Below are positions 1-64,000 of a DNA stretch of 64,000 bases, in pieces. The position numbers were made by a program, and so were the translations under genes. The stretch's first letter is position 1, and each line of letters begins with the position of its first letter. Source of the stretch: a virus. The notes under the pieces are model-generated. The model searched no databases and had not been told where the DNA came from. It saw only the letters and a program-made list of their open reading frames with translations. The DNA is taken from positions 62,001-126,000 of the IMG/VR virus record IMGVR_UViG_3300037333_000013. One strand, 5' to 3'.

Positions 1-98
1 CTACATCGCCAGAGAATAGTTCTGATAAAGATGTGAGTTCAGACATCTCACTTAGTGCGTTTAATGTTATAGAGAGTGATGATGCACTCCCTGGATAA
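1..98 (+). CDS. C-terminal end of an unidentified gene (partial)
   Basis: An open frame (third frame, from base 3) enters from the left edge and ends at TAA 96-98, giving 31 residues rich in Ser and Asp and ending DDALPG. It converges on the minus-strand gene that ends at 105, with only six bases between. Too little is present to name a product. Confidence 0.6.
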   Translation, partial: TSPENSSDKDVSSDISLSAFNVIESDDALPG

Positions 99-104
99 CT
101 TACT

Positions 105-428
105 TTATATTTCATCTATTCCCTCCACAATATTCAATACTGTTTTTGTATCAAACATATCAATCCACTCATATGCCTCTTTCTTAATGTTGTTAATGAA
201 CATAATGGTTTCGTCTGTCGCTATCTCTTTCTCACCTCTATGATTTAAGAAGTAATTATCTTCTATACGCTTAGTGATAGTATCATGTTTAATACGTTTA
301 CATAGATTCATCTCTCTAGAAAACATATTGAGTGCTTTTGGTACAGTAGCACCTTTTACAATCTTACCATACTGACTCTGAATAGACTTTACTCTATTCA
401 CAATGTGATATATCCTACTTACAGACAT
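105..428 (-). CDS. Hypothetical protein, 107 aa, in virion-type operon
   Basis: A small, basic, mainly helical protein. Its ATG overlaps the stop of the upstream gene (TAATG), and GAGGTG precedes it, so it is probably translationally coupled as the last gene of a three-gene minus-strand operon. I do not recognise the family. The company of two large virion-type genes suggests a structural or assembly role, which is inference only. Confidence 0.7.
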   Translation of the reverse strand: MSVSRIYHIVNRVKSIQSQYGKIVKGATVPKALNMFSREMNLCKRIKHDTITKRIEDNYFLNHRGEKEIATDETIMFINNIKKEAYEWIDMFDTKTVLNIVEGIDEI

Positions 429-1297
429 TATACACCTCTCAGTGATGCTATCTTTTTATCGAGTTTCTGCACACGCTTCTCATAGTATGCAATAGCTTCA
501 TCTGTCTCAACTGTGACATTCCCACGCTCTTTCTTCTCTCTTAGTTGTAGTAGTTTATACTCGACTAAGTACTTTGTATCTTCTGCTTTATCTGCACGAT
601 ATAGTTCAAAGTCTACCCACCACTTACCAATCGCTTGAATAGGGTTTCCATTAAATCCATTGATTGGTAATTTAAATATTTTATCGAAGTTAGATGTTAC
701 TTCATTTAGAACAGCTTCATTTTCAATCACACGTACGTCTGATAGCTTCCTAATGTCATTCATTACTTTTTTCACGTTTCCACGATAGATACGCATCATC
801 TTCTCATACTTCTCTAAGCCATCTACAATATCTTCCGTTTTCTTCTTGTAGATAATCTGTGTCTCTTCGTTCAAGTTGTAAACAATCAACATCAATAACT
901 CTGAGTAGTAATTCGCTAATGTATCAATGTGGTCTAATATATCTAACACTGCTGATTGTTTAATAGTGATTGTGTCCTGTATAGATATTTCTGGCATTAC
1001 TTCATCAATCAGTACATACGTCTCTGAAATCATCTCATAGATTGTCTCATAATCTACTTTTAACATAGCAACAATATCTGCCTCTGTTGATACATTGACA
1101 CCATGTGTTGCCAAGAGTTTAATTACTTTTGGTGCCTTTGTTGTTTTGAGTGTATCTTGTATAGAGAGACTATTTACTTTCATTGTCTCTTCTAAGACTC
1201 TCTTTAAAGAGTCTACTCCTATTAGCACATCTCTCTTTTTGATACTGTCAGTTGAACCGACAGACTTTTTAATCTCTCTAATTAAGTTACGTAGCAT
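428..1297 (-). CDS. Probable virion-associated protein, 289 aa
   Basis: A helical protein with a conserved-looking C-terminal block around residues 210-289. That block contains INGFNGNP and IGKWWVDFELYRADK, followed by a charged coiled-coil-like tail. I recall similar blocks in structural proteins of other jumbo myophages, but cannot confirm it here. It sits between the 107-aa and 359-aa genes with an AGGAG site and almost no spacing, so the three are one transcription unit. Confidence 0.6.
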   Translation of the reverse strand: MLRNLIREIKKSVGSTDSIKKRDVLIGVDSLKRVLEETMKVNSLSIQDTLKTTKAPKVIKLLATHGVNVSTEADIVAMLKVDYETIYEMISETYVLIDEVMPEISIQDTITIKQSAVLDILDHIDTLANYYSELLMLIVYNLNEETQIIYKKKTEDIVDGLEKYEKMMRIYRGNVKKVMNDIRKLSDVRVIENEAVLNEVTSNFDKIFKLPINGFNGNPIQAIGKWWVDFELYRADKAEDTKYLVEYKLLQLREKKERGNVTVETDEAIAYYEKRVQKLDKKIASLRGV

Positions 1298-1305
1298 TTT
1301 ATCTC

Positions 1306-2385
1306 CTAGTATTGTCTATTTGCTAAGAATTTCAAGATTTCACTTGTGTCATTCTTATCACTCTTCTTCAAGTCTTTATATGGTATGGACATCTCATCTT
1401 CTAAGTCGTGGATAAATATATCTGCCATCTCATAGTTATCGTCCATTGAAGCAAAAATCATTGACTTTGTAAATTCGAGTACTCTCTCTTTGTATCTCTT
1501 TTTACTCATATTTCCACGAACTAGCTTCTCGATACGCTCACGTTCATAGCTATTCGTATTGATACACTGGTAGAATCTAGCAAACCCCAACGCTTGCTTT
1601 TGTGCGAGTTTTGATACAGATACCATTTTCCTCTTATTCACAGCTAAGAGTAAATCATCTTTATCTTTAAGTCTATCTTCTTTATACTGTTTAATAATAT
1701 CAAGTGGTACGAAGAAGTTGAATGTAGAGATAACACCAGCTTTCTTATCATCCCACCTACTACTAAGTGAATTTGTATCACCTTCAACTTCTACCAGATT
1801 ATAGATAGATGATGGCTCTACATACTGTACACTTGCTGAGATAAGTACTCTGATTTTAATCTCCCTACTCTTCCCATTGTCTCCCTCTAAGTTTGCTGTC
1901 AATATCGCTTCTCTAAATACCTTTGTGATAGGTTTCTCTTTATCTAGTGTATCTCTTTCAGCATCTATGTTTAGACCTTTAATACCATTGTTTAAGAAGT
2001 TGTTTGCTCTCACCACATCTTTACTTGGTTTACCGAGACTGTATCCGTCTGACTCTGCACTTATCTTATCTGCAAACATATCTTTACTCGCTAATATTTG
2101 AATAGCGAACTTAGCATCTGCACCATAGACTTCTAACATGACATTAAAAGCTGTTCTAATAATTGATGAGAACATATCTACTTCTGCTGTGACGAGCTTC
2201 TGTATATGTTCATGTCCCTTTAAACTTGTTGAGATTTTAATCTGCGGTTCAATAATGAACTGTGATAAGAAACGTGTTGCAGAACCTCTCGCTAACATTA
2301 AATCAACTTCAACGTTTTCTTCCCCATTGACGATATCTACTGCTTTAAAAATAGACGCTGCTGCATCTAGGAACGATGTAACCAT
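1306..2385 (-). CDS. Probable virion-associated protein, 359 aa
   Basis: First gene of the 105-2385 operon, preceded by AAAGGA seven bases before the ATG. The product is soluble, with no membrane segment or signal peptide. It contains ISAES and NIDAER near residues 110-140, which resemble the Asp/Ser-X-Glu sites discussed for the inner-head proteins, but a single copy means little. It is divergent from the structural gene starting at 2468, and the 82-bp gap must hold promoters for both. Function unknown. Confidence 0.6.
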   Translation of the reverse strand: MVTSFLDAAASIFKAVDIVNGEENVEVDLMLARGSATRFLSQFIIEPQIKISTSLKGHEHIQKLVTAEVDMFSSIIRTAFNVMLEVYGADAKFAIQILASKDMFADKISAESDGYSLGKPSKDVVRANNFLNNGIKGLNIDAERDTLDKEKPITKVFREAILTANLEGDNGKSREIKIRVLISASVQYVEPSSIYNLVEVEGDTNSLSSRWDDKKAGVISTFNFFVPLDIIKQYKEDRLKDKDDLLLAVNKRKMVSVSKLAQKQALGFARFYQCINTNSYERERIEKLVRGNMSKKRYKERVLEFTKSMIFASMDDNYEMADIFIHDLEDEMSIPYKDLKKSDKNDTSEILKFLANRQY

Positions 2386-2440
2386 AATAATCCTTTTCTA
2401 TTTAATCACGAAAAACGTTAGATGACCACCAGACACTTCA

Positions 2441-2449
2441 TTGACATAT
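2441..2449 (+). promoter_or_regulatory. Candidate promoter motif TTGACATAT
   Basis: TTGACATAT lies 18 bp before the ATG at 2468. The same core, TTGACA plus AT-rich bases, recurs at 23406, 62486 and, on the minus strand, at 28644, 47033 and 57590, always 12-26 bp before a start codon. The role is inferred from position only. Confidence 0.45.
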
Positions 2450-2467
2450 CCATATAAAGGAGATATA

Positions 2468-3526
2468 ATGGCAAATTATGATTTGTCAGATGACGAAGAT
2501 TACATAAAGAGTATCATCGATACATCTACGTTTTCTAAATACGAAGATGTACAACTTCTAAATGCATTAAGAGGACACTCTAACATACCTATTACATCTA
2601 TGCCACAGATGGAATCAGATGATATGATGTTTGTCTATTTTACACGACCGAACTTAAATCTTAGTGACTTATCACTTAGTCGCAATAGAAGATACCAACA
2701 TCATACATCAAAAGAACCAAATGAGATGAATAATTTGATACGTGCAACATTATCACCGTATGAAGTAAAGATGGGTCTGGTTAGCAATATTGCAAATACC
2801 AACTCTCCATTTATCCCAATGCTCTCGAATACACTATTGGAGTTATCTGGAATGCCTGACGAAGTGATTAAATCTTGGGACTCACCAGCCGGTATGGTGG
2901 GAGAACAATGGGGACACGCGAACAGTACCATTGAGTTTAAAGGGAGTATAGAGATAAACCTCACATTCCAATCTATTGCTGGTGGACCTGTTGCAAAGCT
3001 ATTTGACGTATGGACTACGTATGAATCTGATGTACGTTACGGTAGGTTAATGCCACACCCATATTGCATTGCTTCTAGAGAAACAGATTATTTCTCAGCT
3101 ATCTATATACTTATTCTTAATGCGAACTTTAAGATTAAACATATTGCAAAGACGAGAGGATACCCCATTGCTAACCCTAAGGGTGAGAAGTTTACTTATC
3201 GTAGAGGTGAAGATGTCTCTGGAAAATATCCAACGTTTCAAACACGTTTTAAATGTTATGGTGTTGACTATGATGACCCCGCACTGCTCCAAGAGTTTAA
3301 TACATCGATGATGGCGTTTAACAGTGATATTAAATCAACCGTTTTGAGTAGTGATAAATCTGTTGTGGAAGTACCTGCTAAGTTTAAAGCACTCTTCCAG
3401 AATGAGTGTTACCCATACATCGACTTAAGATATAATACATTAGAATTCTTACTTCCTACAAGTAAGTTTGAAGTAAAAGATAAACCACTCAATAATGTGG
3501 ATGAGGAGAAGAAAGATGACAATTGA
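2468..3526 (+). CDS. Virion structural protein, probably tail or baseplate, 352 aa
   Basis: The start at 2468 (MANYDLSDDEDY) is chosen because AAAGGAG lies seven bases upstream; the longer frame back to 2441 has no ribosome site. The central part includes GEQWGHANSTIEF, a Phe/Tyr-rich stretch with WTTYESDVRYG, and DYFSAIYILILN. This is the sort of beta-rich block seen in tail-tube or baseplate-type proteins of jumbo myophages. It overlaps the next gene by 11 bp, so the two are translated together. The exact structural role cannot be assigned. Confidence 0.6.
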   Translation: MANYDLSDDEDYIKSIIDTSTFSKYEDVQLLNALRGHSNIPITSMPQMESDDMMFVYFTRPNLNLSDLSLSRNRRYQHHTSKEPNEMNNLIRATLSPYEVKMGLVSNIANTNSPFIPMLSNTLLELSGMPDEVIKSWDSPAGMVGEQWGHANSTIEFKGSIEINLTFQSIAGGPVAKLFDVWTTYESDVRYGRLMPHPYCIASRETDYFSAIYILILNANFKIKHIAKTRGYPIANPKGEKFTYRRGEDVSGKYPTFQTRFKCYGVDYDDPALLQEFNTSMMAFNSDIKSTVLSSDKSVVEVPAKFKALFQNECYPYIDLRYNTLEFLLPTSKFEVKDKPLNNVDEEKKDDN

Positions 3527-6344
3527 TATATTAGAGCTTGACCCAGTATCTGTTCAATCTGGACTGGTATCTGCGATTGAGTCGAATGACTTTATTATGG
3601 AAGACCCAACAAATCCATTGGCTATGTTACTAGAGGCAGAAGTATCTGGAATCACGGATGTCAGTGACAGTATCATAAATCTAGAGAGGAGATTGTTCCC
3701 AGCGATGTCTAGGACATTCGAAGACTTGTATCCTCACTTAGTCGATGGTGACGATATCGATATGTTTGCATCACCATCATCTACGAGTGTCCGTATGTTG
3801 ATAGAAGTGCAGACACTCTTAAATTTTGGTGTAAAAAGTGACTTTACTTATACCGCTATTATACCAAAAGAGTCAAATGTTGTGGTTGATGACGTTTCAT
3901 TTATGCTTGTGAATGACGTAAAGATAATTTTAAATACGAAGAGAGATATCTACAATGCCTTTGTCGAGTTATTACACGATGGTGACAGTGTAGAATTTGA
4001 CGATGTTGGTGCGTTGCAGACTTCTATTGTTACAGATTCAAACAATGTAGACTGGGTAATGGCAGATATACCCGTGAAACAATTAGATGTCATTATTGCG
4101 TCAGCTAGGATTATCTCTGGATATACGTTCGATAACACACAACCTTATCTAGGACAATTATATCATGTAGAGGTATATGGAAAAGACTTGAATGGTAACA
4201 CTTTTACTATTAAGAAGACATACAGTGAAGACTACTATGACCCAACAGAACCCACTGCATTTATACAACTAACTGATGATGGTTTACGTGTGCGTGTAGA
4301 CAGTATCTATTGTGGCAGTAAACTACGTGGCAATATCACCGTAAAGATATGGACAACAAATGGTAAGCTATCATTAGACTTATCTAACTTCGATACTGAT
4401 AGCTTCTCATTTATGTTGGGTGGTGTAAGTGATACTGTTGAGAAGAGTGTCAGCACAAAGTTAAATTATATTGTCTTTTCAAATAGTGTTGTGAATAGTG
4501 GCGTTGACACACGTGACTTTGAGACAGTTCGTGGTATGGTCATTAACAGAACAAACGGTAAAATGGACGCAATCATCACAGACTACCAAGTAGGTGTCTC
4601 TGGAAAGCAGTATCAGTTTGATATACATAAGTCAACTGACTTAATTACGAATCGTACATATATAGCTTCTAAAGTTTACGACAACAATAGTTTAATCGAC
4701 GCACCCACAACGGTATCAAACTTCCGTGCTAAAGTATGGTATGACGCACTGCGTGTAGATGATAAACTTATTGTTGATGATAACTATACGTTAATAAAAC
4801 CAGGTAAACTGTTTGAAGTAACAAATGGGTTATGTCAGCCTTTACAAAATGAGGTATCGGATAAATTAAAAACGCTTTCTAATGTTGAGAAACGCACGTT
4901 ACTAAACAATACAGAAGTTTTCTTTACACCATTCCTTTATATCACAGAGACAGATATTGGTGTAATAGAGAACCGTGTGTATCACATCGATACACCAAAA
5001 GCTGATTTCTTAACGATAGATGCAAAGAACACATTTATCAATATCTCTGTGAATATTGTAGATATTCATATCTTTCGTAGTGGTGATGGGTATGATGTAC
5101 TCATAGAGTTGGTTGGTAACAGTGACTATGAGAACGATAAATCGAATATTGGCATACAACTCAAGCTCTCTGGAGAGGTTGGTTCTACTTATTACCATTC
5201 TGCGATTGATGATGATAAAACATCACAATACTTCCCAACACAAGCAGGAATGCACTATATCCGTATTGACTCTTCATTATTCATTAATGAGAACGATAGA
5301 ATGGACCTGTCAAATGGGTATACTGATACTGGAATTGCTGACGTAATGATTAACGATACTGCGTCTCTTATCATATACACTACAAATGACAGTATTGATA
5401 CTTCTTCTGACACAGATGCATCAAACTTCTTATCGGATACAGATATTGTAAACAATGATGATGTAACATACGGAATTACAAAAGAACACGTTACGTTAGA
5501 GTTCGCTATTAAACTTGAACATATATGGAATAGGGTAAACCAAATTTACAATGGAAACAAATACAAAGTATATGAAAATGATGTTGAAGCAACATACGAT
5601 AAAGATATTTATGAACTAGTAGATGGAAGACCTTTTACAGTTATCAAGAATGATGATGGTAGTTGTGAGATAGATAGAAATATTATACACACAAAAGGAG
5701 ACACGATACTAGATGATGATGGAAATATTGTTTATGTGCACAGACGAGGCGACATCATCTATGATGAGTTTGGCGACCCTATCATTGACACAAGATTAGG
5801 AATCGTAAAGTATATTGATATCTTAATGCTTGAGTATAAGTATGTTGCATTCAACAACGTCTCTTATATTGCACACATCGATGACATTATAAAGAATATC
5901 CTCACAGATACGACAGAGTACTTACCAGAACTCACGAATAAATTACTAGAACGTACAGACATATTTTATAGACCTATACGAAATACGAACTATGTAATTA
6001 GTGCTAGTGATGTGATTTATGACACTATTATTTCACCAGTTGTGACATTATACATCTCTAAAGATAAAGTGTTTAACTTAAACATCGATGAACTACATAC
6101 GTCTATTGGCTCTCTATTAAACGATGCATTTAGTAACATTGATATTAATATCAGTGTATTGGAAGAGAACATTAAGTCCTCTATCAATACAGATATACTT
6201 GCTATTAACGTAAGTGGATACTCTCCTAAGAATGAGAAGCTCATACACCTCAAGTCTGACTCTAATCGTTTTTCTATCAAAAAGACAATTACGAATGACT
6301 ACTCAATCACATATGATTATAAACTTGAAATAGAGACACTATGA
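3516..6344 (+). CDS. Large virion structural protein, probably baseplate, 942 aa
   Basis: The ATG at 3516 follows GAGGAG and lies inside the end of the preceding gene. The product is long, acidic (many Asp, Asn) and beta-rich with no enzymatic motif, typical of a baseplate wedge-like protein. An Asp/Gly-rich stretch around residues 730-760 (DDDGNIVYV, DEFGDPI) hints at repeated beta units. Its size and pairing with the 352-aa structural gene support a tail role, and the specific identity is unknown. A perfect palindrome covers its stop codon and ends the transcript. Confidence 0.6.
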   Translation: MTIDILELDPVSVQSGLVSAIESNDFIMEDPTNPLAMLLEAEVSGITDVSDSIINLERRLFPAMSRTFEDLYPHLVDGDDIDMFASPSSTSVRMLIEVQTLLNFGVKSDFTYTAIIPKESNVVVDDVSFMLVNDVKIILNTKRDIYNAFVELLHDGDSVEFDDVGALQTSIVTDSNNVDWVMADIPVKQLDVIIASARIISGYTFDNTQPYLGQLYHVEVYGKDLNGNTFTIKKTYSEDYYDPTEPTAFIQLTDDGLRVRVDSIYCGSKLRGNITVKIWTTNGKLSLDLSNFDTDSFSFMLGGVSDTVEKSVSTKLNYIVFSNSVVNSGVDTRDFETVRGMVINRTNGKMDAIITDYQVGVSGKQYQFDIHKSTDLITNRTYIASKVYDNNSLIDAPTTVSNFRAKVWYDALRVDDKLIVDDNYTLIKPGKLFEVTNGLCQPLQNEVSDKLKTLSNVEKRTLLNNTEVFFTPFLYITETDIGVIENRVYHIDTPKADFLTIDAKNTFINISVNIVDIHIFRSGDGYDVLIELVGNSDYENDKSNIGIQLKLSGEVGSTYYHSAIDDDKTSQYFPTQAGMHYIRIDSSLFINENDRMDLSNGYTDTGIADVMINDTASLIIYTTNDSIDTSSDTDASNFLSDTDIVNNDDVTYGITKEHVTLEFAIKLEHIWNRVNQIYNGNKYKVYENDVEATYDKDIYELVDGRPFTVIKNDDGSCEIDRNIIHTKGDTILDDDGNIVYVHRRGDIIYDEFGDPIIDTRLGIVKYIDILMLEYKYVAFNNVSYIAHIDDIIKNILTDTTEYLPELTNKLLERTDIFYRPIRNTNYVISASDVIYDTIISPVVTLYISKDKVFNLNIDELHTSIGSLLNDAFSNIDINISVLEENIKSSINTDILAINVSGYSPKNEKLIHLKSDSNRFSIKKTITNDYSITYDYKLEIETL

Positions 6345-6366
6345 TACGGCAAATGCCGTATCATAG
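6339..6366. terminator. Bidirectional terminator palindrome
   Basis: A perfect 13-bp inverted repeat with a 2-nt loop lies between two convergent genes and includes the TGA of the upstream one. It can serve both strands. Confidence 0.75.
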
Positions 6367-6367
6367 C

Positions 6368-7702
6368 TTACTCTTCTGAATTTGTTATCTTCTCAATCTT
6401 TTCTGTTAGTATCTTAATATTGTCATTTAGCTTCTCTAACTCTTTTACAGCAGACGTCACATCTTTCTCACTCTTTAAGTGTGCATTCCCTACACTAATA
6501 AACTTTGTTACAGGTATAGATGCGTTCTTAATTAAGTTGGTTAAGTAGATGCGTTTTGCATCATCTTCGTTCTTTACTTTGTCTGCATTAATTGTATCTT
6601 TCATTCTCCCATAGAGGGTCTTATAAAACTTCTTGTCATTTTGACGTTTCTCAATGGCTTTCTGATATGATTCGAATGACTTCTTGTTTGCAACCACCGC
6701 ATCTAGGAACCTCACTCTATCCGCACTAATCCTATCGAACTCTGCACTATGCTTTTTCAAATCATCTTTACCTACGTCTTCGAATGATATCTCTGGTATC
6801 TGTACATTCTTCATAATTGTTGCACCAACCATACGTTTGTTCAAGTAGAGTCCACGTTGTACACAAACAAGTAGTTGTATAGAAGTGTTATTTACAGATG
6901 TTAGTATTGTTGAATATTCACTCTCATGTATGATTGCTTTATGGTTAAAATCTTTCGTGATTATCTTTTCATAATCGAAAATACCATCATCGTCTAAGAA
7001 TAACATATCGCAAAGCCTTATGTAGAATTGCAAGTGAGTTGTGAGTTCTTTATAGACACTCTTGATACCTAGTATCTTTTCTACCTCTTTTGTATGTGAA
7101 ACTAACTGCACTGTCTTTGAGCTTGTTGACTTCATTAGTTGTTTATGTTGCTCTTTGAGTTGGTCAAGCTCTTCTTTTAACTCTTCTAACTTTGTCTTCT
7201 GTTCCTCATGTGTCTCTTCATTAGTCTCTGTACGTATGATTTCTTCAGCATCATTAATAGCTTCTTCTGCTTTATCAGTTGCATCTTCTACATCTTCGGA
7301 CTCTTGTACAATATCGTCAGCTGATTTGGTGGAGCCACCACCACCACCACCACCAGAGCCACCTCCGAATAGACCCATAATAAAGTCAATGATAGCTTTA
7401 AAGAAACCTGCAATAGCACCAAAGATAGCACCAAAGAATCCCTCTGCATCAAGGTTGTTCAGTTCCCTCAAGTCATCTATCTTTACAGAGTACTCTTCCA
7501 TTACAAGGTTTAAGTGTTCTCTCGCAACGAGTACTTCCTTTGATGTACCGTTATCAAGCATATCCAGAGATGTTTGAAATCCTGTATCTACTAACATCAT
7601 TAGAGATGTCATTGCATCTTGCTCTTCGCAGAGTCTATCCAACTCCTCTAGGAACTTTCTATTAGACTCTCTCTGTTTAAAATACGAAGCGTTGTAAGTC
7701 AT
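6368..7702 (-). CDS. Probable inner-head protein with processed N-terminus, 444 aa
   Basis: Residues 1-83 are acidic and helical, then comes LDAEG (84-88). A hydrophobic helix-turn stretch follows (FFGAIFGAIAGFF, to about residue 112) and then a Gly/Ser linker with runs of Gly. A long acidic coiled coil spans about 130-200, and the rest is a helical domain. Glu in LDAEG followed by an FF-rich amphipathic helix matches the layout of IDVEG plus helix in the 317-aa protein at 23433. I infer removal of the N-terminal piece by a prohead protease. phiKZ inner-body proteins are processed similarly, at Ser/Ala/Gly-X-Glu. AAAGGA precedes the ATG. Confidence 0.5.
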   Translation of the reverse strand: MTYNASYFKQRESNRKFLEELDRLCEEQDAMTSLMMLVDTGFQTSLDMLDNGTSKEVLVAREHLNLVMEEYSVKIDDLRELNNLDAEGFFGAIFGAIAGFFKAIIDFIMGLFGGGSGGGGGGGSTKSADDIVQESEDVEDATDKAEEAINDAEEIIRTETNEETHEEQKTKLEELKEELDQLKEQHKQLMKSTSSKTVQLVSHTKEVEKILGIKSVYKELTTHLQFYIRLCDMLFLDDDGIFDYEKIITKDFNHKAIIHESEYSTILTSVNNTSIQLLVCVQRGLYLNKRMVGATIMKNVQIPEISFEDVGKDDLKKHSAEFDRISADRVRFLDAVVANKKSFESYQKAIEKRQNDKKFYKTLYGRMKDTINADKVKNEDDAKRIYLTNLIKNASIPVTKFISVGNAHLKSEKDVTSAVKELEKLNDNIKILTEKIEKITNSEE

Positions 7703-8342
7703 TGTATTTATCCTTTCTTGGTTTTTTAGCCATCAGTAATGACGTGATGAATTGTATCATATTTACCTCACACGGTGAAAGCTCTTTACACCCCTCACCT
7801 TTAAGTAATCCATCAATCGTGTACCCTAACTGTGCTAATCCCCCCTCACCACGTATCTCCTTTAGAACGAATACCCAATCTTCAAGTGTCCAAGAGGCAT
7901 ACTTATCTTCATAAGATGCGACGGCTTTATTCAAGTCTGTCTCTACTTCATTCCCAAACACATCTATCAACAACGCTTTCTGTGCAAGCACATCTAATGC
8001 TCTAGACCTCATCATAAGGCGAGTCTTATCATCTTTAATAAAAGACATAGACTCCAAAATCTCATAGTTCTCTAATGACAGTTTTGTTTCGAGTGACCTT
8101 TTAAACTTCTCTTTAATCCGTTCGTACTTATCCACTTCTTCCTTCATCTCCATAGGAGTGAGTTCTTTTGTCCCAAGATACTCTTCAATCACCTCCTCGG
8201 TTTCTACAAAGTTTACCCTCGATTTGTTTCTCGTGTATGAACCTTTTGGTATCATTTCGAATAAGAACCCATTTGTCTGTTCATTCAGTCTCATTGCATC
8301 TGAACGAGAGATAAGACCGTTATCTCTACATGCTCTAAACAT
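7677..8342 (-). CDS. Hypothetical protein, 221 aa
   Basis: The ATG at 8342 (MFRACRDNGL) is chosen over an in-frame GTG at 8351 because GGTGGGAAG sits just before it. The product is helical and charged with no recognised motif. It overlaps both neighbours (7702 and 8335), so it is a middle gene of the minus-strand chain from 10254 to 6368. A head or tail assembly role is likely from context only. Confidence 0.6.
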   Translation of the reverse strand: MFRACRDNGLISRSDAMRLNEQTNGFLFEMIPKGSYTRNKSRVNFVETEEVIEEYLGTKELTPMEMKEEVDKYERIKEKFKRSLETKLSLENYEILESMSFIKDDKTRLMMRSRALDVLAQKALLIDVFGNEVETDLNKAVASYEDKYASWTLEDWVFVLKEIRGEGGLAQLGYTIDGLLKGEGCKELSPCEVNMIQFITSLLMAKKPRKDKYNDLQRFVF

Positions 8343-8745
8343 ACTTCCCACCTGATACGATTGTTACAACGTCTTCCATAATAGACGGTAAGTATAGTGA
8401 TAATCTTTCTGCTTCTACAATCTCCTTGTGTCTCGCAACTCTTTCATACGACACCCCTCTCATACGCCATTCATTAAGCTTCTCAAAAATCATAATCGTC
8501 AATAAGTTGTATACTTCCGACTTATTCACATCATACCCTACTCTTTTGACGGAATCGTCTACTACATTGTTAATCGCCTGAATATCTGTTTCAGAAACAT
8601 CTCTACCATCAACATATCTACCTGCTATTAACTGCCTAATTGTCGTTGTATTGAACAGAACCAAAGACCACGCATAGTATAACACTTTTGCATTATCATT
8701 TCCCATTGACTCTAACTCGAATAATCTTAATACTTCTTTTCTCAT
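8335..8745 (-). CDS. Hypothetical protein, 136 aa
   Basis: A small all-alpha-looking protein, acidic at the N-terminus. AAAGGT lies before its ATG. Its end overlaps the next gene by eight bases. No family recognised; it lies in the operon that begins with the membrane metalloprotease. Confidence 0.6.
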   Translation of the reverse strand: MRKEVLRLFELESMGNDNAKVLYYAWSLVLFNTTTIRQLIAGRYVDGRDVSETDIQAINNVVDDSVKRVGYDVNKSEVYNLLTIMIFEKLNEWRMRGVSYERVARHKEIVEAERLSLYLPSIMEDVVTIVSGGKYV

Positions 8746-8751
8746 TTCTGT

Positions 8752-10254
8752 TTACCTTTGTAGTAGTTTTTTAAATTCTCTGCCTCTGACATGGAAGTCA
8801 TTTTCCATAATCTCCTCAATGTTCATAAAGAACTTTGCTGTACCGACATCCTTAGACTCCAATAATACTAAGTGACTTACCAACCTGAAGAATCCCCTAT
8901 CATTTGATATCTTTGTCATTAAGAGTTCTATTTTCTTAATCTGTTTCAAGTAGTCGTCTACTGTATCTTCTGATAAGTCATAGGTTCTCATCTGACGAAT
9001 GATATCTAGTTTCACACGTTTGAAACGCTGTTTTAAATCATCGTAGATTGATTTGCTAGAATATGACCCAATATAATCGTGTTGTTCAATTAGCCCTAAT
9101 TTATCAGCAATCTTATCGCTTCCTAGAAATGAAATGGTTGAACCATTTGTTATCATCTTGTACACTACTTTTAATAGTATTACGAGTATGATGACCGGTG
9201 AGAGTGCTGCGATAGATATCAATATCGAAGCCACCAATACCAATGTCAACAATAAGAATAGATATAGCTTCATCATCGCAATGACAAAGTTAAAGAACTG
9301 TTTGAAGTCACCTATTACAGTACTCTCTTTATTCTCTGTATCGATGTTATAAAACATTGCGAGTGCTGTCACAAGCTCTTTCCCATAACCAAATCGTGTG
9401 GAAAATTGGTCTGCTGTTGATTCATTGTTCTTGATGAGGTACTTATTATCATTATACATAACTGTATCATCTGTGAACAATTGATAGAACAAATCATTTG
9501 CATTCTTAAACTTTCTATTATAGAAGTTCTCTGCTAAGTCGACAACCTCTTTCTCATTTGGTTTATTGTTTACCAGTGCATCTGCTGTTGTCATTACTGT
9601 CGTAGCCATTTGATGCATCGTGGAAATCATATTAAAGGAGTGACCAACCTCGTGTAATATAATTGCCATAATCTGTCTTGCTGTCATCTTATGCTTGAAG
9701 TATGTTCTGAACGGTATTCCTATAAACGACACCACGTCTTTACTCAACCCATGTATCTTCATATTCTTATAGTCTACTCTAAAGTTACCTGTAAAAAGTG
9801 CTTTCTCTAACTCAACCATTCCCTTATGCACAGAACTATAAATCGCTTCTGTCTGATTACTCCTAGTGACTTTATCTATCTTGTTTTCTGCTTTGATATT
9901 GTATTCATCAAACGCTAGCTTTAAAAATTCATACGTCTTAGCCCCGGTTACATTTACGATATTAGATTGTGGTGCTGGTGTTACAATACAGTGTGCACCA
10001 TAGTTTGTACCGTAGAACTTATAAGTAATACCAACTCTTTCGGTCAGAATATTTCCTGCTTTGGTTAACAACTCCTTTGTTACTCTATCTTCCATCACTT
10101 TCATATTTTGTGGAAGCTTACCACGGATATAAAGCTGTTCCATCTCATCCATTATTTTCTGGATTGCTTCTATATCTTTATCATTCTCAAAAGCTTTTAT
10201 AGCTTCTGTGTCCAAGTGTGCCGTCTGTCCTGCACGTATCATACTCTCTATCAT
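8752..10254 (-). CDS. Membrane-anchored zinc metalloprotease (M48/gluzincin-like), 500 aa
   Basis: ATG 10254 is preferred to 10302 because GAAAGGA stands at the right distance. Residues 201-205 read HEVGH, the HExxH zinc motif of metallopeptidases, inside IMAIILHEVGHSFN. About 75 residues later NESTADQF (Glu about 278) fits the third-ligand ExxxAD pattern of M48/HtpX-type enzymes. A strongly hydrophobic region of one or two membrane segments (LYLFLLLTLVLVASIL and onward) follows near residues 325-370. It begins an operon of virion-type genes. The N-terminus carries HLDTEA (13-18), like the presumed head-protease site. Substrate unknown; it could process virion or host membrane proteins. Confidence 0.65.
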   Translation of the reverse strand: MIESMIRAGQTAHLDTEAIKAFENDKDIEAIQKIMDEMEQLYIRGKLPQNMKVMEDRVTKELLTKAGNILTERVGITYKFYGTNYGAHCIVTPAPQSNIVNVTGAKTYEFLKLAFDEYNIKAENKIDKVTRSNQTEAIYSSVHKGMVELEKALFTGNFRVDYKNMKIHGLSKDVVSFIGIPFRTYFKHKMTARQIMAIILHEVGHSFNMISTMHQMATTVMTTADALVNNKPNEKEVVDLAENFYNRKFKNANDLFYQLFTDDTVMYNDNKYLIKNNESTADQFSTRFGYGKELVTALAMFYNIDTENKESTVIGDFKQFFNFVIAMMKLYLFLLLTLVLVASILISIAALSPVIILVILLKVVYKMITNGSTISFLGSDKIADKLGLIEQHDYIGSYSSKSIYDDLKQRFKRVKLDIIRQMRTYDLSEDTVDDYLKQIKKIELLMTKISNDRGFFRLVSHLVLLESKDVGTAKFFMNIEEIMENDFHVRGREFKKLLQR

Positions 10255-10322
10255 TATATGTCCTTTCAATAAGTCATAAAAATCAGGTGTTGCTATTTTC
10301 ATTAGTGTATAAAAGGATAAGT

Positions 10323-12089
10323 ATGAGTAATAGAGAATTTAAATTTGCATTTCATATACCAGAGATTATCGGAGAAAACGGTGGTGTGGTTCGTGAAGAT
10401 GCACATGTCGTAAAGTATATAGAACACGGCGAGAACATGGAAAGAAACCCAAAACTCGTTCTAGTAAAGAATTATAAAAGACCGTTCTGGATAACAAAGC
10501 CGTTTTACAGAAATCATAAACAGAGAAAAGAAGCAGAAGATAAGGATAAGTTAGATGTTTACTATACAACAGAGTCACGCATTGGTAACTCTATATGTAA
10601 GGCTTTAAAGAAACCTAAGTTTGGAAAGGTATCACGTTACGATGTGAGAAAGATGCCAGAAAGTGTTTATGTATATGGAAGTGATATTACGTCTGTTGCT
10701 ATGATACATCACGAGTTTAAAGAGAAGTGTGATATCGTTACGCCATACAGAGTTGGTATTTTAGATATTGAAAACAGTGTTGATGGTGAGGATAGAATTA
10801 ATCTCATCTCATATGTACACCACAAAGGTGATAGATTACAAGTCTACTTATATGGTAATAAGAAAGAGCTTCCTGTCGTATATAACTATGAACGAAAAGT
10901 TGAAGAGATACTAAAGAGTGGACTACCTGATGAGCTTCCAGACGGAATAGATTTTGATAAGATTGACTTACACATCGAAGTATGGGACGATGAAATCACA
11001 TTGATTAAACGTATGATGGACATTGTTCATCGTTCTGATATTGATATCTTAAGTGGGTGGAACTTCTTACACGATGTGAGTATCATCGCTAAACGTTCAG
11101 AACACTTTGGTGTTAGAGCAGAAGATATTTTCTCAGATGAGTCCATACCAACAGAATACAGACACTTTAAGATTAATGTGGGTAGTGATAAATTTGTCTC
11201 TCAAGATGGAAGTACGACGAGTGTCCTGTATGAAGAGAGGTGGCATACATTTGAAGCGACAGCGTCATTTATTATGGTAGATGCTATGGCTCTCTACTTT
11301 TTTATTCGTTCTCAAGATGAGAAGATATATGGCGGTCCAGGATTAGACAATGTGTTGAAGAAATCTATTGGTATAGGGAAGTTAAAGGTAGACTCTATTG
11401 AGAACGTCGCATCTTCTGTTTGGCACGAAAGGATGAGAAAAGAAAAACCGGTAGAGTATGGTGCTTATGCGATATGGGACTCTGTCGGGTTAATGGCTAA
11501 GAATATGAAAGACCACGACTTGGACTTTACTTTACCCCTATTGAGTGGCATCTCTCCATTCTCAAGCTTTAATAGTAACCCATCTAAAATATTCGACGAC
11601 TTCTTCTTATTCTACTTAAGGGATAATAAGATTATTGCATCGTTTGGAAATGCTGGTGAGTTTGAGTCTCTTGGTAGGAGACATTGGACTGTCACGTTGA
11701 ACTTATGGAAAGTAGACAGTGCGTTTAGTACACCGATACTAAGTGACTCTTTAAATAGAGATGCTTCGTATAGTGGAGATGACGAGATAGCATTCTTGAG
11801 AAGTATTGGATATCAGTTTGAGGATAGAATTTTTGATACGAGATACTTTGTATTAAACTTTGACTTAGATGTAACATCAGCATATCCTACTGCTATTCTT
11901 GTTCTGAATATCTCTACAGACACTGTTGTAAGAGAGGTTATTGAAGTTTATGGTATAGAGAAAGAGACAATGAAGATATTAAACTTAGAGTTGATGAGTG
12001 GGGTGATTGGACATATCCATTATGGATGTGAAATGCACGATTTGCCAGACACATTCGAGTTAGAAGAACTAATAAAAGGACAATTATGA
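10323..12089 (+). CDS. Family B DNA polymerase, N-terminal half: exonuclease and palm motif A, 588 aa
   Basis: The start at 10323 follows AAAAGGATAAGT. Exo I is GILDIE (145-150), Exo II is in DILSGWNFLHDV, and Exo III fits YAIWD (YxxxD). Palm motif A is DLDVTSAYP (about 514-522), the counterpart of DxxSLYP. The chain stops about 65 residues after motif A, so motifs B and C are missing; they are in the minus-strand gene at 26492-28609. The two products must associate to form a replicase with proofreading. A start or stop error is unlikely, because the end overlaps the next start (ATGA) with a good ribosome site. Confidence 0.85.
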   Translation: MSNREFKFAFHIPEIIGENGGVVREDAHVVKYIEHGENMERNPKLVLVKNYKRPFWITKPFYRNHKQRKEAEDKDKLDVYYTTESRIGNSICKALKKPKFGKVSRYDVRKMPESVYVYGSDITSVAMIHHEFKEKCDIVTPYRVGILDIENSVDGEDRINLISYVHHKGDRLQVYLYGNKKELPVVYNYERKVEEILKSGLPDELPDGIDFDKIDLHIEVWDDEITLIKRMMDIVHRSDIDILSGWNFLHDVSIIAKRSEHFGVRAEDIFSDESIPTEYRHFKINVGSDKFVSQDGSTTSVLYEERWHTFEATASFIMVDAMALYFFIRSQDEKIYGGPGLDNVLKKSIGIGKLKVDSIENVASSVWHERMRKEKPVEYGAYAIWDSVGLMAKNMKDHDLDFTLPLLSGISPFSSFNSNPSKIFDDFFLFYLRDNKIIASFGNAGEFESLGRRHWTVTLNLWKVDSAFSTPILSDSLNRDASYSGDDEIAFLRSIGYQFEDRIFDTRYFVLNFDLDVTSAYPTAILVLNISTDTVVREVIEVYGIEKETMKILNLELMSGVIGHIHYGCEMHDLPDTFELEELIKGQL

Positions 12090-12790
12090 CACCGTATGGA
12101 TTGATAGTATATGCAAGAAATAACAGCAGTTTAAACCCTATCGAAATATTAAAGAACACAAATATTTCACTTGTGACTGAAACAGATGATGATGAGACAG
12201 TTATGTCACTTGTAAACGATATCAATAACATAACACACAACGATACATATAATTTGTTAGAGTGGATTGAAACATTTAAAAGAAAGAAGAGGATTAAATT
12301 TTATCGCATTATTATAGAAGATTTCATATTCAGAGACTATAAGTCAACACTCATACTCAGTGCTATCATTAACTCTGATATACATAAGAGTCAAAAGCAT
12401 TATGTGCTACATAAGTTCACATCCTCAGAACATATTGATAGCCACGATAAATTGACCATTCTTCGCCGTGTCTTAGACGATGATAATGAAATCATAGATT
12501 TATATTTAGATGTGTATCCTGAAAATAATCGCTCGTTATTAGACTACATATCAAAAGAAGATAACTTTAAGAGGTGTATACTTATGAAGTTAGTGAAAGA
12601 GAATAATATAGAGACATATGATAACTTGTGTAAAGTCGATTATTTCAAAGATGTTGGATGCGATGGCATTAAGAATAAGAGATTCACTAGCCATTGTACT
12701 CTACTTGAAAAGATATCACGATTTACGTATGATGCTATAAACAGCGACAATAACGTTATGATACGCTATCTATTTAAAAAGAAAAAATAA
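12086..12790 (+). CDS. Hypothetical protein, 234 aa, coupled to polymerase N-half
   Basis: Its ATG overlaps the stop of the polymerase N-terminal half and is preceded by AAAGGACAATT, so it is co-translated with it. The product is charged and helical, Asn/Asp/Lys-rich, and ends in a basic tail (RYLFKKKK). I find no polymerase motif B or C in it, so it is not the missing half. It could be an accessory replication protein, by position only. Confidence 0.6.
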   Translation: MTPYGLIVYARNNSSLNPIEILKNTNISLVTETDDDETVMSLVNDINNITHNDTYNLLEWIETFKRKKRIKFYRIIIEDFIFRDYKSTLILSAIINSDIHKSQKHYVLHKFTSSEHIDSHDKLTILRRVLDDDNEIIDLYLDVYPENNRSLLDYISKEDNFKRCILMKLVKENNIETYDNLCKVDYFKDVGCDGIKNKRFTSHCTLLEKISRFTYDAINSDNNVMIRYLFKKKK

Positions 12791-12792
12791 AG

Positions 12793-12826
12793 TAGTCAAT
12801 AGTGAGCTGTGGCTCACTATTGACTA
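12793..12826. terminator. Bidirectional terminator palindrome
   Basis: A 15-bp perfect inverted repeat with loop TGTG lies between convergent genes, starting three bases past the upstream stop. Confidence 0.75.
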
Positions 12827-13114
12827 ATTATTCAACCAATCCCAATCCTCCTTATCTATGTCTCTAAATCTTCCCTTTGCTTCCTCCAGTTCCATAATTT
12901 TCTCTTCGTATAGGATACGAAGTTTTGTCTCTAATATCCCCCTATTTATTCTCTCGCATCTCTCGATGCTTTGAAATAATTTGTTTATTTCTTCTTCTGT
13001 TGTTTCTATACAACTCCAGTTACCACAGTTTGTGTTTATTTCTTTTAATGATTTTTCAATTTCATTATATCTAACTTCTAATATCTCCACTACGTCTGTT
13101 ACTAACTTTTTCAT
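12824..13114 (-). CDS. Small coiled-coil protein, 96 aa, early-type unit
   Basis: A short, highly charged, helical protein (Glu, Lys and Ile heptad-like spacing) with a CxxxxC-like pair (CGNWSC). It is alone in its unit: an early-type promoter at 13193-13204, a leader of about 75 nt, an AAAGGAG site and a terminator behind. This layout is typical of small early takeover proteins. Function unknown. Confidence 0.65.
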   Translation of the reverse strand: MKKLVTDVVEILEVRYNEIEKSLKEINTNCGNWSCIETTEEEINKLFQSIERCERINRGILETKLRILYEEKIMELEEAKGRFRDIDKEDWDWLNN

Positions 13115-13177
13115 AATTTCTCCTTTATTATTAAGTGGGTTATGAAGCCCATAATGTTAGCTTCTACGAAGCACAGC

Positions 13178-13215
13178 AATTCAATTACACCATAATAATA
13201 TATAGGTAAAAAAAA
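13178..13215. repeat. 38-bp identical repeat, copy 1 (promoter cassette)
   Basis: Thirty-eight bases here are identical to 55099-55136. They span the TATATTATTA motif, its downstream leader start and the A-tract next to the terminator. The two copies drive unrelated genes 42 kb apart. Confidence 0.8.
13193..13204 (-). promoter_or_regulatory. Early-type promoter motif (TATATATTATTA)
   Basis: The minus strand reads TATATATTATTA, followed by a leader and the 96-aa gene. phiKZ early promoters have a conserved AT-rich TATATTAC element, which this resembles. Confidence 0.65.
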
Positions 13216-13218
13216 GGC

Positions 13219-13246
13219 ATACACAATGTCATATGACATTGTGTAT
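13219..13246. terminator. Palindromic terminator of the acetyltransferase-like gene
   Basis: A perfect 28-nt palindrome is followed on the minus strand by a run of eight T, five bases after the stop of the gene ending at 13251. The next promoter begins straight after. Confidence 0.8.
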
Positions 13247-13250
13247 TCTT

Positions 13251-14240
13251 TCACTTCTTTCTATTTACCATTACTCCACTAGCAATTAACTCAAACCCAT
13301 ATCTTTCATAATAAGGTATCAAATCATCTTTCCAAGCATTCAATACTATATCCATATCTTTTATAAAAGCAATATCAATAATGTGGTGGAGTATCTTTGC
13401 TCCATTATTGTCTCCAACAGACATAAAGTCTGACAAGAAGATATAATCTCCATCAGCTTTATATTCATTAAAGTCTTCATTTTCAATCTTATACCTACAA
13501 GCACTTTTTAACTTATTGTCAACATCGAATAGACCCATTGTTATAGAGCCTTTGTTTTGAAAGATAAAATCATTAGTCGTATACTTTACTTTAAACACCT
13601 TTTGGTAGAGCCTGCAATATTGGTCTACTTCTTTATCTTTAGGAAATACTCTTCTTATCTCATACTTCTCTTTAATATTAATTAAGTTTACAAATTCCCA
13701 TTGATTTGGTAATGTTGAGTGTACTTGTACGTGTGGTATGTATGTCGCATACTGAGATTTAGAACCCTCTTTAATATTGATATCCACGTACTTGTCTATA
13801 TCCATATAGTCTGATAAGTTAGGGTGCCTCATCAACTCATCATATGTCATAGGTACTCCAGCACACTTACACTGTTTCATATGCTCTTTGAGTGCTTTTT
13901 TGTACTTTGCTTTCGCCTTTAAGAACTCTTCTCTGGTCTTTGCATCTTTAGTATATTTAACCCAGTTATCTTTCTCAAATTGACGTTCTTCCTTTGTTGA
14001 ATATAGTGTAAAGTTATGCATGTTTGAAACGTCTTTTACTCCATATTCAAAGAGTATCTCAGCATTGTAGTTTGTAAATCCTGCACGTTGTAACTTTAAT
14101 ATGTTTCTTAATCCTAACCTATTTAAGAAGAACGAGATATACTCATTGTTCTCTGGATATAATCTACAATTATCACTCTTCTTCTCTTGTGTTGCACAAG
14201 ACCTAATATCTTTATATAGCTCGCTACTGTAATGTAACAT
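13251..14240 (-). CDS. GNAT-like acetyltransferase, 329 aa
   Basis: The C-terminal 120 residues look like a GNAT fold. There is a strand FIFQNKGSITMGLFDV, then FLSDFMSVGDNNGAKILHHIID (acetyl-CoA loop position), and the typical end YYERYGFELIASGVMV. The N-terminal 200 residues are extra and basic, with no family recognised. The ATG follows AAAAGGGG. The target could be a protein or small molecule; nothing here tells which. Confidence 0.5.
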   Translation of the reverse strand: MLHYSSELYKDIRSCATQEKKSDNCRLYPENNEYISFFLNRLGLRNILKLQRAGFTNYNAEILFEYGVKDVSNMHNFTLYSTKEERQFEKDNWVKYTKDAKTREEFLKAKAKYKKALKEHMKQCKCAGVPMTYDELMRHPNLSDYMDIDKYVDINIKEGSKSQYATYIPHVQVHSTLPNQWEFVNLINIKEKYEIRRVFPKDKEVDQYCRLYQKVFKVKYTTNDFIFQNKGSITMGLFDVDNKLKSACRYKIENEDFNEYKADGDYIFLSDFMSVGDNNGAKILHHIIDIAFIKDMDIVLNAWKDDLIPYYERYGFELIASGVMVNRKK

Positions 14241-14263
14241 AATTTCCCCTTTTTTTCTTGTTT

Positions 14264-15463
14264 TTATTTTCTTTTAAAGTCAACAATCGCTAGTACGTAG
14301 ATGTATATTGCAAGAATAATCGCCGTAGATGTGAGTATCCAACTCGTCTTTATTCCTGTTGCTTCCTTTACGAATGCTATCAGTTTCACTTTCGTCTCAT
14401 TCATCTTCTTATCTTTTAAAGAGCTACTACTCCAGTAGTTCTTTAAGAATTTAATCACAGCCACCATTCTATCTGAATATGGTGGGTATAGTTTTCCTAT
14501 GTATAAGTAGTAAATACATACCTCTACTATATCTTCTAATAGGTTCATGATAGATGGGTCTGTTAACGACTTCTCGTGTATTAATATAGCTGTATCCTTT
14601 ACTGCACTGATTTTCACCTTTGAAAATAAATCACCAATGAGTCCAAACAACTTCTCATTGATGAATTCGTGTCGGATAAATACTTTCTGCTTGACTGCAT
14701 TAATATAAAAACTATGGATATCTTCTACATCTACAATTCGTGCTTCGTCATCTTCACCTTTCCCTAATACGGAAGATGTCTGTCGTGTCTCTTCTTCTTC
14801 TTTTACTTTCACAAGTAAACTATACTGTTCTAATACGGAACTCTTTACTGTCGTGTGTAAGTTAGATATGTAATATGTAAATTTCTCTACTTTATTACTC
14901 TCTAATAGTTTATGTTTCTCCTTATCATCAAAGCGTACCTTTGCGAAATACTCAAGTACTTTGTAGTTACTCCCAAGTCTCTTAATGATAAACTTTTTAG
15001 ACATCTTCTCATATACGAGTGTAGCTAAGTTTTCGTCTACTTGGAAAGAGAAGTACTGTGAATACATCGATGTAATCATCTTAAACTCTACAATAATACC
15101 GGTATCTACAAATGCATCTTCTTTCATTTTCTGAGAAAGTGTACTCATTAATATCATTCTTTGTAGGACAGAGCAAGAGAAGTTGAATGGGTCTACCACA
15201 ACATTCCAACTCGCCTTTACACTATCTAACGTGAGAATATCTTTCTTTAGTTCTGACGCATCCACATCTATTAACATAAAGAAGTTCTCTTTATCCTCGT
15301 CTGTAAACCGTATTGCATGCACACCAAAGTAGAATGATGAGAAGTATCCCATATTATCTTCATTCTTACTCATCAGTGCGAGTTTAAATCTCCCTAACTT
15401 CTTCACTAATTCTGGAGTAATCTTTACACTGAAGTGTTTTGTTATCAAGTCTTTTAATTTCAT
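14264..15463 (-). CDS. Tail-anchored protein of unknown function, 399 aa
   Basis: A largely soluble, Lys/Glu-rich protein with one C-terminal membrane helix (WILTSTAIILAIYIYVLAIV) ending in Lys/Arg, so it is probably anchored by its tail in a membrane. It is preceded by AGGAGATACT. The gap to the next gene upstream holds a palindrome. No family recognised. Confidence 0.6.
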   Translation of the reverse strand: MKLKDLITKHFSVKITPELVKKLGRFKLALMSKNEDNMGYFSSFYFGVHAIRFTDEDKENFFMLIDVDASELKKDILTLDSVKASWNVVVDPFNFSCSVLQRMILMSTLSQKMKEDAFVDTGIIVEFKMITSMYSQYFSFQVDENLATLVYEKMSKKFIIKRLGSNYKVLEYFAKVRFDDKEKHKLLESNKVEKFTYYISNLHTTVKSSVLEQYSLLVKVKEEEETRQTSSVLGKGEDDEARIVDVEDIHSFYINAVKQKVFIRHEFINEKLFGLIGDLFSKVKISAVKDTAILIHEKSLTDPSIMNLLEDIVEVCIYYLYIGKLYPPYSDRMVAVIKFLKNYWSSSSLKDKKMNETKVKLIAFVKEATGIKTSWILTSTAIILAIYIYVLAIVDFKRK

Positions 15464-15489
15464 AGTATCTCCTATCGTTCAAAGAAGTC

Positions 15490-15517
15490 ATCATAGTACC
15501 CATACGGGTACTATGAT
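15490..15517. terminator. Terminator palindrome
   Basis: A 12-bp perfect stem with loop ATAC lies just after the stop of the gene ending at 15519 (minus strand). Confidence 0.7.
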
Positions 15518-15518
15518 A

Positions 15519-16145
15519 CTAGAGTGTTCTTGGTTGTTTCAGATGCACAGTCTTGAGTGCTTCTCCTAGTGGTGCAAACTTACCATTGAATTGTCTTCTA
15601 ATCCCTGCGGTAGTCATTGGTAGGCCCTTTTGTTTTGCGATAACAATCGCAATAAGTCCAGTGAACGCATTGAGTGAGCTATTGTCGTGTGTCCAATGTG
15701 GTGCACACGCACCTGTTTTGTTCAAATCAATCACGCTATGTGTTAATAGATTAACAATACGTGTTGCTTCTTTCTCTTTGTTTTTGTTTTTTGTTAGTAC
15801 AGTGTTGAGTGTAAATACTAAGTTATATGCTTCGAGTGCACCTTGTTTAGACGCCATAGAGTTACCAATATGGAACTTTAGAAATCTATCGATAGCTTTC
15901 TCGATATTATCTTTCTTCTTTTTCACATCTTTAACTTCTTCATCTGGAGTCTCTTTAGGAACTGGTTCTGCATTAGGTTTATCTTTATGATGGACCTTTG
16001 CATCTTCACTTTTTGTTGGTTCGATAATAGACTCATCAACATTCGGTATTTCTTCTAATGGATTATCTTCTTGTGTTTCAAGTGTATCACTCTCAACCAC
16101 TTTTGTTTCATCTTTTCTACTTAAGATTGCTCTTTTTTTTGCCAT
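15519..16145 (-). CDS. Hypothetical protein with acidic disordered N-terminus, 208 aa
   Basis: The first 75 residues are Pro/Glu/Asp/Lys-rich and probably disordered. The rest is a compact helical domain with ACAPHWTHDNSSLNAFTGLIA and a basic C-terminus. AAAGGATTAG precedes the ATG. It lies three bases behind the SLOG-like gene. I do not recognise the family. Confidence 0.6.
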   Translation of the reverse strand: MAKKRAILSRKDETKVVESDTLETQEDNPLEEIPNVDESIIEPTKSEDAKVHHKDKPNAEPVPKETPDEEVKDVKKKKDNIEKAIDRFLKFHIGNSMASKQGALEAYNLVFTLNTVLTKNKNKEKEATRIVNLLTHSVIDLNKTGACAPHWTHDNSSLNAFTGLIAIVIAKQKGLPMTTAGIRRQFNGKFAPLGEALKTVHLKQPRTL

Positions 16146-16148
16146 TTT

Positions 16149-16898
16149 CTAATCCTTTGCTTCTTGTTTAATATCTTCTAACAATGTGTTGACGTCTTCT
16201 TCATTCCCTAGGTTATAAACCGGAATGTCTAGACGTCTACAATCTTTAATCACCCGAGGAACTTCAAATCCTAGTTCATCATAGTTTGTATCACGTGTTA
16301 TCTTATTCGTCCCACACTTCGACCAAACAATCATAAACTCTACAGGCTCATTTAATTTCTCACCAAGATATAGGTGCATATTCGTGGCTTTAAAAGCTTT
16401 GAAATTATAGCTGTACCCATTAAATTTATCGATAGCTTCCATTGGTTTACCATCCTTGTCTTTGGCATACTCTCCGATAATCTTACAATATAACCAAGCC
16501 GCTGCTGAGAACGCTGCATCTGTTGGTTTAGTGTGTTCTGTTGAGACTGACTTATTTACGGCTCTAAACGGCAAGAAGATTTCTTTAAATGCATAAATTG
16601 GAAAGATGACTTGTTCTAACGGATTACGGTTACTTGCACTTGCTCTAAGCACATACTGCTTCATACCGAGTGTCATCGCTATGTCGGTGATAAGCTTCTT
16701 GACGTCTTCCGGAATATCCTTACCATTATCACTTACCACACCGAAACGTTTTGTACCACGTTTCAACCCATCAACATCAATATCTTTTGCAAGATATACT
16801 TTATCTTCTTGTCCGTATGTATTGGTCTTTTTGACCGGTTGTTCTTTATCTTCTAACTTCTGTGCTGATGCTTGTTCAATTGTATCAAATATAGACAT
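16149..16898 (-). CDS. SLOG-superfamily (YspA/DprA-like) Rossmann protein, 249 aa
   Basis: From residue 45 the pattern fits phage SLOG-type proteins: KRFGVVSDNGKD at the first strand, ASNRNPLEQVIFPIYAFKEIFLP like the AxxxxxPWKGF segment, then EFMIVWSKCGT and the end RRLDIPVYNLG. In the family this fold binds nucleotides or nucleotide-derived ligands. The glycine-rich first loop is not canonical here, so binding may be lost. It sits in a minus-strand run with the RNA polymerase piece. Confidence 0.5.
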   Translation of the reverse strand: MSIFDTIEQASAQKLEDKEQPVKKTNTYGQEDKVYLAKDIDVDGLKRGTKRFGVVSDNGKDIPEDVKKLITDIAMTLGMKQYVLRASASNRNPLEQVIFPIYAFKEIFLPFRAVNKSVSTEHTKPTDAAFSAAAWLYCKIIGEYAKDKDGKPMEAIDKFNGYSYNFKAFKATNMHLYLGEKLNEPVEFMIVWSKCGTNKITRDTNYDELGFEVPRVIKDCRRLDIPVYNLGNEEDVNTLLEDIKQEAKD

Positions 16899-16933
16899 TT
16901 TGTACCTTTTGTTCTAATTTCATATAAGTGAAG

Positions 16934-18178
16934 CTAGTAGATTAAATCATCTATCCCAATATCTAAGAGTTTGTAGTTTGTCACGTGGAACTTTGATAAG
17001 TTGTGCTTTAGTGCCATACCACCTGTCTCAGACGCAAGTAATACAACCATATATTCTAACCTAGAGAGTTCGTCACCAGCACATGTAGAGCAGAACGTAG
17101 AGCCTTTACTCTTACAGTTGTGCATTACACGCATATCGACAAAACTGTTTATGAGTGACTTATAGTTGTCTTTTGTAATCTTTACCACTTTGTTATTGTG
17201 TACATAGTTCATTCCGATTAGTTTACTAGCAAACTTCTTGGTTACTTCTATCTTACATGTCCGTCTTGTTCCACAATCACCTTTCACAACTTTATAAGGG
17301 AACATTGCTCTAAGAATAATCTTTGATAAATACCCAGAGTCTTTCGTTGAGATACCACGTTCATTCGAACCATTAATCAAGTTGTTGATAACGATAGCAA
17401 ACTCACGTTTATCTTTTGGTAAACCATCTCTCAATGACGTGACAATGATTCCTGTTCGTTCATCTGGGTCAATAGAGTCTAATACACCCACCGACACATA
17501 CTTCTTTCTGATAGATGAACCAATAATCTTATTGTCAGTTGTAATCATATAGGTAGGGTCATCTTTCAAATAGTCGTGATACTTGTCCATCACTATCTTT
17601 TCATACTCTAGAAAGACGTGTTTATTCTTAATAGAACCTTTCCCATATTTACCCTCTAACTTTTTAATAGTTTCTTTCTTAAACTTATCTAACCACTTTG
17701 GCTTTGCACTGGTCTTCCGTGTACCACTAATGACAAAGATATCGGCCATCTCCCTTAAGTATGCACATACAACACCACACTTCTTGAAACGTTTTACACC
17801 AACAAGCTCTTTGTTCTGTAATATATAGGTTGACTCTATATCATCGTAGACAAACTCTTCATTAATGTATCCATCGAATAGTCCTTCTAAACCGAAGTCG
17901 AAGTATAAGTAGTTATTGATAGCAATACCAATTGTAGTATCAATCTTCTTTGTGACACCTGAAAATACCCCTGCATCTAACGTGACTTCTGTATACTGTG
18001 TTAGTAATGGTTTATCTTTCTTTCCTGGTAATGTATACTCTACACCATTATATGTTACAGTATATCCAGAGCCATTATACTTTATATACTCGTTCTCTGT
18101 CTTTGCAAACATACTCTTGAAGAACTTTAGTTTCTCAAAGGCACCTATCTGCAACATCTTATTTAAAAACTCATTCAC
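16934..18178 (-). CDS. RNA polymerase beta-prime, C-terminal fragment, 414 aa
   Basis: Residues 275-304 (GISTKDSGYLSKIILRAMFP ... GDCGT) match the bacterial segment GLADTALKTANSGYLTRRL ... DDCGT around the bridge helix. Residues 360-405 (CSTCAGDEL ... FHVTNY) fit the end of beta-prime, where cellular enzymes have a Cys pair and then SIGEPGTQ and TMRTFH. Jumbo phages of the phiKZ type split beta and beta-prime into several genes and carry a virion and a non-virion enzyme. The complement with the NADVDGD motif is at 24973-26442. Which enzyme this belongs to is not decided by the sequence; its place among structural genes hints at the virion enzyme. Confidence 0.75.
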   Translation of the reverse strand: MNEFLNKMLQIGAFEKLKFFKSMFAKTENEYIKYNGSGYTVTYNGVEYTLPGKKDKPLLTQYTEVTLDAGVFSGVTKKIDTTIGIAINNYLYFDFGLEGLFDGYINEEFVYDDIESTYILQNKELVGVKRFKKCGVVCAYLREMADIFVISGTRKTSAKPKWLDKFKKETIKKLEGKYGKGSIKNKHVFLEYEKIVMDKYHDYLKDDPTYMITTDNKIIGSSIRKKYVSVGVLDSIDPDERTGIIVTSLRDGLPKDKREFAIVINNLINGSNERGISTKDSGYLSKIILRAMFPYKVVKGDCGTRRTCKIEVTKKFASKLIGMNYVHNNKVVKITKDNYKSLINSFVDMRVMHNCKSKGSTFCSTCAGDELSRLEYMVVLLASETGGMALKHNLSKFHVTNYKLLDIGIDDLIY

Positions 18179-18959
18179 TCTTTATCCTTTCGATTTCAGA
18201 CGGTAATATCGGAATCAACCTATTATATATATCATCTGGTGTCTTTCTAGATAACTCTTGAATGTAGCTATCATATGATGTCTCTTCTAAGAATAGATAA
18301 ACAATCGCTAGTTTTGATAGTGTCACTTGTATGTCTTCATCGTTAAATCTGATGTAGTTGACCTTATCAAAGTCATCTTTATTAATGTCTGATACGTTCT
18401 CTAGAAATACGTCTAGTGTTTCAAAGTCACAGTGTTTTACAATACGCTTCTTTATCTTCGCATATTCGATAACTCTCGATAGGTCATTGTGGTCTAACTC
18501 ATCTGTCTTTATAATAGAACGTAATAAGTCTATGGTATGCTTAGTAGCTGTGATTCCATTTAAATCAAATAGTGATACGTCTGTTTTTAGGAAGTCTGTT
18601 ACCAAATACTCAAATGATTCTGAAACAAATGTGATGCTGTCGCTGTTCTCTAGTAGTTCCTCACCAAGAGATACATCAATATCGGATAAGACAAACATAG
18701 CTTCTAAAATATCTATCTTTGTACGCATTGTATTGTCTACTTTAATATCATAATATGACAGCAGTATATCCAAGTGCCTACTATAAATATCTAATACTTC
18801 TGTGTTAATAGATGTCCCACCATACACGTCTTCTAACAGTGTTTCAAACTCTTCTAGATGGTCTTCATACTCATACTCTAGAAACAGTGATTCGATATTA
18901 TCGAATAGCGGGTAGGATAACTCATTAATTAAGTTTAATCGCAATAACTCGTCTAACAT
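18171..18959 (-). CDS. Hypothetical acidic helical protein, 262 aa
   Basis: A strongly acidic, Leu/Ile/Asp-rich, all-helical-looking protein. It overlaps the beta-prime fragment start by eight bases, so it is first in that operon and may be made with the polymerase subunit. AAAAGGAG precedes the ATG. Family not recognised. Confidence 0.6.
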   Translation of the reverse strand: MLDELLRLNLINELSYPLFDNIESLFLEYEYEDHLEEFETLLEDVYGGTSINTEVLDIYSRHLDILLSYYDIKVDNTMRTKIDILEAMFVLSDIDVSLGEELLENSDSITFVSESFEYLVTDFLKTDVSLFDLNGITATKHTIDLLRSIIKTDELDHNDLSRVIEYAKIKKRIVKHCDFETLDVFLENVSDINKDDFDKVNYIRFNDEDIQVTLSKLAIVYLFLEETSYDSYIQELSRKTPDDIYNRLIPILPSEIERIKSE

Positions 18960-19028
18960 TATATACTCCTTTTCATTAGAAAAAATATCTCTATTTCATT
19001 ACTGTGAAATAAACACAAAAGGAATACT

Positions 19029-19526
19029 ATGGGTATTAATAGAAAGTTAAATAGAAAATCAGACATCGTCACAAAGAAGAATGATAAGAAAATCATTAAG
19101 AAGATTGCTAAGGAAGATATCGAAGAGGGCTTTGACTTTAAGCAGGGTGTAGTGGATACTATAGTTGCATCACAAGGTGTTATCGCAAAATCAAACCAGG
19201 TTCAAAGTTTTGTTGGAAACATTGTTAAGGCTGTGTCGGAACAGATGACTACTGAGAAGAATGACGAGGTAATGAGAATCTTATCAGAAAAGGTAGATAC
19301 ATTAAAAGCAATCAAAACAAAGCTATTGAGAGAAACCGGAACATTAGATGTTACGACACAGATGCTCTCTGAGCATAAGAACATCATTGATAACAATGAT
19401 GATACCACACTCGTTGAGCCACTAGAGTTATACTTTACAATGCAAGAATCTATGATTATTGTTAGTGATTTGATAGATGACGTGAACATCACTATATCGA
19501 AAGATATAGATAGCGAGGTAGCATAA
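19029..19526 (+). CDS. Hypothetical protein, 165 aa, tail-type operon
   Basis: A basic N-terminus is followed by an acidic helical body. AAAAGGAAT precedes its ATG. Its last codon overlaps the start of the 471-aa gene, so it is co-translated with it. The length and helical nature would suit a tail assembly chaperone or scaffold; this is a guess from context. Confidence 0.55.
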   Translation: MGINRKLNRKSDIVTKKNDKKIIKKIAKEDIEEGFDFKQGVVDTIVASQGVIAKSNQVQSFVGNIVKAVSEQMTTEKNDEVMRILSEKVDTLKAIKTKLLRETGTLDVTTQMLSEHKNIIDNNDDTTLVEPLELYFTMQESMIIVSDLIDDVNITISKDIDSEVA

Positions 19527-20941
19527 TGAATGAGCTTAAAAATAAGAAAGATGTAAAACCGCACCTTGAGAGTGTATACGGTAAGTTCTTCTTGCCATCT
19601 ACAACCATTGAAGAGTTTGAAAAGAGAACAGTAGAGATTGAGAATATCCCAAAAAAATATGTTGTCGCAAAACGTACAGATGATGGTCGTGTCGTTAGGA
19701 GGAAAGCCTCATGGGTTGAGAAGCGTGTCGATGATGTAGACTCTACTGAACTCTTCTGTTTTGGGTTGGAGTCTAAATACCGTGGAATGGTTTCGTCCAC
19801 ACAACACGATGGAGAGTGTGGCGGTGAGTTCAAATTAAGGAATAAGAACATCCGTGGTAAGACAGGAAAAGTACTAAAGGGTGCAGATGCAGTATTGGCT
19901 GTTAGACAATCTTTAAATCTAGACAGAGAAATGTTGATACCACTCCCTCATTCACATTTCAGTATTGAACTTAGTTCTTTCTCGCCTGCCGAAAAGATTA
20001 AGCTCAGCGAGATGATTACAGAATCGTTAACCGATTATTGTAGCCAGACGCTTGGACTTATCTTCTCTCATGACAGTGTTGTTTACTACAAGGCTATCTT
20101 CCAATACTTACGCAAGAAGATTATTTCGCACACACTTATTATACCAGAAGATAAAGACATTTTAGACTACATTGATGTAAGAGATATTACTAGTATTTTA
20201 GCATACTTGTCTGCTGTGATGCACCCTAAAGGTGTAGATACCATTGTCACTTGTAGGAATAAGATGAAAGTAGACAACGAGAACGAAAAGTTACTGTGTA
20301 CAAATACTGTAACTGGTTTACTCGATGCTAAAAATATGTTGTACATTAAAGAGCAAAACATTCCAGAAAGTGGAAAGTCATTGTTACGGAAAACAAAGTC
20401 AAACTCTATCACTATTGAAGAGATGATGAAGAGTAGAGAAGAAGCACCATACCATAACAGTAAAGAGATGAAATATGGTGATAGTCTTATTATCACTGTT
20501 GAGAGTTCATCTATCAGTAAGTACCTAGAGTCTGGTGACTCTTATATTAATAGGCTCGTTGAACTCATTGATGATGCAGTGACGCTAATAGACGACCCAG
20601 ATGAGAGAAAACGTGAAGTAAACAAGTTCTTAGCTCTTCTTGTTGTGAATAGGTACAGTCACTTCATTAGCTCTGTTGAGATAGAGAATGTTGGTATCAT
20701 TACTGACCAAGAGACTATCTTTAAAACACTTGAAGACCTGCTGGAAGAATATGAGATGGGTGTGAATCTTGTTACTGACATATCTGATAGTGTCAACACT
20801 GATAAGCTCTCATATATTGGTGTATCTGCATTCACTTGTAAGGAATGTAAGAAGACAATGAAAGAGGACGATAAGATTGAATTCGATGGAACAATTGAGT
20901 TGAATGCATTAGAGGTTTTTTCAAATCTCCGTATTATCTAG
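19526..20941 (+). CDS. Probable baseplate/tail structural protein, 471 aa before a frame break
   Basis: The middle segment reads IPLPHSHFSIELSSFSPAEK, LGLIFSHDSV and AYLSAVMHPKGVDTIVTC. It resembles a block I associate with conserved myophage tail/baseplate-hub proteins that have HSGFW, then a D..L/YPxGxxxxxxC part. Near the end is a CKECKK zinc-finger-like pair. The frame ends soon after a run of six T (20916-20921) with LRII and TAG, while the minus-one frame continues smoothly for about 180 residues. The true product may therefore be about 645 residues; see the next entry. Confidence 0.6.
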   Translation: MNELKNKKDVKPHLESVYGKFFLPSTTIEEFEKRTVEIENIPKKYVVAKRTDDGRVVRRKASWVEKRVDDVDSTELFCFGLESKYRGMVSSTQHDGECGGEFKLRNKNIRGKTGKVLKGADAVLAVRQSLNLDREMLIPLPHSHFSIELSSFSPAEKIKLSEMITESLTDYCSQTLGLIFSHDSVVYYKAIFQYLRKKIISHTLIIPEDKDILDYIDVRDITSILAYLSAVMHPKGVDTIVTCRNKMKVDNENEKLLCTNTVTGLLDAKNMLYIKEQNIPESGKSLLRKTKSNSITIEEMMKSREEAPYHNSKEMKYGDSLIITVESSSISKYLESGDSYINRLVELIDDAVTLIDDPDERKREVNKFLALLVVNRYSHFISSVEIENVGIITDQETIFKTLEDLLEEYEMGVNLVTDISDSVNTDKLSYIGVSAFTCKECKKTMKEDDKIEFDGTIELNALEVFSNLRII

Positions 20942-21459
20942 TTCGTGACGGTGAGTTTAAAGCTCACCCCATTGTTAATACGGAGTATATTAATCCAATA
21001 TTGAGTGCTATATATAGCGATGACGAACACGGAGATATCTCGATAGACTTTGAACATTATGCTATGAAACCCATTAACTCCCTACTTACTGTAAACAGGA
21101 GACTAAGTGAGATTGAACTAAAGAATCTAAAGCGGTATCTATTCTTGAGTACCTTTGAATGGAATAGAAATGACAATGGGTTCTCATCTCTTACGCCTGT
21201 ATCTGTTGTTGTAGATGAGCTTGATAATTGGCTAGATTATACATACTACGAGTATCTCGTATTATACACGAGTCTTGGTGTATGGAAACACACAAAGTAT
21301 ACACTCAATGACTTCTTATCGTTGAGCTTCAAAGAGATTCATAAGATAACTGAGTCGTGTAAGTTTATCATTGATACGGAAGAGAGAATCAAAAACACCA
21401 TGAAGAAAGATGGCGACCCTGCCTTAGGAGCACTAGAAGATGAAGAAGATTTATTGTGA
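20899..21459 (+). pseudogene. Frame-shifted C-terminal part of the 19526 gene
   Basis: This frame is open from 20899 and has no ribosome site near its only early start candidate, TTG at 21001. Joined after the T6 run it reads ...ALEVF then FKSPYYLVRDGEFKAHP, which looks like continuous protein sequence, and continues to 21459. Adding one T to the run restores one frame of about 645 codons. A canonical X XXY YYZ slippery site is not present in phase, so this could be transcriptional slippage, a real mutation or a homopolymer error. If it is a separate gene, it encodes 152 aa from TTG. Confidence 0.6.
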
Positions 21460-22039
21460 CATAGATGCATTACTGGATACTAGGTATCCAGTAATGTCTA
21501 GATTAACAGCTGACTATATAGAAGATGTGATTACACAACGTGCAAAACATATATTATTCTCCACTAAGAGTAAAGTATCACTCTTTCAAGCGAACGTGAC
21601 AGCTATCGTGAAAGACATTAATGGTTTGTATCTCTATAAAGAGAAAGAACATATTATGAATGGTGTTGCAGATGACATTGGATTAGATATTAATGTCTAT
21701 GGGTATTCACTAACTGATAATGAGAAAGAGATTGTTAAAGTACAATTTGATAGGCTCTTTCCTAATATGACTATTCATATTATTGATAATGAACCATCGT
21801 ATAAGATAATGAACCAATATTTTGGTATCGTTATGTATGATGCTTTATTCTTTCTAGAGAGGTTACAGTTTACAGATACGTTGGGAATGAATGGTGATAC
21901 TATCTTTATTACCACGATGAACACTGATTCTGTTGATGATATCAATAATGTGGTTAAGATGATTGAAGAGCGATATAAGCCTTATGTAGACTTACAAATT
22001 GTGAGTGAAGAAGCGATGAGTACAAAATCTATTATATGA
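21440..22039 (+). CDS. Hypothetical protein, 199 aa
   Basis: The ATG at 21440 follows TAGGAG and overlaps the preceding frame by 20 bp, so it belongs to the same operon. The mixed alpha/beta product begins MKKIYCDIDALL and has no motif I can name. Probably a tail or assembly factor by context. Confidence 0.6.
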   Translation: MKKIYCDIDALLDTRYPVMSRLTADYIEDVITQRAKHILFSTKSKVSLFQANVTAIVKDINGLYLYKEKEHIMNGVADDIGLDINVYGYSLTDNEKEIVKVQFDRLFPNMTIHIIDNEPSYKIMNQYFGIVMYDALFFLERLQFTDTLGMNGDTIFITTMNTDSVDDINNVVKMIEERYKPYVDLQIVSEEAMSTKSII

Positions 22040-22103
22040 TGGCGTTGCCTCAAACTTAATACAAGAGATTGTATTTGCAAATATTATCTAAAAAGGAGTA
22101 CGT

Positions 22104-23357
22104 ATGCCGTACGCAAAACTACTTAAAAAAGTGAACTCAGGAATGGACACTGAGTCAGCAGGGACTATCAACTTTTCCGTTATTGACCTAGCAACAATGG
22201 ATACCGAAAACGAAATCAGAGCATTTGACGATGCTGAGACAGCAGTGTCTCTACTAGCTAGTGCTGAACGCCTGTATGAAGTAAAAGGTTCTTTAGATAC
22301 AGAGTCTGCTAAACAGTCTGCTTCTACAACTATTGCCGTCTGCATTGCTAAAGCATGTTTACTAGACGCAGAATCTGCTGGGTATCTCGGAATTAGAGAC
22401 ACTGATACAGAGGGTGAAAAAATGGATAAAGCCAAGAACTGGCTTAAAGTAGCACGTGATAACGTGATGGTTGCTATCCAACGTATCATTGACATTGGTA
22501 AAAAATACTTCTTAAAAGTAAGTGCTTGGTTTGCAACAAACGATAAGCTTAAAAAAGATATTCTTAAGAAGCTTGATGCTAATGGCAAACACAAAGAGTA
22601 CGTAATGAAAGATGACTTAAAGAGCGATGGCGATAAATTCAAAACATTTGCAAAAGCACATCAAAGTCTTCTACGTGACCATATGCTAATTGATAAAATC
22701 AATACTAACATTATCGAGGACGTAACTGTTGGTAGCAAAACACTTACTGACCTATCTGATAAACTTGAAGCATTTGCAGGAAGTGAACCAGATGGAATGA
22801 GTTCAGATGTAGAGAAAATCTTCAATGATGATGATACTGTTAAGTCATTTGCAGGTGCTGTATGGAATAAGCTCTTTGTTGTTCTATACAATGAGTCTTA
22901 TGTAGACCCTGAAGACGAAAATGATACCGACCCTAATGCTGTATATGCTGTTGTAAAGTATGATATTGAAGATAAAGTATTTACTAATGGTGTAGATACT
23001 GCTGTTGAGGGACTACATACTTACTTTAATAAAAATAAAGCTACATTAAAGACTGAATTCTCGAAGCTTGAGAGTGCATCTAAGGTGCAGTCAAACATTG
23101 ACAAAGCAATGAAAGTCTTTGATGATGTTAAGAAAGATGCAGATAAAGAGTTTGGCAAAGACCCATCTGAAGTTGCTGATAAGCAAAAACGCATGGCTAT
23201 GATAAAGAATTCACTCATTGCTCGTTCTAAGACCGCATATGGTCTCTGTAAATACGACATCTTAAAGTACAAAACAACACTTGAGATGGCAAAATTATAC
23301 ACTGATAACTTGGTAAAGAACAAAGGTAACTCTAACACTACCCCAGAGGAAGACTAA
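22104..23357 (+). CDS. Inner-head protein with multi-site propeptide, 417 aa
   Basis: The first 105 residues hold a repeated motif: MDTES (14-18), MDTEN (32-36), LDTES (64-68), LDAES (88-92) and DTEG (101-104). It is absent from the rest. After it comes an amphipathic helix block (AIQRIIDIGKKYFLKVSAWF) that aligns by eye with the 317-aa protein downstream, including the following NDKL. In phiKZ, inner-body proteins are cut repeatedly by a herpes-type prohead protease after Glu. I infer the same here with Asp at the third position before the cut. Strong AAAAAGGAG site. Confidence 0.6.
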   Translation: MPYAKLLKKVNSGMDTESAGTINFSVIDLATMDTENEIRAFDDAETAVSLLASAERLYEVKGSLDTESAKQSASTTIAVCIAKACLLDAESAGYLGIRDTDTEGEKMDKAKNWLKVARDNVMVAIQRIIDIGKKYFLKVSAWFATNDKLKKDILKKLDANGKHKEYVMKDDLKSDGDKFKTFAKAHQSLLRDHMLIDKINTNIIEDVTVGSKTLTDLSDKLEAFAGSEPDGMSSDVEKIFNDDDTVKSFAGAVWNKLFVVLYNESYVDPEDENDTDPNAVYAVVKYDIEDKVFTNGVDTAVEGLHTYFNKNKATLKTEFSKLESASKVQSNIDKAMKVFDDVKKDADKEFGKDPSEVADKQKRMAMIKNSLIARSKTAYGLCKYDILKYKTTLEMAKLYTDNLVKNKGNSNTTPEED

Positions 23358-23368
23358 GACTCATAATC

Positions 23369-23400
23369 ATTATACCCACACCACATGGTGTGGGTATAAT
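23369..23400. terminator. Terminator palindrome
   Basis: A 15-bp perfect stem with a 2-nt loop is followed by CTTTCTT on the plus strand, 11 bases after the 417-aa gene. Confidence 0.8.
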
Positions 23401-23405
23401 CTTTC

Positions 23406-23414
23406 TTGACACTA
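23406..23414 (+). promoter_or_regulatory. Candidate promoter motif TTGACACTA
   Basis: The TTGACA core lies 18 bp before the ATG at 23433 and directly after a terminator, so a promoter is needed here. Confidence 0.45.
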
Positions 23415-23432
23415 CATAAATAAAGGATTTGT

Positions 23433-24386
23433 ATGTATAGAATAAAACTTGGTGGAGAAGATATCGATATTGAATCAGAGTTTAAACTACTAGATAAAGC
23501 AGAAGTTGCTTATGAGAAGAGAGATAACATTATCTTCTCAGACTACCTAAAAAGTATTGGTATTGATGTTGAAGGAGTTGTTGACTTTATCAAAGATATG
23601 ATTGTACGATTGAAAAAACTCTTATCTAAGATGGGAACTCAAGCAAAGAGGATATGGCTTAGAGCACTGATATTCTTCGGAGAGAATGACAAGTTACTCA
23701 GTGACCATAAATCAAAGATTTCAGGGCTGTTAGTGTTAGACATAAAGAACAAAGGTGAGGTGAAAGATGAACTAAAATCATTTGTATTAGAGCAGGCATA
23801 TGACTTTATGTCTTCTAAAGAAGTAACTGGTTCATCTACATCACTAGAAGCTGTCTTTTACAATGGTGAACACGATAGATATACACCAACGGATTTGATA
23901 AAAATTATTCCTTCCCCTGACCAGAAGTTGACAGACTATCTTGTAGGTAAATCAGATATTGGATTTGTTAGATTTCAAAAAGATAATATCTCTTTTATTG
24001 TGCGTTCAAAAGTAAGTGAGCAAGATGATGGATATATCAAACTTGTAAAGTCTCCTGTTACAAGAACAGTATACAATAAGTTAGAGAGTGATATGCTTTA
24101 TAACATCGACAACAACCGTATGCTAGAGCCACTAAGGGCATTGTTTAAATCTGTCTTATCGTACGATGACTTGAAAGAGACTATCTCAACATCGTTTAAA
24201 AAGTTATCAGATTACGAAGATATGGCTAGAAAGATTGAGAGTGATGATGATACATCTAGTAAAAAATTGAGATTAGAGTATGATACGTTAAAGGCACATA
24301 GCCTAACAACTTATGCTGGAATGCGTGCAGAGATTAGAAAGACAAAACTAGCCATTAGGCTCGGTCGTATTCTCTTTGAAGAATAA
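23433..24386 (+). CDS. Inner-head protein, paralogue of the 417-aa protein, 317 aa
   Basis: It contains IDIES (11-15) and IDVEG (44-48), then an amphipathic basic helix (FIKDMIVRLKKLLSKM) and ALIFFGENDKLL. These correspond to the helix and WFATNDKLKK in the upstream gene, and the C-termini (Thr-Tyr-Ala-Gly region with Lys/Arg helices) also look alike. I read the pair as duplicated head proteins with cleaved N-termini. It has its own promoter motif and an AAAGGATTT site. Confidence 0.55.
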   Translation: MYRIKLGGEDIDIESEFKLLDKAEVAYEKRDNIIFSDYLKSIGIDVEGVVDFIKDMIVRLKKLLSKMGTQAKRIWLRALIFFGENDKLLSDHKSKISGLLVLDIKNKGEVKDELKSFVLEQAYDFMSSKEVTGSSTSLEAVFYNGEHDRYTPTDLIKIIPSPDQKLTDYLVGKSDIGFVRFQKDNISFIVRSKVSEQDDGYIKLVKSPVTRTVYNKLESDMLYNIDNNRMLEPLRALFKSVLSYDDLKETISTSFKKLSDYEDMARKIESDDDTSSKKLRLEYDTLKAHSLTTYAGMRAEIRKTKLAIRLGRILFEE

Positions 24387-24404
24387 AAGAAAAAATAAAC
24401 AAGT

Positions 24405-24432
24405 ATACATAGTGGGATAACCCACTATGTAT
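24405..24432. terminator. Bidirectional terminator palindrome
   Basis: A 12-bp perfect stem with loop ATAA lies between convergent genes, with a CTCTTTTAT tract behind it on the plus strand. Confidence 0.75.
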
Positions 24433-24437
24433 CTCTT

Positions 24438-24992
24438 TTATATGTCTGTAAAGTCATCGTCATCTTCAACCAAAGCATTGACATAAAATGACCAAACATC
24501 AAGGACACGTTCATACCTGTCCATACCAGTGTCACTATCATCAGAATCAGCGAAGATAGCACAGTCGTTAAACTCATCAGCAACACCACCGACAAGAGAT
24601 GTATATAGAATATCATCATATTCTCCTTTATCTTTTCCAAATCCTGCAATGTCGCCACCCTCATACTCATTGTATAAGTACGGGTTACACATCACCACCT
24701 CTTGCATATATGGGTTAATATGCATATAGTTCTCTTCATCATACATTTCGATATCTGTTGTGATTTCGAATGTTTGGCGTTTTACTTCATCGATGTCGTT
24801 TAGTATAGCATCACTCTGTAAATACTGAGATACCATATTGACATTGTTCTGGAATGCTCTCCCTGCGTCTGTGAGTTCAATTCCTAAACTCATATTCACA
24901 CCATCTATATACTGACGCACCTGCGTCATATCTGGACGATATGCATTTGCAGATGACGCCGCATATGTATCATTAACCTTGATGACTCGCAT
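24438..24992 (-). CDS. Acidic hypothetical protein, 184 aa, coupled to RNA polymerase fragment
   Basis: The ATG lies 20 bp inside the 3' end of the beta-prime N-terminal gene, after GAGAGGAGAAG, so the two are co-translated. It is very acidic (ending EDDDDFTDI), Tyr/Asn-rich, with HINPYMQEVVMCNPYLYNEY. The coupling suggests a polymerase-associated factor; the family is not recognised. Confidence 0.55.
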   Translation of the reverse strand: MRVIKVNDTYAASSANAYRPDMTQVRQYIDGVNMSLGIELTDAGRAFQNNVNMVSQYLQSDAILNDIDEVKRQTFEITTDIEMYDEENYMHINPYMQEVVMCNPYLYNEYEGGDIAGFGKDKGEYDDILYTSLVGGVADEFNDCAIFADSDDSDTGMDRYERVLDVWSFYVNALVEDDDDFTDI

Positions 24993-26442
24993 GCTTCTTC
25001 TCCTCTCTAATAATGTTCGTGAGTGTCATAGATACAGTGTCTGGTATGTTTACCTTACCGAATATGGACTCTGTATTTGCAGAGACTGTCGAGACAGTGT
25101 GTTCTGGACTAAACGGTTCTAGTAAGTCTACCATATAGTTGTCTAATGGTAACTGTGCATTACATTGGTCCCCATCCACGTCAGCATTCATTAGTGGCAT
25201 CGTGAGTGGTGAGAGTGAGAAGGTATCATCTTCTATGTCTGGCTTGACTCTCGTAATTCTTAGTCGTACGATAGATGCATTGTTTTGTGCTGGATTACGG
25301 TAGAAAATACAACGTATCCCATTTTGTGCTTCAGCAATGAGTGTAAGCATTGCATCATAGACAACTTGCACAAACTCAGTCTCGGCTAAGTCTAGTAACT
25401 TATTAATATGGTTTGTTGTCATATTCATCCTGTTATACAAAAGGTTTCTGATATGCATCTCGAATAACCTACACGACGACTTATAGGGTAAGTACAACTC
25501 ATCATACTCATGTGGTCCTGGTATAGGAACAATCACAGCACGAATATTATAGTCTCCTCTTAATCCGAACAGATTCTTTCTAAACCCACCTTCCTTTTTT
25601 GCTAGGAATGTATCTGTGATGTTTATATAAGCCTTTGTTAAGAAACTAAGTACACGTCCTATCGCACGCTCTTTATAGACAACACTGTCATAATCTTTAT
25701 ACTTCATAAAGAGTAGTGCGGCATTCATAAGATATGGGATAGAACCTTGAATGTAGTTACCCAATGCGTTTGGCTCGTGTATCAGAAACTTCTTATGTGG
25801 AAACGGAATAACGTTCACGTGAATGACATTTCTTCTATTACGATATATCTCAAGAAGCAACGTAAGTTTCTCACTTTTCGCTTGTGTAGTTGTGAACATC
25901 CGTATCTTAGAGATAATATACTCGATGTTATTCACGAACCATTGATATGAACGAATAACATCTTCGTCTTTCTCAAAGATTCCTAGCACACCACGACTTG
26001 TAGACTTTACATCTGGAGAGTACTGTTTATCGCTAAACCATCTCACCATACTGAAGGTGTCGTTACCAACAACCTGTATATTTACGACTCTATCCAACTC
26101 TAGAAGAAAGAGTGGTGATATAAATTCTGGCATTCCTCCCATGCGTTTCAACCACAATACTGGCTCAAAGTTTGCAAACATATCCACTACCTCTGTATTA
26201 CAGAGTGGACAGATTGCACCCATATTTGAGAACCCACTAATGTGCTTACAAGAACACGTCGGTATGAGCGATACGACATCATCTTTAATCGTATTCTTCA
26301 CTAGGTTTGGAAGCATATCTCTATGCTCCTTGTTTAGATAATCTAAGTTGTTTAAGATTACCTTTTTATCACTCGGTATGGAGTGATATAAGATTTCAAA
26401 ATCTTCTATCTGCTCCTGAATGATGAACTCTTGTTTTGGCAT
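24973..26442 (-). CDS. RNA polymerase beta-prime, N-terminal catalytic fragment, 489 aa
   Basis: A zinc-binding motif C63-x-C65 ... C78-x2-C81 is followed by FEPVLWLKRMGGMPEFISPLF, the usual opening of beta-prime. Residues 419-425 are NADVDGD in PLMNADVDGDQCNAQLPLD, the form of the universal NADFDGDQM catalytic motif whose three Asp hold the magnesium. Phe is replaced by Val. The fragment ends soon after, so the bridge-helix part is supplied by another gene (compare 16934-18178). An early-type promoter and AAAGGAG precede it, so this piece may belong to the non-virion enzyme, though that is not settled. Confidence 0.85.
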   Translation of the reverse strand: MPKQEFIIQEQIEDFEILYHSIPSDKKVILNNLDYLNKEHRDMLPNLVKNTIKDDVVSLIPTCSCKHISGFSNMGAICPLCNTEVVDMFANFEPVLWLKRMGGMPEFISPLFLLELDRVVNIQVVGNDTFSMVRWFSDKQYSPDVKSTSRGVLGIFEKDEDVIRSYQWFVNNIEYIISKIRMFTTTQAKSEKLTLLLEIYRNRRNVIHVNVIPFPHKKFLIHEPNALGNYIQGSIPYLMNAALLFMKYKDYDSVVYKERAIGRVLSFLTKAYINITDTFLAKKEGGFRKNLFGLRGDYNIRAVIVPIPGPHEYDELYLPYKSSCRLFEMHIRNLLYNRMNMTTNHINKLLDLAETEFVQVVYDAMLTLIAEAQNGIRCIFYRNPAQNNASIVRLRITRVKPDIEDDTFSLSPLTMPLMNADVDGDQCNAQLPLDNYMVDLLEPFSPEHTVSTVSANTESIFGKVNIPDTVSMTLTNIIREEKKHASHQG

Positions 26443-26473
26443 AACATTTTCTCCTTTACGTTTGATACCATAC

Positions 26474-26484
26474 TAATAATATAT
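26474..26484 (-). promoter_or_regulatory. Early-type promoter motif before RNA polymerase gene
   Basis: The minus strand reads ATATATTATTA, 32 bp before the ATG at 26442. No terminator separates it from the upstream polymerase gene. Confidence 0.6.
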
Positions 26485-26491
26485 GGATATA

Positions 26492-28609
26492 TTAAAATTG
26501 TTCCGAGTACAATAAACCATCTCTTCTGATAATACCAAGTATCTCCATCACGTTGTAGAAAGGACTGAGCGTGTTCTCAACAATCTTATTCTTATCAATA
26601 ATGTTGAAGAGTTCTATTGGTAAACCTTGACTCTTTACAATTTCATACGGTACGATGACTTGCGTCATAGAGCCTTTAGGATACTTCTCGAAGAACACTG
26701 CCCATCTCTCTCTAATACCTGCATCCTCTATACTAGAAATCATATCTTCTATTTTCTTCTTCGTAGAGAGGTCTATACTCACTTTCATTGCTAAGTATGG
26801 TGGTGTCTCTACGTGTCCATACTTCTCTGCAAATACCTGCTCCCAAAGCTCATAATGAAAGTACTGTGAACTCATCGGTATCTTATAGTCCTTCTTTCCT
26901 TTTACGTCGCTGAATAAGAAGATACTAGAGTCAGCATTCTTTATCATTTCGATAATCTCTATCTCCAATGTTTTAATAAATGAGATGATTTCTTTTAAAT
27001 CTACCCTACCACCACTCTCAACAGTGTGAATCAAACTCTTTACTAAAGCTTTCTTCTTATCCGTATACTTCGCTAATACTTTGTTCGCTATTAGCGACAC
27101 CCCGTGGAATGTTACTTTATCTAACATCTGAATGAGTTCTTTAATTACTGTCTTCTCTATATAGTGCTTACTACCATATGTCGGCATAAATGAAGAGAAC
27201 ATATACTCTGATTTCATATCAATCTCATCCATTACATCTTCTTCTACATTCATATTCTTACCGAGCTGTATTAAGACATTTCTAATGGACTCTGATACGA
27301 AGATAGATGCTGATGCACTGTATGCTATCGACTCATTGTTGAGTTCGAACTTACCATACTTTGCTTTAACATAATGGTAGTAGAATGAAACAGTGGAGTC
27401 CGTATCTGATAGTACAATAACACGTCTTACGGCGTCTTTAACCATTGATGCATTAGGTGGTATCACTTGACTCATAAAGAACGCTTTAATAAGCAATTCT
27501 GACTCTTTAAGAACACTGTTTATATTTCTCATTGTTCCAGAGAGTACTTTCTCTATCTGCTTTCCTTTAAAGTCCCCATGTTTAATACCTAAACCTTTCA
27601 GCTCGTCAAAACATACGTGGTGCAGTAGGTTTATCTTATAGTCCTCTTCTTCTGTTACTTCTTCTATTGTCCCATTTGCTGTATGTTGTGCTGATAAAGC
27701 TGTCAAGATAGCTTCCATTAGTGTTTTGTTTAGTTTATGTATATGATACATATCAAATGTATAGAGATAAGCTACTTTCTGAACATCCGTTAGTGTGTCT
27801 ACGTATCCATGTATCTTATCCATATAATCAGTACTTCTCCAATAGTAGTATGTATTGTAGAGTACCATATTCATAATATCTTCTGTTGTTGGTATCTTTA
27901 GCTTATACTTATCAATAGCTTTTTGTACTAACCCCATATCAGAATACGTGATGATAGATGCAATATGTCGCATGACGTCCATCGGCTTATAGTATAGTCT
28001 ATTGCCCATCACAATCGACTCTGACAGTGCATTGGCACTAGACGTCAAGATACGTGTAAACGACGTCATAGAGTAGTGTGATGAGTGTCTAGAGGTTGGG
28101 TACTTTAAGAGCGATGACTTTCCAGATACTGAGTTGTTCTTTACTTTCGCCGCTATGTTGAGTGTGTTGTTGATGATGAAGTTATCAGTATCCCCTACCG
28201 CTTCATACTGTTTTGCTTTCTTTTTAAACTCATTACGACTACGCTTATTTACATCAGTCCATCTACTGTGCATACTCACCCATTTTTCACCATCTTTATT
28301 TACCTTAGTATAACAAGTAAATGATGGTGCTATTGTCATCTTGTTTGTTTTTACACTATAAATGAACTTTGTCAAGTCCATCTCAGTTATTTCCATATCT
28401 AGTGTCTCTAAGTCTTTCTCATATAGACGAACTTTCCTTGTTTTAAACCTTTCTTTTACTTGTTGCTCTACGAGTTCTCTTACTTTATCATATGGTTTAT
28501 TTAACTTTTGTGCTAATAAAGTCGATTGTTGGTGTATATAACCCTCGACATAGTTTAAGTCGTGTGTGTAATCTTTAAGTGGTTTTTGGAATGGATTTAT
28601 TTTAGACAT
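26492..28609 (-). CDS. Family B DNA polymerase, C-terminal half: motifs B and C, 705 aa
   Basis: Motif B is KNNSVSG (157-163), preceded by a basic helix, matching KxxxNSxYG with Ser for Tyr. Motif C is SDTDS (401-405) in VIVLSDTDSTVSF, with both catalytic Asp. SKHYIEK later fits the KKxY-type DNA contact. Motifs A and B are normally on one chain; here A is in the gene at 10323-12089 on the other strand, so both products are needed. The gap between B and C is about 240 residues, far above the 60-80 usual in family B, so there is an insertion. AAAAGGAAG precedes the ATG. Confidence 0.8.
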   Translation of the reverse strand: MSKINPFQKPLKDYTHDLNYVEGYIHQQSTLLAQKLNKPYDKVRELVEQQVKERFKTRKVRLYEKDLETLDMEITEMDLTKFIYSVKTNKMTIAPSFTCYTKVNKDGEKWVSMHSRWTDVNKRSRNEFKKKAKQYEAVGDTDNFIINNTLNIAAKVKNNSVSGKSSLLKYPTSRHSSHYSMTSFTRILTSSANALSESIVMGNRLYYKPMDVMRHIASIITYSDMGLVQKAIDKYKLKIPTTEDIMNMVLYNTYYYWRSTDYMDKIHGYVDTLTDVQKVAYLYTFDMYHIHKLNKTLMEAILTALSAQHTANGTIEEVTEEEDYKINLLHHVCFDELKGLGIKHGDFKGKQIEKVLSGTMRNINSVLKESELLIKAFFMSQVIPPNASMVKDAVRRVIVLSDTDSTVSFYYHYVKAKYGKFELNNESIAYSASASIFVSESIRNVLIQLGKNMNVEEDVMDEIDMKSEYMFSSFMPTYGSKHYIEKTVIKELIQMLDKVTFHGVSLIANKVLAKYTDKKKALVKSLIHTVESGGRVDLKEIISFIKTLEIEIIEMIKNADSSIFLFSDVKGKKDYKIPMSSQYFHYELWEQVFAEKYGHVETPPYLAMKVSIDLSTKKKIEDMISSIEDAGIRERWAVFFEKYPKGSMTQVIVPYEIVKSQGLPIELFNIIDKNKIVENTLSPFYNVMEILGIIRRDGLLYSEQF

Positions 28610-28635
28610 TTTGCTTCCTTTTGGTTATCAAGTGA

Positions 28636-28644
28636 ATGTGTCAA
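28636..28644 (-). promoter_or_regulatory. Candidate promoter motif TTGACACAT
   Basis: On the minus strand TTGACACAT lies 26 bp before the polymerase C-half start and just after a terminator palindrome. Confidence 0.4.
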
Positions 28645-28679
28645 ATATGTTATTTATTTAAAGAAAGAAAAAGAGATTC

Positions 28680-28707
28680 TCAGTATAGTGCAAAGGCACT
28701 ATACTGA
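28680..28707. terminator. Terminator palindrome
   Basis: A 12-bp perfect stem with loop AAAG lies 37 bp after the stop of the gene ending at 28745. On the minus strand a TCTTTTTCTTTC tract follows. Confidence 0.75.
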
Positions 28708-28744
28708 AACTATATTTCGATAATCACTCTTTTAATCTTGATTA

Positions 28745-29155
28745 TCACACATTTCTAAATCCTTTCCAATATCCACTTAACTCAATATATGACTTAGACA
28801 AGAACGCATACAACGGAATAAAGTCATCATCAGTGATAGACTGTATTCTTACTGGGAAGTATATGCCCTTCCTCTGCTGTATGAATATAATTTGACAACA
28901 CATATGCAACCCATCTTCATTAGGTGTATATTGGACATCAAATAGTCTCGCATTGAACTCATCTCTTGACAACTGTTCAACATCAAATCTGAATACTATG
29001 TTGTAGTCTATAAACGCACCACCATACTCTTTTATAAAGTCATCAAAGTTTAGGAACACTTGACACAAATCATTATCGCAATAATTAGATTCAGACGCTT
29101 GGTATCTATGTTCCGTTAATAATGCTTCCTTTTCCTGTTCTTTAGTAACACTTAC
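28745..29155 (-). pseudogene. 3' part of a gene interrupted by an in-frame TAA
   Basis: The frame is open from the codon after TAA 29156-29158 down to 28745 (136 codons) and is in the same frame as the 59-codon reading frame before that stop. Only a TTG at 29068 without a ribosome site could start it alone (107 aa). The joined product would be about 196 residues. It looks like one gene split by a single stop codon, by mutation, readthrough or sequence error. Function unknown. Confidence 0.5.
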
Positions 29156-29335
29156 TTATCTAGTCTCAAACCTCAGACGTTTCTCATTTACACCATCACT
29201 ATATTCTATACTATGTGTATAGTCATATGTTGGTACATAAGTAATATCTAAGATTGTGTTGTCTCTAGCTACCCCACGCAACTTATCTCTGTCCTCGTCT
29301 GTTAAGAGCTTAAGCCGTAGTTCACTAATCTGCAT
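29156..29335 (-). CDS. Small protein or 5' part of interrupted gene, 59 aa
   Basis: It starts at ATG 29335, which overlaps the end of the upstream gene by 11 bp, and begins MQISELRLKLLTDEDRDKL. It ends at TAA 29156-29158, after which the same frame continues open for 136 codons. The protein is charged and probably soluble. It is either an independent small gene or the N-terminus of the interrupted gene. Confidence 0.55.
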   Translation of the reverse strand: MQISELRLKLLTDEDRDKLRGVARDNTILDITYVPTYDYTHSIEYSDGVNEKRLRFETR

Positions 29336-29972
29336 AGTTTACACCATCGAATATAAATATGTTTTCATCTGTTATAATATATACTCTACCAGACACATCT
29401 TCAACACACGCCCTCACTATCGTACCTAACATACTATTTAACTTCTTCAGTCGCATCTCGTCATACTTAAGAACCACGTCTACCATAGTCATCCCTACAA
29501 TGATGAGTCCATTGCATACATCTATTGATGATATCTTCGATGGATTCAAGTTCTTGTGGAATGAGTCGTCGTCATACTTAACGAATGCGTTCGTATAAAT
29601 CAATATACTAGACGCTTGTACATTCAAGTTGCATGCTAGTGAAGATTTACGTTTTATGATTGCACCATTAATATTTGCAACCGATTCTAAAGTATCAAAG
29701 TCATAGTGTAACTTACACTCCACTGTGTCTTTGATATCAAGATACATCAATGTCTCTAGTCTATTGTATACAGCTTGTGTGTACGTTATATTATTCATAA
29801 GTACAACAACGTAGTATACACCGTAAGACGTTATAACTGTTATGAGAGGACATCCTACGATATCCATGTCTATCTCTAATTCTTTACCTCGTAGTATATG
29901 TTCATCATCTGATGTAATGATGATGATACAATCCTCGTTTGTTATTATTTCCTCAATGATATTTTTACCCAT
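29325..29972 (-). CDS. Hypothetical protein, 215 aa
   Basis: ATG 29972 (MGKNIIEEI) is chosen because AGAGGATTG precedes it; a longer frame to 30014 has only a poly-A stretch. The chain is beta-rich, with repeated short strands such as VVVLMNNITYT and SIDVCNGLIIVGM near even spacing, which might be a propeller-like or sensor-like fold. No family recognised. It is part of a minus-strand chain of small early-region genes. Confidence 0.6.
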   Translation of the reverse strand: MGKNIIEEIITNEDCIIIITSDDEHILRGKELEIDMDIVGCPLITVITSYGVYYVVVLMNNITYTQAVYNRLETLMYLDIKDTVECKLHYDFDTLESVANINGAIIKRKSSLACNLNVQASSILIYTNAFVKYDDDSFHKNLNPSKISSIDVCNGLIIVGMTMVDVVLKYDEMRLKKLNSMLGTIVRACVEDVSGRVYIITDENIFIFDGVNYAD

Positions 29973-30054
29973 TTCAATCCTCTTTTTGTTTTTTTTTATT
30001 ATGCATGTTGTCAATTGCTTTAAATGTTGATGATACGACAGACTTTATTATCCA

Positions 30055-30206
30055 CTATCTCATCAACTCTAGTGGCATTAACTTTGTAATGATTAAGTCA
30101 TCTCTTTCAATCGCTTTACCATTATATGTCAGTTCACCTATCAACTCATCTATCTTGTACTCTTTATCGACTACATAGAGCTTATCATAGCCACGTACTT
30201 TTATAC
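30055..30206 (-). other. Short open frame without a standard start (about 50 codons)
   Basis: Overlapping the end of the 130-aa gene, another frame reads GIKVRGYDKLYVVDKEYKIDE ... PLELMR and ends at 30055. It looks protein-like, but no ATG, GTG or TTG stands at its beginning. It could be a C-terminal extension of the 130-aa gene reached by a frame change, a gene with an unusual start, or chance. Confidence 0.3.
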
Positions 30207-30593
30207 CGTATATAACATATACTCCCTAGCCATATTACCTATTGTGAACTCCATCGTTGACGTATCTATATCACTTACGAAGCATACCAGATTATAGAAG
30301 TTCGCGTATGTTAATTTTAAAAAGATTGTTTTATCTTCACTATCATACTCTTTATCAAAGTATCTCATTACTTCATCATATGGTCTAGCTTCGATATCAT
30401 GCACCTTCATCATATCCACATACTCATTGTAGATAAAACGTTTTAACGCATCGTTAATACCTTCTACTGATAAATTCATATCGCTGCTTAGTGATAGACT
30501 TGGCAAGTTTGTTTCGTCACTATTTGTTTTTGACACACTTCTGTTTGTTAGCTTACTTAAAAGCGAAGCTGTTTGCTTTGTATATTTCTTCAT
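30201..30593 (-). CDS. Hypothetical protein, 130 aa
   Basis: A basic Ser/Thr-rich N-terminus precedes an acidic alpha/beta domain. GATAATAGAG precedes its ATG weakly. It sits between the 89-aa gene and small genes of the early region. Its last codons overlap another open frame, so the true C-terminus is uncertain. Family not recognised. Confidence 0.55.
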   Translation of the reverse strand: MKKYTKQTASLLSKLTNRSVSKTNSDETNLPSLSLSSDMNLSVEGINDALKRFIYNEYVDMMKVHDIEARPYDEVMRYFDKEYDSEDKTIFLKLTYANFYNLVCFVSDIDTSTMEFTIGNMAREYMLYTV

Positions 30594-30608
30594 CTCTATT
30601 ATCCTTTA

Positions 30609-30878
30609 TTACATTATTTCCATATCATCTACTCTGAGTAATCCTAGCTTAGATACCAAAGACTCTGGTAGTTCTACTTCTGTTGTGATGAGTACATCTT
30701 GTGGGTCATTATCACCAGATGGGTAGTTAAACATAGTATCTAAGTCTGTATCACCTATTACTTCTAAGATGGCATCTTCTAGCTCATCTACCTTAATTGC
30801 GAATAACTCATCATACTTTAATAGTTCATCATTTACTGGGGTTGTTTGTGTTGTTATTGTCTTCTTATATGTTGCCAT
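30609..30878 (-). CDS. Acidic hypothetical protein, 89 aa
   Basis: ATG 30878 (MATYKKTITT) follows AAAGGAAAC, which is better than a longer frame to 30926. After a Thr-rich basic head the protein is very acidic. It is the first gene behind the early-type promoter at 30943-30952. Function unknown. Confidence 0.65.
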   Translation of the reverse strand: MATYKKTITTQTTPVNDELLKYDELFAIKVDELEDAILEVIGDTDLDTMFNYPSGDNDPQDVLITTEVELPESLVSKLGLLRVDDMEIM

Positions 30879-31745
30879 ATTGTTTCCTTTATACTTTGGT
30901 TTGTTAGATAGTTTAGATACTATCACTCTGGTTTAGTCGTACTAATAATATACCAGTATACTTTACTTATTCTCTAGGTAGAGATAAAAGATACTAGAGA
31001 GTATAGTCTAAGGACTATACTCTATGTGATACTAAAGGATGTACATTACAGAGTAATGTACTATTATTAAGAGAAAGGAAAAGGGTTCTCTCGGATAGGG
31101 GCTACGCCCCTATCCTCACTCTCCTAAAAGGAAAGAGAAGTATTGTTTATTATTATTGCCTGCTCCCACCACTCCTAGCCTATGCCCACCCCTAAAAAAT
31201 ATAGATAGTTATATATACTCTATCCGATAGTGTATTACGTTAGTAATACTACCTTTAGTATAAACAACTATGTTCTATCTACATCTTCCTGGGTCCCGTC
31301 TGGTATATAGTGTAGTATGTGTTTGGTTCATATAATAGAGAGAAGAGAATATAAGTAAGAGTATACTCTCTTAGAGAGAGAATAAGAGTAGAGTATGGTA
31401 ATGAAGAATGTATAGTTTGAATAAAAGAAAAAGAGTAGTATATGAGAGAGATAGAGTATACAGTAATCAGATATGAGGAATAAGGTAAAGAAGAGAAGAG
31501 TATGAGAGAAAGTATACTAGAGAAAGAGAATAGGATAAAGAGTAGTAGTATGAACCACTGTAAGTGTCTGAAGAAAATGGAAAAAATAAATAGGTATGGT
31601 ATCACTCACCACCTAGATTCTATCTAGATAGTGAATGTATGTCTATGTTTAATGTCACCAAGTATCAATACGTATGTACTGTTTACCTAATGGTGTATGT
31701 ATCTCTCTAACATGATAACCATGCTTACAAATATCTGACTCTCAG
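30879..31745. other. Long intergenic region with hairpins and a purine-rich tract
   Basis: About 870 bp without a credible gene. Four perfect hairpins lie at 30998-31023 (11 bp), 31041-31061 (9 bp), 31093-31115 (10 bp, GC-rich) and 31232-31249 (7 bp). From about 31325 to 31560 the plus strand is mostly A and G with short AGAGA repeats. CTATCTAGATAG is a palindrome near 31619. The one long frame here (minus strand, 31279-31605) is low-complexity and rejected. This may be a noncoding RNA, a replication or packaging site, or a block of terminators. Confidence 0.6.
30943..30952 (-). promoter_or_regulatory. Early-type promoter motif
   Basis: The minus strand reads TATATTATTA, 65 bp before the ATG at 30878. 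Confidence 0.6.
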
Positions 31746-32348
31746 TTACTTCTCAAGAAGTTCTTTTTTCATGTGTATGTAGTGGTGATTTATTCTATAT
31801 AAGATAGATATAACCACACCATTATGAGTAGATGTGGATAGTGTCTCGTATTGCTCATTTTCAATATCTCCGAATAGAAAGTAATCTGAAAACATTCCGA
31901 TAGTACATATCGGAGTGAGCTCATCTGTGAATGAAACGATACTAAATTCTAGATTTGGTCTCCTTACTAGTATGTAATCACCATCAACTATCATTGTACT
32001 ATTGTTTGGTAGGCGATTGAAAAGGTTGGATATGAACTTATTCTGATTAATCCTATCTACATACTCCGTATGCATAGTAAGACATTCGTCAATATCGTTC
32101 AACAATAACATGATAAACACAACATACATGAGTCTTTTACCTACTATCCCATACGACAACATCTTTGTATTCCCAAAGTCTACTCTTTCCTCTGTCATAA
32201 TATATCTGATACCATCATGTATGAACTGTCTATGGTTAATACCTAACTCCTCACATAATGTAGAAAAGCGTTTATACTCGTTATCTGTTTTGTATTGCAT
32301 GGTGATATTACCAATGCACTCTCTATGATTTGTTTTGTAAATATACAT
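31746..32348 (-). CDS. Hypothetical protein, 200 aa
   Basis: The ATG at 32348 follows AGGAAGAAG. The chain is mixed alpha/beta with one hydrophobic stretch (LMYVVFIMLLLNDID) too short and acidic-flanked to be a sure membrane helix. It follows the 91-aa gene by 12 bp. Family not recognised. Confidence 0.6.
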   Translation of the reverse strand: MYIYKTNHRECIGNITMQYKTDNEYKRFSTLCEELGINHRQFIHDGIRYIMTEERVDFGNTKMLSYGIVGKRLMYVVFIMLLLNDIDECLTMHTEYVDRINQNKFISNLFNRLPNNSTMIVDGDYILVRRPNLEFSIVSFTDELTPICTIGMFSDYFLFGDIENEQYETLSTSTHNGVVISILYRINHHYIHMKKELLEK

Positions 32349-32360
32349 CTTCTTCCTTTA

Positions 32361-32636
32361 CTATTTATTGTATGGGTCTATCTCTAATAGACGTTTGTTT
32401 AACTCCCTGAACATTGATTGCTCTGCAAGTGGGAGTAGTGATAGGTCAGTATCTTTGATACTGTTGTGTATTGTTGTCTCTAGACGTATTGTCTCATATG
32501 TCTGTCTGACTGGAGAATCTGGATGATACAGTGATTTCTTTGTATCGATGAGTTTCCATAAGTTAGACATTATGACATCGTATACAAAGTTTGTATCTGT
32601 CTTCTTAACCAGTAGGTCATCTAGTAGTTCTAGCAT
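32361..32636 (-). CDS. Hypothetical helical protein, 91 aa
   Basis: A small helical protein, first gene after the early-type promoter at 32694. AAGGAA lies before the ATG. It is co-transcribed with the 200-aa gene. No motif seen. Confidence 0.65.
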   Translation of the reverse strand: MLELLDDLLVKKTDTNFVYDVIMSNLWKLIDTKKSLYHPDSPVRQTYETIRLETTIHNSIKDTDLSLLPLAEQSMFRELNKRLLEIDPYNK

Positions 32637-32693
32637 TAATATTCCTTCAATAATGTTAGCTTAGTATGTAAACACAGCATTTCAATTACACCG

Positions 32694-32705
32694 TAATAAT
32701 ATATA
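32694..32705 (-). promoter_or_regulatory. Early-type promoter motif
   Basis: TATATATTATTA on the minus strand, followed by the same leader start as the copies at 13193 and 55114 (GGTGTAATTGAA, with one base changed), 58 bp before the ATG. Confidence 0.65.
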
Positions 32706-32719
32706 TAAGTAGTTTGGTA

Positions 32720-33154
32720 CTAAATATAATATTTCCTTAATTCTGGTGTCCTACTTAAATACCTCTTTGGTACATATAATGCATTTTTATGCACTTTATC
32801 AAATACAGCTACTGCAACACAAAGTCCATTATCTAAGAACATACGAAAGTTAGATATAATACAAACTGTAAATAGGTCTAGTGAGCTTTCTCCAACCTTT
32901 ATCCTAGTTACCTTATTCTTGTAACAATCAATGACTTTATCTAAACTATCGATAAATCTCTTCGATTCTTTATAAGACATTTGTGGCAATATGAAATCAA
33001 AGTCAAAACACTTGTTATCTGTATACTGTATTTCATAAGCAAGTTTTCCCATACGTCTAGCAACAAAGATAGCCTTGTGTATTTCGTTTCTATCCATTAG
33101 GTTATTATATCTTCTTATTAGAGCTACCATATCGTCGTTATCTTCGTATATCAT
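32720..33154 (-). CDS. Hypothetical protein, 144 aa
   Basis: AAAGGAGTAG precedes the ATG. A helical N-terminal half with basic residues is followed by a beta-rich C-terminal half ending in basic residues. Single-gene early-type unit behind the motif at 33214. Family not recognised. Confidence 0.65.
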   Translation of the reverse strand: MIYEDNDDMVALIRRYNNLMDRNEIHKAIFVARRMGKLAYEIQYTDNKCFDFDFILPQMSYKESKRFIDSLDKVIDCYKNKVTRIKVGESSLDLFTVCIISNFRMFLDNGLCVAVAVFDKVHKNALYVPKRYLSRTPELRKYYI

Positions 33155-33213
33155 TTCTACTCCTTTTATTATTTATTTTCTGTTAGCATAATGCACTCTA
33201 GTGTAGTCGTATG

Positions 33214-33222
33214 AATAATATA
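33214..33222 (-). promoter_or_regulatory. Early-type promoter motif (variant)
   Basis: The minus strand reads TATATTATT, 60 bp before the ATG at 33154. The last bases differ from consensus. Confidence 0.5.
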
Positions 33223-33284
33223 CGAATATGAATAAACAATAATCTTACTGGTGTATATATTATGATATTAAATAAAGGGACTAC

Positions 33285-33542
33285 ATGGATATATTTTCTC
33301 TCACAATACTGACAGTAATGATTATATCAACATCATTATATGCCATCGATAATATTAAAAATAGTTTAGCTATCTTTTGCATTATTACCACAATGATTAT
33401 CGTTAGTTATATCGATGGTGAAGCGTGTAAGATAACATCTTATATTAATTATAGAGATAAGTCGTATAAAGATTACAGTAAAGATAAAGAGTACTTAAAG
33501 TGGTTAGTAGATAACCCAAAGGAGAACGTTAATGGCGAGTAA
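33285..33542 (+). CDS. Small membrane protein, 85 aa
   Basis: Two hydrophobic helices lie at about residues 4-20 (LTILTVMIISTSLYAI) and 28-44 (LAIFCIITTMIIVSYI), followed by a charged soluble tail rich in Lys, Asp and Tyr. AAAGGGAC precedes the ATG. It is a lone plus-strand gene in a minus-strand region, behind TATATATTATGATATTA. It could act in the cell envelope, for example as a holin-like or exclusion protein; nothing decides. Confidence 0.6.
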   Translation: MDIFSLTILTVMIISTSLYAIDNIKNSLAIFCIITTMIIVSYIDGEACKITSYINYRDKSYKDYSKDKEYLKWLVDNPKENVNGE

Positions 33543-33615
33543 TAATGTTGACCTAGGATAACATATATTTAGTATGTATAAATGGATACTTTTTGGATTA
33601 AAAAAAAAGACACGA

Positions 33616-33645
33616 ATACTAGCTACGTGTGTACGTAGCTAGTAT
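33616..33645. terminator. Bidirectional terminator palindrome
   Basis: A 13-bp perfect stem with loop GTGT lies between convergent genes; the minus-strand side runs into a T9 tract. Confidence 0.8.
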
Positions 33646-33648
33646 ATA

Positions 33649-33861
33649 TTATAATCGTATGTGCTGATAACAACTAAGATACCGTATGTGTCTTCGCCTA
33701 AAGTTTACTTCGTTATGCTTAGTTTCGTCTTTGACGTTCATTGAGTATATCACGTTTAGATATACCCATAAATACCTAATAAGTATTGGAACTCGTAGAA
33801 TAAACACCTTTATCTTATCAATCATTCTTTCCAAAGCATCAAAAATCACAACTGGCACCAT
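33649..33861 (-). CDS. Small basic membrane-like protein, 70 aa
   Basis: The ATG lies 23 bp inside the end of the YopX-domain gene. The protein has a hydrophobic centre (VFILRVPILIRYLWVYLNVI) flanked by Arg/Lys, and a basic tail. No strong ribosome site, but the overlap would allow coupling. It may be a real small membrane gene or chance. Confidence 0.4.
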   Translation of the reverse strand: MVPVVIFDALERMIDKIKVFILRVPILIRYLWVYLNVIYSMNVKDETKHNEVNFRRRHIRYLSCYQHIRL

Positions 33862-34564
33862 CGTATCCAATGTTGTTTAAGTACATGTGTCTATTCTTGT
33901 CATTATCTAAGATACCTATGACTTGTAGGTTCTCTTGTCTGATTGGACAAGCACTACAATGAGAGTTTGATATGTAATACTCTACTCTATCCTCGTATTC
34001 GATATCTGCTATTTCAGCGATACTGTTATCGATATCTAATAATAGACTATTCTCATATATCACATTTCCAGATTTATCTTTAAATCCAGTATCTCTCCCT
34101 AGTTGGAGTTTTGTATGTTGGCATACACCATCTTTTACGATTGGGTCCAAGAATGTCTGTCCACTCCAAGGTTGCATATAGTCCATCTCTTCATCTCTAC
34201 GTTCTTTCTTATTCATGCCATTTCCTTTAAATGTTAAGTTTTCTATAATTGAGTCATCTCTTTCAAATGTTACGTTTTCACAACATACCAAGAATGATAG
34301 TGCTTTCTTAATAGCATCATCAATCGTATCGTCTGTTATCTCGTAATGTAAGTAATCATACATCCATTTAGAGGTATCTAACAGACCATCTAAGTCGAGT
34401 TCTCCTGTTAAAGATATCTTTGATAAGCAGTAGTCTATGACTGCTTTATCTTTGCTATCATCCTCAACATTCTCTCTATTCCGAATCTCTGCATAACCAC
34501 CGTCCTCTGTAATGACGCTGATATCACCTGACCACGAACCATCGCTGATTATTGCATACTTCAT
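33839..34564 (-). CDS. YopX-domain protein, 241 aa
   Basis: The C-terminal part fits the phage YopX domain: LQLGRDTGFKDKSGNVIYEN, a strand block, then NLQVIGILDND. The N-terminal 120 residues are a separate acidic helical region. Four Cys near the end (CSACP and CDF) are notable. YopX proteins are common in phages with unknown function. Its ATG overlaps the stop of the methyltransferase-like gene (ATGA). Confidence 0.6.
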   Translation of the reverse strand: MKYAIISDGSWSGDISVITEDGGYAEIRNRENVEDDSKDKAVIDYCLSKISLTGELDLDGLLDTSKWMYDYLHYEITDDTIDDAIKKALSFLVCCENVTFERDDSIIENLTFKGNGMNKKERRDEEMDYMQPWSGQTFLDPIVKDGVCQHTKLQLGRDTGFKDKSGNVIYENSLLLDIDNSIAEIADIEYEDRVEYYISNSHCSACPIRQENLQVIGILDNDKNRHMYLNNIGYDGASCDF

Positions 34565-35172
34565 TTTTGCTCCTTTACTTTTAGTAGTTCTATATTATCG
34601 TGAATGTGGTCGAACCTGACGTGCTCTTTAAAATCGTGTATTACATCGTAGTTGTCAATGATGTGTTCATTAAGTTCGTCACCTCCCGTACATCCACCGT
34701 ATCCCTCGCCTATATGTAGTAGATATTTAGGCATCCTGTGTGATTTGATATGACTCATTATCTTACTGTCACCCATATACGGGACCCAACATAACACCAA
34801 CATATCTTTGTTAAACTCATCATTTGGTACGTCCATAATATCTTTGTACTCTAGTATTCCGTCCTCTAAACATTGTATAGTGAATTCGTTTTTATTTGTG
34901 AACCCATTTGCATCGAAATCCCCTGGGTCAAGTGTATAACCCTTTCCAGAGACACCGATGTCATTGAGTATTCTTGTTAGTTTGCCTGTACCAGCATATG
35001 CCTCAATGTATGACTTTATGTCATACTTTTCGAATACGTCTTTCATCTCACCAATCAAATCATCGTGCCATAAGACATATCCGTTTTCCTCGATGTACGT
35101 CCATCGACTAGAAGTAACTCCGTCACTATAGTATATGTTTCTCTTTAGTTCCATTGCTTTCTCTTTTGTCAT
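34561..35172 (-). CDS. Class I SAM-methyltransferase-like protein, 203 aa
   Basis: SYIEAYAGTGKLTRILNDIG fits motif I of class I methyltransferases (ExxxGxGxL), followed by YTLDPGDFD near the second strand and CWVPYM where a catalytic loop might lie. The substrate is unknown, and the fold call rests mainly on motif I. The unit begins at the early-type promoter at 35235, with leader and AAAGGAAAC. Confidence 0.45.
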   Translation of the reverse strand: MTKEKAMELKRNIYYSDGVTSSRWTYIEENGYVLWHDDLIGEMKDVFEKYDIKSYIEAYAGTGKLTRILNDIGVSGKGYTLDPGDFDANGFTNKNEFTIQCLEDGILEYKDIMDVPNDEFNKDMLVLCWVPYMGDSKIMSHIKSHRMPKYLLHIGEGYGGCTGGDELNEHIIDNYDVIHDFKEHVRFDHIHDNIELLKVKEQK

Positions 35173-35234
35173 TGTTTGTTTCCTTTATTATTTATTAGTT
35201 TAGATTACGTTGTAATCACAGCATTTATACGCGG

Positions 35235-35244
35235 TAATAATATA
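35235..35244 (-). promoter_or_regulatory. Early-type promoter motif
   Basis: The minus strand reads TATATTATTAC, 62 bp before the ATG at 35172, right after a terminator and CTTTTT. Confidence 0.65.
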
Positions 35245-35260
35245 TTGGTAAAAAGAAGCA

Positions 35261-35292
35261 ATATACTACACAGGACATCCCGTGTAGTATAT
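35261..35292. terminator. Terminator hairpin
   Basis: An 11-bp outer stem continues past one mismatch into GG/CC, four bases after the gene ending at 35297; the minus strand goes on to CTTTTT. Confidence 0.7.
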
Positions 35293-35296
35293 AATG

Positions 35297-35722
35297 CTAT
35301 TGTTCGTATCTGAAGATGTCTCTAATGATTTCCATTCTATCAGGCGTAATAGACTCCAATGACAGCTCAATATCAGATGCACGCTCAAGAAGCTCAAACG
35401 CTTCATCTACTTTATTGTCGTAGATACGTTGCTCAATCCAAGCACGACAGTCGTTTAACATATCCTCTGCCAGTGCAATCTTATCGTTCGTACTTTCATG
35501 CTTCTCGATAATTGCTTTACACTTCTCTTCGTCGAACTTGCCTGCCTTTGCATGCCCATATAATCTCTCGTATAATTTGAGTTGCGAATTAGATGCTTTT
35601 GAGTCATTCATATATGGTTTATCGATACTGATTTTCTCGAGTCCGTTATATGCTGCAATAAGCAACTCTTCTAGCTTGATAAATGCTAATCTCTGTTTTG
35701 TTGTTAGTGGTAATATCTTCAC
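35297..35722 (-). CDS. Hypothetical helical protein, 141 aa
   Basis: A helical, charged protein without a recognised motif. GAGGAG precedes its ATG, which overlaps the end of the cupin gene (ATGA-like), so it is the last gene of the 37360-35297 unit. Confidence 0.6.
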   Translation of the reverse strand: MKILPLTTKQRLAFIKLEELLIAAYNGLEKISIDKPYMNDSKASNSQLKLYERLYGHAKAGKFDEEKCKAIIEKHESTNDKIALAEDMLNDCRAWIEQRIYDNKVDEAFELLERASDIELSLESITPDRMEIIRDIFRYEQ

Positions 35723-36162
35723 TTTAACTCCTCATCTTGTAACCCGTTCTCTTTTTCAAATGCTTTCACTTCCTCAATCCAATCCTCGTCTTTTGCATAG
35801 TCCGTCTCTTTTACTGTACCATCTTCATTCATTATAGCTTGTATACAGTACCCGATTGAGTTATCTTCTAACGCAATGATATCGTGAAAATGTTCTTTGG
35901 GGACTTTAATCACTGCTGGTGCACTATACTCTTTCTTAAAGATAATTTTATCTCTAAGTTTGTTGTCATAGACACGTACCTCAACTCTACCACTTGTTAC
36001 AAAATGTAAGTGGTCGAACTTATGTTTATGTCCCGGTTTATAGTCGCCAGCCTTCTTAAACTTCACTTGTCTCGTCCATATGTTTCCATATGTTTTAATC
36101 TTTGCCTCACAAAGAGGTCTTCTGACCTCTAATCCATCTTTCGCTGTGTTTTTCTTACTCAT
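35719..36162 (-). CDS. Cupin-fold protein, 147 aa
   Basis: The first cupin motif is PGHKHKFDHLHFVTSGRVEV and the second is IKVPKEHFHDIIA, giving four His in metal-ligand positions. It probably forms a single-domain metal-binding beta barrel. Cupins range from enzymes to sugar-binding and virion-associated proteins, so function is open. It lies between a BspA-like repeat protein and a helical gene, with overlaps on both sides. Confidence 0.6.
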   Translation of the reverse strand: MSKKNTAKDGLEVRRPLCEAKIKTYGNIWTRQVKFKKAGDYKPGHKHKFDHLHFVTSGRVEVRVYDNKLRDKIIFKKEYSAPAVIKVPKEHFHDIIALEDNSIGYCIQAIMNEDGTVKETDYAKDEDWIEEVKAFEKENGLQDEELK

Positions 36163-37100
36163 TAACTATCCACCTCCACGATAATACCATCTTCCGACGT
36201 CCACAATGCACCATCGTCAGATGTAAGCTTGTCAATCTCGTCTGCGGTTGGTGATACAAGATTGTTAGTGGAATAAAACATATTAGATTTATCCGACGCA
36301 TTTCTCGTATCGATTGTCCCTACAATATGTGACGCTTCTGCATAGCTAAACATAGACGATAAGTCATCAGCATTATCCCAATTCAACCCACTAATATCAA
36401 GTACATCAGCAGTAGTGTGTGAGAATGTTGAGTCATATCTCGTACAAGTACCAGATGTATTTACAGAGCTAAAATCACTATGACCACTGTATCTGAACGT
36501 TAAGTAGAGTGAGTCAGCACTGCTGAAGTCAACGTTCTCTAATCCTATGATTTCGCCAACTTTTCCAGTGAATGCTTCAGCATATGAATTTAACTTAATA
36601 GCACAGTTAATAATTAACTTATCAACACCACCATCTGGGACAAAGTCTTTCAATGTAGTTATTCCATTTAAAGAGACAATCTCAATAGCATACGCATCAT
36701 TTACAGGATTATAATAATCCTCTGAAATTGTATCGCTTAAGTTGATAGTCGTACTCTCAATAATTTGTTCGGGTGTCTTGTAGTAGTTATAGACACTAGC
36801 ATCAATTGGAGATACTTCAAAGTTCGCATCCACTATATCATAATATAGATTTGATAAATCATCACCATTTGTGAAGTATCTAATTAATACAGGTGCATAT
36901 CCATCAAATACCATCGAACCATCTCCACCTAATTCAGTCCACAAACCACTCTCTTGGTCCTTGATTAATAGTTTATTTAAGTCACTCACAAAGACAAAGT
37001 TCTCTGGTATTTGCCTAGTAAATAACCCCTTATAATCGACTGTCGGTATACCAGAAGTTCTTGAGAAACTTCTACCAAAACCAGCACTTACTATTTTCAT
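36162..37100 (-). CDS. BspA/DUF285-like repeat protein, 312 aa
   Basis: From about residue 170 it carries repeats of the BspA/DUF285 kind (a Leu-rich-repeat relative): LDISGLNWDNADDLSSMFSY, then TIDTRNASDKSNMFYS. The N-terminal 140 residues are beta-rich with LLIKDQESGLWTELGGDG, as in phage adhesins. In bacteria such repeats form surface adhesins, so a host-binding or tail-fibre role is possible, although it sits among early-type genes. TAGGAG precedes the ATG. Confidence 0.55.
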   Translation of the reverse strand: MKIVSAGFGRSFSRTSGIPTVDYKGLFTRQIPENFVFVSDLNKLLIKDQESGLWTELGGDGSMVFDGYAPVLIRYFTNGDDLSNLYYDIVDANFEVSPIDASVYNYYKTPEQIIESTTINLSDTISEDYYNPVNDAYAIEIVSLNGITTLKDFVPDGGVDKLIINCAIKLNSYAEAFTGKVGEIIGLENVDFSSADSLYLTFRYSGHSDFSSVNTSGTCTRYDSTFSHTTADVLDISGLNWDNADDLSSMFSYAEASHIVGTIDTRNASDKSNMFYSTNNLVSPTADEIDKLTSDDGALWTSEDGIIVEVDS

Positions 37101-37108
37101 TTGTACTC

Positions 37109-37360
37109 CTAAAATGTCTTATTTGTAGCTGTGATAGTGACACCGTCTCTTCCACGAAAGTATATATCTCTAGGAACAGAGAACTCGATGATTTGGTTAT
37201 CACCAATCCTAAATCCCAAATTGTCCTTTGTGATAGGTTCATCACTCCAACGTACCTCTTCACCGGTATCATTAGAGAACATCATAATGCCTTCTAACTT
37301 AAGCTCTTCGTACTTACCAATAGAAACAGTTTGACTTTTTTCAACACTTACAGTTTTCAT
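37109..37360 (-). CDS. Small beta-rich protein, 83 aa
   Basis: A short all-beta-looking protein (alternating polar and hydrophobic residues, ending FRGRDGVTITATNKTF). AAAGGATAT precedes the ATG. It is the first gene of a minus unit divergent from 37423. It could be a small virion or decoration protein; not recognised. Confidence 0.6.
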   Translation of the reverse strand: MKTVSVEKSQTVSIGKYEELKLEGIMMFSNDTGEEVRWSDEPITKDNLGFRIGDNQIIEFSVPRDIYFRGRDGVTITATNKTF

Positions 37361-37422
37361 TTATATCCTTTTCTTTGTAGTCATTTAAGACTATCTTAAC
37401 TGAAACACTAAAAGGAGAAATA

Positions 37423-37806
37423 ATGGCATTACATTACAGCAAAGACTTTTCACAATACACAAACAAAGGTGTCGTATTTGTGATAGAAGGCTCTTTAAAT
37501 AAGACGTCTGAAATCAGACCACGTTGGTTAGGTGCAAACGACACACTTATTGAGATACCAACCATTAACTTACGAAATAAGAACTCTAGAGAGATAAAAA
37601 ACACACAGACTACACGATTAGAACTATACAAAGTATTATCAAGACTAACTGAGCTATTTGACAATGGTGAGACAATTGTTATACCGTTCAAACGTATTGG
37701 TAAACATCTATGTGATTTAGAATCAATAGACATTGAACTCTATGATATGATACGAAATACACTCGTTGATATAGCACCAAATTATGAAGAAGTGACATAT
37801 GATTAG
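37423..37806 (+). CDS. Hypothetical protein, 127 aa
   Basis: AAAGGAG precedes the ATG. A mixed alpha/beta protein with a basic first half and acidic end. It overlaps the next small membrane gene by eight bases. Function unknown. Confidence 0.65.
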   Translation: MALHYSKDFSQYTNKGVVFVIEGSLNKTSEIRPRWLGANDTLIEIPTINLRNKNSREIKNTQTTRLELYKVLSRLTELFDNGETIVIPFKRIGKHLCDLESIDIELYDMIRNTLVDIAPNYEEVTYD

Positions 37807-38119
37807 AAAAGAATTCTATCTGTTCGTTTATAAAACGATAGCTCTATATGTTGTACTTCTGGCTTTTAGGCTCTGCCTGTTGCTTTGTGTCATATACTCT
37901 ACATATACATCACAAGAGTTTAACAATGACTTATACTTAACATTTGGTTCAATTATGGTGGCGATGATAATGGTAAAGTCCATTGTTGACTCATACATCT
38001 ATGATGAGATATTGTGGGTATTGCATAAGTCTGGGATACACTATACAAGAGTGGAGTGCTTTAAAGCAGAACAAGTAAGAATATTACTATATAAGATGGT
38101 AAGGAAGATAACTATTTAA
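37799..38119 (+). CDS. Small membrane protein, 106 aa
   Basis: Two hydrophobic segments (IALYVVLLAFRLCLLLCVIY and FGSIMVAMIMVKSIVDSY) separated by a short polar turn suggest two membrane helices, with a basic amphipathic C-terminus. It is coupled to the preceding gene by overlap. No family recognised. Confidence 0.55.
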   Translation: MIRKEFYLFVYKTIALYVVLLAFRLCLLLCVIYSTYTSQEFNNDLYLTFGSIMVAMIMVKSIVDSYIYDEILWVLHKSGIHYTRVECFKAEQVRILLYKMVRKITI

Positions 38120-38137
38120 AAGAAAAAAGAAAGTTTG

Positions 38138-38166
38138 TACTATTGTAGGCAATGCCTACAATAGTA
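38138..38166. terminator. Bidirectional terminator palindrome
   Basis: A 13-bp perfect stem with a 3-nt centre lies between convergent genes. Confidence 0.75.
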
Positions 38167-38171
38167 TTGTT

Positions 38172-39983
38172 TTACATCATATATGCATATGGGTTTTCAC
38201 CATTGCTGCCTTTTGGTTGGTATGAGTTGTATCCATTACCGAATGTGATATCTGATGGGTTTACTGCATGTCTTAGTAACTGACTGTTATCCGCGAATCT
38301 GATTTCACGTTGAATGTGTGCTTGTTCAGGAACGTGCAAGTTTATACCACTATCAGTCACGAACATCTTTAATTTATTTACAAACTCGGCACTGATGAAT
38401 ACACGAGTACGTACGGATGAAATCTCGATTTCTGCATCCGTTGTTGCGTCGAGCTCTTTATAGATATCAACGACCTCGTCGAACGGTGTTTCCATCACAG
38501 TTAGTCCTGTACCAACTTTGCCTGAGAGTGCGTTTGAGTAACGTCTGATAAGGTCCTCATCACTTGTCATCTCCGCAAAACGTAATTCGTCAAACATTGT
38601 AGTTGGGACTCTTTGACCTTTCCTGTTCTTGTACGTACCTGATGGAAGCTCAATCGTTGGTCGTGCAAATATTTCTTTTCTGCTGATTTTTCCAACGGAC
38701 TTACCACCAGTAAACGCTGATACAGCACGCATGATATCATCGAGTGCATTTTCATCTCCTTGTGCAGCAAGAACGAATGTAGATAGTACACCTGCACCAA
38801 AACCAAACTTCTCGCTATCTAATACCAAGAGAGCTTTGTCATAATATGCCTTGTTGATATCGGCAATACGCTTATCGATGGTATTTTGAACACCTTTCTT
38901 CTGCGGTTTCTTGCCTTGACTAATATCATTATCCATATCAAGTAGTTGATTTAGGGCACCTGGGTTTCTACCAACTTTAATATTCTGTGCAAGGATTTCT
39001 TTCCATCGTTTGGCTACTTCCAACATACCAATTAGAAGTGACAAGACAGTAGATATTGTAGGTAAGTTCGTTTCACTTACATCAAAGTTTATTGTAGGAA
39101 TCAGCTTCGTTTTCTTAATAGTTTGCGTAACCATACCATACTGCCCATTTGGAACTGGTATGTCCATTTTCGATTCAGATGCTAATGAGCCAATATAACC
39201 ATATGCAGTACCAATATGTACTTGACCGTTTGTTCTGTTAAGCTTCTCTTTTGTGTTACTTTTAGCAATGGATTTTACAGTCCATTCTGAGAAGTGCGTT
39301 TCTCCAAGAACATCTATTGTACAGTCTCCTGTAACGACACCAATATCGTAATGGACATTCTTTAGTTTGTCCAGGGTGTTTCTAAAAATCTTGTCTAATG
39401 GGTAGTTGAAACCTTTAGATGTAGTTGATGCTAATGTTTCGTTTGCAATGACAACTGCCTGACTTACAAGTAAGTCTATGTTATTGATGTCAATATGTCT
39501 GATAACGTATCCTTTACCACTAACAATATCGTCATCATCTATTGCTAACTCCTTTCCGATATGAGACTTAGCAATGTCTAATAATGTCTTATCAAGCCCA
39601 AACGATGGCAACTTTACAAATTCTTTAACACGCATCTCGTCAGCATACTGTGATGGTGATACACCTGTCTGACCAGTCATGCTATATAATATGATAGATA
39701 CACCAACTCTCTTCTCACTACCTTCCTGCATAGGAACATAAACAGCACTAAATGTGTAGTTAGTGTTGTATTTGTCAGATGCAAACGTATGCATCTTGAA
39801 GTTAGCCAATGTTTCGTGTCCCTTGAAAGCTGTTGTTAACAACTCTTCGAATTCATTAATCTCCTGAGGAACACTAGATGTTGGAGTTGCAAACATATCT
39901 GTAATGTCCTTATATTCTCTCCTTGTCATCTCGCTGTCAAATTCCTCTTCGTGCTGTTGTTTGATTTTTACGTCTACTGCCAT
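38172..39983 (-). CDS. Candidate phage-nucleus shell protein (chimallin-like), 603 aa
   Basis: ATG 39983 (MAVDVKIKQQ) follows CTAAGGAG. A charged, probably disordered head of about 40 residues comes first. A long mixed alpha/beta body follows (SIILYSMTGQTGVSPSQY, VKLPSFGLDKTLLDI). The tail is loose, Gly/Asn/Tyr-rich and ends ENPYAYMM. Length and the pattern of ordered core with flexible N- and C-tails agree with chimallins of phiKZ-like phages (about 600-630 aa), whose tails link subunits in the shell. It is alone in its unit behind an early-type promoter variant, and PhuZ is nearby. I cannot confirm homology; another abundant structural protein is the alternative. Confidence 0.5.
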   Translation of the reverse strand: MAVDVKIKQQHEEEFDSEMTRREYKDITDMFATPTSSVPQEINEFEELLTTAFKGHETLANFKMHTFASDKYNTNYTFSAVYVPMQEGSEKRVGVSIILYSMTGQTGVSPSQYADEMRVKEFVKLPSFGLDKTLLDIAKSHIGKELAIDDDDIVSGKGYVIRHIDINNIDLLVSQAVVIANETLASTTSKGFNYPLDKIFRNTLDKLKNVHYDIGVVTGDCTIDVLGETHFSEWTVKSIAKSNTKEKLNRTNGQVHIGTAYGYIGSLASESKMDIPVPNGQYGMVTQTIKKTKLIPTINFDVSETNLPTISTVLSLLIGMLEVAKRWKEILAQNIKVGRNPGALNQLLDMDNDISQGKKPQKKGVQNTIDKRIADINKAYYDKALLVLDSEKFGFGAGVLSTFVLAAQGDENALDDIMRAVSAFTGGKSVGKISRKEIFARPTIELPSGTYKNRKGQRVPTTMFDELRFAEMTSDEDLIRRYSNALSGKVGTGLTVMETPFDEVVDIYKELDATTDAEIEISSVRTRVFISAEFVNKLKMFVTDSGINLHVPEQAHIQREIRFADNSQLLRHAVNPSDITFGNGYNSYQPKGSNGENPYAYMM

Positions 39984-40044
39984 TTGTTTCTCCTTAGATT
40001 TATGTGTCTCCACTTATTTGTGTATAGCGTGCCATACATCATAT

Positions 40045-40053
40045 CAATAATAT
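40045..40053 (-). promoter_or_regulatory. Early-type promoter motif (variant)
   Basis: The minus strand reads ATATTATTG, 62 bp before ATG 39983. It is shorter than consensus but at the usual distance. Confidence 0.5.
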
Positions 40054-40128
40054 CCTGATGAAAAAATACCATATTACGATGCACTTCATTATGCGTGGTT
40101 TTACCCACAACATAACTACTTCATATAA

Positions 40129-40521
40129 CTATACAGTTAGCGAAGCTTTATAACCCATTCGTTTTACATAGTCAACAACGAACTTAGCTTCGTCTACTGA
40201 AATATCTTCTATATTAATGGTAGCGTTCTTCAGCAAGTCATCAAGAACGATGCTATCGTACACCACCCAATCCAAACAGAATACGTTCGTCTCGTCCAAA
40301 TAGTCAAATGAGAAGAACCGTTTATCTTTTAAGTCAATGGGGTCTTCATTAATGTATTGATATAACTCTGCATTTGTTGTGTGTAAGTTTGGGTCGAGTT
40401 TAATAGCAGTCCGGTATGTCATATCAGCAATATCAATAACCACACCTTTATATTCAGAACCAATAGGTCCACCTAATGTTTTAAAACTCGCAGTCTTTCC
40501 AGAAACAAAGTTTGTCATCAT
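40129..40521 (-). CDS. Hypothetical protein, 130 aa, last of nine-gene chain
   Basis: AAAAGGATAA precedes the ATG pair. A beta-rich N-terminus (KGVVIDIADM) is followed by an acidic helical part. It ends the chain of overlapping small genes that starts at 43526. Family not recognised. Confidence 0.6.
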   Translation of the reverse strand: MMTNFVSGKTASFKTLGGPIGSEYKGVVIDIADMTYRTAIKLDPNLHTTNAELYQYINEDPIDLKDKRFFSFDYLDETNVFCLDWVVYDSIVLDDLLKNATINIEDISVDEAKFVVDYVKRMGYKASLTV

Positions 40522-40809
40522 TTATCCTTTTCTTATTAGTATTAGTTTATCGCCAACTAAGTCGTATGGTGATAAGTTTGTTATGTCTATATCATAATCT
40601 GTCAATGTGGTGTTTAAGCCATCAATAACAGGGAGTATAGAATCAATCACATCACTATTCGAATATCTACACTGCGATACAATGAAATCAAGTGTCTCAT
40701 ATGTATAGGTATAGTCTATCAACTTTGTGATTAAACAAAGTATCTCGCTCTTTGACAAAACCTTAGCCAATGGAATCAAGTATCGTGAATCTAAGTCAAC
40801 AACTACCAT
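40522..40809 (-). CDS. Small chain protein, 95 aa
   Basis: A helical core with a short basic beta end (LVGDKLILIRKG). Its start overlaps the preceding stop. It shares with several chain members a helical acidic body and a final beta hairpin, a possible sign of common origin. Confidence 0.6.
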   Translation of the reverse strand: MVVVDLDSRYLIPLAKVLSKSEILCLITKLIDYTYTYETLDFIVSQCRYSNSDVIDSILPVIDGLNTTLTDYDIDITNLSPYDLVGDKLILIRKG

Positions 40810-41183
40810 ACCGATAACTCCATCATTTCTCCATGTACCTTTTTTATAAGTGTGTCCTTACCCATTAAGTTAAGTCTACGCAGTTCTTCGAGAAGTTCAA
40901 TGCCGGACATTATAAGTATGTCTTCATATCCAACTATTGTAGATGCAAGTAAGTTAATACTCTCTTCGATAGTATAATTAGATAGTGTCTCATATACATC
41001 CAGCATCAATCCTCTATCCAACTTATTCTGCAATAATTCATTCTTAGAAAGCAACAACGTATTCAAGATGTTTACAATCAAAGCATCAACATCAATATTA
41101 ATAGTCGTGTTATTAATCATATCTTTTACAATAATAATACTATCTGGAACACGTGCCACAATTGTTTTACTTAGTTCTTCCAT
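40803..41183 (-). CDS. Small chain protein, 126 aa
   Basis: An all-helical-looking, Ile/Leu/Asn-rich protein. It overlaps both neighbours (12 and 6 bp), so it is translated as part of the chain. No motif recognised. Confidence 0.6.
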   Translation of the reverse strand: MEELSKTIVARVPDSIIIVKDMINNTTINIDVDALIVNILNTLLLSKNELLQNKLDRGLMLDVYETLSNYTIEESINLLASTIVGYEDILIMSGIELLEELRRLNLMGKDTLIKKVHGEMMELSVW

Positions 41184-41536
41184 ATTAACAACTCTCCATT
41201 TCCTAGATACTTTGTCATAATGACACTATCTATATCTTTTAGCAATACTCTGTATATAATGGTATGAATATTGTTGACAATATTCATAAAGACTTCTATG
41301 TACTCCTCTACATAACCCTCTACAACATCATATGTGTCGTCAGTATCTGGTATATCTACTTCTGATATAGCTTCGAATATTGGTCCGAAAATATCCTCTA
41401 TATCTTCGTCTCCATTAATTTCACCAGCTACATTCCGAGAGATAATGTCAGTAATGCTATCAATGACATTTCCCATTGTTCTAGTACCTAGTACCTCTTC
41501 TATAATACATAGTAATGAGTCAGTTACCTTTATCAT
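41171..41536 (-). CDS. Small acidic chain protein, 121 aa
   Basis: A very acidic helical body (GDEDIEDIFGPIFE, DIPDTDDTYDVVEGYVEEYI) and a final strand pair GELLIWKN. The layout resembles the 116-aa protein upstream of it. Overlaps on both sides. Confidence 0.6.
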   Translation of the reverse strand: MIKVTDSLLCIIEEVLGTRTMGNVIDSITDIISRNVAGEINGDEDIEDIFGPIFEAISEVDIPDTDDTYDVVEGYVEEYIEVFMNIVNNIHTIIYRVLLKDIDSVIMTKYLGNGELLIWKN

Positions 41537-41883
41537 AACTCAACCACCACAACTTCTGACTTCGTTACACATGATAGTTCCATATCTTTACCTTTAAAAT
41601 TATCAAATATAAATGAATACCATTCATCATAGACATCATCGATAAGTGAACTGATAGTGTCATCTAGTTCCTCACGAATGTTGATATGATACAATATCAT
41701 CGTTCCGTTGTATGATGCTATATCTGATATACACTCATCTATTTCATCATTTGTGAGATTTGTGTTAGTGTATGATAACATTGCATCGACAAGTGATGTA
41801 ATAGTCGCAATGCCAATATCTTTATCTAAAGACATAAGTGATACTGAGTATTGCATTAAGTCAATGCGGTGTACTTTACTCAT
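41533..41883 (-). CDS. Small chain protein, 116 aa
   Basis: ATG 41883 (MSKVHRIDLM) is chosen because it sits at the overlap with the upstream stop; a longer frame to 41958 would run far into that gene. Helical body, then a final beta end (MELSCVTKSEVVVVEL). A possible paralogue of the 121-aa protein. Confidence 0.55.
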   Translation of the reverse strand: MSKVHRIDLMQYSVSLMSLDKDIGIATITSLVDAMLSYTNTNLTNDEIDECISDIASYNGTMILYHINIREELDDTISSLIDDVYDEWYSFIFDNFKGKDMELSCVTKSEVVVVEL

Positions 41884-42220
41884 CTTTAAAGACCAGATAT
41901 CCAGACACCATGTCAACTGTGAATTTTGACGGTATATTAATGCGTTTAAATAGCTCATTGCTAATATCTGAGATGAGTGACACTGACTTTTTTCTATCTT
42001 CTAACACATCATCTATCAAGTCACATAGTGAACCGAAGACGTCGCATTCAATCGTTCCGTGCATAACAAACTCATCTCTACATGAAATCACATTCTCGTA
42101 CACTCCACAAATAAACGCTCTCCTACTACCGCCAACAGCTGTCTTCTTCTTTAACTTGGCTTTATCATAAAGCTCAGTTAGCTCAGTTATACCAAGTAAC
42201 CCATCCATATAGATAGTCAT
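41876..42220 (-). CDS. Small chain protein, 114 aa
   Basis: Begins MTIYMDGLLGITEL and has a basic patch (AKLKKKTAVGGSRR) before a helical body and a beta end (VSGYLVFKDE). Its tail resembles those of the neighbouring chain members. Confidence 0.6.
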   Translation of the reverse strand: MTIYMDGLLGITELTELYDKAKLKKKTAVGGSRRAFICGVYENVISCRDEFVMHGTIECDVFGSLCDLIDDVLEDRKKSVSLISDISNELFKRINIPSKFTVDMVSGYLVFKDE

Positions 42221-42221
42221 A

Positions 42222-42569
42222 CTACCTCCTTATACATATTGTTGCATATATTGTGTCACCAATATCTTCGAATTTTAAAACAAACAAACATTTTAAGTCG
42301 TCTGGTACCTTGTAGATAGGAAATAGTTCACCAAACGTAGACTCAAGCGATGTCATTACATTATCATACAATGCACTCGCTTCTTGATAGCAGAGTTCTG
42401 ACACACTTGGAAGGAAAGACATAATCTCTCTCATACTATCAACGACATTAAATGCTTGTAATATCACAGCGTGCTTTGGTTCGATAGAATGGACTTCAAC
42501 CATCACCACACCATCACACTCTACATAGTCAAAATCATACATAGCATATAGTTCATTTACTATTTTCAT
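42222..42569 (-). CDS. Small chain protein, 115 aa
   Basis: Alpha/beta protein: a beta pair near residues 15-30, a helical middle (VVDSMREIMSFL) and a C-terminal beta pair (LKCLFVLKFED, TIYATICIRR). One base separates it from the next gene. Function unknown. Confidence 0.6.
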   Translation of the reverse strand: MKIVNELYAMYDFDYVECDGVVMVEVHSIEPKHAVILQAFNVVDSMREIMSFLPSVSELCYQEASALYDNVMTSLESTFGELFPIYKVPDDLKCLFVLKFEDIGDTIYATICIRR

Positions 42570-42877
42570 AATAGAACATGAATCACTACCGTCACTTCGT
42601 GTTCACCACTCTTCACGAACTCTTTGATAAAACAGCAGTGTCGTGTAGAAACATTAGGGGTCGGTAACATAGGTTTACTAATGAGTAACTTAAATGTCTT
42701 CTCTAAATGCATAGTAATATCATTATAAGTACTTACATACTCATCCATATCTGTAATATCACTATCGAACAATAACGAGTTTATCTCGTGTTCGTTTAAG
42801 TTGTTGTTTACGATGTTTAATCCATCGCACGCTAAATCTGTATCTACCTTAATGAGTAATGTACCACAAAGAGTCAT
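42566..42877 (-). CDS. Small chain protein, 103 aa
   Basis: A beta start (GTLLIKVDTD), acidic helical middle and beta end (EVTVVIHVLL). It overlaps the first chain gene by 29 bp and the next by 4 bp. Shape similar to the 115-aa protein. Confidence 0.6.
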   Translation of the reverse strand: MTLCGTLLIKVDTDLACDGLNIVNNNLNEHEINSLLFDSDITDMDEYVSTYNDITMHLEKTFKLLISKPMLPTPNVSTRHCCFIKEFVKSGEHEVTVVIHVLL

Positions 42878-43526
42878 TCTCTTTCTCCTTCAATCTGTTA
42901 TTTTCATCACGTATTTTTATAAGAGATTCGTCGAACCTCAACTCTTTTGCTGAACCTAATGGAACAACTTCTAACATACTTCCACCATAGTCAACATTGT
43001 ATACAATAGAACTATCAAAATGAACAGTGTCTATAATACACGCCAATATATAATGTACAATAGCAAGTGTCTCGTCGTCGATATTATAATATGAGTGTAT
43101 AGATGATATGAGTGCATCATTAAGTGTCTCCGTTGTTGGAATCACAGGTATGAGTTGTGTATCCTCATTGGTTAGGGGATTAAACATAATAAGCTCTTTA
43201 TGGTCGTGCCTAAAATACTGTGCTAAGTTTAAAGCATCAACAATGAGCATAGCTGGCGATATGTGAAGATAGGGAACCAGGCGTAAGTTTCGATTATCCT
43301 CTTTTCGTACGATAACGTGCTTACTTTCATCTACAATATCAAGATATAGATACCGAATCTGTTTGTTCTCGTCCAGAATAGGTTCACCATTGTCGTAGCT
43401 CAGTCCGCCTAGTTTAATGGCATCTCTCCTATCTGGAAGATAGATACCAATATCTACATCAAAGTTTGACATACCACACAATGATGCTATCCTGATTACT
43501 TCTGTCTCGAAATTAAAAACTCTCAT
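42849..43526 (-). CDS. First gene of nine-gene chain, 225 aa
   Basis: GGAGAAC precedes the ATG. A larger alpha/beta protein with DVDIGIYLPDRRDAIKLGG near the N-terminus and an Arg/Lys/Glu-rich end. It is the promoter-proximal gene after the motif at 43641. Family not recognised. Confidence 0.65.
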   Translation of the reverse strand: MRVFNFETEVIRIASLCGMSNFDVDIGIYLPDRRDAIKLGGLSYDNGEPILDENKQIRYLYLDIVDESKHVIVRKEDNRNLRLVPYLHISPAMLIVDALNLAQYFRHDHKELIMFNPLTNEDTQLIPVIPTTETLNDALISSIHSYYNIDDETLAIVHYILACIIDTVHFDSSIVYNVDYGGSMLEVVPLGSAKELRFDESLIKIRDENNRLKEKENDSLWYITH

Positions 43527-43640
43527 TGTTCTCCTTTATCATAGAAGCCTACTCCTATCTAAAATAGGTACTATCTATACTTATGTACTCTTCAATCATT
43601 TTATCTCCTTTATACGTTGTTTTTGTCTCATTAGACACTA

Positions 43641-43651
43641 TAATAATATAT
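43641..43651 (-). promoter_or_regulatory. Early-type promoter motif
   Basis: The minus strand reads ATATATTATTA; a terminator and TTTCTTTTTAG stand directly before it. The first start is 115 bp further on. Confidence 0.65.
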
Positions 43652-43665
43652 GACTAAAAAGAAAC

Positions 43666-43697
43666 AATAGTCTGTGTGCATATGCACACAGACTATT
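43666..43697. terminator. Terminator palindrome
   Basis: A perfect 15-bp stem with a 2-nt centre overlaps the stop of the gene ending at 43696; a T-rich tract follows on the minus strand. Confidence 0.8.
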
Positions 43698-44472
43698 AAC
43701 TTAATCCACCAAAACACAAACGTGTGTAATTCCTCATGCGTGTTCTGTCAGCCATAAATAACTGTTTCTTTGTCTTCTTGTTAATGAGTTCGAAATATTC
43801 ATTAAAGGAGTTAGAGTAGCTATTGATAATGTTATCTACTTCACCAAGTTCATAACCGTTATATAAGTGAGCAGTACCCTTTCTAATAATGAGTGTATTG
43901 TAGATATATAACTCAACAGCTTTCATTGCTGTCAAAGCAAGGTCAGGATAAAACCCATTTCCTATTTCGCTAAATGACTCTGAGTAACTAACGAGTATCT
44001 TCACGTCAGTATTTGAGAAGTCACTGATGACTTCGTTTACAAGAAACTCATTGCCACTTATTTTCTCAATGGCAGTTGTCATAAAGGAGTTTTGCCTTAC
44101 CTCTTTTTGAAATGCTCTTCTTCCAACATTATCAATTCCAGAACCATAGATATCAATGTCGAAATCGTAACTTGTGACTAAGTTAAGCACATTAATAATG
44201 TATCTTCCATTTAGTGCTTCGTCTGGCACTCGCATTAACATAGACCTATCTGTCTCATATACAACAGTACAAACATCTAACGGTACTGTTATCTCAACAC
44301 CAGAGATATAGTTCATATCCAGAAAGAACCTAGGTTCCAATGCTCTAGAGCTTATTTTATAATCTAAACTGTAGACGCTGTCATTAATCTCTCTATTAAA
44401 GAATGCCATCTGCAATACCTGTTCAGGTATACCTTGACGAATGACACCTAAACAATACTGTTTAAAACTCAT
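43696..44472 (-). CDS. Hypothetical protein, 258 aa, virion-type
   Basis: AAAGGATAACG precedes the ATG. A mixed alpha/beta protein ending in a basic helix (ADRTRMRNYTRLCF). It lies two bases behind the 340-aa gene, as a pair. The look is that of a neck or tail-completion protein, but there is no motif to prove it. Confidence 0.55.
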   Translation of the reverse strand: MSFKQYCLGVIRQGIPEQVLQMAFFNREINDSVYSLDYKISSRALEPRFFLDMNYISGVEITVPLDVCTVVYETDRSMLMRVPDEALNGRYIINVLNLVTSYDFDIDIYGSGIDNVGRRAFQKEVRQNSFMTTAIEKISGNEFLVNEVISDFSNTDVKILVSYSESFSEIGNGFYPDLALTAMKAVELYIYNTLIIRKGTAHLYNGYELGEVDNIINSYSNSFNEYFELINKKTKKQLFMADRTRMRNYTRLCFGGLS

Positions 44473-44474
44473 CG

Positions 44475-45497
44475 TTATCCTTTTATATTTTTAAAGAATG
44501 AATAGATAGTGTCTCTATCCATCTCAAATAACGAACACTCAAGTTTTCCAACATCGGCTGACTTTGCTACCAAAAAGAACTGTTTTAGTCCACGTGTGTT
44601 ACTGAAGAACTGCTTTTTACTCACGCGACTCAATGTATCATAGAGACGCATGACAAGAGACCCATAAATAATAAAGTATGGTAGTGTATCATACCTATTG
44701 AAGTATGGGAAACTCACTTGCATATATTCTAGTGCCGTACTATGGGTACTCGGTATGTTGTGCAAGACAGAATCATAAGTAGCACTTTTGTCCTTTATCT
44801 TACGCAATAGTAGTTTCTTATCCTCTTCAAAGATATCTGTGTAGTCTGTAACATAGAACGGATGTAAATTTACATTAAAAGGAGAAGCATCAAAGAGGTA
44901 GAAATTCATCAGTGATATATTAAACATTCCACATATGGCGTTTGTATAGACGTATCTATACAAGAACTCTCTTTCTGAGTATCCTAAGTTACTACCATTT
45001 CTTACCCTACAAAAATCTAAATATTGCAGTGCCATTAACGTAATGTCAATGGTATAAAAACAGAACGAATACGACGCGTCTAGTGGATGTGGGTGTGTGA
45101 AACTACAATGGTCAGAATATAATGGCTTTAACGCAACAGCATTATCATACTTTATATCTCTTAGATAATCACTTTTCGTATGGATAAAAATATCTCTGTC
45201 GTCGTAGTCGGTATATGAAACACGACTCGCTATATTATGTAACCTTACTAACTTCGGTATCATATATTCGCACCTATCAATGACATCAAACTTTGTCAAT
45301 GTTGGCTCTACACCAATAGCGTGTAAAATCTTATATAAAGTATCGTTATGCGATACTCTATCTATCCTTCCACTGTAATACTCTTTTACTTTTGAAATAT
45401 CTTTTTTTATCTTCTCTATGTATTGTGGTACTTTACCAGACCCAGAGATATTTAATATCTTATCTGGAGTAAATCCTATTCTGAAAGCATCTAACAT
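44475..45497 (-). CDS. Hypothetical protein, 340 aa
   Basis: AAAGGGGAT precedes the ATG. Tyr/Phe-rich, with CSFTHPHPLDASYSFCFYTID and a helical N-terminus with Lys/Asp. No enzymatic motif seen. It forms a two-gene unit with the 258-aa gene behind the phuZ terminator. Confidence 0.6.
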   Translation of the reverse strand: MLDAFRIGFTPDKILNISGSGKVPQYIEKIKKDISKVKEYYSGRIDRVSHNDTLYKILHAIGVEPTLTKFDVIDRCEYMIPKLVRLHNIASRVSYTDYDDRDIFIHTKSDYLRDIKYDNAVALKPLYSDHCSFTHPHPLDASYSFCFYTIDITLMALQYLDFCRVRNGSNLGYSEREFLYRYVYTNAICGMFNISLMNFYLFDASPFNVNLHPFYVTDYTDIFEEDKKLLLRKIKDKSATYDSVLHNIPSTHSTALEYMQVSFPYFNRYDTLPYFIIYGSLVMRLYDTLSRVSKKQFFSNTRGLKQFFLVAKSADVGKLECSLFEMDRDTIYSFFKNIKG

Positions 45498-45532
45498 TGT
45501 TATCCCCTTTGTATAATCAAAAAAGAAAAGTC

Positions 45533-45560
45533 TGATACTAGGACAAATGTCCTAGTATCA
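45533..45560. terminator. Terminator palindrome after phuZ
   Basis: A 13-bp perfect stem with a 2-nt loop is followed on the minus strand by CTTTTCTTTTTTG, three bases after the phuZ stop. Confidence 0.8.
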
Positions 45561-45562
45561 TA

Positions 45563-46567
45563 TTATAGTACGAACTCTTCGTCAGTGACCTCCATATCAT
45601 CATCTTCGAATGTATATTGTTGTGCGTCTTTAATCTGCTTCAAGTTTGTCATGATTGTACCCATTAGACCAATGCGTGAGTGCATAGTAAGTGGTAAGCT
45701 ACCTTTGTCTCCAAGGTTATCTAAGACAGACTTATCTAAAATGACACCTTGTCTATTTGACATAGATGGTACATCAATGGTTGTGTTGTTATTGTCCGTC
45801 AATACTCTCGTTACGACGTATTGGTCATCTCCAAAGTTATCCCCACTTGTTACGTCTACGATAGAGATTCCACTAGGTACATTGAACTTCTTAGCGAGCA
45901 TATGTGGTTTGAAGAATACTGCCATGTCAGCAGGGTCTAACTGTTCATTCTCGCCACTCACAAAGATTGACGTAGCAACAACAAATGATACTACATCTAA
46001 GTTTACAGATGTGAGTGTATCGGACATCGCATTGTCCCTGAACATCATACTGATATTTTTTCTGTTCTTTTTTGCCAAGTTGTGGAATGTCTGGAGCGTG
46101 TCAACGGTATTAGATGTGACATGCAATGTACTACTATCACCTATTGTAATCGTTCCAAAGTTCACATCTCTCTCTAGGAATTCTTTCACAATGATTGGTG
46201 CCGCAACAGAACCAGTTGCACCACTAGCACTATGTACAAGTAGTGCAAAGTTTGTTTCGTTCTCTTCAAAGATTCCAGTATTATTCAAGAACTTCACAAC
46301 CCCATTCTTAATCACATCTAAGTTCTCCCCACGAATTGTCCCACTACCAACAACACCTTTACTTCCAATTCTGGTGTCGTCAATCTTGAAGAACTCGGCA
46401 TCAATAGCAGTTGCTTTATGTTTGTTTGCCTCACTTGTGTCTAGCACTAAGTACTCAATATCAGCAATCCCATTTCCAGTAATATCTAATGCGTCGAAGT
46501 AATCTTTGATTTCGTATGCAATATTTGCACCTGTCCCACCTAATGCGATGATTCTTAATTTTACCAT
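45563..46567 (-). CDS. phuZ: PhuZ-type phage tubulin (tubulin/FtsZ GTPase), 334 aa
   Basis: The N-terminal nucleotide loop is ALGGTGANIA (8-17). The tubulin signature region is VHSASGATGS (111-120), the counterpart of GGGTGSG, with LDTSEANKHK between. The length fits PhuZ of phiKZ-like phages (about 315-345). The C-terminus is acidic (EDDDMEVTDEEF), as needed in PhuZ for filament contacts. PhuZ filaments make a bipolar spindle that centres the phage nucleus and carries capsids to it. It has its own early-type promoter and terminator. AAAGGAGAC precedes the ATG. Confidence 0.85.
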   Translation of the reverse strand: MVKLRIIALGGTGANIAYEIKDYFDALDITGNGIADIEYLVLDTSEANKHKATAIDAEFFKIDDTRIGSKGVVGSGTIRGENLDVIKNGVVKFLNNTGIFEENETNFALLVHSASGATGSVAAPIIVKEFLERDVNFGTITIGDSSTLHVTSNTVDTLQTFHNLAKKNRKNISMMFRDNAMSDTLTSVNLDVVSFVVATSIFVSGENEQLDPADMAVFFKPHMLAKKFNVPSGISIVDVTSGDNFGDDQYVVTRVLTDNNNTTIDVPSMSNRQGVILDKSVLDNLGDKGSLPLTMHSRIGLMGTIMTNLKQIKDAQQYTFEDDDMEVTDEEFVL

Positions 46568-46616
46568 ATTGTCTCCTTTAGACGTTGTTTTAGTTTATGT
46601 GTTTATCACACACACC

Positions 46617-46627
46617 AATAATATATA
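46617..46627 (-). promoter_or_regulatory. Early-type promoter motif of phuZ
   Basis: The minus strand reads TATATATTATT then GG, 50 bp before ATG 46567, in the gap after the 123-aa gene. Confidence 0.6.
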
Positions 46628-46636
46628 AGTCTCTTT

Positions 46637-47008
46637 TTATGCTGTGATTGTCTCTCTGATAAAGAAAGCAACAACAATAAACTGTTCATGAGTTAACTTA
46701 TCAAGCTCTGGAATTAAGACAGCTTTAGATAACGTATCATCGATGAACTCTTTGTAAATCTCATTATACGATTCAATGTATCTTCTCACCTCATTTGGAA
46801 CCTCTTTATGTAGTGTTAATGAGAAGTACGTAGAGAATATCGCTTCTCTTTTAAGCCAAGTATCCTCAATGCTCTCTGACCCATCACTTTCTAATCCATT
46901 TAGAATCTCATATAGGTTAAGTTCAGAACAACTAACCAACAACTCTTCGATGTAATCTGTGTATGGTGTAGACTTAACAATATTATTTACTACTTCAATT
47001 ACTTTCAT
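46637..47008 (-). CDS. Hypothetical helical protein, 123 aa
   Basis: The ATG follows CTAGGAG. An acidic helical protein without a motif. It has a TTGACATAT element 16 bp before the start and lies upstream of phuZ, which has a separate promoter. Function unknown. Confidence 0.6.
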   Translation of the reverse strand: MKVIEVVNNIVKSTPYTDYIEELLVSCSELNLYEILNGLESDGSESIEDTWLKREAIFSTYFSLTLHKEVPNEVRRYIESYNEIYKEFIDDTLSKAVLIPELDKLTHEQFIVVAFFIRETITA

Positions 47009-47024
47009 TATTTCTCCTAGGACG

Positions 47025-47033
47025 ATATGTCAA
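47025..47033 (-). promoter_or_regulatory. Candidate promoter motif TTGACATAT
   Basis: The minus strand reads TTGACATAT 16 bp before ATG 47008; nine-base match to the plus-strand copy at 2441. Confidence 0.5.
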
Positions 47034-47056
47034 GAAAAGAAAGTGAAAACAATTTA

Positions 47057-47080
47057 ACATACTGTCCGAAGACAGTATGT
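47057..47080. terminator. Terminator hairpin after nrdB
   Basis: A 10-bp perfect stem with loop CGAA; a T6 run follows on the plus strand, and GTTTTC tracts on the minus strand. Confidence 0.65.
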
Positions 47081-47091
47081 CATTTTTTAAC

Positions 47092-47156
47092 ACCGTGTAG
47101 AAAAAGCAGAGCAGTTAATTGTAAATCATTCGGAGAAAATGTGAACTCTACACGGT
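47092..47156. other. Long-range inverted repeat over the nrdB stop codon
   Basis: A 10-bp perfect inverted repeat (ACCGTGTAGA / TCTACACGGT) encloses 45 nt and covers the last codons and stop of nrdB. It stands just before the terminator hairpin. It may stabilise the mRNA 3' end. Confidence 0.45.
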
Positions 47157-48323
47157 CATATAAATGGACTTTAGGTTCTCCCAGTCTTCATCTACTAATG
47201 GTATAGTCATTCCAATCTTATATTGCGTGGGGTCCATCTCTTGTAAGAGTTCTTGTACTCTATCTCCACCTAGCCACTTATTCATATACGGTAAGTCTGA
47301 ACACTCATCACTAGGATAAATAATATCCTCTTTGATTGCACGTAAACGTATATTTGCTAAGTGCTTAATATAACGTGTCAATACAATGGTATTTAGTCCT
47401 AACAGTGGGCCGTTTTCAAATAGGTAACCAGCCCACTCAATCTCATCTTGAACAGCTTCTGCATAGAGTCTACGCACTTTATCTTTACATTGGTGTGCTA
47501 TCTCTACAAATCCTTCACTCTCGTTTGTCTTGAGAATCTTGACGAGTTTCTGGGAGATGTTCAAGTGATTAAGCTCATCCCTAGCAATCAACTTCAACTC
47601 TTGACCATTCCCACTGAAAATCTTATTGTCCGCCATCTTAAAAGTACATGCAAATGAGACAAAGAACCGTATGCCCTCAATGATGTTCCATGCAATAATA
47701 GCAAGGTACACAGACTCCTTCAGTTCATCTTCTGTTATAAAGTGGTAGAGTCCCATCTTAGATAAGATACGTTTAACTTTATATTCGTTAGAGTTGGTGG
47801 ACTTCTCATACTCATCAGCTTCCCACTTAGCTAACTTGATATATAAGTCTTCATAGAGTTCTTTAATCTTACTAGCATGTGATGTAATGACTTTATCCAC
47901 AGCAATTTGGTCAAAGATATCTGATGGGTTGTTATAGACATTACGTAAGATATATGTATAAGTATCGCTATGGTTTACTTCTTGTTGTTGCAGGATTGTT
48001 AGTGCTTTCTCAATCTCTGTGTTACAGAGCACTCTACCAATAGTAGATAGCAAACTCCTACCTTGAATGGTATCCATAATAGATTGTCTTTTAATGTTTA
48101 AATCAAAGACCCTACGAATAGCAGAGTCCGCATTATCGTAGTCTGATTTATCGTTAATAAGTTTTACCTCTTGCTTCTTCCAGAAGTCCTCTAACATACT
48201 CTCGCTTATGTCTTCAAATCTAGAATACTTTACAGTATCATATCTCTGTATACCTTTACCACTACCGAAGAAAATCTTCTCTTCGTGTGGGTTTGTTTTG
48301 TTTAATTCGTCATAGATATTCAT
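47148..48323 (-). CDS. nrdB: Class Ia ribonucleotide reductase small subunit, 391 aa
   Basis: Reduces ribonucleotides to deoxyribonucleotides together with NrdA by supplying the tyrosyl radical. Iron ligands fit D84 (IMDTIQGRS), E115 and H118 (QQQEVNHSD), E216 (NIIEGIRF), E250 and H253 (ARDELNHL). The radical Tyr is Y122 in DTYTYI. The first four positions even match E. coli numbering. The C-terminus ends in DEDWENLKSIYMTV. It lies 31 bp downstream of nrdA in one unit. This supplies dNTPs for AT-rich phage replication. Confidence 0.95.
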   Translation of the reverse strand: MNIYDELNKTNPHEEKIFFGSGKGIQRYDTVKYSRFEDISESMLEDFWKKQEVKLINDKSDYDNADSAIRRVFDLNIKRQSIMDTIQGRSLLSTIGRVLCNTEIEKALTILQQQEVNHSDTYTYILRNVYNNPSDIFDQIAVDKVITSHASKIKELYEDLYIKLAKWEADEYEKSTNSNEYKVKRILSKMGLYHFITEDELKESVYLAIIAWNIIEGIRFFVSFACTFKMADNKIFSGNGQELKLIARDELNHLNISQKLVKILKTNESEGFVEIAHQCKDKVRRLYAEAVQDEIEWAGYLFENGPLLGLNTIVLTRYIKHLANIRLRAIKEDIIYPSDECSDLPYMNKWLGGDRVQELLQEMDPTQYKIGMTIPLVDEDWENLKSIYMTV

Positions 48324-48354
48324 CTTTTATACTACCTTCAGTTTGTTATTTATC

Positions 48355-50565
48355 TTATACACCACATCCACCACCAGCACAACCACTATCTATAACCACA
48401 TCACCATTGTTAAATGTAGAGTAATAGAGTGAGTTCAGCCCTAGTGCATCTGCTTCATAAAGTACTTCAATCATTTTAAAGAGCTTAAACTTATCAACAT
48501 CCTCACCCTCTTTCTCGATGTCTGTCTCAAACCAATCAACGTCAACTGATATCCCTTGGTCTATAAACTCATTAATCACACCAATGGTTTTCAAGTACCT
48601 CTTGTTATCTATCTCTGTTCCGAATACATAGTACTCACTATACTTTTCAAACTCAGGAACAACAACAGGAATTGCACCATACTTTGTTGCTTTTAAGTAG
48701 AATGGGGATAGTGGTACTTTCACACCGTTCGTAGCACCGCTGATATCTCCAGATGTACCAGCTGGTGGAATAGCACTCAACGACAAGTTATATAATCCAT
48801 ACTGAATAATATCAGTGTTTAGTTTATCGATATCGTCTTCTGATACGTATTCCCAATTAAGTGTCTTGAGATACCCATCAGAGTATCTAGATTTCTCTCT
48901 AAACCATTTAGCTTCACCGTTCTCTTTTGCTAGTTTACAAGAAGCAACCAACAACCAATACTGAAAGTGTTCAATATACTCTTTTATTTTTGCATCTGCT
49001 TCATCTGTACCGAACTTCGTTTTAGACTTAGCTGTAAAGTGTGACAAGTCCGATACGCCCATACCTAAGTACCTACCATTCATCATTGTTCTTCGAATCA
49101 TCTCATGTGGATACTCTTGCATATCTATGACTCTATTTCCCATCTTCACAAGTAGTTCACACACTCGTTTTAATCTATCTAAAGAACAGAATCCCATATT
49201 AACATTACCCAATATACAAAGTGGTAACTCTGCATTTGTATCATTAATAGATTGGATAGGGGTTGTCGGTAAGAATATCTCTACACATAGATTTGTGGTT
49301 CTGATAGCGACTTTAAATGGTCCATCGTTTGCGTTGCTAATAAAGATAGGGTGTATTCTACCTGTTTCGAAGAACTCAACAGCATATCTCTCTAATAGTT
49401 CCCTTGCAGAGATTTGTTTCTTTTTGATACTCTCATTACTCTCGTAGTTCTTATACGTCTCTTCCCATAGTTCTGTGTCATAAAGGTTATCTAAAAGTAA
49501 CCTAGTCTCATGTGAGCTAAAGAGTGTCCACATCTCATCGTTTAATGCTCTCTTTAATAATAGTTTAGGAATCAAAACAGAATATGTTAAACCTTTGACA
49601 GAGTTCTCCTCTGTTGACTTATTACTCTTTAGAGTAAGAAGCTTCTCAATATCCCAGTCCCATATTGCATTAATGTTATTTGCGGAGTTGTTTCTAGCAC
49701 CCTGAGAGAATGGGTTAATCGATACTTCAAACCACCTCAATATAGGTATCTTTCCAGTATGTTTGATAGTTCCATTTGAAATAGGCATACCATCACCTCT
49801 AATGTTCGCACTTGATAGACCAATACCAGAACGTAATGCACCCATATCTGTTAAGATTGTGACAGTTGCACTTATACCTTTTTTCGTATCCCCTGTTTCA
49901 ATAACACAACACGAGGCATACCCATCTTTATTTGTTCTAAATCCTGACATAATTGGTGATGGTAAACTGATTTCAAATCTATTAAAACTGTGATACATAT
50001 CTATGATATCATCTTTATTTTTCGTATCTGAAAATGCCATCATTGCGATAAGCATATATGCCTCTTGTGGTGTCTCGATAAACCTACCAGAATCTTTATC
50101 TCCAACGAGATACTTATCTATGAATGTTCTTACGCCTATATACTTAATGTTTCTATTATAAGTATAATCAATCTCATTTCCAAAAGCGTTTATCTCTTCT
50201 TCCGTATAAAGCTCTAGTATCTTGTTTGTATAGAACCCATCTTTAATGTTTCTCTTTACAATATCTAATAGTGGCAATGGTGTTTTACCACCATAGACAG
50301 ACTTATAAACACCTATCATTAATGCTCTCGACGAAGCATATTGGAAGTCAGGATATCTCAATGATATTTTGTCTTTTAATAACGTCGATAGGGTATCTTG
50401 AATATCTCTTGTATGTATCCCACTATCCAAATGGAAAGACATCTCTTTCTTCACTTCATCGACTGGTACTTTGAGTCCATGGCAAAGGTAATCAATCATT
50501 CTGTCAATTTTCCCTCTATCGAGGAGTTGCTTCTCCCCATTTTGTTTAATTACATATTGTTGCAT
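48355..50565 (-). CDS. nrdA: Class Ia ribonucleotide reductase large subunit, 736 aa
   Basis: An ATP-cone-like N-terminus (KQNGEKQLLDRGKIDRM) may bind allosteric nucleotides. The active site has a Cys at 219/220 (GYASCCVIETGD) and N425, C427, E429 (TTNLCVEI). Tyr-Tyr of the radical path is in NSLYYSTF, and the redox tail is CAGGGC. No intein or intron is seen. It starts with AAAAGGAC, divergent from the methyltransferase gene with a 91-bp gap. Confidence 0.95.
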   Translation of the reverse strand: MQQYVIKQNGEKQLLDRGKIDRMIDYLCHGLKVPVDEVKKEMSFHLDSGIHTRDIQDTLSTLLKDKISLRYPDFQYASSRALMIGVYKSVYGGKTPLPLLDIVKRNIKDGFYTNKILELYTEEEINAFGNEIDYTYNRNIKYIGVRTFIDKYLVGDKDSGRFIETPQEAYMLIAMMAFSDTKNKDDIIDMYHSFNRFEISLPSPIMSGFRTNKDGYASCCVIETGDTKKGISATVTILTDMGALRSGIGLSSANIRGDGMPISNGTIKHTGKIPILRWFEVSINPFSQGARNNSANNINAIWDWDIEKLLTLKSNKSTEENSVKGLTYSVLIPKLLLKRALNDEMWTLFSSHETRLLLDNLYDTELWEETYKNYESNESIKKKQISARELLERYAVEFFETGRIHPIFISNANDGPFKVAIRTTNLCVEIFLPTTPIQSINDTNAELPLCILGNVNMGFCSLDRLKRVCELLVKMGNRVIDMQEYPHEMIRRTMMNGRYLGMGVSDLSHFTAKSKTKFGTDEADAKIKEYIEHFQYWLLVASCKLAKENGEAKWFREKSRYSDGYLKTLNWEYVSEDDIDKLNTDIIQYGLYNLSLSAIPPAGTSGDISGATNGVKVPLSPFYLKATKYGAIPVVVPEFEKYSEYYVFGTEIDNKRYLKTIGVINEFIDQGISVDVDWFETDIEKEGEDVDKFKLFKMIEVLYEADALGLNSLYYSTFNNGDVVIDSGCAGGGCGV

Positions 50566-50656
50566 TATAGTCCTTTTTAGTCTGATTTAGTCAGCTAAAA
50601 TCTTTCTTAAATTATTAATGTATGCCTTAAGTGATAATAAATAATAGGATAATAAA

Positions 50657-51679
50657 ATGTTTCATGTGATTTCAATATTTAGTGGTGCCGGCGGGATGGA
50701 TTTAGGGTTTTGTGGTGGTTTTCGATACTTAGATAACTATTATAGAAAGTTGAAGTTTAAGACAACATTGATGGTTGAGAGAGACAAGGAAGCCTGTGAT
50801 ACATTAAAGAACAATAAATGGTTTAAAGATGCAGATATAAAGAATGCAGATATTACAACAATGGATAAGAAACAATATAGTTGCGATGTATTGATAGGTG
50901 GATTTCCGTGTGTAACGTTTAGTGTGGTTGGTAATAGGAATGGTGTAAATGATGATATTAATGGTAAGTTATATCTATCGTTTGTTGACTACATTACTTT
51001 TTACAAACCAAAAGTGTTTGTGGCTGAGAACGTAAAAGGAATACTAAGTTCTAATAAGGGGAGAGACAAGGAGATTATACTAAAGTCATTTGAAGATTTA
51101 GGGTATGTTGTATCAGTATATCTAGTCAACTTTGCAGATTACGGTGTCCAACAACTGAGAGAAAGAGTTTTGTTTATTGGGGTGTGTAATAACATTAAAG
51201 AGAAGTTTATTCCACCAACAAAGATAACAACAAAACATACCACATCAAGAGAAGCATTATCATCCATAAGTGATAATATTGCAAATAATGAAATTGGTAT
51301 TGTATCTGATAATGTGAAGAAGAAGTTAGAACATATTCCTGAGGGTGGTAACTTTAAAGATTTGCCTGTTCACTTATCTGTTAAAGGAATGATGTCTAAC
51401 ATATATAGAAAGTTAGACAGGAATAAACCAAGCACAACCGTCATTGCATCTGGTGGTGGTGGGACATATGGGTATCATTACGAAGAACATAGACCACTCA
51501 CAAACAGAGAACGTGCAAGGTTGCAATCGTTTCCAGATGATTTTGTATTCTATGGTACTGGAAAATCTGTACGAAGGCAAATCGGAAATGCAGTCCCGCC
51601 AGTTGGTATATTCTGGTTTGCACAAGCGATTGAAGCACTGTTATGCAAGATTGATATGAATACGAAAAAAATAAAGTAG
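50657..51679 (+). CDS. DNA cytosine-5 methyltransferase, 340 aa
   Basis: Ordered motifs are clear: I FSGAGGMDLGF, IV GGFPCVTFS with the catalytic Cys, VI ENVKG, VIII QQLRERV, IX RPLTNRERARLQSFPDDF and X RRQIGNAVPP. The target-recognition segment lies between VIII and IX, and the recognised sequence is not predictable. No restriction enzyme gene is next to it, so it is probably a solitary enzyme protecting phage DNA or altering expression. It is convergent with the hairpin-rich gene, 11 bp apart. TAGGAT precedes the ATG. Confidence 0.93.
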   Translation: MFHVISIFSGAGGMDLGFCGGFRYLDNYYRKLKFKTTLMVERDKEACDTLKNNKWFKDADIKNADITTMDKKQYSCDVLIGGFPCVTFSVVGNRNGVNDDINGKLYLSFVDYITFYKPKVFVAENVKGILSSNKGRDKEIILKSFEDLGYVVSVYLVNFADYGVQQLRERVLFIGVCNNIKEKFIPPTKITTKHTTSREALSSISDNIANNEIGIVSDNVKKKLEHIPEGGNFKDLPVHLSVKGMMSNIYRKLDRNKPSTTVIASGGGGTYGYHYEEHRPLTNRERARLQSFPDDFVFYGTGKSVRRQIGNAVPPVGIFWFAQAIEALLCKIDMNTKKIK

Positions 51680-51681
51680 TG

Positions 51682-51703
51682 CCTAAGGATTTACATCCCT
51701 AGG
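51682..51703. terminator. Imperfect bidirectional terminator
   Basis: A nine-position stem with one A-C mismatch and loop TTAC lies between convergent genes. The minus strand continues into a T7 run and the plus strand into TCTTTCTT. Confidence 0.5.
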
Positions 51704-53412
51704 TCTTTCTTCGTTCTTTGTAGTGCCTCCATCACTACCATCTTAAACCGTCCATCTTCATCCGTTAGATGGTCTATAATCTTCTCTAACCCTATAATTC
51801 CATCTGTCGGCAATCCTCGTAATCTTAACCACTCTAGTGTGCCTGGAAGGCAGTTACCAGCACTCTTGCTTGTTTCCATCGTTACCAATGGACATGCTAA
51901 GTCAGAGACTCTCTCGAACTCTCTTTTTAGCATTGATACAGGTTTAGTATCTAACCATTTCAGGTGAGCTTCATTAGCATCACTAATAGCATAGGCAATG
52001 CGGTTAGAAGTTGAGTGGTATGTGAAGCCGTCATCGAACTCGATGACGAATCCATCATATATGTACGGTGTATTAACCCACTGGGCTTTGTGTATTTTTA
52101 GACCACCACGTACAAATGTACGTAATATCGCCGTTTCAACACCGTCAACTATAGTCTTCTCAGACTTTAACCATCCCAGTATTAATGAAGTTTCCTCAAA
52201 AATCCCTCTCTTTGATGGGTGCCTCCAGTCAGAGTCCTCTCTTAACCACCCTGGAACAAGGCATTTGTCATCATGTCTCATTCTTCTAGTCCAATAGACA
52301 GCATCATTGTAGTTACCACAAAAGTCTACAACTTTACCTTTACTGGCTTTTTGGATTGCCAGCTTATCTATTGACGCTTTGTGGTGGTCAAAGGTTCCAC
52401 GCCAATATCCCTCGCACCAAGATTGGCGATTGAGCAGGTCACCAAGCTTTAGGTTAAGCTCTTTAAGCTTAGGCATAAACTCTACCAGAGCTTGTCTTGC
52501 TCTTTGGTAGCTTGATGTCACTACGCCAGCTCTGTTAGCTAGCATAATGATTACAGCCTTTCTAGGGACTAGACTGTAGCCCATAGCATCAAGAGCAAGC
52601 TCATATGACACATTACGCCCTGTGATGCGTTTGAATGCATCAACCACTTTCCAGAGCATATTGTCTATCGCTTGTGGTGAAGCGAAGAACCCACGCTCCT
52701 TGAATAGAGTGTATTCAAAGAGAGGCTTTCCAGTATGTGGGCTGTTAGCACCACACCCTGAGTATGCCCTTCTCTGGATTTCAAACAGGGGGCTATACCC
52801 ATCAGCCATTGAAATGGCTTTGTGGAACCCAACAAACTCTCTGAGCTTTATGACTTTCATCCCTCGTTCAGAGTGTCTGCATTCAGTTCCATACTCGAAC
52901 CCAACACTACGGACGAACTCCGTTACCGTGTTGTGTTCGAAGTATGGGTATATATTCCCAATATCACCACCAGCTATTGACCAGAGCTTTCTTAACCCAT
53001 AGCTGGTATCACACTTGACAAGGTTGTCAAGTGTGATAGTTGGACGTTCGTCCAATGGGGATACCCATACGTCTCCCCACACTGGAGCTGGGTCGCTCCA
53101 GTTTTTTACTTCTTCCGAGTGCCTGCTCGGAAGAAATTCAGCTACGAATGCTCTCGCGTTCGTAGCTGAGGCAGTCTTAACTGCTTTTCTCTTTGCGTCA
53201 TAAGACGCAAAGAGAGTCTTGTTCTTTTTGGCACGTTTCCGTGCCAAATTGGCACGTCTTCGCAGACGTGCCTCCTTTAGTGCTGACTTAAAGTCAGCAC
53301 TAATTACCTCCTCTACTAGAGGAGCAGAAGCTCCTCTAGTAGAAAGTTTAGGAGAGCCTGTAGACTCTCCTAGGAATGTAGAATAAATATCTTTATTTGT
53401 AACTTGTCTCAT
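51691..53412 (-). CDS. Hairpin-rich gene for an unknown basic protein, 573 aa
   Basis: ATG 53412 (MRQVTNKDIYS) has GAAAGG before it; a GTG at 53460 in frame has none. Residues about 15-135 are low-complexity with a Lys/Arg-rich stretch (RLRRRANLARKRAKK); their DNA is a row of thirteen hairpins (53007-53372). The remaining 430 residues are globular, Trp-rich, with QSWCEGYWRGTFDHHKAS and SKSAGNCLPGTLEWLRLRGL, which I cannot assign. The gene looks more GC-rich than its surroundings and lacks their AT-rich codon habit, so it may be acquired. A long structured leader and an early-type promoter precede it. Confidence 0.7.
   Translation of the reverse strand: MRQVTNKDIYSTFLGESTGSPKLSTRGASAPLVEEVISADFKSALKEARLRRRANLARKRAKKNKTLFASYDAKRKAVKTASATNARAFVAEFLPSRHSEEVKNWSDPAPVWGDVWVSPLDERPTITLDNLVKCDTSYGLRKLWSIAGGDIGNIYPYFEHNTVTEFVRSVGFEYGTECRHSERGMKVIKLREFVGFHKAISMADGYSPLFEIQRRAYSGCGANSPHTGKPLFEYTLFKERGFFASPQAIDNMLWKVVDAFKRITGRNVSYELALDAMGYSLVPRKAVIIMLANRAGVVTSSYQRARQALVEFMPKLKELNLKLGDLLNRQSWCEGYWRGTFDHHKASIDKLAIQKASKGKVVDFCGNYNDAVYWTRRMRHDDKCLVPGWLREDSDWRHPSKRGIFEETSLILGWLKSEKTIVDGVETAILRTFVRGGLKIHKAQWVNTPYIYDGFVIEFDDGFTYHSTSNRIAYAISDANEAHLKWLDTKPVSMLKREFERVSDLACPLVTMETSKSAGNCLPGTLEWLRLRGLPTDGIIGLEKIIDHLTDEDGRFKMVVMEALQRTKKDLGM
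53007..53372. repeat. Array of thirteen distinct tandem hairpins inside a coding region
   Basis: Perfect or near-perfect inverted repeats follow one another: 53007-53038 (15 bp), 53040-53055 (7), 53055-53068 (5), 53081-53102 (8), 53110-53135 (10), 53138-53169 (11), 53171-53184 (5), 53188-53215 (12), 53227-53248 (9), 53251-53272 (9), 53277-53303 (13), 53312-53343 (14), 53349-53372 (8). Centres are mostly 2-6 nt, several of 4 nt. Stem sequences differ, so they are not copies of one element. They lie within the 5' third of the 573-aa gene, in frame. Smaller ones recur downstream, at 52029-52048 (9 bp) and 52108-52123 (7 bp). Confidence 0.9.
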
Positions 53413-53746
53413 CCGAGACCTTTCACTATTTGACCTATACGAATACCGTGTAGCTTTCACATCACGTATCTATTAATCCATCAGTGCTTTGTATAGTGTT
53501 CTCTGTAACTCCTGCCAATGGCTCGGTAGTTACTTTCTACATCGATAGATGCTTACTAACTATAACAAAGTTTACTAATAGTAGACTTCGGTCTGGCGTT
53601 ACCCTGTTTACGTGTTCATAAACGTTCATCTTCAATCACCATAGAGCAGGTGTGCCTTGGGTCATCATATCCTGAGTTATGGGATACTCTCCAGAGAAGA
53701 TATAGAGTTTATACAATAGCAGTCGCTATCCATCACACTCTTGCAT
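53413..53746 (-). other. Long structured 5' leader of the hairpin-rich gene
   Basis: About 334 nt between the promoter and the start, with no credible small gene. It holds further stems: 53505-53533 (GTAACT...AGTTAC with inner GCC/GGC), 53583-53594 (AGAC/GTCT), 53606-53623 (GTTTA/TAAAC) and 53716-53729 (ATAGC/GCTAT). Other early-type leaders here are 50-115 nt. It may be a regulatory or noncoding RNA. Confidence 0.5.
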
Positions 53747-53758
53747 TAATAATATATA
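53747..53758 (-). promoter_or_regulatory. Early-type promoter motif
   Basis: The minus strand reads TATATATTATTA, right after the helicase terminator and a T9 run. Confidence 0.6.
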
Positions 53759-53773
53759 AAAAAAAATAATCGT

Positions 53774-53802
53774 ATACACAACCCAACGAGTGGGCTATGT
53801 AT
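53774..53802. terminator. Imperfect terminator after helicase gene
   Basis: A CCCA/TGGG core with outer ATACA/TGTAT pairs and two mismatches; a T9 run follows on the minus strand. Confidence 0.6.
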
Positions 53803-55004
53803 TAACGGTTGAAGAACGAGACAAATGGATTTTCGATTCCTACCTTTTCAGATAGTTTCTTGTTTCTCTCCTTTCTCTTTCTTTCTTTATCATTTATATT
53901 TCGTTCTTTCTTAATAAGATACCGGAGTTTCTTCTCCTCGTCATGTATCATTTTTAGAGCTTCCCTTTCCTCCCTATTCGCATAACCAACGCCATCAAGC
54001 CACGTAAGTAATTTCTTACTGTACTTGTACCCACTGTATGATGTTAAGTCATACGGGATTTCGAAGTCTTGTAACTTCAAGTCCGATATATTAATTCCTC
54101 TATATCTTTCGATTATAAACTCATCCATCTCTACTGTGAAGTGCTTTTTCTCTTTTCTACCTCTTTCGTGTAGGAAGTACCACCCCTTATCAGAGTATTG
54201 TGGTCTACCACATCTTCCAATTTTTTGTTCAATTATCTCCCACTCATCCCATTCGTTGTATTCAATAAGAACAACTTCGGCAGGAAAGTTTACCCCTTGG
54301 GCTAACACATTTGTCGAAATCATTATTTTGATTTCACCTCTTTTGAAAGCTAACTGTAACTCTAACCTTTCAGACGTTGGTGTGTCTGCCGATATAGTTG
54401 CGATATCTTCGAAGTCAATGCCTAGTAGGTTTGCATAGTACCGTCTGTGACCATCATCTGGTACATATTTACTAAATATTAGAGTTGATTTCGTCTTAGC
54501 CAACTCTTTAATCTCCTCTAAGTTTTCAAGCTGAATCTTTTTAACCTCTTTGAAAGGTTTTAATTCAATAACCTCTATATTCAGTAACTCTTTCAGCTCA
54601 TCACTTAGTGAATCTGTCGCTGTGAGCAACACAACCTCAACTCCTAAGTTCTTTGCTTTTATGATGTTATTGAGTAACATCAAACCTCTATCTTCATCAT
54701 TGATGAAGTGGCATTCATCAATGATTACTGTTTCGTATGTGTCTATTGCGTTTGGGATACTCTCATAGACACATACTTGAGAGCCTCCTTTCCCATCTTT
54801 TGAGAGGTTTATATTCACCTCTCCGGTATTGCATATGGTGAATTTATTGTAATCCACCATTATCTCGTACGCTAGCTGTCTGGTTGGGACTGCTATTAAG
54901 GTCTTTCCTTTACTCTCTTTAATAGCGGTATATGTCTTACCGCTACCTGTCCCCCCTACAAGCATTTTTGTTTTGCTATTATTCGTTAATTTATTTAATT
55001 TCAT
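53802..55004 (-). CDS. Superfamily 2 DExH helicase, 400 aa
   Basis: Walker A GGTGSGKT (17-24), motif II DECH (96-99), motif III LTAT (127-130), TLIFSK in the second domain and motif VI QKIGRCGRP (about 262-270). The arrangement resembles small SUV3/Ski2-like helicases. The C-terminus (350-390) is a basic coiled coil (RNINDKERKRKERNKK) that may bind nucleic acid. ATP-driven unwinding or remodelling of RNA or DNA is expected; the substrate is unknown. It has a promoter identical in 38 bp to that at 13178. Confidence 0.85.
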   Translation of the reverse strand: MKLNKLTNNSKTKMLVGGTGSGKTYTAIKESKGKTLIAVPTRQLAYEIMVDYNKFTICNTGEVNINLSKDGKGGSQVCVYESIPNAIDTYETVIIDECHFINDEDRGLMLLNNIIKAKNLGVEVVLLTATDSLSDELKELLNIEVIELKPFKEVKKIQLENLEEIKELAKTKSTLIFSKYVPDDGHRRYYANLLGIDFEDIATISADTPTSERLELQLAFKRGEIKIMISTNVLAQGVNFPAEVVLIEYNEWDEWEIIEQKIGRCGRPQYSDKGWYFLHERGRKEKKHFTVEMDEFIIERYRGINISDLKLQDFEIPYDLTSYSGYKYSKKLLTWLDGVGYANREEREALKMIHDEEKKLRYLIKKERNINDKERKRKERNKKLSEKVGIENPFVSFFNR

Positions 55005-55098
55005 TTGTTATCCTTTTAGGTTTACTTTATATTCTGCATTACCAGATACACGACTATGACTCTTTTAACTTAACACCGCGTGACAAAGTGTTAACAGT

Positions 55099-55136
55099 AA
55101 TTCAATTACACCATAATAATATATAGGTAAAAAAAA
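55099..55136. repeat. 38-bp identical repeat, copy 2 (promoter cassette)
   Basis: Identical to 13178-13215, covering promoter motif, leader start and A-tract. Confidence 0.8.
55114..55125 (-). promoter_or_regulatory. Early-type promoter motif of the helicase
   Basis: TATATATTATTA on the minus strand, 109 bp before ATG 55004, directly after a T9 tract and terminator. Confidence 0.65.
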
Positions 55137-55143
55137 AGGTATG

Positions 55144-55166
55144 CACAGTAGGATTATCCTACTGTG
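55144..55166. terminator. Terminator hairpin
   Basis: A 10-bp perfect stem with a 3-nt loop and T9 on the minus strand. It overlaps the last codons of the 36-aa gene. Confidence 0.75.
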
Positions 55167-55269
55167 TATTATGTTTGGATAAGATGAAAGTCATAAATCG
55201 TTTTCTGAACCTTCCAATAACAAGATAATTTCCTGGTAAAGTCATTCTCTTATTTAATTTAGCTTTCAT
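55159..55269 (-). CDS. Very small basic protein, 36 aa
   Basis: The ATG overlaps the upstream stop as TAATG, with ATAGGAGG in front. The product is strongly basic (KAKLNKRM, GRFRKRFM) and may bind nucleic acid or be a membrane-active peptide. Its stop codon lies within the terminator stem, which is odd. Confidence 0.5.
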   Translation of the reverse strand: MKAKLNKRMTLPGNYLVIGRFRKRFMTFILSKHNTQ

Positions 55270-55949
55270 TAGCAATTCCTCCTATCATCTTCTGCGTCGT
55301 CGAAGTATCCAAAGTCATCCATAACCATACACGGCATAGTTAAACCGCGACCAGCGAGTGAATGTGGTCTCGCACTTATAAGTTGTAGAACATCAAACCA
55401 TAACTTATCGTTATATAGTAACGTATCACACGTATCTCTTTCATCTTCAGCTTTAATCTCCAAGTGTTCGTGATTTATGAGCTTATTGAGAAATTTGTTC
55501 AGTACCAATATACTTTCATTACTTGTTGTGTTGAAATTTAAACTACCAACCTTACCAGTAGATAAATCCAATACATATAAAGTAACAAACAAACTAAAGT
55601 TTCCGAAGATTAGTTGTTGTTTGTTCAGATTTAAGTAATATTGTTCTATGCAAAGCCAAGATTTTCGAGATATTTCTATTCCACCTGTTATAACAAGTGT
55701 TTCAAAACTTAATGGTGTGCGATGGTTTAATTCCAAGAACTTACGAACTTCAATGTTGTTTAATGGTTTTATCTTGATGTTATTCAGTTTCTTCATTATA
55801 GTTGTGATTTTATCATCTGTTGTTATTTTTGAACTTTTATCTGGACTTACCTCAAGTCCAGATAAACTGTATGTGTAATTATGTAAATCTTGTGAATTTT
55901 TAAACTCTTTCATTATTTTCTCCATATAAGTGTATTTGTTAGGGTTCAT
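55269..55949 (-). CDS. Hypothetical protein, 226 aa
   Basis: GGTGGGAT precedes the ATG, which overlaps the stop of the upstream gene. An Asn/Leu/Ser-rich alpha/beta protein with an acidic end (DDFGYFDDAEDDRR). No family recognised. Third gene of the unit that starts at 56864. Confidence 0.6.
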   Translation of the reverse strand: MNPNKYTYMEKIMKEFKNSQDLHNYTYSLSGLEVSPDKSSKITTDDKITTIMKKLNNIKIKPLNNIEVRKFLELNHRTPLSFETLVITGGIEISRKSWLCIEQYYLNLNKQQLIFGNFSLFVTLYVLDLSTGKVGSLNFNTTSNESILVLNKFLNKLINHEHLEIKAEDERDTCDTLLYNDKLWFDVLQLISARPHSLAGRGLTMPCMVMDDFGYFDDAEDDRRNC

Positions 55950-56251
55950 TTACAATCCCACCAGAATACTTCCAAATAGTAATGTAATGAACATCCTTTT
56001 TGTCTTTCTGATTGTCGATAAACATCATCGTTTCTAAATTTGTCACCGAGTCTTCTGGCAGCATCATCTCTAAATGTTTCGTCGTAGATAGATGGACAAT
56101 TCTCAACCTTCTCAAATCTAATGACTCCACTGTCATCTAGATAGAGTTTCTCTGGTACCCCATCTAACTCTTTTAAGAACTCTGGATATAATTCAAATTC
56201 CTCTATAAAATCTTTTATAACGCTATCTCTTACATCATTTGATACAAACAT
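55946..56251 (-). CDS. Hypothetical protein, 101 aa
   Basis: ATG 56251 (MFVSNDVRDS) follows AAAGGAATTG; a TTG six bases earlier is less likely. An acidic and Arg-rich protein with RRLGDKFRNDDVYRQSERQK. It overlaps the genes on both sides. Function unknown. Confidence 0.6.
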   Translation of the reverse strand: MFVSNDVRDSVIKDFIEEFELYPEFLKELDGVPEKLYLDDSGVIRFEKVENCPSIYDETFRDDAARRLGDKFRNDDVYRQSERQKGCSLHYYLEVFWWDCK

Positions 56252-56864
56252 TTTCAATTCCTTTTACTCTAATTTTTCTAGCTAATTTGACATCGCTCGT
56301 TGTGTCAACCTCTACGAAGTAACGATAATGGTAACTCTCAAGGATACTCTTATCTTTCTTACCAAGCTCATATGATTTACCATTACCATCTTTACCATTA
56401 AAGCCTATCATATATTCAATGGGACACACAGTATCGCCATACATAAATTGTATTGCGTTGTATCTGAGTTCCTTTTCACTACGTGTTAATTTAATTATAT
56501 ATAATTCAAAACTATGTCTTATGCCTTGTTTTCCGATCACGTACTTTGTATTAATTATGTTTGAGCGGTAGATCGCATACCACATATCATCATATGTTTT
56601 ACGTTGTGTTGGTGCGACTTTGTTAAAAATTATATAATTTAAAACAAAATGTCTGTTTGGTCCTCTGTATTTTTCAATGTGTTTGTATTGTTTTTTTACA
56701 TCGTTTAAGTTATTTAAGAATGTTGAAACATGCGAATACCCACCACATATTTCAAAGTCAAACTCTTTAAGTTCCTTATCTTCAACGTGTTTATATCCAA
56801 AAGCCATTACGTGCTCAACCTCTTTTAGTGCATCTCTATATGCCTTTATCGTTCCTTTTCTCAT
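56235..56864 (-). CDS. Hypothetical protein, 209 aa
   Basis: TAAAGGAAAAC precedes the ATG. A Lys/Tyr-rich alpha/beta protein with MIGFNGKDGNGKSYELGKKD, reminiscent of a glycine-rich loop but not a P-loop. First gene of its unit behind the motif at 56933. No family recognised. Confidence 0.6.
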   Translation of the reverse strand: MRKGTIKAYRDALKEVEHVMAFGYKHVEDKELKEFDFEICGGYSHVSTFLNNLNDVKKQYKHIEKYRGPNRHFVLNYIIFNKVAPTQRKTYDDMWYAIYRSNIINTKYVIGKQGIRHSFELYIIKLTRSEKELRYNAIQFMYGDTVCPIEYMIGFNGKDGNGKSYELGKKDKSILESYHYRYFVEVDTTSDVKLARKIRVKGIENVCIK

Positions 56865-56932
56865 TTATTGTTTTCCTTTATTGCTTATATTCTTCATTAA
56901 CCTTTTGATAAGGCACAGTACTAACACCGTAG

Positions 56933-56942
56933 TAATGATATA
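56933..56942 (-). promoter_or_regulatory. Early-type promoter motif (one change)
   Basis: The minus strand reads TATATCATTAC; it follows a terminator palindrome and lies 69 bp before ATG 56864. Confidence 0.5.
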
Positions 56943-56949
56943 CAAACAA

Positions 56950-56977
56950 TTATTAGCTAGGAAATCCTAGCTAATAA
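56950..56977. terminator. Terminator palindrome after dUTPase gene
   Basis: A 13-bp perfect stem with a 2-nt loop. It includes the last codons of the gene ending at 56967 and is followed by TTGTTTG on the minus strand. Confidence 0.7.
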
Positions 56978-57557
56978 CATCTTTGTAGATTTCCTCTAGT
57001 GCGTTATAGATACTATCAATATCTTTGTGAACTTCTATAGCTGCTGCAATGTAGGTATTATCTTCTACACCACCCCACATCTTAATGTATTCTCCGTCAG
57101 CATACCCATAGTTCTTTCTGAGTTTGTTTAAAGCATACTTTCCATAATAGATTCTTAACAGTGTATTGGTATCTAGTTTATACATATCACATAGCAATTC
57201 TATAACAGTAAGTCTAGTATTGATGCGTCTATCAAAGATTAAGAGTGCTAAGAGTTCGTCTAATTCTTTTGTTGTAATCACACATTCACCACTACACGGA
57301 TTCACGAGTTCCGAAGATAGAACGAAGTGCAACAAGTCAACAATCTCAATATGCACATTTTCAATATCGTCTTTTCCATCTTTCCAATGCTTATAGTTTG
57401 TAGACTCGATGAGTTCACCTACTTCAGCTTGTATACATAATTCAAAGTTTATCTTCTTGCCTGTTCTTTTGCAGATTCCGTGTTTATACTCATTACATAG
57501 CTCTGTATTTAACTCGTCTTGTAATCTAAGTAACTGCTCTTTCTTCTCTAATAACAT
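56967..57557 (-). CDS. dut: Dimeric dUTPase (all-alpha, MazG-like), 196 aa
   Basis: Cleaves dUTP to dUMP, keeping uracil out of DNA. ATG 57557 is chosen because AAAGGATAC precedes it. ELCIQAEVGELIES gives the ExxE metal site, YKHWKDGKDDIEN the YKWWK-type loop, and VHIEIVDLLHFVLS the second ExxxD site. KYALNKLRKNYGYADGEYIKMWGG and EDN near the end complete the family pattern. Located next to the RecJ-like gene and in range of nrdAB, it belongs with nucleotide supply. Confidence 0.85.
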   Translation of the reverse strand: MLLEKKEQLLRLQDELNTELCNEYKHGICKRTGKKINFELCIQAEVGELIESTNYKHWKDGKDDIENVHIEIVDLLHFVLSSELVNPCSGECVITTKELDELLALLIFDRRINTRLTVIELLCDMYKLDTNTLLRIYYGKYALNKLRKNYGYADGEYIKMWGGVEDNTYIAAAIEVHKDIDSIYNALEEIYKDVIS

Positions 57558-57581
57558 TTGTATCCTTTGTATTTTTTCATA

Positions 57582-57590
57582 TAATGTCAA
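57582..57590 (-). promoter_or_regulatory. Candidate promoter motif TTGACATTA
   Basis: The minus strand reads TTGACATTA 24 bp before the dUTPase start at 57557. Confidence 0.4.
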
Positions 57591-57606
57591 TATTAATAAT
57601 AAATTA

Positions 57607-59037
57607 CTATTGTCTAATAGAGTTTGCAATGATAACGATGTCTTTATCTATCTCTAGTGTTCCTGTAACGATGATTGGTAACGACTCGTCGATTTCATTC
57701 TTCTTAAAGTATAATACAGTGAACTCTTGTTTTCCGTCTGTAACGGCAACCTTTGTCATAGAGGGGTAGTAGTGTACCTTCATTACTTCTAGGTCTTGTA
57801 TCTCATAAGTTGGGTATGGATTACTATTTCCGAATGGTCGGTTCTCTTCAATCCATGCAACCTCTTCCATTATATCACAAGCATCTATCTTACTGCTCTC
57901 CACAGAGTCACTATACTCTATATTATGCTCTTCTAAGTACTTGCTAAAAAGAGTGATAAAGTTATCGATTGCGTCATTTGTATATTTGATACTGACACCA
58001 TTTGCCATATTATGTCCACCATAATGACCAATCGTACCCGGGGCATTGTCATTAATGTATTTGTAGATGTCTAAAAGTGGCAGTTGCTGTATTGCACGAG
58101 CAGAACCATTCAGATACCCATCTTTATTCTTTAATACGAATGTCGGCTTATTCAGGTCATTACCAATTCTACCGGCAACCAACCCTGCTAGAGAAGACAT
58201 TGCGTCCGATGGCATAACGATAATAGACATTGTATCCAATGACTTGTTAGCTCTTAGTTGTGGTTTGATGAAGTCAATCAGTTCCGTTGTCATCTTCTTA
58301 CGCTCTTTGTTCAGTAAGTCTAATTCACACATAGACTGTTTATGTCCTAACAAGGCTCTCACAGCGACTTCTGGTCTCCCCAATCTATGAGACGAATTAA
58401 TAAGTGGTCCTAGGTTAATAGAAATCCATCTATCGTGCACTCTCTTCTTTCTAGATACTTTTAGCATATGTTTAATAAAGATATCCTCTTTGAGTTCATC
58501 AACATAGTGGTGATACAACGGTACGTTCCTACCTGTCATAGGCATCTGGTCCACTAAGTTTGCTACCACGACGTACTGTGTCAATCTCTCAATATAGTCA
58601 TCACCTATCTTCTCTTCCAAGTATTCTCGTAATACACCGGCACCAGATAATCCTTTATCATAATTACATTTTGAGTAGTATGGATTATAAATCTCATCAC
58701 ACACTTCTTCTAACGCTTCTTCATCTGGAATAATATGATGGTCTGTTACAACAATATATACGTTCTTTCTTTGTTCTCGTAAGTATACGAGTGCATCAAC
58801 TGAGCTACTTCCATGGTCGGCAGTAAGGAAGATAAATGATTCATTGTTATCTGTCTTTTCTAATGTCATATCGATAGTGTGTTTAGACACACCACGAGGA
58901 TACTTATTGTTAAGTATAATATGTTCGAATGGTATACTACAATGTTTAAAACATTTAATTCCTATAACGGCAGAGAGTATTCCGTCTGCATCGTAATCCG
59001 TACTTAATATCACTTTCGTCGCTTTATTTAATGTCAT
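57607..59037 (-). CDS. DHH-family phosphoesterase, RecJ-like exonuclease, 476 aa
   Basis: ATG 59037 (MTLNKATKVI) follows AAAGGAG; the longer frame runs into a terminator. DHH motifs: DYDADG (14-19), TADHGSS (72-78) and VVTDHH (96-101), with GLSGAGVL after. The DHHA1 part has HYGGHNMANG (about 335-344). The length suits RecJ without its C-terminal extension. A 5'-3' single-strand DNA exonuclease in replication or recombination is the likely role; a nanoRNase is less likely by length. Confidence 0.85.
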   Translation of the reverse strand: MTLNKATKVILSTDYDADGILSAVIGIKCFKHCSIPFEHIILNNKYPRGVSKHTIDMTLEKTDNNESFIFLTADHGSSSVDALVYLREQRKNVYIVVTDHHIIPDEEALEEVCDEIYNPYYSKCNYDKGLSGAGVLREYLEEKIGDDYIERLTQYVVVANLVDQMPMTGRNVPLYHHYVDELKEDIFIKHMLKVSRKKRVHDRWISINLGPLINSSHRLGRPEVAVRALLGHKQSMCELDLLNKERKKMTTELIDFIKPQLRANKSLDTMSIIVMPSDAMSSLAGLVAGRIGNDLNKPTFVLKNKDGYLNGSARAIQQLPLLDIYKYINDNAPGTIGHYGGHNMANGVSIKYTNDAIDNFITLFSKYLEEHNIEYSDSVESSKIDACDIMEEVAWIEENRPFGNSNPYPTYEIQDLEVMKVHYYPSMTKVAVTDGKQEFTVLYFKKNEIDESLPIIVTGTLEIDKDIVIIANSIRQ

Positions 59038-59081
59038 AATGACTCCTTTATCATGAAACCTCCAAAGAAAGAAAAAGAGAG

Positions 59082-59113
59082 AGTATGTATGTGGGATATC
59101 CCACATACATACT
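59082..59113. terminator. Perfect 32-nt palindrome terminator
   Basis: A 16-bp perfect inverted repeat without spacer, covering the stop of the 159-aa gene; CTCTCTTTTTC follows on the minus strand. Confidence 0.8.
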
Positions 59114-59591
59114 AATTAAACGAATACTCATCATAGATTACAGATAATCCATTTATGAGTGTTTGGTACTCACTCTCTTCCAAGTCAGACTTCAGTACTT
59201 CCGTCATCTTATCTAAAACAACCAATTGTTCATTATCGTCATCCTCAACTTCATCGAGTATCTTAATTGTCTCATCAAGACCGAGTAGCTTTTTACAAAT
59301 GACTAAGTGACTGTTGTCGACATCTGTTCCGATGGTTAACGTATCATAGATATGCACAATAGACTTCACCATTGTATGTACAGAAATCTTTGTAAGAACA
59401 GAGTCTTTCTCAATCACTGTTTCCGTAAGTTTATCCATCAATAGTTTACCGACATCTAAGTTAGCTTCATACGCTTCTTCTACATTCATTCCGTCTTTAA
59501 TATCGTCTAGTACAGCATATACTGATTTTAGACCAATAACAGTTGCTAGCTCTGCGAATGCAACATAATCTTTACTCTTTAGTCTGTCCAT
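59112..59591 (-). CDS. Hypothetical acidic protein, 159 aa
   Basis: ATG 59591 (MDRLKSKDYV) has TGGAGATTA before it and is better than the frame to 59609. Acidic and helical (EVEDDDNEQLVV). Last gene of the unit from 61456, overlapping the previous one by 20 bp. Function unknown. Confidence 0.6.
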   Translation of the reverse strand: MDRLKSKDYVAFAELATVIGLKSVYAVLDDIKDGMNVEEAYEANLDVGKLLMDKLTETVIEKDSVLTKISVHTMVKSIVHIYDTLTIGTDVDNSHLVICKKLLGLDETIKILDEVEDDDNEQLVVLDKMTEVLKSDLEESEYQTLINGLSVIYDEYSFN

Positions 59592-60258
59592 AGTTAATCT
59601 CCATAACATTTATTTTTAAGTTTCTCTCATTGAGTTTTCTTAACTCAATGTCTGTATCCTCGTTCAACTTAGAAAAACTAAGTTTTCTTTTCAGCTCTCC
59701 ATCAACGATAAAGAATGTGTGTTCTTTTTCATCTTTATCACTGATGATAAGTAATCCGTCAAGTGTTCTTATTTTCTCTTTATTATCGAACACAAAAGCG
59801 ATATCTTGGTATCCATATCTCCTACTAGTAAAGATAGCTTCATCAGAGTCAGACCCATAAATCAGTATCTCCCCATCTAGTCCTACATAAGCATCTCTAA
59901 CAGAGCCACCTAAGTATGCTCTACACTTTGTGAGCTTTGTTGCTTTTGGTGCTTCGGTCACTGCAATGATATCCCCGGATAATACCATAGCATTGTGGTC
60001 GTCGTTTGGTCTCTTTCTAAAGAGCATATATTTAGACTCTTTAAATTTAGAGTTCCAACCTTCGTAACTTCTCACACATTTGAACCCCAAGTCAGTGTAT
60101 GGTAAGATGTGTTCTCCAGGCTCAGTTGAGAGAACAAATGTTTTGTTCTCATCTTTCACATGGTGAAGAATTTCACCTTTCTCACAATGTACCTCGTTCT
60201 CACCATCTCCATAGACTAAGAAGTCGTCTCCGTATGTTACTTTATAGAAGTCTTTCAT
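59572..60258 (-). CDS. Hypothetical beta-rich protein, 228 aa
   Basis: ATG 60258 (MKDFYKVTYG) follows AAAAGGAAAA; the basic longer frame is probably untranslated. Mainly beta, with YGDGENEVHCEKGEILHHV and repeated DG turns (VGLDGEILIYGSDSD). It overlaps the kinase-like gene by 17 bp, so it is coupled to it. Family not recognised. Confidence 0.6.
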   Translation of the reverse strand: MKDFYKVTYGDDFLVYGDGENEVHCEKGEILHHVKDENKTFVLSTEPGEHILPYTDLGFKCVRSYEGWNSKFKESKYMLFRKRPNDDHNAMVLSGDIIAVTEAPKATKLTKCRAYLGGSVRDAYVGLDGEILIYGSDSDEAIFTSRRYGYQDIAFVFDNKEKIRTLDGLLIISDKDEKEHTFFIVDGELKRKLSFSKLNEDTDIELRKLNERNLKINVMEINYGQTKE

Positions 60259-61456
60259 CAATTTTCCTTTTCTCTTTAATTTTCTCTTTAATTGTTTCAA
60301 TAGCGGTTGTTCTGTATACCAATGTTTTTTCTACATCAGTAATGTTCGTCTCTAACAAAGCTCTTTTTCTATTATCTATCTCTTTGTCAGTAAATCCTCG
60401 TTGTTTATAACATCGTTCAATGTCTTTCTCATCTGTATCTAGAAAGAATATGCTAGATTGTATGTTGATAGATTTACTAAACTCAATAGCTCGCTTCATA
60501 GATATAAATGATACGACAGAGAGAGCACCAGTAGGTTCTCCATATCCATAGATTGTATCTTCTGTTGACTCGAATGTATATGGTAAAGTCACACGCAACT
60601 TATCCATAACATCTTTCTCAACACACCACGTTGTATCATCGTCACTTCTCTTCTCTCTTGTGGAGAATACCTTTACTGGAATAGCATCCAGTTCATTCGA
60701 TAATGCGTTCTCTAGAGTTGTCTTACCACTGCACGATGCACCAACAAGTATGATGCAGTGCTTCTCACGATATGAGAACATGCGTGTATCAGTTTTTACC
60801 ATATTGATATGTCTATTTGATAAGAGTTCTCTAGCGATGTTCATATCTATCTCTTTTGTCGTTGTAATTGCTCCATTCGAAGCACCACGTATGAATCTTC
60901 TACAATAGTCTTCACTCCGTATATCTGACGAGTTGTACTTTGCTGTTGCCCACGCTGGAGGAATGGTGTGTACAATACCCATGATGACCATAGTGTTTAA
61001 GTATCTAAGAGAAGCTGTTAAGAACTCAACACCTCCACCCATTATCACTGTTGTATCATCTTCAAGAGTGATGAGTGTTGATAAGAGTGAGAGTCCTTCG
61101 TGTGTGAAGTCTGTATAGATGCGTTCGCATCTACTCCCTTTTATCTTCGTTACTTTCTTCGTTACACCAATATATGAGTCTTCAACTATCGTATAGTTAA
61201 CACTTGGAAGTTTACTTACTTGCTTCGTCGCTGTGATAACTGTAATGTTGTTTACGCATTCGTTAAATGCGACAGAACGCACAAGTGATTCGTCGTATGA
61301 CCCTATGACAAAGACAGACATACTCTGATAATTCTTCAACGCGTTCTCTATGTTGTCTAATCCCTTTACGAGTACTCTACAATTATCCCACTCCTCGAAC
61401 ATACTTGCTATGGTTATCCCATCTAGATTCTTTTCTACTATTACTATGTTTTTCAT
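60242..61456 (-). CDS. Guanylate-kinase-like P-loop protein with degenerate N-terminal domain, 404 aa
   Basis: Residues 234-404 look like a guanylate-kinase fold: Walker A GASCSGKTT (239-247) and FSTREKRSDDD like the GMP-binding TTRxxR, then an Arg-rich end. Residues 1-230 form another domain. KNLDGITIASMF resembles the first DHH motif but lacks its first Asp, and MGGGVEF resembles a later glycine motif, so it may be a dead DHH domain. A nucleotide kinase role near dut and nrd is sensible. It begins a unit behind an early-type promoter. Confidence 0.6.
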   Translation of the reverse strand: MKNIVIVEKNLDGITIASMFEEWDNCRVLVKGLDNIENALKNYQSMSVFVIGSYDESLVRSVAFNECVNNITVITATKQVSKLPSVNYTIVEDSYIGVTKKVTKIKGSRCERIYTDFTHEGLSLLSTLITLEDDTTVIMGGGVEFLTASLRYLNTMVIMGIVHTIPPAWATAKYNSSDIRSEDYCRRFIRGASNGAITTTKEIDMNIARELLSNRHINMVKTDTRMFSYREKHCIILVGASCSGKTTLENALSNELDAIPVKVFSTREKRSDDDTTWCVEKDVMDKLRVTLPYTFESTEDTIYGYGEPTGALSVVSFISMKRAIEFSKSINIQSSIFFLDTDEKDIERCYKQRGFTDKEIDNRKRALLETNITDVEKTLVYRTTAIETIKEKIKEKRKIDERLL

Positions 61457-61507
61457 TTGGTTTCCTTATAAATTTAATTTACGATTAACTACAAGTTAGT
61501 AGCACAG

Positions 61508-61519
61508 TAATAATATATA
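61508..61519 (-). promoter_or_regulatory. Early-type promoter motif
   Basis: The minus strand reads TATATATTATTAC, 51 bp before ATG 61456, directly after ATTTTTTTC and a terminator. Confidence 0.65.
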
Positions 61520-61535
61520 GATAGAAAAAAATAGT

Positions 61536-61559
61536 AGTATGGTGCAGTTGCACCATACT
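61536..61559. terminator. Terminator palindrome
   Basis: An 11-bp perfect stem with a 2-nt loop and T7 on the minus strand, one base after the stop at 61561. Confidence 0.8.
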
Positions 61560-61560
61560 C

Positions 61561-62442
61561 TTAAAATAGTTTGTCTACTTTATACTCACGCATCAAATTT
61601 AACATTTGATTATTGAACATATCCACTTTTAATGCGGATTTAAATGTTCCTACTGAGAATACGATGCCGGTCTTCTTATACAGTGGGTTATTTAAATATG
61701 TATAAACGATAGGTATGAGTGTGTATGGTGACTCTAAACCAATGAGTAACGGCAATCTATGTGTTCCAAACACGACACCACCGACAGCATCGTTTACTAC
61801 CTCTTGAGTCACACTTCGCAATGTCTTAGAACAATCTTCTATTCCCGAGAGTACTTCACATACCTTCGCAATAGAGTCCATATTGACACCATTGATATAC
61901 GTCTTCAAATCATTCTCGTGCAACTTCTCACCAATAGTATTCATTTGTGCTACACCGATACACGCATCAATTCTATCATAGTCCGTTACCATATTAGTAG
62001 CGTAGACAGCTAAGATGTTATTGAGTACGAGACTGTCTGATATAGATAAATTGAGAGCATTCTTCAATCTCCCACCAACGAGTATCTGAATGACTTTGAT
62101 GTAGAACTGTTTGAACATATCAATCTCATTATTGTCAACAAGTATTCCTGAAAGCAACGGTATGCCAAAAGATAGTCGTAAGTTAATAATCTCTTCTAAC
62201 TCAAACTTCTCAGTATTTTTTACGTAAGGTCTTAAGTCAATAATTGTCTTGTCATCTATCTTATAGGGGTAATGGAAAACAGGTAGTTCCTTTTCTATTA
62301 CATTTCTTCCAGTAATGATAGAGATACCTCTCTTTGGTCTCACACCATAGGTTAAGTCAGAACCAAGTAACTCTGACCTTAACATGTGTTCATCATACAT
62401 AATAAGAGAGCCAAGTGTAGTCTCTTGTGGTAATTTTATCAT
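61561..62442 (-). CDS. Hypothetical protein, 293 aa
   Basis: Of two close ATGs (62448, 62442) the second is better spaced from AAAAAGG. A soluble alpha/beta protein with an early basic region (GVRPKRGISIITGRN) and a C-terminal part FGTHRLPLLIGLESPYTLIP. It is divergent from the terminase gene across a 64-bp gap. Family not recognised; a structural or packaging role is possible by place. Confidence 0.6.
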   Translation of the reverse strand: MIKLPQETTLGSLIMYDEHMLRSELLGSDLTYGVRPKRGISIITGRNVIEKELPVFHYPYKIDDKTIIDLRPYVKNTEKFELEEIINLRLSFGIPLLSGILVDNNEIDMFKQFYIKVIQILVGGRLKNALNLSISDSLVLNNILAVYATNMVTDYDRIDACIGVAQMNTIGEKLHENDLKTYINGVNMDSIAKVCEVLSGIEDCSKTLRSVTQEVVNDAVGGVVFGTHRLPLLIGLESPYTLIPIVYTYLNNPLYKKTGIVFSVGTFKSALKVDMFNNQMLNLMREYKVDKLF

Positions 62443-62485
62443 AATCATCCTTTTTATAATCTCATTAAAGCCAGAATCGACTTTA

Positions 62486-62494
62486 TTGACATAG
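62486..62494 (+). promoter_or_regulatory. Candidate promoter motif TTGACATAG
   Basis: TTGACATAG lies 12 bp before the terminase start, matching the copy at 2441 in eight of nine bases. Confidence 0.45.
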
Positions 62495-62506
62495 AAAAGG
62501 ATAATT

Positions 62507-64000
62507 ATGATTCTATTTAAAAAAGATTGGAAGAAGTATAAGGGTGCGATTGTTGACTATAAAACAACAAATATCGAAGCACTAAAGACGGCATTCATAT
62601 ATGAGAAGATGGGTGTGAAGAATTGGCAGTTTATACTCGCACTTCATAATCCAGAACTACAAGGTATTGACCCACTAGCAAATGACTTACCTAGACACAT
62701 TAGAGACATGATTCACGATGAGATGAGTGAGAATCCATGGTACTATTTTAGGGAAGTGGCTAGGGTCCCAGCAAAAGGTGCGATTGAACCAGTTAGGTTT
62801 AGACTCAACCGTGCCAATGTGGCACTCTATTGGTGTTACTTTAACCATAAGACAACACTGCTGATACAAGCTAGACAAACAGGAAAGTCACTCTCTACAA
62901 ACCAACTCTATGTATGGATAATAATGTTTGGTTCTGAGAATTATAGTATAGAACTCTTAACGAAAGATAACAAGCTACGTGTAGAGAACATTGATGTACT
63001 AAAGAAGATTATTGACTTATTACCATCGTGGATGAACTTCCGTTCCAAGAAAGACTCCAACAATAATGAATATATCAGCATTAATGCAAAACGCAATAGT
63101 TTTAACACAAACGTAGCACAGATGACAGAGACAGGTGCATTTAAAGTAGGTAGGGGTCTTACTGCACCAACAGTTGGGGTGGATGAGATTTGTTTTATCT
63201 CAAACCTTAGCATTACGTTATCTGCACTACTACCATCAATGGGTGCTGCGAGAGATTCAGCAAGAGATTCTGGACAACCATATGGTACTATGTTCTATAC
63301 GACAGCTGGTTTTCTAGACGACCCTGTTGGAGAATATGTTTACGATGAGATATACTCAAAGGCATACCCATTTAGAGAAGAACTCTTTGATTGCGAAGAT
63401 GTGAAAGCAGTTGATGATGTTGTTGGCAAAGTATCAAAAGCTGGTATTGCACTCATAGAGATGAACCACAGGAAATTAGGGTATACCGATGAATGGGTTA
63501 AAGATAAGATGGCAACAGCATTGGCTAAAGGAGAACGTGCCGCCGCAGACTACCTTTTGATATGGTCTAGGGGTAAAGTAACATCTGCACTAGATAAAAA
63601 TATTATTAAGAGGTTGGAGAACTCTATTCGTGACTCAGAGTCAAATGAGATAACCCCAGAGAACTTAACAATAGAGTGGTATATAAGCGACGAGAAACGC
63701 GACGAGTATCGCAATAAACCATTCGTGATTGGTCTAGATACATCGAGTGCATTTGGCGATGATGATATTGGTATGCATCTACGATGCCCACTATCAGGAG
63801 AAACGTTAGGGAAAGGGAAGTATAACAATATCTCACTCAGTACGTTTGGTGAGTTCATGTATAACTTTATGATGAAGTATAAGAAATCTATCTTAGTGAT
63901 AGAACGACACTCGTCAGCTATGGGCATATTAGACCACTTAGAGTCACTCTTCCGTGCATCCGGAGAAAATATCTTCAAACGTGTCTTTAACTGGGTAGTA
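62507..64000 (+). CDS. terL: Terminase large subunit, 5' part (runs off the window), 498 codons seen
   Basis: Translation from ATG 62507 (AAAAGG before it) is open to the right edge. Walker A-like LIQARQTGKS (119-128), Walker B TVGVDEIC (222-229) and the nuclease start VIGLDTSSAFGDDD with Asp 411, followed by ILVIERHS, fit the packaging ATPase-nuclease of tailed phages. It resembles the divergent phiKZ-type terminase in having ATPase and RNase-H-like domains in order. It cuts and pumps DNA into the prohead. The C-terminal nuclease part is cut off by the window. Confidence 0.85.
   Translation, partial: MILFKKDWKKYKGAIVDYKTTNIEALKTAFIYEKMGVKNWQFILALHNPELQGIDPLANDLPRHIRDMIHDEMSENPWYYFREVARVPAKGAIEPVRFRLNRANVALYWCYFNHKTTLLIQARQTGKSLSTNQLYVWIIMFGSENYSIELLTKDNKLRVENIDVLKKIIDLLPSWMNFRSKKDSNNNEYISINAKRNSFNTNVAQMTETGAFKVGRGLTAPTVGVDEICFISNLSITLSALLPSMGAARDSARDSGQPYGTMFYTTAGFLDDPVGEYVYDEIYSKAYPFREELFDCEDVKAVDDVVGKVSKAGIALIEMNHRKLGYTDEWVKDKMATALAKGERAAADYLLIWSRGKVTSALDKNIIKRLENSIRDSESNEITPENLTIEWYISDEKRDEYRNKPFVIGLDTSSAFGDDDIGMHLRCPLSGETLGKGKYNNISLSTFGEFMYNFMMKYKKSILVIERHSSAMGILDHLESLFRASGENIFKRVFNWVV

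Follow-up and report, generated by a model that had tools for sequence, protein, structure and literature searches.

The sequence analysed here, referred to as the window, is the 64,000-nt stretch at positions 62001-126000 of a 164,667-bp IMG/VR virus record (IMGVR_UViG_3300037333_000013). A frame break lies on its plus strand, in a gene whose neighbours include phiKZ-type RNA polymerase subunits and a DNA polymerase (Table 1). The gene order at 16934-21459, comprising an opposite-strand RNA polymerase subunit (16934-18178) and gp79-like gene, a small gp78-like gene, gp77 and a downstream ORF, is shared with relatives. Adjoining the phage RNA polymerase gene, the minus strand at 16152-16898 encodes a protein of 249 aa whose PHROG match is DprA-like (E 4.5e-9).

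Table 1. Features at the frame break, in window coordinates.
Feature	Position	Strand	Basis and remarks
Zero-frame gene, phiKZ gp77 family (PHROG 4585)	19526..20941	+	ORF, 471 aa; proposed short product of a frameshift pair
T6 run, shift site	20916..20921	+	Sequence; corresponds in position to the Phe-Phe T-run conserved in the 41 other loci
-1 frame extension	20920..21459	+	Frame and alignment; 179 sense codons from TTC 20920, stop TGA 21457-21459
Stem-loop	20927..20985	+	Outer perfect 10-bp stem 20927-20936/20976-20985, inner hairpin 20950-20968; probable stimulator
Zero-frame stop TAG	20939..20941	+	Sequence; 8 codons past the shift-site GTT, within the stem-loop
152-aa ORF, TTG start	21001..21459	+	What a gene caller would list; start considered an artefact

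The zero-frame stop sits 18 nt past the T6 run, at which the zero-frame codons are GTT 20915, TTT 20918 and TCA 20921. The -1 frame is free of stops from 20899 to its TGA (186 codons, 180 of them from 20917) and reads FFKSPYYLVRDGEFK... from the T-run onwards; the chance of 180 stop-free codons is about 1e-6 at this base composition. A predicted fusion of the two frames comprises 465 and 179 residues, i.e. 644 aa. The initial annotation had described a 471-aa frame ending just after six T with the -1 frame continuing for 180 codons, had noted that one extra T would restore a single gene, and had seen no in-phase canonical X_XXY_YYZ heptamer; on the sequence all of this holds, the extra T joining both frames.

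The 471-aa protein matches PHROG 4585 (E 2.5e-48, residues 110-465), and tblastn matches of the gene were found in the phiKZ-like phages FLC9, JM-2012, pVa-21, FBKp24, 201phi2-1, EL and others. When 201phi2-1 gp136 was used as query, the gp77 family was recovered from 197 phage records, including those of phiKZ (gp77 itself) and SPN3US. The -1 extension, which weakly matches PHROG 7580 (E 0.06, residues 99-166), is the counterpart of downstream genes annotated separately in phiKZ-like phages (PHROG 7580/12109). Sequence and gene order both place the window gene in the phiKZ gp77 family, from which it differs in its non-canonical site, in a shorter zero-frame tail and in an insertion of about 14 residues after the Phe-Phe pair, which encodes most of the stem-loop. 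A DNA-level phage search and single-protein scans of IMG/VR matched no close relatives of the window phage; the RNA polymerase subunit found one distant 20.8-kb contig in IMG/VR, and no gp77-like gene was found there.

The junction was compared across 42 loci, namely the window, 27 annotated phages and 14 IMG/VR contigs, with phiKZ, 201phi2-1, EL, Goslar, SPN3US, PCH45 and JM-2012 among them. In 42 of 42 the second ORF lies in the -1 frame and can be read without a stop from a point before the Phe-Phe T-run, the open -1 frame passing through the gp77 stop by 43-361 nt. The gp77 frame terminates 8-47 codons past the T-run, which is 5-8 nt long in all loci, and the second ORF spans 153-272 codons. 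Alignment of homologues across the junction, proposed as a check in the initial annotation, agrees with its view of the two frames, as the same -1 shift is required in 41 of the 41 other loci; in phiKZ, for instance, the predicted fusion would follow the zero frame up to TTT TTT and continue with the -1 sequence YFGGLEVKPDGV. The upstream pair of genes, gp78 and gp77, served as a control in 26 of these genomes; there the frames vary (14/7/5) and every start is ATG.

An in-phase canonical heptamer is present at 36 of the 42 junctions (U_UUU_UUU in 27, U_UUU_UUC in nine). The remaining six carry G_GUU_UUU_U (the window), G_UUU_UUU (FLC9 and contig L035), A_UUU_UUC (PS119XW) or CUU_UUU_A (pVa-21/JHP1101), and in all six re-pairing of tRNA-Phe one base back is still possible. 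Moreover, codon choice around the Phe-Phe pair is strongly biased. Among 32 de-duplicated loci with Phe-Phe, the preceding codon ends in T in 29, against 9.5 expected (P 3e-15), and the first Phe codon is TTT in all 32, against 12.7 expected (P 8e-15), the expectation being taken from the codon usage of the same genes and relatedness being only partly removed. The amino acid before the pair is of nine kinds (V, I, T, G, L, Y, A, N, S). A T-ending codon followed by TTT is demanded by a heptamer for tandem slippage and not by the protein sequence.

The window carries a degraded version of this shift site. G_GUU_UUU_UCA is non-canonical, only one tRNA re-pairing well: tRNA-Phe on UUU 20918-20920 could re-pair with UUU 20917-20919, and the phase of the T6 run is exactly that required for a -1 shift. 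A related site, U_UUU_UCC, has been reported as a natural -1 site in P. anserina (PMC5009743). The stem-loop begins 6 nt past the shift codon, a spacing usual for -1 stimulators, and its arms were also recovered by a repeat search. Its predicted stability is -21.8 kcal/mol (z -4.9), equalled by 0 of 200 shuffles, while a longer stretch around the site reaches a z of only -2.75. In a coarse scan of the whole sequence, z fell below -4 in 150 of 6394 scan windows, so comparable stems occur elsewhere and the chance of finding the stem alone is a few per cent. No other member of the gp77 family has an equally strong downstream stem (family mean z -0.39), a search for conserved downstream RNA structure across the family found none, and an Rfam search at the shift site gave no match. 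A second inverted repeat of 11 nt (20925-20935/21026-21036) could pair with the 5' arm of the stem-loop, so that the two structures may compete.

We propose that the window gene is very probably decoded by programmed -1 ribosomal frameshifting. The majority of ribosomes would terminate at the zero-frame TAG and release the 471-aa protein, and a minority, with tRNA-Phe on UUU in the context U_UUU_UCA, would slip back one base, assisted by the stem-loop, and would make the fusion of about 644 aa. The site of the window is thus presumed to be functional despite its non-canonical heptamer. Ribosomal frameshifting had been set aside in the initial annotation because the window lacks a canonical heptamer, in favour of transcriptional slippage, mutation or sequencing error. 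Its reading of both frames as one expression unit stands, and the homologues, to which it had deferred, settle the question; the candidates that it named do not fit a -1 shift common to 41 other loci, 36 of which have the canonical heptamer.

One such candidate is an error of sequencing or assembly, or a mutation in the contig, whereby the true run would be T7 with a plain fusion, or the gene a broken copy. The sequence does come from a single metagenomic contig, and one further T would give its site the canonical GTT TTT TTC present in Wellington, SPN3US and vL030. However, T7 would produce an in-frame fusion, an arrangement found in 0 of the 41 other loci, whereas T6 yields precisely the -1 relation common to all of them, and a strong stem-loop stands at stimulator spacing. 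An error or mutation is hence unlikely, and the frame break is real and best read, from the sequence comparisons, as a programmed -1 ribosomal frameshift.

In transcriptional slippage, RNA polymerase would add or drop bases at the T-run and the resulting mixed mRNAs would encode both products. Every locus has a run of 5-8 T, and transcription in these phages relies on a multi-subunit RNA polymerase of their own, with subunits encoded near the gene. Runs of T5, T6 and TTTTTTC are nevertheless short in comparison with known cases of slippage. Furthermore, the run holds codon phase (U_UUU_UUY) and in most loci begins with the wobble position of the codon before it, neither of which slippage needs, and this explanation appears very unlikely.

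The second ORF was said in the initial annotation to have no start site of its own. This is only partly correct for the window, where TTG 21001 and ATG 21064 exist; neither is preceded, at normal spacing, by a Shine-Dalgarno core, the GGAG upstream of TTG 21001 lying about 15 nt away and inside the 3' arm of the stem. Homologues in which the second part is a separate gene with its own start, the arrangement that would speak for two genes, do occur in the database records of annotated phages. Yet the starts listed there by gene callers are TTG, GTG or late ATG codons, their position differs from phage to phage, and a Shine-Dalgarno core accompanies the first possible start in just seven of the 42 loci. 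In phiKZ, the 218 nt past the gp77 stop contain no ATG, GTG or TTG, and the gene listed from the ATG that follows (PHIKZ076.4, 81 aa, at 3979-4440 of locus L044) is missing the first half of the conserved domain and is probably mis-annotated.

Between the gp77 stop and the possible starts, the -1 frame encodes conserved peptides, e.g. GHV.FP.FG (GHVLFPSFG-like) in LucasX and contigs L032, L033, L038 and L042, and DPKASRLKIDL in 201phi2-1 and Viktualia. Synonymous and non-synonymous changes in this region are few throughout and stand at 4:1 for vL037/vL039, at 3:2 for pVa-21/JHP1101 and at 9 to 13 for SA002/SNUABM48, where purifying selection is not clear; the pair 201phi2-1/Viktualia, misaligned in its codon register, was left out of these counts. 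Two separate genes, the second starting at TTG 21001 or ATG 21064 and perhaps re-initiated after the first stops, are highly improbable given such scattered and poorly equipped starts, even with a GGAG at hand and separate entries in the databases. Judged by sequence comparison, the same -1 relation, selection on the T-run at the nucleotide level and the lack of usable starts are established across the gp77 family.

Programmed frameshifting of this form has parallels in known systems. As in lambda G/GT, one gene would give a short protein and a longer -1 frameshift product, and the first-frame product is not noted as a virion protein (in 201phi2-1, mass spectrometry is noted for gp138 but not for gp136). 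Unlike lambda, the first part in the gp77 family is 470-690 aa long with Cys-x2-Cys motifs, against about 140 aa, the slippery site is U_UUU_UUY, and there is no Pfam match to chaperone families; in addition, gp77 does not lie between the tail-tube and tape-measure genes, and the genes around it encode RNA polymerase subunits, gp78- and gp79-like proteins and unknown proteins. Membership of the lambda G/GT type is not claimed because gene position and sequence do not fit. In dnaX (tau/gamma), too, the -1 shift takes place at a homopolymer that is followed by a stem-loop, but dnaX uses A_AAA_AAG and an upstream SD-like stimulator, of which none is evident at the window site, and its shift gives the shorter product, whereas here it would give the longer one.

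The initial annotation had called the gene a probable tail or baseplate gene, an assignment with which the predicted fold agrees. When the AlphaFold2 model of the 471-aa protein (pTM 0.66) was searched with Foldseek, the matches beyond its own family were T4-like baseplate hub assembly proteins as well as subunits of the baseplate hub (E 8e-6 to 1e-3, target TM 0.5-0.6); proteins named tail assembly chaperone matched weakly (E > 0.2), and a search of the same model against the PDB gave no match. For the second part the model was poor (pTM 0.40), and its top Foldseek matches were the downstream genes of jumbo phages, RP12 and Psa21 among them (E 0.01-0.1, prob 0.85-0.99). In Pfam, neither the window protein nor the family members match PF12322, T4_baseplate (gp26/gp51). 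As far as fold prediction can tell, the first part resembles T4-like baseplate-hub assembly proteins. By analogy with lambda gpG/gpGT, the short and long products probably form a tail-assembly chaperone pair made in a set ratio.

A comparable junction is found in T4-like phages of the cyanophage type. In IMG/VR (loci L050-L129), gp26 of this type ends in U_UUU_UUC, as (AGT|TCT|GGT) TTT TTC, in 77 of 77 readable loci, with a -1 ORF that runs through the gp26 stop. Among the loci listed, a single codon separates this motif from the stop, and in the 20 listed for the -1 ORF its length is 63-67 codons from the shift site. The ORF is the counterpart of the short cyanophage 'gp51', which according to an earlier comparison lacks the first ~200 residues of T4 gp51 (PMC3037559). 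In one GenBank cyanophage, Synechococcus phage S-SCSM1 (locus L049, 1471-2374), gp26 also ends with T_TTT_TTC, but the short gp51 is in the +1 frame.

PMC3004832 lists both gp26 and gp51 of T4 as chaperones of hub assembly. T4 gp26, like the gp77 family, has a Cys-x2-Cys motif and Phe-Phe near its C-terminus; unlike that family, T4 has two separate genes. Both T4 proteins belong to PF12322, so gp51 looks like an in-frame long form, and its last part is 33% identical to the cyanophage -1 peptide over 36 residues (E 4e-5 for the pair). On the simplest reading, duplication has given T4 two genes, gp26 and gp51, that stand for the short and the long product of the frameshift. An hhalign comparison of the gp77 family with PF12322 was not significant (probability 3-16%), and the downstream part of the phiKZ family had no significant sequence match to the gp51 tail of T4 or cyanophages; the putative link between the T4 and phiKZ families rests on the predicted fold and the shared site. 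A -1 shift at a single Phe-Phe T-run could be an ancient trait of the tail or hub assembly chaperone of contractile-tailed phages, a proposal to which we give about even chances. It would have been kept in phiKZ-like phages and in T4-like phages of the cyanophage type, and replaced in T4 by duplication, with gp26 as the short and gp51 as the in-frame long form; in the window lineage, an inserted stem-loop would compensate for a weakened site.

Frameshifted tail chaperones are already known, and the one proposed here would be a variant shared by many phages of a family that lacks such an annotation. The open literature searched contained no report of frameshifting in phiKZ-like phages, and beyond that literature priority is unproven. 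In the available parts of a review of frameshifting and of the PRFect paper, neither phiKZ nor jumbo phages are mentioned. Phages of the phiKZ-like group are the main model of nucleus-forming phages. One gene that they widely share seems to be wrongly annotated throughout the group, its second half appearing as a gene of its own with an improbable start, and cloning, deletion or tagging of phiKZ gp77 or its neighbour would involve the wrong protein.

Elsewhere in the window, a very unusual array of about a dozen consecutive hairpins occupies 52960-53380 (421 nt, dG -224 kcal/mol, z -17.7). It is not a tandem repeat and matches no Rfam family above threshold. Most of the stems are near-perfect and 8-15 bp long, with loops of a few bases and sequences that are all different, and the array overlaps the 5' part of a minus-strand ORF at 51691-53460.
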